From the IMG/VR virus record IMGVR_UViG_3300042691_003524, positions 1 to 23,355 of that record: DNA of 23,355 nucleotides. One strand, given 5' to 3'. Each line of letters begins with the position of its first letter. Position 1 is the first letter of the stretch. Positions 1 to 23,355 of this stretch are shown here, one piece after another. The notes beneath the pieces were generated by a model. The model was not told the DNA's origin, made no database searches, and was given only the letters and a program-made list of their open reading frames with translations. The position numbers and the translations under genes are program-made. This stretch comes from a virus.

Positions 1-2
1 TT

Positions 3-260
3 TATTACACAACCAAAGCCAAGTATGAATTGGCGTTGGCTCACGGGCGCTTGTCACTTTCAGGCAAGCAAGATACAAAACTCACAGTGTCAGACAAAGC
101 AGATTTGGCGCTGGTATCGGCTGAGGATCTACATTTGAAAATGGCTATCGCTGAAGCAACAGTGCGCGCAGCAAGATCCAATGCCTCACGCATACGCACC
201 CAAGTGGACATTGCTAGATCAGTTGGCACATCAGTGCGAACAAGTATGGAGTTGTCATGA
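3..260 (+). CDS. Small helical protein of unknown function, 5' end cut by window edge
   Basis: The frame is open from the left edge to a TGA at 258-260, so the gene starts upstream of the window; a TTG at 30 is an in-frame codon but not a convincing start. The visible part is charged, rich in Ala, Arg and Lys, and predicted to be helical, ending in a stretch with the pattern R-I-R-T-Q-V-D-I-A-R-S-V-G-T-S. From memory this resembles small helical proteins encoded just before the RecB/Cas4-like gene in many actinobacteriophages, but I cannot assign a function. The next gene starts at 257, overlapping the stop by four bases. Confidence 0.6.
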   Translation, partial: YYTTKAKYELALAHGRLSLSGKQDTKLTVSDKADLALVSAEDLHLKMAIAEATVRAARSNASRIRTQVDIARSVGTSVRTSMELS

Positions 261-397
261 CGCAAGAAGATGGTTTTTCACTTACACCGCTAGGGCAATC
301 AGTGTTTTTTGCCTACGTTGAGGCGTACGCCAAGAAGCACAACATAACGAGAGAACAAGCAATCATTGATTTGAGCAATGGCGATACCGATGATTGA
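257..397 (+). CDS. Small hypothetical protein (46 aa)
   Basis: The ATG at 257 overlaps the preceding TGA in an ATGA arrangement, and the stop at 395-397 lies 20 bases inside the next gene. The product begins MTQEDGFSLTPLGQSVF and ends in an acidic tail (NGDTDD). It is soluble and predicted helical, without Cys pairs or a membrane segment. I do not recognise the family. The tight coupling on both sides is the main evidence that it is translated. Confidence 0.5.
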   Translation: MTQEDGFSLTPLGQSVFFAYVEAYAKKHNITREQAIIDLSNGDTDD

Positions 398-1061
398 TCT
401 CAATGACATGCTTGTGAAGTCTCTCAATGCTTTCGACGCCAGCAGGTCAAGATCTCAACAGGTTGAGGTTGGACCAAGCAGTATTGGCGGGTGTCGCAGA
501 CGCGTTTGGCATGAATTAAAACAAACGCCTGAAACCAACCCCAACACCGAGTCTCTTGCAGCAATTCTGGGTACGTTTATTCACTCAGGGATTGAGAAGG
601 CGATTAGGCGTGAGGATCCTTTTGGTGACAACTTTATTATTGAGGGTGAGTTCAAGTCAGGTGATCTCAAAGGTCACGTGGATCTGTTTATCAAGGACAT
701 TGGCTTGGTAGTGGATTGGAAAACAACCAAGGTCAAGTCACTGCGCTACTTCCCGTCACAGCAACAACGCTGGCAAGTTCAGATCTACGGCTGGTTGCTT
801 GAACAAAACGGGCATACAGTCAATGAGGTTGCACTGGTGGCAATTCCACGTGACGGTGAAATGGCAGACATTAGAGTTCACAAAGAACCTTACGACGCGC
901 CAACAGCATTAGCGGGGATAGCGTGGCTTGAAGGGGTAAAGTCAATTGTTGAAAACAATGAGCCAGCACCGTTGCCTGAAGAGTCACCATTCTTTTGCAC
1001 CAAATACTGCTCGTATTACGATCAGACAGGAGAAGTAGGTTGCCCAAGTACGCAGAAATAA
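378..1061 (+). CDS. Cas4/RecB-like PD-(D/E)XK exonuclease with Fe-S cluster
   Basis: Likely single-strand DNA exonuclease for recombination or replication. Seen directly: the RecB-type motif G-T-F-I-H (His69), then Asp102 in GHVDLF, then Asp113-Trp-Lys115 in VVDWKTTK, then a Q-x-Q-x-Y motif (133-137); together these form the PD-(D/E)XK active site. Four cysteines, Cys39 near the N-terminus and Cys207, Cys211 and Cys222 at the C-terminus, match the split 4Fe-4S site of Cas4 and AddB. The 227-aa length suits phage Cas4-like proteins. No cas1 or cas2 or CRISPR array is nearby, so a recombination or DNA-processing role is favoured over spacer acquisition. An alternative start at ATG 390 would remove only four residues. 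Confidence 0.85.
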   Translation: MAIPMIDLNDMLVKSLNAFDASRSRSQQVEVGPSSIGGCRRRVWHELKQTPETNPNTESLAAILGTFIHSGIEKAIRREDPFGDNFIIEGEFKSGDLKGHVDLFIKDIGLVVDWKTTKVKSLRYFPSQQQRWQVQIYGWLLEQNGHTVNEVALVAIPRDGEMADIRVHKEPYDAPTALAGIAWLEGVKSIVENNEPAPLPEESPFFCTKYCSYYDQTGEVGCPSTQK

Positions 1062-1399
1062 ATTGGGAATTGGCTGAGTGTCGCGGTATGTACACCGATC
1101 TGTTCTACCGCATTGAGGAAGAGCGCAGTGCTGACGCATACGTGTTTATCAACGCGGTCAGAGAAGTGTGCGCACGCTGTCCTCTTTGGCAACAGTGTTT
1201 TCAGTATGCGTATGAATACGAAAGGTACGGGGTATGGGGTGGTATGACGTCGCTAGAGAGGGCGTCATTCCACTCACCCAAAAAGTACCCAAATCAGCGC
1301 CAGAGGGCGCTCAGATCATTATCCGATTTTGGCATCACATTAGAGAACATTAGGAGAGCAATTGAGCATACGTCTCATGTCGGAAGTGTGGCTGACTAA
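1040..1399 (+). CDS. whiB: WhiB-family Fe-S transcription regulator
   Basis: The 119-aa protein has the four WhiB cysteines: Cys14 in AEC, then Cys44, Cys47 and Cys53 in the C-x2-C-x5-C cluster, followed by the diagnostic GVWGG turn (64-68) and a basic C-terminus. WhiB proteins bind a 4Fe-4S cluster and the principal sigma factor region 4. I chose the TTG at 1040 because AGGAGA lies about seven bases upstream and the protein then begins at the family's usual N-terminal Trp/Cys region; the longer reading from 995 lies inside the nuclease gene. The start overlaps the end of the Cas4-like gene. Phage WhiB proteins may redirect host transcription or interfere with host WhiB. It is the best host-lineage marker here. 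Confidence 0.9.
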   Translation: MPKYAEINWELAECRGMYTDLFYRIEEERSADAYVFINAVREVCARCPLWQQCFQYAYEYERYGVWGGMTSLERASFHSPKKYPNQRQRALRSLSDFGITLENIRRAIEHTSHVGSVAD

Positions 1400-2180
1400 G
1401 TTACCGACGACTGAAAAAATGGTTTTGCTGGTCATTGCAGATCACGCAAACGATGAAGGCACAGCGTCATACCCGTCTCAGGAAACCATTGCCCGCAAGG
1501 TCAGCATTGGAATTAGACAGGTGCGGCGTCACGTCAATGAATTGGTTACCAAAGGTTACATAAGGGTACAAAAGGGCGCTGGGGGATCCGAGCATTGCAG
1601 AGATGACCGCAGACCGAATTTGTACACAATCAACCTGAATAGGCTACGGGCGGACGCCAAAGACCGCGCGGACGCGGACGACCTCAACGGGCGGACGCCT
1701 AAGACCGTTACGGGCGGGCGCGGACGTCCATTGAACCTTCCTATAGAACCTTCCTTAGAACCACCCGTTGAAATTTTTGTAGCCAAAACTGAATTTGATT
1801 TGTTTTGGGAGATTTATCCATTGAAGGTGGGCAAGGCAGCAGCAAAACGCGCCTATGAAAAGGCACGCACAACAACCAAGAGCACTGTTATTTTGCGCGG
1901 GGCAAGCGCTTACGCCAAGGATCCCAACCGTCACCCTTCATACACCGCGCACCCGTCCACTTGGTTGAACGCTGGACGCTGGACAGATGAGCCTTTGCCA
2001 CCGCGAGAGATTAGCGCTGAAGAAAAGAAGGCTCAGGAAGTTGAGTCAGCACGACTCAAGTTTGAGCGAGATCGCAAGGCGAATGAGGCTTGGTTTGCAG
2101 AGCAGGAAGCCCAGCGCCAAAAGGCTGTGCCAATGCCTGAGTCAATCAAGGATCTGCTCAGAAAGCGTGTTGGCAAGTAA
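1362..2180 (+). CDS. Winged-helix replication initiation / helicase-loader-like protein
   Basis: The N-terminal ~80 residues form a winged-helix DNA-binding domain typical of phage replication proteins (SEVWLTKLPTTEKMVLLVIA, then PSQETIARKVSIGIRQVRRH). A Pro/Arg/Gly-rich linker follows, then a C-terminal domain with F-W-E-I-Y-P-L-K-x-G-K and H-P-S-T-W-L-N-A-G-R-W, the pattern found in phage replisome organisers and DnaT/DnaD-like loaders. The last part is a charged helix. It probably recruits the host helicase to the phage origin. TTG 1362 has an AGGAGAG four bases upstream; ATG 1377 is the alternative and gives 267 aa starting MSEVW. It overlaps the whiB stop in either case. Confidence 0.7.
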   Translation: MSIRLMSEVWLTKLPTTEKMVLLVIADHANDEGTASYPSQETIARKVSIGIRQVRRHVNELVTKGYIRVQKGAGGSEHCRDDRRPNLYTINLNRLRADAKDRADADDLNGRTPKTVTGGRGRPLNLPIEPSLEPPVEIFVAKTEFDLFWEIYPLKVGKAAAKRAYEKARTTTKSTVILRGASAYAKDPNRHPSYTAHPSTWLNAGRWTDEPLPPREISAEEKKAQEVESARLKFERDRKANEAWFAEQEAQRQKAVPMPESIKDLLRKRVGK

Positions 2181-2182
2181 TT

Positions 2183-2443
2183 ATGAGCCGATACAAACAA
2201 GCCATGCTCAAAGCCAAGTTGGCTGAGCGCATGCTTGAAGCCCAAGCAGACATGGCTGACTGGGTTGCAGAAATGGATCAGATGTACCTTGACCGACACG
2301 AAAGCCTAGTAAGGCTGATGCAAGCACCTAGCGGGGCTGGAGAGCGCTGCAAAAGGCGTACATCAGAGTCAGAGTTGGACATTGACGCAACTGCCTTAAA
2401 ACAGCATTCAGAGGCTTATTTGGGTGGCACAGATCACTTGTAA
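2183..2443 (+). CDS. Hypothetical helical protein (86 aa)
   Basis: It starts three bases after the replication-protein stop. The first ~55 residues are amphipathic helix with many Met, Ala, Glu and Asp residues (LAERMLEAQADMADWVAEMD). The remainder is more polar. There is no Cys pair, signal peptide or membrane segment. It could be a small partner of the upstream replication protein, but this rests only on position. I do not recognise the family. Confidence 0.55.
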   Translation: MSRYKQAMLKAKLAERMLEAQADMADWVAEMDQMYLDRHESLVRLMQAPSGAGERCKRRTSESELDIDATALKQHSEAYLGGTDHL

Positions 2444-2484
2444 GCATTACACTTTATGCAACTATTACAGATAGGGAGTGACGA

Positions 2485-2676
2485 TTGCCAAAGACAACCG
2501 TTGTTCAACCAATGCACCTGAACATGGGCGACCATGTTTTGATAAACAACCAGGAACTCACAGTGAAGTATGTGGACACGCCTGATCGAATTGGTACAGT
2601 AGATGTGTACGCAGTGGATCAACAGGGACGCGACCAACATGCAATTGTCACAGGGCTGGTTACAATAGTAGTGTGA
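2485..2676 (+). CDS. Small beta-rich hypothetical protein (63 aa)
   Basis: It starts at TTG 2485 with AGGGAG seven bases upstream, which decides the start. The sequence alternates hydrophobic and polar residues (GDHVLINNQELTVKYV, then TVDVYAVDQQG), suggesting a small SH3- or OB-like barrel. Its stop overlaps the GTG start of the resolvase gene (GTGA), so the two are probably translationally coupled. The function is unknown. Confidence 0.55.
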   Translation: MPKTTVVQPMHLNMGDHVLINNQELTVKYVDTPDRIGTVDVYAVDQQGRDQHAIVTGLVTIVV

Positions 2677-3044
2677 TCCAATTCAGAGTTGACGGTAAAC
2701 CCGTACCACAAGGGTCAATGTCGGCTGTCAATGGACACATTTTTCACTCGCAAGGCTCAGCGCTCGCAACATGGCGCGCTTCAATTGCGATTGCAGCAAG
2801 ACACGCTGGCGCTCAACCGTCGGCAAAACCAATTTCAATGACAATGGTATTTATCTTTCAAAAACCAAAAACCGTTACGCGCGCTGAACCGACTGTACCG
2901 CCTGATTTGGATAAGTTGATCCGCGCTGTATTAGACGGATTGACGGCGGTGGCGTACAAAGATGACGCCCAAGTTACTGAAATTAGGGCTATCAAAATCT
3001 ACGGCGAACGTCCAGGGGTTGAGATCCAGATTGTTGAAAAGTAA
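2673..3044 (+). CDS. rusA: RusA-like Holliday junction resolvase
   Basis: A 123-aa protein with the RusA core: an N-terminal strand ending G-K-P-V-P-Q-G-S (8-15), a central P-P-D-L-D-K-L-I-R-A-V-L-D-G-L stretch (76-90) carrying Asp78, Asp80, Lys81 and Asp88, and a further acidic pair Asp97-Asp98 in YKDDAQV. These are the Mg2+-binding acidic residues and conserved Lys of RusA dimers, which cut four-way junctions. The length is normal for the family. It starts at GTG with a four-base overlap with the upstream gene. It probably resolves branched DNA before packaging and may act with the upstream exonuclease and downstream SSB in recombination. Confidence 0.9.
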   Translation: MIQFRVDGKPVPQGSMSAVNGHIFHSQGSALATWRASIAIAARHAGAQPSAKPISMTMVFIFQKPKTVTRAEPTVPPDLDKLIRAVLDGLTAVAYKDDAQVTEIRAIKIYGERPGVEIQIVEK

Positions 3045-3155
3045 GTAAAAAAAAGTTAAAAAAACTTTTGAAATAGTCTCGACTTTTTTTGTTTTGTCCC
3101 AGAAGATTATCTTATTGAGGTCAAAGTGATCTCTACTAAATCGCTGGAGGCAAAA
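3045..3155 (+). promoter_or_regulatory. Leader A: AT-rich region, hairpin and ribosome binding site
   Basis: This non-coding gap follows the resolvase gene. It holds an A-tract inverted repeat (AAAAGTT 3051-3057 pairs with AACTTTT 3063-3069), a T-run around 3083-3091, a 6-bp inverted repeat GAGGTC (3117-3122) / GATCTC (3128-3133) with a 5-base loop, and a strong GGAGG at 3146-3150 before ATG 3156. Much of it recurs at 4494-4604. It is probably a promoter plus an untranslated leader, but I cannot place the -35 and -10 boxes confidently. Confidence 0.55.
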
Positions 3156-3650
3156 ATGCTAGATCAAAAAACGACAGTAAATACAAGCGAATTCAACTCA
3201 ACCGTTGGTCGCACTATCCCAGTACCAACCGACTCTTTCAATTCAGATTGGTTTGAAAAGTACGCTCACATTGCAGATCAGGACATTCAAGTTGGAGATC
3301 CAGCGACGTACTCATGCGGTTCAGACTCTTACGCTGACGTGGTTACAAGTGTTGTACGTTTCAAAGAGGGCAAGCGCGCTGGACAGGTCAAGTACATCAC
3401 ACTGAAGCATGGCGACAAGTTCAACGCCTACCCAATCAAGTGCACAGAACACGCAACACCAAAGATTACTCAGACTGCACCTGAAGTTGTTGAAACACCT
3501 TGGGGCGGAACAATCGTTCATAAATCAAACATTTGCATCAAGTGCTGGTTGCAGGCTCACAACGCGCTTCATTTCACAACAAACGCTGACACCTACTGGG
3601 TCAGTGTCCGCGTCGGTTCACAGAACCCTTACCAAGATCCACACTTCTAA
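3156..3650 (+). CDS. Hypothetical protein (164 aa) with shared leader-encoded N-terminus
   Basis: ATG 3156 is chosen because GGAGG sits five bases upstream and the first residues (MLDQKTTVNTSEF) match the start of the gene at 4605; a GTG at 3126 lies inside the hairpin. The body has a small beta-like segment (VGDPATYSCGSDSYADVV, then GQVKYITLKHGDKF) and a region with NICIKCWLQAHNALHF. It may be a small single-strand or zinc-associated domain, but only three widely spaced Cys are visible outside the C-x2-C. I do not recognise the family. It heads a block of small genes behind leader A. Confidence 0.65.
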   Translation: MLDQKTTVNTSEFNSTVGRTIPVPTDSFNSDWFEKYAHIADQDIQVGDPATYSCGSDSYADVVTSVVRFKEGKRAGQVKYITLKHGDKFNAYPIKCTEHATPKITQTAPEVVETPWGGTIVHKSNICIKCWLQAHNALHFTTNADTYWVSVRVGSQNPYQDPHF

Positions 3651-3663
3651 GGGGGACGGAAAC

Positions 3664-3837
3664 ATGAACGCATTAGACCGCAAAATCCAAGAACTGTTTT
3701 GTCAAGTGGCTCACCTCAGAAACTGGGGTGATGCCGAGACTTTTCAAAAGTATGTAGGGATCCGCAATTTGGTAGAGCGTGGACACAACTCACGCGCAGT
3801 AATGATTTCAATACTCAAAATCGCATTGGAGGCATAA
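3664..3837 (+). CDS. Small hypothetical helical protein (57 aa)
   Basis: ATG 3664 has a purine-rich GGGGGACGGAAAC immediately upstream and the gene begins 13 bases after the previous stop. The protein (MNALDRKIQELFCQVAHLRN at its start) is predicted to be all helix. It is followed three bases later by the next gene. The function is unknown. Confidence 0.6.
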   Translation: MNALDRKIQELFCQVAHLRNWGDAETFQKYVGIRNLVERGHNSRAVMISILKIALEA

Positions 3838-3840
3838 AAC

Positions 3841-4227
3841 ATGGCAACAAGATCAATCATCGCAGTATGGGGTTCAGAAGGCTACGAGATCGAACCCAAC
3901 ATTAAAGTCACTTCAACACACGACTGGTTTGGGCGTTACTGTCACTGGGACGGATACCCAGAGCACATGATCCCAGCGTTGCAGTCAATCATCAAGCAAT
4001 TTGGAGTGGCTGAAGCCAAGCGCAAACTCATGTCCACGTCATGGTCAAGTATCGGCATTGACCCAGTGGATCTTGAAATTGGCAAGGCAAACCCTGAGCG
4101 CGACCCGTTTATTGTTGCTGGTGGCGACGATTGGGGGACTGAGTTCAGATACGTGATTACCGACAAGGGCTCAATCTTGGCGTACACGTCTGAAGGTCAA
4201 TTTGTGACTCAGGTGGAAGCAGCATGA
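3841..4227 (+). CDS. Conserved phage protein of unknown function (128 aa)
   Basis: The protein begins MATRSIIAVWG and contains YCHWDGYPEHMIPALQ (near residues 38-53), a combination I associate with a widespread phage family of unknown function with an invariant C-H-W-D-G-Y-P motif. The C-terminal half has FRYVITDKGSILAY, a beta hairpin. There is no signal peptide or membrane segment. The stop overlaps the next start (ATGA at 4224-4227), consistent with coupled translation. Confidence 0.7.
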   Translation: MATRSIIAVWGSEGYEIEPNIKVTSTHDWFGRYCHWDGYPEHMIPALQSIIKQFGVAEAKRKLMSTSWSSIGIDPVDLEIGKANPERDPFIVAGGDDWGTEFRYVITDKGSILAYTSEGQFVTQVEAA

Positions 4228-4493
4228 AATTAGATGAGTCTGATTTTGAAATGCTGTACACAACCTCAATGTCTTGGGGCGTTCAATGGATCTTGCAGCA
4301 AAACCGATTTGCCAGCAAGCAACCAATTCACTACGACCATAAGTGGGCGTATTGGTTCAAAGACTATTCAGCGTATTTATTTGCGCGTACATTTTTGGAC
4401 GGGATCCGAACCGACTATCAAGAATTGATTGATGAGGCTACGGGCGATTTTGTATTGCTCAGTAATTACACCGCGCTCACTTGGCAAAAATAA
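4224..4493 (+). CDS. Hypothetical protein rich in aromatic residues (89 aa)
   Basis: It starts in an ATGA overlap with the upstream gene. The product is rich in Trp, Tyr and Phe (KWAYWFKDYSAYLFARTFLD), soluble and mixed helix/strand. It may be a partner of the preceding C-H-W-D-G-Y-P protein, since the two are coupled. I do not recognise it. It ends just before leader B. Confidence 0.6.
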   Translation: MKLDESDFEMLYTTSMSWGVQWILQQNRFASKQPIHYDHKWAYWFKDYSAYLFARTFLDGIRTDYQELIDEATGDFVLLSNYTALTWQK

Positions 4494-4604
4494 TTAAAAA
4501 ATAATTAAAAAAACTTTGGCGCGTCGGTAGATTTTTTGTAATTTATCCAATAGGTTTTCTTTATTGAGTTCAGAGCGAACTCTACTAGATCGGAAGGCAA
4601 ACAA
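4494..4604 (+). promoter_or_regulatory. Leader B: second copy of hairpin/ribosome-binding-site leader
   Basis: This gap resembles 3045-3155: poly-A followed by ACTTT, a T-run with TTTTTTG, then TTATTGAG, a perfect inverted repeat GAGTTC (4566-4571) / GAACTC (4577-4582) with a 5-base loop, CTCTACTA, and a GGAAGG ribosome binding site (4592-4597) before ATG 4605. One hairpin pair differs between copies in a way that keeps pairing (G-U in A, U-A in B). It is probably a promoter and translational leader shared by two early blocks. Confidence 0.55.
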
Positions 4605-4904
4605 ATGTTAGATCAAAAAGAGACAGTAAATACAATCGAATTTGAGGCTGAATTGGGCGCAACTGAAAATTGGTTTCGCAATAGCGAGAAGGCAAAGCGC
4701 GACGGACTTGAATACTGCGAACATTGCGGTAAGGGAATGAACGAAGGTACAGGGTTTTACGTACGTGTTCTTTCAGACATGACCAACTTAATTGCGTTTG
4801 ATCGCACTGACGGCGTAGTTGTACGTATCGGATCAACTTGCATCAACAAGTTCGCTATGGTTGCCAAAGTGCCTGCAACTCACTACATGAAGGCAGGTAA
4901 CTAA
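4605..4904 (+). CDS. Hypothetical zinc-finger-like protein (99 aa)
   Basis: The start is fixed by the GGAAGG eight bases upstream and by an N-terminus (MLDQKETVNTIEFEAELG) nearly identical to that of the gene at 3156. The rest differs: a C-x2-C knuckle in EYCEHCGKGM, a beta region, and a lone Cys in GSTCINKF. This layout (CGKG followed by G-x-x-C-I-x-K-F) occurs in small phage proteins thought to bind zinc. The function is unknown. Confidence 0.7.
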   Translation: MLDQKETVNTIEFEAELGATENWFRNSEKAKRDGLEYCEHCGKGMNEGTGFYVRVLSDMTNLIAFDRTDGVVVRIGSTCINKFAMVAKVPATHYMKAGN

Positions 4905-4906
4905 TT

Positions 4907-5053
4907 ATGTTGAAGTGTCCTGAATGCAACATTGCACTATTGCCCACTGAGGCATTTCCAAACAACCTATGTGTTGAGTGCTATGCGCTCACACCTGAAG
5001 CAAATGCGCCTATCACTGCACGTCAGTTAGCGCAGATGTGGGGTGCTAAGTGA
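4907..5053 (+). CDS. Tiny zinc-ribbon protein (48 aa)
   Basis: ATG 4907 to TGA 5053. The protein has two C-x2-C knuckles (CPEC near residue 4 and CVEC near residue 23), the signature of a four-Cys zinc ribbon, followed by a short helix ending in MWGAK. It is one of five very small Cys-paired proteins in this block. It starts two bases after the upstream stop and overlaps the next GTG start. It could be a small inhibitor or adaptor of a host enzyme; that is conjecture. Confidence 0.6.
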   Translation: MLKCPECNIALLPTEAFPNNLCVECYALTPEANAPITARQLAQMWGAK

Positions 5054-5205
5054 TTACCAAGCGTGGCAAGCGCGTACGCGCAGCAGTTATTTACCTAGCA
5101 ATTTTGACGGCGCTAATTGGCGCTACATCAGCAATGGGGATTTGGGACATACCTGAGTCTTGCTTAGTGGAGCAAGTTGATTGCCCAGAAGGGTTGCAAC
5201 CATGA
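5050..5205 (+). CDS. Small single-span membrane protein (51 aa)
   Basis: GTG 5050 overlaps the preceding stop (GTGA) and the stop overlaps the next ATG. A basic N-terminus (MITKRGKRVR) precedes a hydrophobic segment (AAVIYLAILTALIGATSAMG), then a short tail with two Cys. It may be an inner-membrane protein with its tail outside, or a secreted peptide if cleaved. It is too short and isolated from lysis genes to call a holin. Confidence 0.5.
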   Translation: MITKRGKRVRAAVIYLAILTALIGATSAMGIWDIPESCLVEQVDCPEGLQP

Positions 5206-5396
5206 CAAAGTTCAGAGTTGAGATTGAAGTTGAGATTGAAACAGAATTGACGCAATACATTGGACGCGAGACAACCACAAGCAAGTCATTGCTAATTGGT
5301 TTGGCTAAAGATCAGATTTGGTTAGATGTCAATGACGCAATACGCCTGTACGGGATCCAGGGACGTGTAAGCAACGTCGCCAAGGTGCAGTCATGA
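5202..5396 (+). CDS. Small hypothetical beta-strand protein (64 aa)
   Basis: ATG 5202 in an ATGA overlap is the likely start; a TTG at 5181 would lie inside the upstream gene. The protein opens with a striking alternating strand (KFRVEIEVEIETEL) and continues with a helix and another strand. There are no Cys residues. It is coupled on both sides to neighbours. The function is unknown. Confidence 0.55.
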   Translation: MTKFRVEIEVEIETELTQYIGRETTTSKSLLIGLAKDQIWLDVNDAIRLYGIQGRVSNVAKVQS

Positions 5397-5539
5397 TTGC
5401 CTGCGAGATGTGCGGTAAAGACTCACGCATACTGTGGCACCGCTGGTACAAGTATGACAATGGCGAGCAAGTGCGCTCACAGATCTGCGCAAGGTGTGTA
5501 GATGTGCATGACATGAGTTTGAAGGGACAGACAGCATGA
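5393..5539 (+). CDS. Tiny zinc-ribbon protein (48 aa)
   Basis: It has C-x2-C knuckles at CEMC (near residue 4) and CARC (near residue 32), spaced as in a zinc ribbon, with an aromatic/basic loop between them (LWHRWYKYDNGEQ). Start and stop both overlap neighbours by four bases. It is similar in design, not in sequence, to the genes at 4907, 5536 and 6295. Confidence 0.6.
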   Translation: MIACEMCGKDSRILWHRWYKYDNGEQVRSQICARCVDVHDMSLKGQTA

Positions 5540-5634
5540 CTTTATTTTGCCAAGTATGCGGAACAGGCGTGACAAGCAACAGTTTTGAAGTTGATGACAC
5601 GATTACCTGCAAACAATGTTGGGAGATCAAGTAA
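5536..5634 (+). CDS. Very small zinc-ribbon protein (32 aa)
   Basis: ATG 5536 (ATGA overlap) to TAA 5634 (TAATG overlap). It has two C-x2-C knuckles, CQVC and CKQC, in only 32 residues, the minimal size for a zinc ribbon. The perfect four-base coupling on both sides and the paired cysteines are the evidence that this is a real gene. Confidence 0.55.
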   Translation: MTLFCQVCGTGVTSNSFEVDDTITCKQCWEIK

Positions 5635-5888
5635 TGACTCAATACAACGGTTGGAAAAACCGCCAAACGTGGAATGTTGCGTTGTGGCTTGGATCTGACG
5701 AGAGCCTGTACAGGGCTGCTTGCAGATTTATGGAGAAGCGCACACACCCAAAGGCAAACAATCACTATGCGCGATTTATCAAAGAGCAAGGGTTGGCAAC
5801 TGAGCGCACTGGCGACAACATTGCTTGGCTTGGATCTCGTTTGGATTACAAGGCATTGGACGACATGATGAAAGAATTGGTGGCGTAA
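5634..5888 (+). CDS. DUF7249-like phage protein (84 aa)
   Basis: The N-terminus MTQYNGWKNRQTWNVALWLG matches the family signature as I remember it (NGWKN-x-x-TWNVALW). The family is common in phages and has no known function. It is predicted mainly helical. The ATG overlaps the upstream stop, and its own stop overlaps the next ATG. Confidence 0.75.
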   Translation: MTQYNGWKNRQTWNVALWLGSDESLYRAACRFMEKRTHPKANNHYARFIKEQGLATERTGDNIAWLGSRLDYKALDDMMKELVA

Positions 5889-6256
5889 TGGAATACGAAT
5901 ACACAGTAAACAAGATTGTGTCACAGGGTTGCAGAGACTTTGTCAGCGATGAAGAGGCAAGGCACTATGCAGCAAGAGTCAAAAACGTTTATCAGGCTGA
6001 GGATCCAGATAACGAATACTGGTTTGATTACAAGGTGGACGCAACGGAACCTGAGGTTTACGTGCTTCAAATAATTACAGACGGTGCTGTTTCTTGGATC
6101 AAAAATTATGACTGCGCGCTGGACGCAGTTCACGCCTACGACAAAGTTGTTGATTACGGATTTGCTAGGTATGAGCGTGAAGCGGTGCTGATTGAGCCTA
6201 ATGGCAAGACACACAACAAGATCTTTCAAAGACCAAACGGCGTTGCTATAGCGTAA
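5888..6256 (+). CDS. Hypothetical protein (122 aa)
   Basis: ATG 5888 overlaps the upstream TAA; an earlier in-frame codon at 5825 lies inside the previous gene. The product begins MEYEYTVNKIV, is acidic and mixed alpha/beta, and includes EYWFDYKVDATEPEVYVLQI, which looks like paired strands. There are no Cys knuckles or membrane segments. I do not recognise the family. Confidence 0.6.
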   Translation: MEYEYTVNKIVSQGCRDFVSDEEARHYAARVKNVYQAEDPDNEYWFDYKVDATEPEVYVLQIITDGAVSWIKNYDCALDAVHAYDKVVDYGFARYEREAVLIEPNGKTHNKIFQRPNGVAIA

Positions 6257-6294
6257 AATAAACAATGTCCCGAAATCAACCGAAAGGCGAAAAC

Positions 6295-6384
6295 ATGGAC
6301 ACAATGATTAAGCACTGCAAGTGCGGTAGTTGGATTTACGGTAACAACGTTTGCGAAGTCTGCAGAAAGTTGGCGAACGGCTGA
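6295..6384 (+). CDS. Tiny zinc-binding protein (29 aa)
   Basis: A clear GAAAGG lies nine bases before ATG 6295. The product carries C-x-C (CKC) near residue 8 and C-x2-C (CEVC) near residue 20, enough for one zinc site. It ends at TGA 6384, where the lysin reading frame opens. It is probably real given the ribosome binding site and fit. Confidence 0.55.
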   Translation: MDTMIKHCKCGSWIYGNNVCEVCRKLANG

Positions 6385-6387
6385 GCG

Positions 6388-6777
6388 CTGAAGCGTGTCG
6401 CGCAGATCCTTTTAAGCGCTGCTTTGGCAGTAGGATTTGTTTTTGTATCCCCAGCACAGGCTCAGGCTCCAACAGACTTTGTTTCAAAGTTAGCGCCTAA
6501 ACCGTACGCACAGCACAAAGTCAATGCAATTTGGGGCAACAAAGAGCAATTTAAGTGCTTGGCGGTTTTGTGGGGCAAAGAGTCAGCGTGGAACCCTAAG
6601 GCGTTCAACCCAGTTAAGGTTGGGGGACGCAACGCGGGTGGCATACCTCAGATCCTGGGTTTATCCCCAAATCTGCACCCACATGTGCAAATTGACCGTG
6701 GTATCAAATACATTATCCACAGATACTCCACACCTTGCAGGGCGTGGGCATTTTGGCAGAAAGGCAAGTGGTACTAA
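6388..6777 (+). CDS. Secreted transglycosylase-like (SLT-fold) lysin
   Basis: Signal peptide plus a compact lytic-transglycosylase-like domain acting on peptidoglycan. The catalytic Glu is in LWGKESAWNP; downstream come the family G-G-I-P-Q-I-L-G-L turn and R-Y-S-T-P-C-R-A-W-A-F-W near the C-terminus. The first in-frame ATG/GTG/TTG is TTG 6424, which would remove the basic part of the signal peptide. Starting at CTG 6388 gives an ideal one: K-R, a hydrophobic core (ILLSAALAVGFVFV) and a cleavage site after AQA. No ATG, GTG or TTG exists between the upstream stop (6382-6384) and 6424, so a non-standard CTG start is proposed. The next gene overlaps the stop (TAATG). Confidence 0.75.
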   Translation: MKRVAQILLSAALAVGFVFVSPAQAQAPTDFVSKLAPKPYAQHKVNAIWGNKEQFKCLAVLWGKESAWNPKAFNPVKVGGRNAGGIPQILGLSPNLHPHVQIDRGIKYIIHRYSTPCRAWAFWQKGKWY

Positions 6778-6872
6778 TGACTACTTCACCGTTTGGATTA
6801 CCTTTACGGGTGGACATACCTAACGTGGATCCCACAGAATGGGAAGATGATGACGATGATGACAGTGCTTGA
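6777..6872 (+). CDS. Small acidic-tail protein (31 aa)
   Basis: ATG 6777 overlaps the lysin TAA. The product starts MTTSPFGLPLRVDIPN and ends in a run of acidic residues (EWEDDDDDDSA). Short proteins with DP-x-E-W-E and an Asp/Glu tail are common in actinobacteriophages, of unknown role. The stop overlaps the first repeat micro-frame (TGATG). Confidence 0.5.
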   Translation: MTTSPFGLPLRVDIPNVDPTEWEDDDDDDSA

Positions 6873-6931
6873 TGTGTCACGATTGGGCTCATCATGAAAC
6901 CTTTGATGTGCCACGATTGCGTTCATCATGA
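6872..6931 (+). CDS. Possible micro-ORF 1 in the repeat (19 aa)
   Basis: ATG 6872 to TGA 6931 encodes MCHDWAHHETFDVPRLRSS. It overlaps the upstream stop (TGATG) and continues into the second repeat copy. A second copy with nearly the same product lies at 6906. It may be a leader peptide or an incidental result of the repeat. Confidence 0.3.
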   Translation: MCHDWAHHETFDVPRLRSS

Positions 6932-6965
6932 GGGGTTTGATGTGCCACGATTGCGTTCATCATGA
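6906..6965 (+). CDS. Possible micro-ORF 2 in the repeat (19 aa)
   Basis: ATG 6906 to TGA 6965 encodes MCHDCVHHEGFDVPRLRSS, differing from micro-ORF 1 at three or four residues and adding a second Cys (C-x2-C followed by HH, a possible metal site). Its TGA overlaps the HNH ATG at 6962 (ATGA), so ribosomes could pass from it to the HNH gene. Confidence 0.3.
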   Translation: MCHDCVHHEGFDVPRLRSS

Positions 6966-7300
6966 GTATTGACTCAAAGATTGTTGCGCTGGTTGAAGAG
7001 CGCGCAAGTTGGTACTGCGAAGTCTGTGGCAAGGTGGCAACCGAGTCAATGGCGTTGCACCACCGCAAACTGAAGTCACGTGGCGGTAAGGACAGCGCAA
7101 GCAACCTGATCCGCGTTCACCACTCTTGTCACAACATGAGTACGGGCAGTATTCACGCAAACCCTGCTTGGGCTGAGGACATGGGGTACATGGTTGCCTC
7201 ATGGCAAGAGCCTCACGAAGCGCCTATGCACCTGCCTGACGGCAGAATTGTTTTATTACAAAATGACGGTACAATAATTACATTAGAGGAAGGCAAATAA
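6962..7300 (+). CDS. HNH endonuclease (112 aa)
   Basis: A compact HNH protein: knuckle Cys19-x2-Cys22 (CEVCGK), the catalytic ALHHRK motif with His33-His34, the Asn in SASNLIRV (Asn48), and HHSCHN (His53-His57) closing the ββα-metal fold. The length is typical of small phage HNH nucleases. It lies beside ssb rather than next to the terminase, so a packaging-associated role is less obvious; it may cut host DNA or act in replication/recombination. The ATG overlaps micro-ORF 2. The ssb start is the first base after its stop. Confidence 0.85.
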   Translation: MSIDSKIVALVEERASWYCEVCGKVATESMALHHRKLKSRGGKDSASNLIRVHHSCHNMSTGSIHANPAWAEDMGYMVASWQEPHEAPMHLPDGRIVLLQNDGTIITLEEGK

Positions 7301-7663
7301 ATGGACATCACGATCAAGGGTAATTTGGGGACGGATCCAGAACTCAAATTCACTAAGAACAACAAGGCATACGTCAGTTTCAGTTTGGCTTACACGCCAC
7401 GCGTAAAGCAGGGCGAAGCGTGGGTTGATGGCGAGACAATTTGGTTCAGAGCAGTGCAGTGGGGCGAAAAGTCAGAGATCCTTATGGATAACCTATCCAA
7501 AGGCGATACTGTGTTGGTACAAGGATCATGGAAGCCAAGCACCTATACCACCAAAGAGGGCGTTGAAAAGACAGGCTTGGAGTTGAACGTGGCTGAGATT
7601 GGTAAAGTCATTAAGGCTGGCGCTCGCGCACCTAAACCTCAGATTGAGGCTGCACCGTGGTAG
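7301..7663 (+). CDS. ssb: Single-stranded DNA-binding protein
   Basis: An OB-fold SSB that begins M-D-I-T-I-K-G-N-L-G-T-D-P-E-L-K, the usual first strand, followed by AYVSFSLAYTPR, an aromatic-rich IWFRAVQWGEKSE segment, KGDTVLVQGSW and a final strand before the tail. The tail is short (last residues IEAAPW) and lacks the acidic DDDIPF end of bacterial SSBs, although a terminal hydrophobic residue after Pro remains. At 120 aa it is short for an SSB but normal for phage. GGAAGG lies about eight bases before the ATG. It coats single strands during replication and recombination. Confidence 0.9.
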   Translation: MDITIKGNLGTDPELKFTKNNKAYVSFSLAYTPRVKQGEAWVDGETIWFRAVQWGEKSEILMDNLSKGDTVLVQGSWKPSTYTTKEGVEKTGLELNVAEIGKVIKAGARAPKPQIEAAPW

Positions 7664-7872
7664 ATCCAAACTGGCTATCAGCAAATCAAACGGCTGAGCG
7701 CCTAAACATTACACTCAATCACTTGCGTCAATTGCAGTTTCGTAAGCAACTGGTGTGGAAAAGCAAGCAAGGCAAGTCTGTGTTTTACTTAGATGATGAC
7801 GTGACAGCCTACGCAGACGCAAAGCGGGTGAAAAATGAAGTTAGACAAAGAAAGAGTGCAGGACGCGCTTAA
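7657..7872 (+). CDS. Excisionase/MerR-type helix-turn-helix protein (71 aa)
   Basis: GTG 7657 overlaps the end of ssb. The protein has WLSANQTAERLNITLNHLRQLQ followed by a beta wing with FYLDDDVTAYAD, the pattern of the excisionase/MerR-like winged helix (helix 1 'S-A-N-Q-T-A-E-R-L' and a Y-x-x-x-D-V-x-A-Y end). It probably binds DNA. There is no integrase in the window, so an excisionase role is not supported here; a small transcription or replication regulator is equally possible. Confidence 0.65.
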   Translation: MVDPNWLSANQTAERLNITLNHLRQLQFRKQLVWKSKQGKSVFYLDDDVTAYADAKRVKNEVRQRKSAGRA

Positions 7873-8014
7873 CCGTTTTGCAGACAGTTTGCGATCCCGT
7901 GGGCATGAAGATCTTGCGTTCATGATTGAAAATTACGACGTGTTGTTGAAAGAAGAGTGGCAAGCGGAAAACGCGCCAGTAACAAAGAAGCGCGCACCCC
8001 GTAATAAATCGTAG
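7835..8014 (+). CDS. Small hypothetical helical protein (59 aa)
   Basis: ATG 7835 lies inside the end of the helix-turn-helix gene. The product (MKLDKERVQDALNRFADSLRS at the start) is two helices followed by a basic tail (KKRAPRNKS). It could bind nucleic acid through the tail. The overlap with the previous gene and fit to the next gene support it. The family is unknown. Confidence 0.5.
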   Translation: MKLDKERVQDALNRFADSLRSRGHEDLAFMIENYDVLLKEEWQAENAPVTKKRAPRNKS

Positions 8015-8023
8015 TATCTGCTC

Positions 8024-8236
8024 ATGACATTTACGATTGAGCGTGATCTCACTTTGGCTGAGATAGATGAGGCGATTGCTCATGCCTACAAAATGCTCAA
8101 AACAGACGAGTACGGCAACCGCATGGATTGGCGCAAACGCGAACTATTGAGTGCCAGCATTGACGATCTACTTGACGCAAGATTACAAATCAGCGTAGAG
8201 TTGGCTCATGGAGATAATCAAGGCACAACTAACTGA
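8024..8236 (+). CDS. Small hypothetical helical protein (70 aa)
   Basis: ATG 8024, ending 29 bases inside the ParB-like gene. The product begins MTFTIERDLTLAEIDEAIAH and is strongly helical and acidic. It has the appearance of a small partner protein, perhaps for the ParB-like gene it overlaps. I do not recognise the family. Confidence 0.5.
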   Translation: MTFTIERDLTLAEIDEAIAHAYKMLKTDEYGNRMDWRKRELLSASIDDLLDARLQISVELAHGDNQGTTN

Positions 8237-8879
8237 ATTAAACGAGTATGCAAAAAACCCACGCAAGGGCAACGTGGATCTGATTGCAGAGTCATTGTCA
8301 AAGTACGGTCAGTACAAGCCAATCACCGTAAACAAAGACAACAACGAGATCCTTGCAGGCAATCACACCTTTCGCGCAGCAAAGCAGTTAGGTTGGGAGA
8401 CTATTGACGTGGTTTACGTTGATGTGGACTCAGAGACAGCGGCAAAGATTGTTGCAATAGACAACAGAGCCTCAGACATGGGTGAGTACGACAACAAGGT
8501 ACTGGCTGAACTTTTGGATAGCATGAACAACCTTGAAGGATCTGGTTACACGTTTGACGAGTACGATGACCTGAAGGCTGAGATCCAGGAAAGAGATCTG
8601 CCAACACTTGAACACAAAACTCTTTTTGCTTCACTTGAAGTTGGAGAGAGTGGTCAATCAGGTACTCAGTTCATTCCAACGCTGAGCGATTACGCAGAGC
8701 GATACACCAACAAAGCAACACGTATGCTCATGCTGGACTACCACAATGACATTTACGTTTGGATAGTGGACGCGTTGATTGAATACCGCACTGCAAACGG
8801 ATTAACAAGCAATGGCGAAGCGATTTTGAAGTTGGTTGAAGAGGCAGTTGATAGGAAGTGTCCGCATGAACTTATCTGA
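8208..8879 (+). CDS. ParB/Srx-fold protein, probable first gene of DNA-modification cassette
   Basis: The first ~95 residues are a ParB N-terminal domain: KNPR (16-19), AESLSKYGQYKPITV (28-41), then the nucleotide-binding box E-I-L-A-G-N-H-T-F-R-A-A (48-58), and GWETIDVVYVDV. The second residue after GNH is Thr, a small departure from the classical GxxR/GEHR box. The C-terminal half (about 110-223) is helical and unfamiliar. ParB domains bind and hydrolyse CTP in partitioning and act as nucleases or DNA-guided adaptors in phages. Known comparative work on phage base-modification loci noted ParB-like proteins beside TET/JBP enzymes; here the next gene is one. I infer a targeting or accessory role in base modification rather than plasmid partition. 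Confidence 0.75.
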   Translation: MEIIKAQLTELNEYAKNPRKGNVDLIAESLSKYGQYKPITVNKDNNEILAGNHTFRAAKQLGWETIDVVYVDVDSETAAKIVAIDNRASDMGEYDNKVLAELLDSMNNLEGSGYTFDEYDDLKAEIQERDLPTLEHKTLFASLEVGESGQSGTQFIPTLSDYAERYTNKATRMLMLDYHNDIYVWIVDALIEYRTANGLTSNGEAILKLVEEAVDRKCPHELI

Positions 8880-9747
8880 GTTACCCGTACACCGTATCAA
8901 GCGCGTTATGTCTGAAGAAGATGCAACCGCGCTGGTAGGTACTGTTGTTCCTGATTATGAGCCAAATTGCACTGAGGCTGGGATCTGGATTGACGACGAC
9001 ACTGAAGAAGTCATTTTTGTTTACTTTCCAATGGAAGAGGAAGTTGAACTGCTGAGAGCGTCTGTGCTGAACATCAACTACGGCACAACAATCCGACAAT
9101 CAACAGGTTTGAAAAACCAATCACGCACTTTTGGCATGGCACCGCGCAAGATCTTTCAGAAGCGAGAGAGTTGCAGAGCAACCTCATTAGCCCATGAACA
9201 ACCAAATGAACACGCAGTGTTGATTGCGTTTGCAGAGAAGTTTGCCAAAATGTACAAAGAGTTTGCGCCTGAACTTTATGCAGCAGACGCCAAAGCGCTT
9301 GCAGATAACAACGTGGCTGATGAGTGGCGCATGACTGATGACGCACTGTGGACGTCTGGAGTTGTCAATAAAGCCTCAACCCTGCCTTACCACCGTGACG
9401 GTTTCAACTTTGCCACTTGGTCAGCAATGCCAGTGATCCGCAGAAAGATGAAGGGCGGATACCTGACGTTACCTGAATACAATTTCACCTGTTCATGTCG
9501 TGACGGCTGGGTGACATTTTTTGCAGGATACAAGTATGTGCATGGCGTGACACCAATGACGCCTAGCGCACCAGACTCATACCGCTATTCAATTGTTTAC
9601 TATGCGTTGCGTGGCATGAAGGATTGCTTTACGTTTGCAGTAGAGACAGCCAAAGCACGTGAGAGCAGAACCAAGCGTGAGGACAACATGGCAAAGGCGC
9701 TGAAAGGCGAGATACCTATGCCTCAGATTGGTAGCAAAAATAAGTGA
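8866..9747 (+). CDS. TET/JBP-family 2-oxoglutarate/Fe(II) dioxygenase, probable DNA thymine hydroxylase
   Basis: Iron-binding residues appear in family order: His176-Arg-Asp178 (TLPYHRDGF), the strand G-G-Y-L-T-L-P-E-Y (197-205), distal His226 in YVHGVTP, and the 2-oxoglutarate-binding Arg240 in SYRYSIVYY. N-terminal QSRTFGMAPRK (85-95) fits the TET/JBP substrate-loop region. The family hydroxylates the methyl of thymine or 5-methylcytosine within DNA. No C5-methyltransferase is in the window and the neighbours are thymine-hypermodification types, so thymine to 5-hydroxymethyluracil is favoured. ATG 8866 is preferred because AGGAAG lies about seven bases upstream; TTG 8836 would add ten residues. 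It overlaps the ParB-like stop by 14 bases. Confidence 0.85.
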   Translation: MNLSELPVHRIKRVMSEEDATALVGTVVPDYEPNCTEAGIWIDDDTEEVIFVYFPMEEEVELLRASVLNINYGTTIRQSTGLKNQSRTFGMAPRKIFQKRESCRATSLAHEQPNEHAVLIAFAEKFAKMYKEFAPELYAADAKALADNNVADEWRMTDDALWTSGVVNKASTLPYHRDGFNFATWSAMPVIRRKMKGGYLTLPEYNFTCSCRDGWVTFFAGYKYVHGVTPMTPSAPDSYRYSIVYYALRGMKDCFTFAVETAKARESRTKREDNMAKALKGEIPMPQIGSKNK

Positions 9748-10628
9748 GCCTTTGGGCTGATTACGCTCAATTTCACGAAGCGCAGACTCAATCGCGTGAC
9801 ATGGATCCTGCGTACCCAGTATTGAAATGGTTTGCTGACTCTCTTGACCGCGAAAGCGGATTGTGGCTGACGTTTTTGTTTGTTGGTTATTACCACATGG
9901 GCTCAGCGCTCAAAGCGTTCAGCCTGTATCCAACGCTGACTGTTCCAGATGAAGCAACCTTGAAATTACCTATTGCTCAACCGCGCAGATCTCACAGAGC
10001 AACATTGAAGTTTGCGCAACACCTTGACTCACTGTGCGCCAAAGCAGAGCAACACGGTGGCTTGGGGGCTTGGTTGGATAGTGCAACTACGTCTGAGGAT
10101 CCGCTGACAAATTGGAAAACACTTAACGATGAATTGACGACGGTGTTTGGCAACGGGCGCTGGGCAGCATACAAAACAGCAGAGATCTTGATGAAGTCTC
10201 ACGGGTTCAACCTTGCAGCACCCGACATGGGCAACGCCAATTCAAGTGGACCACGCAAGGGACTGGGCTTGTTCTTTCCTGGACTACCGCAAGGCAACTC
10301 ACCCGCTGAGATTGCATACCTAGATGAACTGAGCCTGAAGGTGGTTGAAAACCTCACAGGCAAAACCTCACAAGTGAGCATTGAAACGGCTGAAACCTCA
10401 CTGTGCGATTTCTACGCGCTGAACAAAGGGCGCTACTACGTCGGTATTGACATTGATGAAATGCAGGAACAGTTATTGCGTGTCCCGTCGGATCTAACTG
10501 CCATGGCGTTCAAGGCGCGATACGAGACACTGCCACACGCATACTTAGGTGAGTTGAACGGCTGGGAAGGCATAGACAAAAAGCGCAAAAGCGTTTACCG
10601 CGACACAAGAGAGATTGCACTGAGATGA
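9744..10628 (+). CDS. Amino acid:DNA transferase-like protein (aGPT-PPlase/HhH-related)
   Basis: It begins at GTG in a GTGA overlap with the dioxygenase. Recognisable parts: an N-terminal helical segment with LWLTFLFVGYYHMGSALK (40-57), the core F-G-N-G-R-W-A-A-Y-K-T-A-E-I-L (135-149), and D-M-G-N-A-N-S-S-G-P-R-K-G-L (161-174). These resemble the helix-hairpin-helix DNA-glycosylase-related alpha-glutamyl/putrescinyl thymine pyrophosphorylases, shown by Lee and colleagues to include amino acid:DNA transferases in phages such as M6 and ViI. They displace a pyrophosphate or phosphate from modified 5-hydroxymethyluracil with an amino-acid amine. Assignment rests on these motifs and neighbours and is less sure than for the dioxygenase. 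Confidence 0.65.
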   Translation: MSLWADYAQFHEAQTQSRDMDPAYPVLKWFADSLDRESGLWLTFLFVGYYHMGSALKAFSLYPTLTVPDEATLKLPIAQPRRSHRATLKFAQHLDSLCAKAEQHGGLGAWLDSATTSEDPLTNWKTLNDELTTVFGNGRWAAYKTAEILMKSHGFNLAAPDMGNANSSGPRKGLGLFFPGLPQGNSPAEIAYLDELSLKVVENLTGKTSQVSIETAETSLCDFYALNKGRYYVGIDIDEMQEQLLRVPSDLTAMAFKARYETLPHAYLGELNGWEGIDKKRKSVYRDTREIALR

Positions 10629-11440
10629 AACTAATTGTTATTGGCGCTGGCATTGCAGGATCCTCAGCAACGCGTATTGCACGTGACAAAGGCTGGGACG
10701 TGACTTTGATTGACCACGCACCAGAGCAGTCTGCGTCCAGATCTGCCCTTGCCACGATACGCCCAACATGGTTCGACAAATCTGAGCGTGATGACCTTGA
10801 AAGATCTTGGGAGTGGTACAGCGCTTGGGGTGCAGCAGGATCCAGAGAAGCGTATGTATCAAATTGGCGCAACCGAGAAGTTAAAAAACAAAAGGATTGG
10901 TGGCTGGTAGATCCTCTATTGCCGCTGGTTGAGCCTGACGTAAAAGAGCGTGTTGTTGGTTTATACACGCAACACGTTACTACTGACTCAGGACAGTTGA
11001 TTGAGGGCGACGCCATTTTGAATTGCACAGGCGCATACGGGGCAGATCTATCACGTGACGTGACTTTCTTTGCGGGTGTCACTTGGATCTCCCAAAACGC
11101 TAATTTGGACTATTCACCTTATCGTGTTCATCATTTACGACCATACAAATCACTCTCAGTTGCTCAGGTAAACGGCGTGACACGCTTGGGATCTTCAATT
11201 GCTGCAACCGCTGACAAGGCAATAGATGACGCAAAAGAGATGCTGATGACAGCGATTGCGTTAGGCATAGTCAAGTCAGGTGATTGGGAGATGTCATTAG
11301 GCTGGAGAGCAAAGGGCAAAGGCGGCATACCGATTTACCCAGAGTTAGGTCAGCGCAACGCTTATTTCTCAGGATTAGCCAGAAGCGGATACGGGCTATC
11401 ACCTGCTATCGCTGAGAAGTGGATTGAGAGTTTGCCTTAA
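10625..11440 (+). CDS. FAD-dependent oxidoreductase (glycine-oxidase/DAO type), probable base-tailoring enzyme
   Basis: An ATGA overlap couples it to the transferase. The N-terminus has the Rossmann FAD motif G-A-G-I-A-G (7-12) and the strand VTLID. The middle has an L-N-C-T-G-A-Y-G segment and the C-terminus G-L-A-R-S-G-Y-G-L-S-P, both typical of D-amino-acid-oxidase-like flavoproteins. At 271 aa it is shorter than the usual ~350-400, so part of the substrate domain is probably reduced. In known thymine-hypermodification phages, flavin-dependent lyases act on the amino acid attached to the base (for example glycine, leaving an aminomethyl group). I infer that role from position; an amino-acid oxidase for free substrate is the alternative. 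Confidence 0.7.
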   Translation: MKLIVIGAGIAGSSATRIARDKGWDVTLIDHAPEQSASRSALATIRPTWFDKSERDDLERSWEWYSAWGAAGSREAYVSNWRNREVKKQKDWWLVDPLLPLVEPDVKERVVGLYTQHVTTDSGQLIEGDAILNCTGAYGADLSRDVTFFAGVTWISQNANLDYSPYRVHHLRPYKSLSVAQVNGVTRLGSSIAATADKAIDDAKEMLMTAIALGIVKSGDWEMSLGWRAKGKGGIPIYPELGQRNAYFSGLARSGYGLSPAIAEKWIESLP

Positions 11441-11469
11441 TTACAAAACACAGTTAGATTACGGCTACT

Positions 11470-11487
11470 GGCAGGCAACCGCCTGTT
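11470..11487 (+). other. Short GC-rich hairpin
   Basis: CAGGC (11472-11476) pairs with GCCTG (11481-11485) across a 4-base loop, with two G-U pairs extending it outward. There is no T-run after it. It lies 30 bases past the flavoenzyme stop and may stabilise the mRNA end or aid the terminator just downstream. Confidence 0.5.
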
Positions 11488-11498
11488 GAGTGCTGGAC

Positions 11499-11532
11499 AA
11501 CACCCTTATTCAATCTGAGTAGGGGTTTTGTT
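11499..11532 (+). terminator. Rho-independent terminator after the flavoenzyme gene
   Basis: CCCTTATTC (11503-11511) pairs with GAGTAGGGG (11517-11525) along nine positions (two G-U pairs), with a 5-base loop AATCT, followed by TTTTGTT (11526-11532). This stem plus T-tract is a standard intrinsic terminator. It would separate transcription of the ParB-TET-transferase-FAD genes from the lipoprotein and kinase genes, although readthrough is possible. Confidence 0.75.
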
Positions 11533-11549
11533 CGATAGAGGGGGCAAAC

Positions 11550-11960
11550 ATGAAAAAACAAATTGGCATTGGAATTGTAGTTTTACTGGCAGTGACGGGT
11601 TTAACAGGTTGCAATTCAGATGCAGACGTGGCTTCACGCAATTTATCTGTTGCGGCAGAGCAATTTGAAATTCAACGACGCGTAGTGTTTTTTAACGGTA
11701 TTACCGACAAGTATTTATTAGAGATTACAGGCTTGTGTTCAGTTGAAACCAGTGACGCAGCATTAGGCGGATCGCTGGAAGTAACCTGCAAAACTGGACC
11801 AACTACATTCAAAAAGCATTTTTTGGGGCTGAGCGACAACGTATCGTATTTTGTTGAGCAGATTGAAAGCGTCAACGCAAGTGTTTACAACTACCGCGTA
11901 ATTTTCAAGCCTGACGTAATTGTTCCAAACATTGATTTGAAGACTCAGATTGGCAAATAA
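11550..11960 (+). CDS. Lipoprotein of unknown function
   Basis: A basic start (MKK), a hydrophobic segment (IGIGIVVLLAVTGLTG) and the lipobox L-T-G-C with Cys21 mark a lipoprotein exported and anchored in the membrane. The rest, about 115 residues, is polar and beta-rich. A strong AGAGGGGG lies just before the ATG. It sits behind the terminator, so it may have its own promoter. Phage lipoproteins of this size commonly block superinfection, but this is inferred. It is an odd member of a DNA-modification neighbourhood. Confidence 0.75.
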   Translation: MKKQIGIGIVVLLAVTGLTGCNSDADVASRNLSVAAEQFEIQRRVVFFNGITDKYLLEITGLCSVETSDAALGGSLEVTCKTGPTTFKKHFLGLSDNVSYFVEQIESVNASVYNYRVIFKPDVIVPNIDLKTQIGK

Positions 11961-12493
11961 TGAAGATTATTTACCTCATAGGCGCGCCAGGATCAGGCAA
12001 AACAACTTTGACAGAAGCATTTACACACGATTGGAGAGACAGCGCTAACCATGAAGATCCAATCAAATTCAGAACCCACCATACCCCGTATGGCGACGCA
12101 CTCTCACTTGGCTGGCTCAGACCAACGTTTGGCGGAACAGACACGCTTGGCAATACGGCGATACTTGCGATTGAACCGTGGCTACCAAGGATCGCCAAAG
12201 ACTATTCAATCATTTACGGAGAAGGCGACAGACTAGCCAACTCACGTTTTTTTGATTTGTGTAAGGGCATTGGAGAGTTCCACCTGTTCTACCTGAACAC
12301 TGAGCCTGCACTGTGCGCTGAGCGTAGGGCGCAAAGATCGGCAATAACAGGTAAAACACAAAACCCTACTTGGGTTAAAGGCAGAGAGACTAAGCACCGC
12401 AACCTTGCTAACACGTACAAGGCGTTTGAGATACCGTCAGGACTAACACCTCAGGCTGGCGCGGATCTCATGCGTAATGTAATCTTTTCCTGA
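11960..12493 (+). CDS. P-loop kinase-like protein, candidate 5-hydroxymethyluracil DNA kinase
   Basis: The Walker A loop G-A-P-G-S-G-K-T is residues 8-15. An internal strand ends Y-S-I-I-Y-G-E-G-D-R-L-A-N (82-94), placing acidic Glu88/Asp90 as in small-molecule or base kinases, preceded by LRPTFGGTDTLG (53-64), and followed by an Arg-rich lid (CAERRAQRS). At 177 aa it is the size of a nucleotide kinase. Known thymine-hypermodification loci encode a kinase that phosphorylates 5-hydroxymethyluracil in DNA before amino-acid transfer; this matches by motif and locus. A gene for a free-nucleotide kinase is the alternative. TAATG overlap with the lipoprotein. Confidence 0.65.
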   Translation: MKIIYLIGAPGSGKTTLTEAFTHDWRDSANHEDPIKFRTHHTPYGDALSLGWLRPTFGGTDTLGNTAILAIEPWLPRIAKDYSIIYGEGDRLANSRFFDLCKGIGEFHLFYLNTEPALCAERRAQRSAITGKTQNPTWVKGRETKHRNLANTYKAFEIPSGLTPQAGADLMRNVIFS

Positions 12494-12509
12494 TGAATAG
12501 GAAACGTAG

Positions 12510-12764
12510 ATGAGAAAACATGTTGGTAAGGCACACAAAAAGCAGAACAAACCTGCGTCTCTATTTGATTGCGATTTTAACGAGATTGATGAGTTTGCAG
12601 ATTACGTAAAGACTCAGACAACCCTTAAAATTATGCGCACGATTGAAAACAAAATAATTGACCACGTGTTAGATAACTCTTGCTGGCAGTTGTGCGATTA
12701 CACAGACACATTACAAGAAATAGTAAATTTACTATCAACGGAAGTTGAAGCAAAACACGTATGA
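12510..12764 (+). CDS. Hypothetical protein (84 aa)
   Basis: The ATG follows a GGAAA by several bases. A basic N-terminus (MRKHVGKAHKKQNK) precedes an acidic, helical body (FNEIDEFADYVKTQTTL). No known motif is visible. It overlaps the terminase small subunit start by four bases (ATGA), so it may belong to the packaging block. Confidence 0.55.
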   Translation: MRKHVGKAHKKQNKPASLFDCDFNEIDEFADYVKTQTTLKIMRTIENKIIDHVLDNSCWQLCDYTDTLQEIVNLLSTEVEAKHV

Positions 12765-13243
12765 GAAAAACACCGCCACCAGAGCAGATAGACAAAGAGA
12801 TCAGAGTGCTTGAATTGAAGCGCTCAGGGGCTACTTGGGACGCTATCGCTGAGGTAGTTGGATACGCAAACGGTTCAGGCGCGTTTAAGGCATACCAAAG
12901 GGCAATGGTGCGCACACAACAGCAACCCGCTGATGAACTGCGCAACATGGAGATTGACCGCCTAGACCGATTGCAGAGAGCGCATTGGTTTGACGCAATA
13001 GGTACGAAAGACATGTTGCCCAACATCAAGGCAGGCGAGTTTGTTTTGAAGTGCATACAAGAGCGCAGTAAGTTGTTAGGACTTTACGCGCCAACAAAGA
13101 TCCAAGCAGAGGTGGTTACGTATGACGCAAGCGGAATTGAAGCCGACATTGAGCGAATTGCCCATAACCTCAGAGGAATGGATCAGGGCGTCACGCTGGC
13201 GCTGGAAGCAGGAACAGGCGAGACAGGAACAACTACCGCCTGA
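12761..13243 (+). CDS. Terminase small subunit-like protein
   Basis: The N-terminal ~50 residues form a helix-turn-helix (RVLELKRSGATWDAIAEVVG) of the kind that binds the packaging site; the middle is a long charged helix (ELRNMEIDRLDRLQRAHWFD) and the C-terminus is acidic/Gly-Thr rich. This pattern and the position directly before terL fit the small subunit, which recognises phage DNA and recruits the large subunit. The last 120 bases overlap the terL start at 13122, which is typical in actinobacteriophages. Confidence 0.75.
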   Translation: MRKTPPPEQIDKEIRVLELKRSGATWDAIAEVVGYANGSGAFKAYQRAMVRTQQQPADELRNMEIDRLDRLQRAHWFDAIGTKDMLPNIKAGEFVLKCIQERSKLLGLYAPTKIQAEVVTYDASGIEADIERIAHNLRGMDQGVTLALEAGTGETGTTTA

Positions 13244-14486
13244 GGGTGACTGGGCTATTTGGTTGTACATGGCTGGGCGCGGTGCAGGTAAGACACGCAC
13301 TGCAGCAGAGTGGCTTGCTTGGGAAGCAATCAGCCAACCCAACACGCGCTGGGCGATAGTTGGACCAACGTACGGTGACGCAAGAGATACCTGCGCTGAA
13401 GGCGAGTCAGGCGTACTCAATGTCCTGAGACGTTACAAGGTGTTGAAGGATTGGAACAGATCGCTTGGCGAGATCCTTTTGCACAACGGATCGCAGATAA
13501 AACTATTCTCAGCAGACAAGCCTGATCGTTTCCGTGGACCACAGCATCACGGCGCGTGGTGTGATGAGTTAGCGGCATACCGTTATTCAGACGCGTGGGA
13601 TCAGTTGCAGTTTGGTATGCGTCTGGGAGATAAACCGCGCATTGTCGTCACAACAACACCGAGACCAACCGCGCTCATCAGAGCATTAGCAGGGCGCAAT
13701 GACGGATCTGTGGCAATCACTCGCGGATCTACTTTTGACAATGCTGCCAACCTTGCACCTTCAGCGCTGCTTGAACTAGAAGCCAGATACGCAGGCACCA
13801 GATTAGGGCGTCAGGAACTGTTTGGCGAGATTTTGGACGACGTTGAGGGCGCATTGTGGACTAGGGGACTTATTGAGCGAAATAGGCTTCAGAAGGCTCC
13901 AGCGCTGGCAAGAATAGTCGTGTCCGTGGATCCCGCAGTCACTAATACAAAAGATAGCGATGAGACGGGAATTGTTGTGTTGGGATCTGACGCGCAAGGA
14001 CATGGATACGTGTTGGGTGATTACTCTTTCAAGGGTTCTCCATTAGATTGGGCAAGCAAAGCAGTTTCAGTTTTTGACGAGTGGAAAGCAGACTCAATCC
14101 TGGTTGAAGTCAATCAGGGCGGTGACATGGTGAGCGCGGTGTTGAAGCAGATCCGATTAGGGCTACCAATCCGAGAAGTGCGAGCGCACGTGGGTAAGAG
14201 ATTACGCGCTGAGCCAGTTGCAGCAATGTATGAGCAGGGACGTATCCACCACATTGGGGAGTTCGCCAAATTAGAGGATCAAATGACCGTGTGGACGCCA
14301 GAGGATCCAGACTCACCAGATCGCATTGACGCAATGGTGCAGGGGTTTGCAGATCTCTTAGGCACGCAAAACGTGATGAATTACTTTAACGCCATTGCTA
14401 ACTTTTGCCCTCAGTGCAACCTGCCCAACCCTAAGTCGTCACCTATGTGTTTGAAGTGTGGAAGCGCTATCATTACACCAGCCTGA
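13122..14486 (+). CDS. terL: Terminase large subunit with C-terminal zinc ribbon
   Basis: The DNA-packaging motor. Walker A A-G-R-G-A-G-K-T is at 51-58; Walker B acidic pair is in HGAWCDELAAYR; a coupling motif is T-T-T-P-R-P-T. The C-terminal RNase H-like nuclease has VSVDPAVTNTKDSDETG (first Asp), an internal Glu in DSILVEVNQGGD, and Asp in PDRIDAMVQG. The normal domain set ends near residue 415. The last ~28 residues form a separate four-Cys ribbon (Cys429, Cys432, Cys443, Cys446), which is unusual for TerL. It overlaps the small-subunit gene; the portal start is 31 bases downstream. Confidence 0.95.
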   Translation: MTQAELKPTLSELPITSEEWIRASRWRWKQEQARQEQLPPEGDWAIWLYMAGRGAGKTRTAAEWLAWEAISQPNTRWAIVGPTYGDARDTCAEGESGVLNVLRRYKVLKDWNRSLGEILLHNGSQIKLFSADKPDRFRGPQHHGAWCDELAAYRYSDAWDQLQFGMRLGDKPRIVVTTTPRPTALIRALAGRNDGSVAITRGSTFDNAANLAPSALLELEARYAGTRLGRQELFGEILDDVEGALWTRGLIERNRLQKAPALARIVVSVDPAVTNTKDSDETGIVVLGSDAQGHGYVLGDYSFKGSPLDWASKAVSVFDEWKADSILVEVNQGGDMVSAVLKQIRLGLPIREVRAHVGKRLRAEPVAAMYEQGRIHHIGEFAKLEDQMTVWTPEDPDSPDRIDAMVQGFADLLGTQNVMNYFNAIANFCPQCNLPNPKSSPMCLKCGSAIITPA

Positions 14487-14517
14487 AGTACAAGGGGCAT
14501 AAACAAGGGAGATACAC

Positions 14518-16341
14518 GTGGGTCGCATAACAGACCGTATCGCAGAGCAGATTGCAGCAGCAATTGAAAAGCGCGCATTACCAGCAGGCGCAGTAACAAT
14601 GACCGAACAAGACATGCGCAATGGATCTATTGGGCAGTCATACGGCAACAACGTGCCACTGGGGCGTGAACAGTTTAAGCCTGTTGCGTTTGGTCCAGGT
14701 GTACCGATTACTCCAGGTGCGATCAACCCACTGCGCGATGACGGGCGACCAGACCCACGACGCTACGAATACCAAGTAGCACAGAACATCAACATCACTG
14801 AAACAAAACTTATCCCGTTCAAGACTTTACGAGCAGCAGCAGATCAGATTGACATTTTGCGACGTTGCGTTGAAGTCAGCAAAAACAAACTTGTTGGCTT
14901 GGAGTGGGACATTGTCCTTGGCGCAGACGCGTCAGAAAAGATTGCAGCAGAGTTTGGTGGAGATCACGTACGCGCAATGGCTACTGCACGCGCACAGTTC
15001 ACTGATGAGATTGATCGCTTAAAAACATTTTGGGAAAACCCAGACCGCAGCAACGGATTGACCTTTGCAGATTGGTTGATGATTGCGGCTGAAGAGATCC
15101 TTGTTATTGACGCACTGGCTATTTGGCCTCAGATGAGTGTGGGTGGAGATCTTTACGGGTTTCAGATCCTAGACGGCACAACAATCAAGCCAATGTTGGA
15201 CGACAGAGGTATGCGACCACAAGCACCTGACGTTGCTTACCAACAGATCCTTTACGGTTTCCCACGCGCTGAGTTCACTGCAAACGACGATGACCCAAAT
15301 GCTGACGGTGAGTTCACTGCTGACGATTTGGCGTACATGGTTCGCAACCGTCGCACAACAAGCGTTTACGGATACTCACCAGTTGAGCGCGCACTACCTT
15401 TGGCTGACATTTACTTGCGTCGTCAGCAATGGATCCGCGCTGAATACACTGACGGCGTAATTCCAGATTTGATGTTCACCACGACAGCAGACTGGGGTAA
15501 TAACCCTGACTTGCTACGTGCTTACGAGAGTATTCTCAACGATGATCTTGCGGGACAGACAGAACAGCGCAAGCGCGCACGACTATTGCCAACAGGCTTA
15601 GTGCCAGTAACCAATGACGGCTACGGCGAGAAGTTCAAAGACACGCTTGACGATTACCTTGTGACCTCAATTTGTGGACACTTTGGAGTTCAACCAAGTG
15701 AAATTGGATTTGCGCCAAAGGGCGGTTTGGGCGGTGCAGGTTTTTCAGAGGGACAAGCACAAAACGCAGAAGCCATTGGTATTCAGCCACTAGCAAACTG
15801 GATCAGCAAAATGCTGACCAACCTTTCATACACCTACTTGGGTATGCCGCGTGAACTTGAATTCAAACTCATGACAAGCAAGCGCTTGGACGATGAAGCC
15901 AGCGCGCGCAAGGCTCAAATTGAAGTCACCTCAGGCGGTAAGACAATCAATGAGCGCAGATCTGAAATGGGATTGCCTTTACTAGACACTCCACAAGCAG
16001 ACATGCCTATCTTGATTAGCGGTGCAGGTATGTTCTTGTTCAGCCCTGACGGATTGATCAACGCTGCTCAACTCACAACAGCCCCAGCGCTGGAAGGATC
16101 TGAAGCCACAGCAATTCAAGAGCCAGTTGCAGTTGAAGAGCCTGAAGTTGAAGAGACACCAGTGACGGTTGAGACTGTTAAAGAGGTTCAAGCATTCATG
16201 AAGTGGGCTAAGAAAGGCGACAGGGGACGTGATTTTGAGTTCAAGACAATTGACCCAATAGTTGCTGAAGCGCTCAATCAGTGCGTGTTTGACGGGGACT
16301 TAGATACAGCCAAAGCATTGGCAAAGGCGTATTTAGCATGA
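14518..16341 (+). CDS. Portal protein
   Basis: Dodecameric head vertex channel through which DNA enters. 607 aa, within the range for actinobacteriophage portals. GTG start with AAGGGAGA about six bases upstream. Characteristic region LRAAADQIDILRRCVEVSKNKL (near 103-124), a wing with EIDRLKTFWENPD, and a central-stem region around YSPVERALPLADIYLRRQQW. The last ~110 residues are Glu/Val rich and poorly ordered (about 525-560), then a short charged segment. Position between terL and MuF supports the call. The stop overlaps the MuF start. Confidence 0.9.
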   Translation: MGRITDRIAEQIAAAIEKRALPAGAVTMTEQDMRNGSIGQSYGNNVPLGREQFKPVAFGPGVPITPGAINPLRDDGRPDPRRYEYQVAQNINITETKLIPFKTLRAAADQIDILRRCVEVSKNKLVGLEWDIVLGADASEKIAAEFGGDHVRAMATARAQFTDEIDRLKTFWENPDRSNGLTFADWLMIAAEEILVIDALAIWPQMSVGGDLYGFQILDGTTIKPMLDDRGMRPQAPDVAYQQILYGFPRAEFTANDDDPNADGEFTADDLAYMVRNRRTTSVYGYSPVERALPLADIYLRRQQWIRAEYTDGVIPDLMFTTTADWGNNPDLLRAYESILNDDLAGQTEQRKRARLLPTGLVPVTNDGYGEKFKDTLDDYLVTSICGHFGVQPSEIGFAPKGGLGGAGFSEGQAQNAEAIGIQPLANWISKMLTNLSYTYLGMPRELEFKLMTSKRLDDEASARKAQIEVTSGGKTINERRSEMGLPLLDTPQADMPILISGAGMFLFSPDGLINAAQLTTAPALEGSEATAIQEPVAVEEPEVEETPVTVETVKEVQAFMKWAKKGDRGRDFEFKTIDPIVAEALNQCVFDGDLDTAKALAKAYLA

Positions 16342-17879
16342 ACCAAGGCGCACACAACGCAGATGTGCGCATAGCGACAACCAACGCACGTAAGATCCAA
16401 GCAGCATTGCGGCAGGGGATTGACGCTAAGCGGGTGCTTGCTGCATACCGTCGCACAGATCCAGCAGTGTCCAAAAACCCTGTGCAAGATCGCGCCAGAG
16501 CCAGAGCATGGGCAATGCTCAACATGCGGATCAACAATGAACCGTTGCTTGAAGTGCTGCAAAAGACTTGGGCAGACGGTTTTGTGTTGGGTGAGGCGTT
16601 TGGCGACGATCAAATTGCCAGAGCGCGTGAGGCTAAGAAAGCAGGCTCACCTGACTACGTGGATTGGGACAACTGGAGACCAGGTGATGCTGCAACGGCG
16701 ACACTATTGCGACCACCCAAAGCATTTCAAGAGTTACTAGGCAGAGCGCGAGTCACAATCAAGGATCTTGACCAGACTGGCTACGACAGAGTAGGCACAG
16801 CGCTGGCTGACAGTATCGCTCAGGGACTATCCGACACGCGTGCTGCAAGGCTCATCAACGACGCGATTGGCAACCCTGCGCGAGCGCTATCTATTGCAAT
16901 CACTGAGACTAACCGCGCAATGTCGTTTGGTGCAATCACTCGCTACCAAGCAGCAAAACTGGAGCAAATGGAGTGGTCAACCTCAGATCCTTGCCCTCAG
17001 TGTGCAATGAACAGTGGCGCGGTAGTGAACATTGGCTCAACCTTTCCAAGCGGTGCAGACATGCCACCTGCTCACCCACATTGTCGTTGTGCGATTTTGC
17101 CTGTCATTCCTGAGTTTGAGCCAAACGCAAACGGCGTGGTGGACATTGCGCCTAAGCCTGAATCAATGCCTTACGCGCTCAATCCAACCAAGATGACCAA
17201 CACATTTGACGACAGATTTGGCACGTTGCCTGAGGAACAAAGGCTTGCAGCGGAAAAGATTTTGAAAGACACGTATTTGGAAGCAGCGCAAAAACCATTG
17301 CGTATCAACCTCAGTTCTGCTTCATTGCAGGGCGTTGTCAGTGACGGGCGTTTCAAATCAATCTTTGAAAAACCTACTTATTCTGAGTACATGGAAAACA
17401 GATTGAAAGTGGAAACCGACTCCATGGGTATTCCTAAGACAATCAAGCCTACTGAGCGCCCAATTTACGGAAGTCTTGAAGGCGACGCAAGCATGTACGG
17501 CGCAGTGCAGGTTCAACTTAAAGAGAGTGTCAAAAACCGCACAACAATGATGTTAGGCGACTCATTTGCCGAGCAAAACCCTGTTGCGATTACAGACGTG
17601 CTATCAGGAAACGTTACAAGCAATCAACTGGCGCAAGCCTCACCATTGAATAGCACTAACATGAGACGATCTTCCCTGTCGGATCTTTTGAGAGCAGGCA
17701 TGGAACCCAGTGACGTTGCCCTTCAGTTCAAAAATTACTCTTATTGGGAAGTGCAGATACACGGTGGCGTGTCGCTGGACGACATTCAAAGTGTAATTAT
17801 TCAGTACACACCTAGCGCCAGTGATGAAATGATAAACAAACTCAAAGCAAAGGGGATACAAATTGTCGTCCAAAACTAA
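16338..17879 (+). CDS. MuF-type head protein with C-terminal ART/DUF3626-like extension
   Basis: Residues ~130-255 are a SPP1 gp7/Mu gpF domain: ITETNRAMSFGAITRYQ (188-204), DPCPQC (217-222) and the PPAHPHCRCAILPV end (243-256). MuF proteins assemble at the portal inside the head and can be injected. Past residue 285 is a ~230-aa domain not needed for the basic role: R-P-I-Y-G-S-L (374-380), NRTTMMLGDSF (400-410), and Y-W-E-V-Q-I-H-G-G-V (469-478). This R - TT - E-x-Q-x-H-G order resembles, from memory, DUF3626 and ADP-ribosyltransferase-like folds carried by MuF toxins. Enzyme activity is unproven. Confidence 0.85.
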   Translation: MNQGAHNADVRIATTNARKIQAALRQGIDAKRVLAAYRRTDPAVSKNPVQDRARARAWAMLNMRINNEPLLEVLQKTWADGFVLGEAFGDDQIARAREAKKAGSPDYVDWDNWRPGDAATATLLRPPKAFQELLGRARVTIKDLDQTGYDRVGTALADSIAQGLSDTRAARLINDAIGNPARALSIAITETNRAMSFGAITRYQAAKLEQMEWSTSDPCPQCAMNSGAVVNIGSTFPSGADMPPAHPHCRCAILPVIPEFEPNANGVVDIAPKPESMPYALNPTKMTNTFDDRFGTLPEEQRLAAEKILKDTYLEAAQKPLRINLSSASLQGVVSDGRFKSIFEKPTYSEYMENRLKVETDSMGIPKTIKPTERPIYGSLEGDASMYGAVQVQLKESVKNRTTMMLGDSFAEQNPVAITDVLSGNVTSNQLAQASPLNSTNMRRSSLSDLLRAGMEPSDVALQFKNYSYWEVQIHGGVSLDDIQSVIIQYTPSASDEMINKLKAKGIQIVVQN

Positions 17880-18108
17880 AACAGTAGATACGCCATGGGG
17901 CGAGATCTCGTACTCAGGCAAACTCAACGAAGAGACTTTATTGACAATGCCCAACGGCAAGCAAATCCCGTTTTACTCTTTGATCTCTCATACCCAAGGG
18001 GACTGCTTTCCCTACTTTGTCGAACCAACCAGCGCTGAACCTGCTAAAGTTACGAAAAGCCTTGAAGAAGCATTGGCTGACGTCAAGTTAGAGTGGATTG
18101 AGGAATAG
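17863..18108 (+). CDS. Small protein overlapping the MuF gene (81 aa), possible immunity partner
   Basis: TTG 17863, with AAAGGGGA upstream, overlaps the MuF stop by 17 bases. The protein has TPWGEISYSGKLNEETLLTMPN followed by two short strands and an acidic C-terminus (EEALADVKLEWIEE). Small soluble genes directly after toxin-carrying MuF genes can be immunity proteins, which is why this is noted; a head accessory role is equally likely. The family is unknown. Confidence 0.6.
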   Translation: MSSKTKTVDTPWGEISYSGKLNEETLLTMPNGKQIPFYSLISHTQGDCFPYFVEPTSAEPAKVTKSLEEALADVKLEWIEE

Positions 18109-18402
18109 ATGACGCTTAAAACTACTTATCTCACCGTCACAGATACTCCAATTTGCGTTGCAGTCAATGACGGGGATCAAGAGGAAATGAACGTGTACCT
18201 TGCCAACACAGGCGGTACTCACGATTTATTCTTAGGTGATCCAAGCGTCACTTCAACCAACGGCTACGTGATTGGCAAGTTTCAATCAACAGGTATCAAC
18301 AACCGTTTTCAATGCGTTTTATTCTCAGGTGAGCAATTGTTTGCGGTTTGCAGTTCAGGCAACTCAACCACCGTCTCAGTTATGACCACAGGTAGCAATT
18401 AA
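18109..18402 (+). CDS. Small beta-rich head protein (97 aa)
   Basis: ATG directly after the upstream TAG. The sequence is Thr/Ser/Asn/Gly rich, with alternating strands throughout (TVTDTPICVAVNDG, then NVYLANTGGTHDLFLG, QCVLFSGEQLFAVCSSG). This composition resembles phage decoration or minor capsid beta-barrels (head spike-like), and the position in the head operon supports it. The stop overlaps the next ATG. No specific family is claimed. Confidence 0.6.
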   Translation: MTLKTTYLTVTDTPICVAVNDGDQEEMNVYLANTGGTHDLFLGDPSVTSTNGYVIGKFQSTGINNRFQCVLFSGEQLFAVCSSGNSTTVSVMTTGSN

Positions 18403-20411
18403 TGGCTGACAGTTTTGTCCCGCCAGCCCCAGTGCGAGCCAACGCCAAGCGTGGCTTAGAACTCAGGGACAAATACAACCGTGGCGGCACTGAAGTAGGG
18501 GTTGCGCGCGCAAGAGATCTTTCCAACGGTTCAGGGCTATCATTAGACACAATCAAACGCATGAATTCATTTTTTGCGCGTCACGAAGTGGACAAGCAAG
18601 GTGAAGGCTGGGGCAAAGACAGCGCAGGTTACATAGCATGGTTACTATGGGGCGGTGACGCTGGTTGGGCTTGGGCAAAGAGAATTATCAGAGAAAACGA
18701 AAACAAGGAGAAATCATCAATGTCTAATCTAACAACAGCGTTTTTTGGGATTGAGAAAGCAGATCGCAACGCAGACGGCACAATGACCGTTTACGGCAAG
18801 GCAACAGACGACAGCATTGACATTGATCAGCAGATCTGCGACGGCGATTGGTTAGACCGCGCAATGCCTCACTGGTTCAAGTCAGGCGGCAACATCAGAG
18901 AACAACACAGCAACATTGCAGCAGGCGTAGCAACCGACTACGAAGCCAAGGCTGACGGACATTACATTTCTGCACTCGTGGTAGATCCAGTTTCAGTCAA
19001 GAAGGTTGAAGCAGGCGTACTCAAAGGGTTCAGCATTGGAATTAAGAACCCACGCGTGACACGCGATAAGGCAGCAGCAAACGGGCGCATTGTGGACGGA
19101 CAAATTGTTGAGGTGAGCCTTGTGGATCGCCCAGCCAACCCTAACTGCCAGTTGGTATTGGCTAAGTCTGCCTCAGGCGACGACACAGTGGTACAGGTTG
19201 AGGATCTGATTGAGAAAGAGGATAAGCAAGACTACGAGAACATGCTGCCTGGTGGCGAGCGCTCAGAGCCTGCTGACAAGGATCTATACAACAAGGTCAA
19301 GGCTGAAGCCAAAGAGAAGTTTGATGTTTACCCTTCAGCGGTTGCCAACTCTTGGGTGGTAAACGAGTACAAAAAGCGTGGCGGAAAATACAAGGCAAAA
19401 GCCAAAAAATCATTACAATCTGAGGACACAAATACGGAAGAGGGAAGCCCAATGGCAACAGAAACTATCTCAGTACCAAAGTCCATTGTGGGCGACATTT
19501 TGAAGTTTGATAAGGCTGAGTTTGAAGCAGCACGCGACGCGCTGGCAAACCTAGTTTCAATTGAAGCAGAAGCAATGAAAGAGGGTCACAACGAGATCCA
19601 GTCAATTGCACACCTGCTTGAAGCGATCAGTCACCTACACGCTTGGTATGAAGGTGAAGAAGCAGAGGGTGAAGTGGTTGAAGAGATTATTGAAATGTCA
19701 GCAGACAAGAGCGCAATGAAGTCAACCATTGGTTGCGACTGCGCTGGTTGCATGGCTTGTGCAGAAAAAGGCGGTTGCAAGGGCGCAATGTGCAAAATGC
19801 ACGACGCAGAGAAAAACGTCACACAAGACACAGCAGCAGACGGCGCTGAGGATCTTATTGTTGAAGAAAAGTCAGCAACAATGGATAAGTGCTTGGAGTG
19901 CGGTTGCCACCGTCCAGAGGAAACACACGGTCAGGTAGATGTCACAACAGCCGACATGGTTGCACCAAGTGAGACACCTAAGTCACCTGAAGCAGATGAA
20001 GTAGTGACTGAATTGAAAGATCAGGAACTACCAGAAGCGACTGAAGAAGTCGCAACAGATAATTCCCCTGATGATAAGTCAGAGGATCTTGACGCCATAG
20101 TAGAGCAAGTGGTTGAAAGCGCAACAAAAGCACTCAAATCAGAGATTGCTTCACTTGTTGCTGCAAAAGAGGCAGCACAGGAGAAAGCAATAGGTTTGGA
20201 GACTGAGTTAGCACAAGCCAAATCTCTCGCAGTGGCGGGTGGACCAAAGCGAACAGCACGACCATTAGGGGGAACTCAAAATGATCTCGTGCTCAAAGCA
20301 GCCACCTACAAAGCGAAAGCAAATGCAGCAACAGACCCAGATCTTGCTAAGGGTTACAAGGCACTCGCAGACAAGTTCTACGCAGAAGCCGCAGAAACCC
20401 TGAACAAGTAA
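18402..20411 (+). CDS. Prohead protease fused to a scaffold-like tail
   Basis: 669 aa in four parts. (1) 1-105: known phage N-terminal region with R-G-G-T-E-V-G-V-A-R-A-R-D-L-S-N-G and AWLLWGGDAGWAWAKR. (2) ~107-265: S78/U35-type prohead protease, with His169 in REQHSNIAAG, Ser211 in GVLKGFSIGI and VDRPANPNC (241-249). (3) ~295-330: DUF5872-like Y-N-K-V-K-x-x-A-K-E-K-F-D-V-Y-P-S-A. (4) 351-669: acidic, coiled scaffold-like region with a Cys-rich insert at 445-470. Protease and scaffold in one frame suggests autocleavage during head maturation. Two internal starts (18720 and 19452) could yield the parts separately. Confidence 0.85.
   Translation: MADSFVPPAPVRANAKRGLELRDKYNRGGTEVGVARARDLSNGSGLSLDTIKRMNSFFARHEVDKQGEGWGKDSAGYIAWLLWGGDAGWAWAKRIIRENENKEKSSMSNLTTAFFGIEKADRNADGTMTVYGKATDDSIDIDQQICDGDWLDRAMPHWFKSGGNIREQHSNIAAGVATDYEAKADGHYISALVVDPVSVKKVEAGVLKGFSIGIKNPRVTRDKAAANGRIVDGQIVEVSLVDRPANPNCQLVLAKSASGDDTVVQVEDLIEKEDKQDYENMLPGGERSEPADKDLYNKVKAEAKEKFDVYPSAVANSWVVNEYKKRGGKYKAKAKKSLQSEDTNTEEGSPMATETISVPKSIVGDILKFDKAEFEAARDALANLVSIEAEAMKEGHNEIQSIAHLLEAISHLHAWYEGEEAEGEVVEEIIEMSADKSAMKSTIGCDCAGCMACAEKGGCKGAMCKMHDAEKNVTQDTAADGAEDLIVEEKSATMDKCLECGCHRPEETHGQVDVTTADMVAPSETPKSPEADEVVTELKDQELPEATEEVATDNSPDDKSEDLDAIVEQVVESATKALKSEIASLVAAKEAAQEKAIGLETELAQAKSLAVAGGPKRTARPLGGTQNDLVLKAATYKAKANAATDPDLAKGYKALADKFYAEAAETLNK
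18705..18722 (+). promoter_or_regulatory. Internal ribosome binding site and ATG starting the protease domain
   Basis: AAGGAG (18705-18710) lies nine bases before an in-frame ATG at 18720, exactly at the junction between the N-terminal region and the protease domain (residue 107). It could direct synthesis of the protease without its first 106 residues. Confidence 0.55.
19435..19454 (+). promoter_or_regulatory. Internal ribosome binding site and ATG starting the scaffold-like region
   Basis: GGAAGAGGGAAG immediately before an in-frame ATG at 19452 (residue 351), where the scaffold-like part begins. This is the arrangement used by lambda Nu3, whose scaffold is translated from inside the protease gene. 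The purine tract is strong but unproven. Confidence 0.5.
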
Positions 20412-20439
20412 CCAAACCCAACCGAAAGGAACCACAACT

Positions 20440-22107
20440 ATGGCTGAAATGCCACGCGCTAAGGATCTGTTTGACGGATCTAGCCCTGTTGAGGCTGCTG
20501 AACGTATGGATCAATACACTGCCGAACTTGGCAAGGCATTGAGCAACGCTTCATCAGTTCCAGGACAAGCACCAGCACCAGACGCTACTTCACAGTTGGA
20601 AGCACTTGCAGCAAGCAAGTCACTTTCACCTGATGCAGCAGCAGGACTTCAGAATGCATTAGCGGCACAGCGCCTAGCAATGCAGGACATTCAGAAGGAC
20701 ATTTCTCTAACATCACCGTTGAGCACATCATTTGCAGCCTTCGATCTTGAAGCGCCAGCAAAGTTGCTTACACCACGTCCAACACCTCTACGTAACCGTA
20801 TCCCACGCAAGAAGGGCGTAGGCACATCACACCGTGTCAAGCGTATTCTTGGATACACAGGTACAGGTACAGGTGGAGTTGGCAACACATGGCCAGGAAT
20901 TACTGAAAGCACAACAACTGCTTTTGGTTCAATCAACTACGAGCGTGGTCCAAAGATCTCATACGCAGCAGATGATTTGATCCTGCCTTACAACTCATAC
21001 TCACTATCTGATTCAGTGTCATTTGACGCTAATTTCTCAGGTTTGGGATACCAAGACCTACGCCAGTTGTCATCAACCTCAACTCTATACGCAACAATGC
21101 TTATGGAAGAGCGCATGATGCTTATGGCACGCGGTACAGCAAGCGGATACTCAGGCGCACTATCAGCACCTACATTCACACTTGCTTCACCAGTTGCAGG
21201 CGCAGGACAGACAGCACTTGCTGCAACCACTTACTATGTCAACGTCACAACTGACGCTGGTATCTCAGTAAACGGTTTTGGTGAGTCAATCCTTGGAACA
21301 GAAGCCTCAACAGCAGTTGCTTCAGGTGACGTACTAACAGTCACAGTTGCAACAGCAGTCGCAGGCGCACTTGGTTACAACATTTACGTTGGAACTGCAA
21401 CAGGCGCAGCAAACTTGAAGTACCAGGGAACTCTAAAGGGAACAGGTACATTCACAATTCAGGGCGCTGGAACACAGGGACTAACAGGCAACAACGCAGC
21501 ATTTACAACAACTGGTGCTGCTGCCTCACGTGCTGCTGCTGATACTTCAGCATACGCAACAGGCTACGACGGCATTTTGCCAACAGTGCTTGGTCCAAAC
21601 TCAGGTTACAACAACGCAATCAACGGCACATTCTCTACCTCTAACCCAGGTGCAGAGTTCCAGACCGTATTTGCTAACTTGTACCAGAACGTAAAGGCTG
21701 ATCCAGATCTAGTATTGCTCAACGGCAATGACCGTAAGCAACTCTCAGACGCGATCAAGTCAGGTTCAACAGCGAACTACCGTTTGAACATCGAAAACCC
21801 AGGCGTTGGTGGAACCACATACGGTTCAATCGTGACTGGACTTCAGAACGAAGTAACTGGAAAGTCAATTAACCTAGAAGTTCACCCATGGTTGAACCCA
21901 GGTGTTGCACCAGTACTATCATTCACACTTCCAATCCCTGACACAGAGGTATCTGACGTTTGGGCGAACTTCATGGTTCAGGACTACATGGGTATCCAGT
22001 GGCCAGTAACTCAGTTCGCATACGAATTCAGCACATACTTCCGTGGCACATTCTTCTGTACTGCTCCAGCATGGAACGGTGCAGTTTCAGGAATTGTGTC
22101 TGCTTAA
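20440..22107 (+). CDS. Major capsid protein with inserted immunoglobulin-like/FN3 domain
   Basis: 555 aa after a GAAAGGA ribosome binding site. The N-terminal ~105 residues are helical and low-complexity, likely a scaffold-like delta segment. The capsid core begins at FDLEAPAKLLTPRPTPLRNR (101-120), followed by TSHRVKRILGY and FGSINYERGPKISYAADDL, the A- and P-domain elements seen in actinobacteriophage HK97-fold capsids. Residues ~241-355 interrupt the fold with an FN3/Ig-like domain (TTYYVNVTTDAGISVNGFGE, then GALGYNIYVGTATGAANLKY), after which the core resumes at TGYDGILPTVLG. Codons are biased to a few choices, as expected of a highly expressed gene. Confidence 0.92.
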   Translation: MAEMPRAKDLFDGSSPVEAAERMDQYTAELGKALSNASSVPGQAPAPDATSQLEALAASKSLSPDAAAGLQNALAAQRLAMQDIQKDISLTSPLSTSFAAFDLEAPAKLLTPRPTPLRNRIPRKKGVGTSHRVKRILGYTGTGTGGVGNTWPGITESTTTAFGSINYERGPKISYAADDLILPYNSYSLSDSVSFDANFSGLGYQDLRQLSSTSTLYATMLMEERMMLMARGTASGYSGALSAPTFTLASPVAGAGQTALAATTYYVNVTTDAGISVNGFGESILGTEASTAVASGDVLTVTVATAVAGALGYNIYVGTATGAANLKYQGTLKGTGTFTIQGAGTQGLTGNNAAFTTTGAAASRAAADTSAYATGYDGILPTVLGPNSGYNNAINGTFSTSNPGAEFQTVFANLYQNVKADPDLVLLNGNDRKQLSDAIKSGSTANYRLNIENPGVGGTTYGSIVTGLQNEVTGKSINLEVHPWLNPGVAPVLSFTLPIPDTEVSDVWANFMVQDYMGIQWPVTQFAYEFSTYFRGTFFCTAPAWNGAVSGIVSA

Positions 22108-22128
22108 TAACTGAATACGTAAGGCAAT

Positions 22129-22160
22129 GGGGGGTGCGTTCCACATCGGGCGCACCCCCT
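22129..22160 (+). terminator. Strong GC-rich hairpin after the capsid gene
   Basis: GGGGGTGCG (22130-22138) pairs perfectly with CGCACCCCC (22151-22159), with a 12-base loop. The following bases are TACTTAAAT, not a T-run, so termination may be partial. It would lower transcription of downstream connector genes relative to the capsid or protect the capsid mRNA end. The leader that follows resembles that before the lipoprotein gene. Confidence 0.65.
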
Positions 22161-22181
22161 ACTTAAATAGAGAGGGCAAAC

Positions 22182-22460
22182 ATGACAAGACGAATGGTTG
22201 CGCCAGATAAAGGCGTACGAGAGACAACAGTTAACGGGCGTTTATACAAGCCTGATCGTGGCGGGATCTACAACGTAGATAGCCCAAGTGCAGCAAGAGC
22301 CATGAAGCGTGAAGGGTTTTTTGAAGCATCGCTCAACCCAGTTGATCCAAAAGACAGCACGCGTGGATTTACTTGCGTAGAATGTGGTTTTGGATCTTGG
22401 TTTCGCAAATGTTCACGTTGCGGTCACACAAACGGGGATCCCCAAAGAGACGGGGAGTAA
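22182..22460 (+). CDS. Zinc-ribbon head protein (92 aa)
   Basis: GAGGG lies six bases before the ATG. The product has an N-terminal beta region (RETTVNGRLYKPDRGGIYNV), an A-R-A-M-K-R-E-G-F segment common to small actinophage proteins after the capsid gene, and a C-terminal four-Cys ribbon CVEC / CSRC (about residues 65-81). A metal-stabilised head or connector accessory is likely by position. The exact role is unknown. Confidence 0.65.
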   Translation: MTRRMVAPDKGVRETTVNGRLYKPDRGGIYNVDSPSAARAMKREGFFEASLNPVDPKDSTRGFTCVECGFGSWFRKCSRCGHTNGDPQRDGE

Positions 22461-22463
22461 CAC

Positions 22464-23351
22464 ATGGCAATAGGTATCACGCCTGACACACTAGAGGAAA
22501 ACCCATACCTAACCGTTGCAGAGTTCAAAAATGCCCCAACCTCATTAGACATTAACAACCTTGTTGTGGGCGGTAATCAGGCTGCTCAGGACGCTGAATT
22601 GGCAAACGTGATCTTCAGAGCCTCTTCATACATGAACGAGTACCTCAATCAAAACCTAGTTGCCAACCGTTACACAGAGACCCAGCGCGTACGCACCAAC
22701 AGTCAAGGTTTTATTTCACTGCACCCAAACAACAACCCGATTATTGCGCTGGAGTCATTTGAATACGGATCTACTCCAAACAATCTTCAGACCTTGACAG
22801 ATCCTTCACAGTGTTGGTTTGAGCCTCAACAAATCATTATCCCGCTGAGCCAGTTTTCTGCGACCTACTCCAGTGCTGGTCCACTCTCTTTTGGAGCCTC
22901 AGCGCCAGGACAACAGATGTTTACCAAATACACCTACGTCTCAGGCTACGTCAATACAACAATTGCAACGGCTGTGGCTGCTGCAACCTCATTGACCGTT
23001 GCTAGCGGTTTGGGTATCAGGGCAGGATCGGTTTTGAAGATCTACGACGGTTCACTATCCGAGACAGTCACAGTTGCTTCAACCTACACCTACGGTTCTA
23101 CCACTGTTCCTTTGACCTCAGCGCTGGTTTCTACGCATTCTGCGGGTGTAGCCATAGGAAATCTACCTAATGCGATCAAACAGGCTGCAATCCTGGTTAC
23201 AACGGCGTTTTTGCGTATCCGTGGAGACAAGTCAAACACAATGAGCATTACCACTCGCGCTCAGGGCAGTGAGATCACAGGTAACACACGTTACGGCAGT
23301 GACATTCAGTTAGCCCTAGACATGGTAAACCTTTACCGCAGGATACGTTAA
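22464..23351 (+). CDS. Head-tail connector/adaptor protein with beta insertion
   Basis: A helical core typical of gp6/gp15-type connectors: NPYLTVAEFKNAP near the start, then AELANVIFRASSYMNEYLNQ (50-70), then a closing helix PNAIKQAAILVTTAFLRIRG. Between about residues 150 and 235 is a beta-rich insertion (ATSLTVASGLGIRAGSVLKI, then LSETVTVASTYTYGSTTVPL) of the type seen in actinobacteriophage connectors. The protein joins portal to tail. GGGGAG lies about ten bases before the ATG. The stop overlaps the next ATG. Confidence 0.75.
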   Translation: MAIGITPDTLEENPYLTVAEFKNAPTSLDINNLVVGGNQAAQDAELANVIFRASSYMNEYLNQNLVANRYTETQRVRTNSQGFISLHPNNNPIIALESFEYGSTPNNLQTLTDPSQCWFEPQQIIIPLSQFSATYSSAGPLSFGASAPGQQMFTKYTYVSGYVNTTIATAVAAATSLTVASGLGIRAGSVLKIYDGSLSETVTVASTYTYGSTTVPLTSALVSTHSAGVAIGNLPNAIKQAAILVTTAFLRIRGDKSNTMSITTRAQGSEITGNTRYGSDIQLALDMVNLYRRIR

Positions 23352-23355
23352 TGGC
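23351..23355 (+). CDS. Start of next gene (only two codons in window)
   Basis: An ATG at 23351 overlaps the connector TAA (TAATG), as at several other gene junctions here. Only five bases are visible, so nothing can be said of the product, though a head-tail gene is expected. Confidence 0.4.

Follow-up and report, generated by a model that had tools for sequence, protein, structure and literature searches.

The window, i.e. the whole stretch of DNA analysed here, is a 23,355-base fragment of a virus from IMG/VR, and the virus is assigned to freshwater actinobacteria. A WhiB gene aboard the fragment, together with further matches in one Actinomycetota MAG and one Corynebacterium genome, point to an actinobacterial host. 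The five genes that the initial annotation had proposed as a cassette for post-replicative thymine hypermodification were recovered at 8208-12493 with the coordinates given there, all on the plus strand, and each scores above its Pfam cut-off. The features of the region are the following:

8208..8879, plus strand: ParB-like protein (ParB_N PF02195, 4e-7; phrog_723)
8866..9747 (ORF 8836-9747), plus strand: TET/JBP 2OG-Fe(II) dioxygenase (Tet_JBP PF12851, 4e-11)
9744..10628, plus strand: amino acid:DNA transferase, ADDT (PF18724, 3.5e-17; 63 bits against a cut-off of 26)
10625..11440, plus strand: DAO-type flavoprotein (DAO PF01266, 2.7e-13)
11550..11960, plus strand: lipoprotein-like gene (PF25682 Phage_VG64, 1e-52)
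11960..12493, plus strand: P-loop kinase (Ploopntkinase3 PF18751, 3.7e-26; Walker A GAPGSGKT intact)
12761..13243, plus strand: putative terminase small subunit, TerS (by position; no Pfam match)
13122..14486, plus strand: terminase large subunit, TerL (right-hand anchor of the modification slot)

The first four genes are tightly coupled, with overlaps of 14, 4 and 4 bases. The coupling had been described for the entire run, but the DAO-type and kinase genes are separated by 109 bases and by the lipoprotein-like gene at 11550-11960, which had gone unnoticed. Apart from the window, this gene was seen just in near-identical contigs; in other relatives it is absent and the DAO-type gene adjoins the kinase gene. 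It is a private insertion and probably lies outside the pathway. The kinase gene is followed on its 3' side by a small gene, the putative TerS gene (which is kept in cassette-less relatives too) and TerL. Chance ORFs were ruled out, as the motifs are kept in dozens of contigs.

The dioxygenase most likely starts at the ATG at 8866 and not at the TTG at 8836, since relatives conserve only the part from MNLSELP onward. Its HxD...H ligands and 2OG arginine (H186, D188, H236 and R250 in the numbering of the ORF from 8836) are invariant in 18 homologues. When its profile was compared with the PDB, the closest solved relatives were Naegleria Tet-like dioxygenases, a weak match (0.0014); the top match, 6wvs, was discarded as an artefact caused by the repeats of a designed TIM barrel. 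In NCBIfam, TET, ADDT and kinase were not assigned to any specific family. A role of the ParB-like protein may be to target DNA. This would fit its swap, in sister phages that lack TET, with a ParB-profile protein that occupies the same slot and bears an N6/N4 DNA methylase domain.

The third protein shares the ADDT family PF18724 with gp51 of phage M6, which aligns end to end with the ADDT profile (hhalign). As gp51 is itself part of that profile, and its use would be circular, the PDB was searched with a profile free of M6; the matches were 25qc, an "amino acid:DNA transferase" (7e-15), and 8z2m, a "glycinyltransferase" (4e-9). For the flavoprotein, a DAO profile containing no M6 or PaMx11 member was searched against a PDB set of 177,635 sequences. 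The top match was the "flavin-dependent lyase" 8z79/8z2o at 1.8e-13, the next lying at 2e-8, and the single sequence also found this lyase (0.003). The flavoprotein has the FAD motif GxGxxG and a P-[ST]-W-F motif in common with 8z79/8z2o. In sequence it resembles the flavin-dependent lyase of 5-aminomethyl-dU synthesis throughout these comparisons, and lyase activity is predicted. The PDB entries found by these searches appear to be the gp46 and gp47 enzymes of PaMx11, which reportedly turn 5-phosphomethyl-dU into N-glycyl-T and then into 5-aminomethyl-dU (Wen 2024). Across divergent homologues the active-site residues of the cassette enzymes are conserved.

Relatives of the locus were gathered by scanning 2.9 million viral contigs, which yielded dozens of related loci. 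The slot was defined as the genes between ParB and TerS/TerL, and slot types were counted wherever the slot was readable. The window type, TET-ADDT-DAO-kinase, was found in 21 distinct slots; in three of these contigs TET has moved to the opposite end of the gene set. A further 19 slots are of the types TET-ADDT-kinase and TET-ADDT-PLP-like enzyme-kinase (the PALP-type family gave no direct match to M6 gp52), 8 are TET-kinase, and 14 combine TET with other proteins but contain neither kinase nor ADDT. The remaining slots are empty or hold the ParB-profile protein with the N6/N4 methylase domain, joined in one contig (L106) by a Dam-like gene. With 21 distinct slots sharing this gene set, and with catalytic motifs invariant, the arrangement is far beyond chance.

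ADDT is accompanied by the kinase in 40/40 slots and occurs in none of the 14 kinase-less TET slots (Fisher p 1e-8, with kinship ignored). In a TerL-related sample, gathered mainly by TerL but including four comparator phages and some contigs retrieved by the cassette, the kinase is present in all 26 slots with TET and in none of the 20 slots without it. One exception, L218, has DAO and kinase in the absence of TET and ADDT.

The last gene of the cassette had been annotated as base kinase-like. The protein is indeed a P-loop kinase, of family PF18751, but the Pfam search did not report for it the M6-type 5-hmdU DNA kinase family PF18748, and its relation to M6 gp54 is weak (hhalign 86%, mostly over Walker A). 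Its profile gave generic P-loop matches only in the PDB. Besides the records with a TET match, about 290 phage records, most of them from Mycobacterium, contain PF18751; in the two that were examined, UncleHowie (gp1) and Zenteno07, the gene lies directly before TerL and is accompanied by neither TET nor TS. Given this position in TET-less, TS-less mycobacteriophages, kinase activity is not readable from the family alone, and the protein might instead serve packaging or nucleotide metabolism, as a dNMP kinase or terminase small subunit whose gene just happens to lie beside the cassette. Its PHROG, phrog_800, bears the label "terminase small subunit". This label is doubtful, however, because M6 gp54 (in Pfam a 5-hmdU DNA kinase) carries it as well, and because Arthrobacter phage Kharcho encodes the kinase along with an annotated TerS. 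The relatives of the window likewise have a small terminase-like gene in addition to the kinase, and the conservation of the putative TerS in cassette-less relatives suggests that the window phage does not depend on the kinase for the TerS role. Moreover, within the window lineage loss of TET goes with absence of the kinase, and ADDT is always found with it. We give a role as a mere neighbour a small but appreciable chance, and the protein is proposed to be a 5-hydroxymethyl-dU DNA kinase.

A rival source of the hydroxymethyl group is the nucleotide pool: a hydroxymethylase encoded at another place in the genome would supply 5hmdUMP, and TET would do no more than top up or oxidise further. M6-type phages use such a route, and the window is a fragment of its genome. 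No dUMP hydroxymethylase or TS was found within that fragment. In a Pfam search, thymidylate synthase/dUMP hydroxymethylase, ThyX and C5-MTase were all absent from 8 complete genomes of isolates with a TET cassette, and 17 near-full-length (34-42 kb) TET-bearing relatives contained no TS; M6, the control, was TS-positive in the same search. PF00303 had 0 matches in all TET-cassette viral records tested. A short gene of MementoMori is labelled ThyX-like and falls below the threshold of the ThyX profile. The lack of TS or dUMP hydroxymethylase in the relatives makes an origin in the nucleotide pool very unlikely and leaves thymine as the simplest substrate.

A different substrate would be cytosine: TET would oxidise 5-methylcytosine made by a C5-MTase of the phage or host, and kinase, ADDT and DAO would decorate the resulting 5hmC. 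The phage TETs that have been characterised act on 5mC (Burke 2021, as outlined in PMC12730594), and C5-MTase-like sequences are present in 5 of the 17 near-full-length relatives (G026, G028, G030, G033 and G034). One of these is intact (392 aa) and the others are split or partial; two belong to DAO-type relatives and lie some 2.5 kb from TET. Use of 5mC in this minority is possible. However, no C5-MTase was found in the other 12 of the 17, in any of the 8 complete isolates, or in 19/20 records of the glycosyltransferase type described below, many of them fragments, and the solved homologues of the last two enzymes are named for chemistry derived from 5hmU. Thymine is favoured because most relatives lack the C5-cytosine methyltransferase as well, and for the window we regard the cytosine route as unlikely.

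The reading that we prefer, with a probability of roughly 0.78, is that the cassette encodes a pathway by which an actinobacterial phage hypermodifies thymine after replication, running from TET to kinase to ADDT to flavoprotein, with a product that blocks host restriction. What the analysis shows, by computation, is the family membership of the proteins, their intact catalytic motifs, their linkage, the swapping of modules and the lack of a nucleotide-pool route in the relatives. The TET/JBP dioxygenase, perhaps directed by its ParB-like partner, would act on duplex DNA and hydroxylate the thymine methyl group, giving 5-hydroxymethyluracil. The P-loop kinase would phosphorylate the hydroxymethyl group to 5-phosphomethyl-dU, ADDT would let an amino acid, most likely glycine, displace the phosphate to give N-glycyl-T, and the flavoprotein would cleave the attached amino acid oxidatively, so that 5-aminomethyl-dU or something closely related is left. 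The modified base would block host restriction enzymes, and would most likely serve as armour against host enzymes. The substrate base, the order of steps, the amino acid, the product and the biological role are what we infer. In phages it is known that a 5hmdU DNA kinase phosphorylates 5hmdU within DNA and that further modification follows, which protects against Type II restriction, and hypermodification of T via 5hmdU, a DNA kinase and transferases is established in M6, ViI and phiW-14 (PMC6449724). The sequence of oxidation, phosphorylation, aminoacylation and trimming first suggested for the window is well backed by the protein families, the solved homologues of the last two steps, the linkage and the lack of TS in relatives. 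Its weakest links are the choice between T and 5mC and the activity of the kinase on 5hmU, both unproven: a minority of relatives has a C5-MTase, and the kinase family extends to TET-less phages.

In sister contigs, predicted DNA glucosyltransferases take the place of ADDT and kinase. Two protein families, A6 and A7, come after TET in the kinase-less slots. The best structural match in the PDB for the A6 model (pLDDT 88) is the beta-glucosyltransferase of T4, 1bgt (E 1.9e-8, TM 0.71), while the A7 model (pLDDT 76) matches GT-B glycosyltransferases including T4 alpha-glucosyltransferase. Arthrobacter phage Altadena encodes ParB, TET and an annotated glycosyltransferase. Slots of the glucosyltransferase type suggest a possible base-J-like branch in phages. 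A maximum-likelihood tree built from 61 TET proteins cannot be explained with fewer than 17 changes of the downstream module, and in it a glucosyltransferase-type locus (L184) is the sister of a kinase-type locus (L185) with support of 100/98. One TET product therefore appears to feed several alternative branches. Somewhat short of even odds, we suggest that hydroxylation of thymine by TET acts as a socket within one lineage, into which branches are swapped at a single locus: kinase and ADDT joined by a flavin lyase, by a PLP enzyme or by neither, or else glucosyltransferases in the absence of kinase and ADDT, which might produce base J or a close analogue in phages that have no cytosine methylase.

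The arrangement of the window is not confined to it. Mycobacterium phages Phelemich and Reprobate (Acadianvirus) carry ParB-TET-ADDT-DAO-kinase as genes 1-5, directly before TerL and in the same order, with protein identities of 46% (ADDT), 42% (TET), 34% (kinase) and 33% (DAO). They differ in that the lipoprotein insertion is missing and a separate TerS is not annotated, and their cassette genes are annotated merely as hypothetical, oxidoreductase or adenylate kinase. Kozie has TET-ADDT-DAO-kinase, while Nigel and KayaCho have TET with the kinase alone. In Rhodococcus phage Tonitrus a TET-based "five-gene thymine hypermodification system" was described in 2025, comprising ParB, Tet-like JBP, aGPT-Pplase2/ADDT and 5-hmU kinase and interpreted in the same way (PMC11955845); it was the sole direct precedent found by literature word searches. 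The window, with intact Fe and 2OG ligands in its TET, has a linked ADDT and P-loop kinase as well, but where the window has DAO, Tonitrus has an unassigned protein of about 290 aa and no recognisable DAO. The initial annotation had considered this order with a TET/JBP entry step under-described, a view that Phelemich, Reprobate and Tonitrus do not support. The window cassette, its kind predicted from sequence, is a good new example with a private lipoprotein insertion and not a new type of system.

With M6 the cassette shares the ADDT family, a DNA kinase step and later sculpting enzymes, the flavin lyase being of the class solved as 8z2o/8z79. M6, in contrast, has a TS-like dUMP hydroxymethylase acting in the nucleotide pool and kinase proteins of PF18748/PF18723, whereas in the window TET provides the entry step and the kinase belongs to PF18751, and the hydroxymethylase of M6 and ViI was detected neither in the window fragment nor in its relatives. 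Base J of kinetoplastids begins, as proposed here, with hydroxylation of T in DNA by TET/JBP enzymes (JBP1/JBP2); the next step there is glucosylation, which resembles the sister glucosyltransferase-type slots and not the window. Iyer et al. 2013 reportedly predicted hydroxymethyl pyrimidines made by phage TET/JBP enzymes as starting points. That study is cited for its pathway predictions (PMC6449724). The C5-cytosine hypermodification systems of phages (Burke 2021) also begin with a TET/JBP dioxygenase acting on DNA and, as outlined in PMC12730594, employ a C5-MTase and glycosyltransferases, whereas the window has ADDT, kinase and flavoenzyme and its relatives usually lack a C5-MTase.

If the pathway is confirmed, thymine in finished DNA, which is normally seen as the unmodified base, would be hydroxylated directly and then subjected to amino-acid chemistry, and phage enzymes would do so without altering nucleotide pools or the polymerase. 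These enzymes would then offer a means of placing amines on ordinary DNA. Cultured proxy phages on M. smegmatis mc2 155 exist, and since modules have been exchanged naturally within the lineage, what each enzyme does is testable by comparing phages.

The slot before the terminase genes, which houses the TET cassette in the window, is a general DNA-modification slot. In TET-less sister phages the equivalent slot carries a ParB-profile protein:

L092 (related viral contig), 8275-9477: ParB-profile protein, 401-411 aa; also in L104, L106 and L088

In L092 an N6/N4 DNA methylase domain lies within this protein, and in L106 it is followed by a Dam-like gene.

The sculpting position between the amino acid:DNA transferase (ADDT) and the P-loop kinase, occupied by a DAO-type flavoprotein in the window, also varies:

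L056, 8017-9099; L171, 7901-8944; and relatives: PALP-like (PLP-dependent) protein, phrog_3650
L005 (phage LilMcDreamy), 2656-3759: Asp/Arg beta-hydroxylase-like protein, with the kinase on one side and an ADDT of divergent sequence on the other

The PALP-like protein, located in L056, L171 and their relatives where the flavoprotein is in the window, is an alternative sculpting enzyme. Contig L218 is an exception among slots, having ParB, DAO and kinase genes followed by TerS-TerL, with no TET, ADDT or thymidylate synthase found across its 60 kb.

Two further gene types occur in or near the cassettes:

Window, 11550-11960: Phage_VG64-type lipoprotein gene, an insertion inside the cassette in the window phage only
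Some relatives (L161, 3304-3897; L172, 3341-3901; and L232): C5-cytosine MTase-like genes, ~2.5 kb upstream of TET, split in two frames

The PHROG label of the Phage_VG64-type family, 'RDF', looks doubtful for such a lipoprotein-like sequence. Two labels connected with the families phrog_800 and phrog_6059 are probably misannotations: 'terminase small subunit' on Ploopntkinase3-type kinases and, across many phage records, 'queuine tRNA-ribosyltransferase' on TET/JBP dioxygenases.

TET slots lacking both kinase and ADDT contain one of two other families:

L152, 6873-7799; also L148, L149, L155, L159 and L190: A6 family, usually followed by a 150-190 aa protein
L169, L173, L180, L181 and L184: A7 family

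T4 beta-glucosyltransferase is the top match to the predicted A6 fold, and the predicted A7 fold is GT-B, with matches including T4 alpha-glucosyltransferase. Both are predicted DNA glucosyltransferases, and slots combining them with TET might represent a base-J-like branch.
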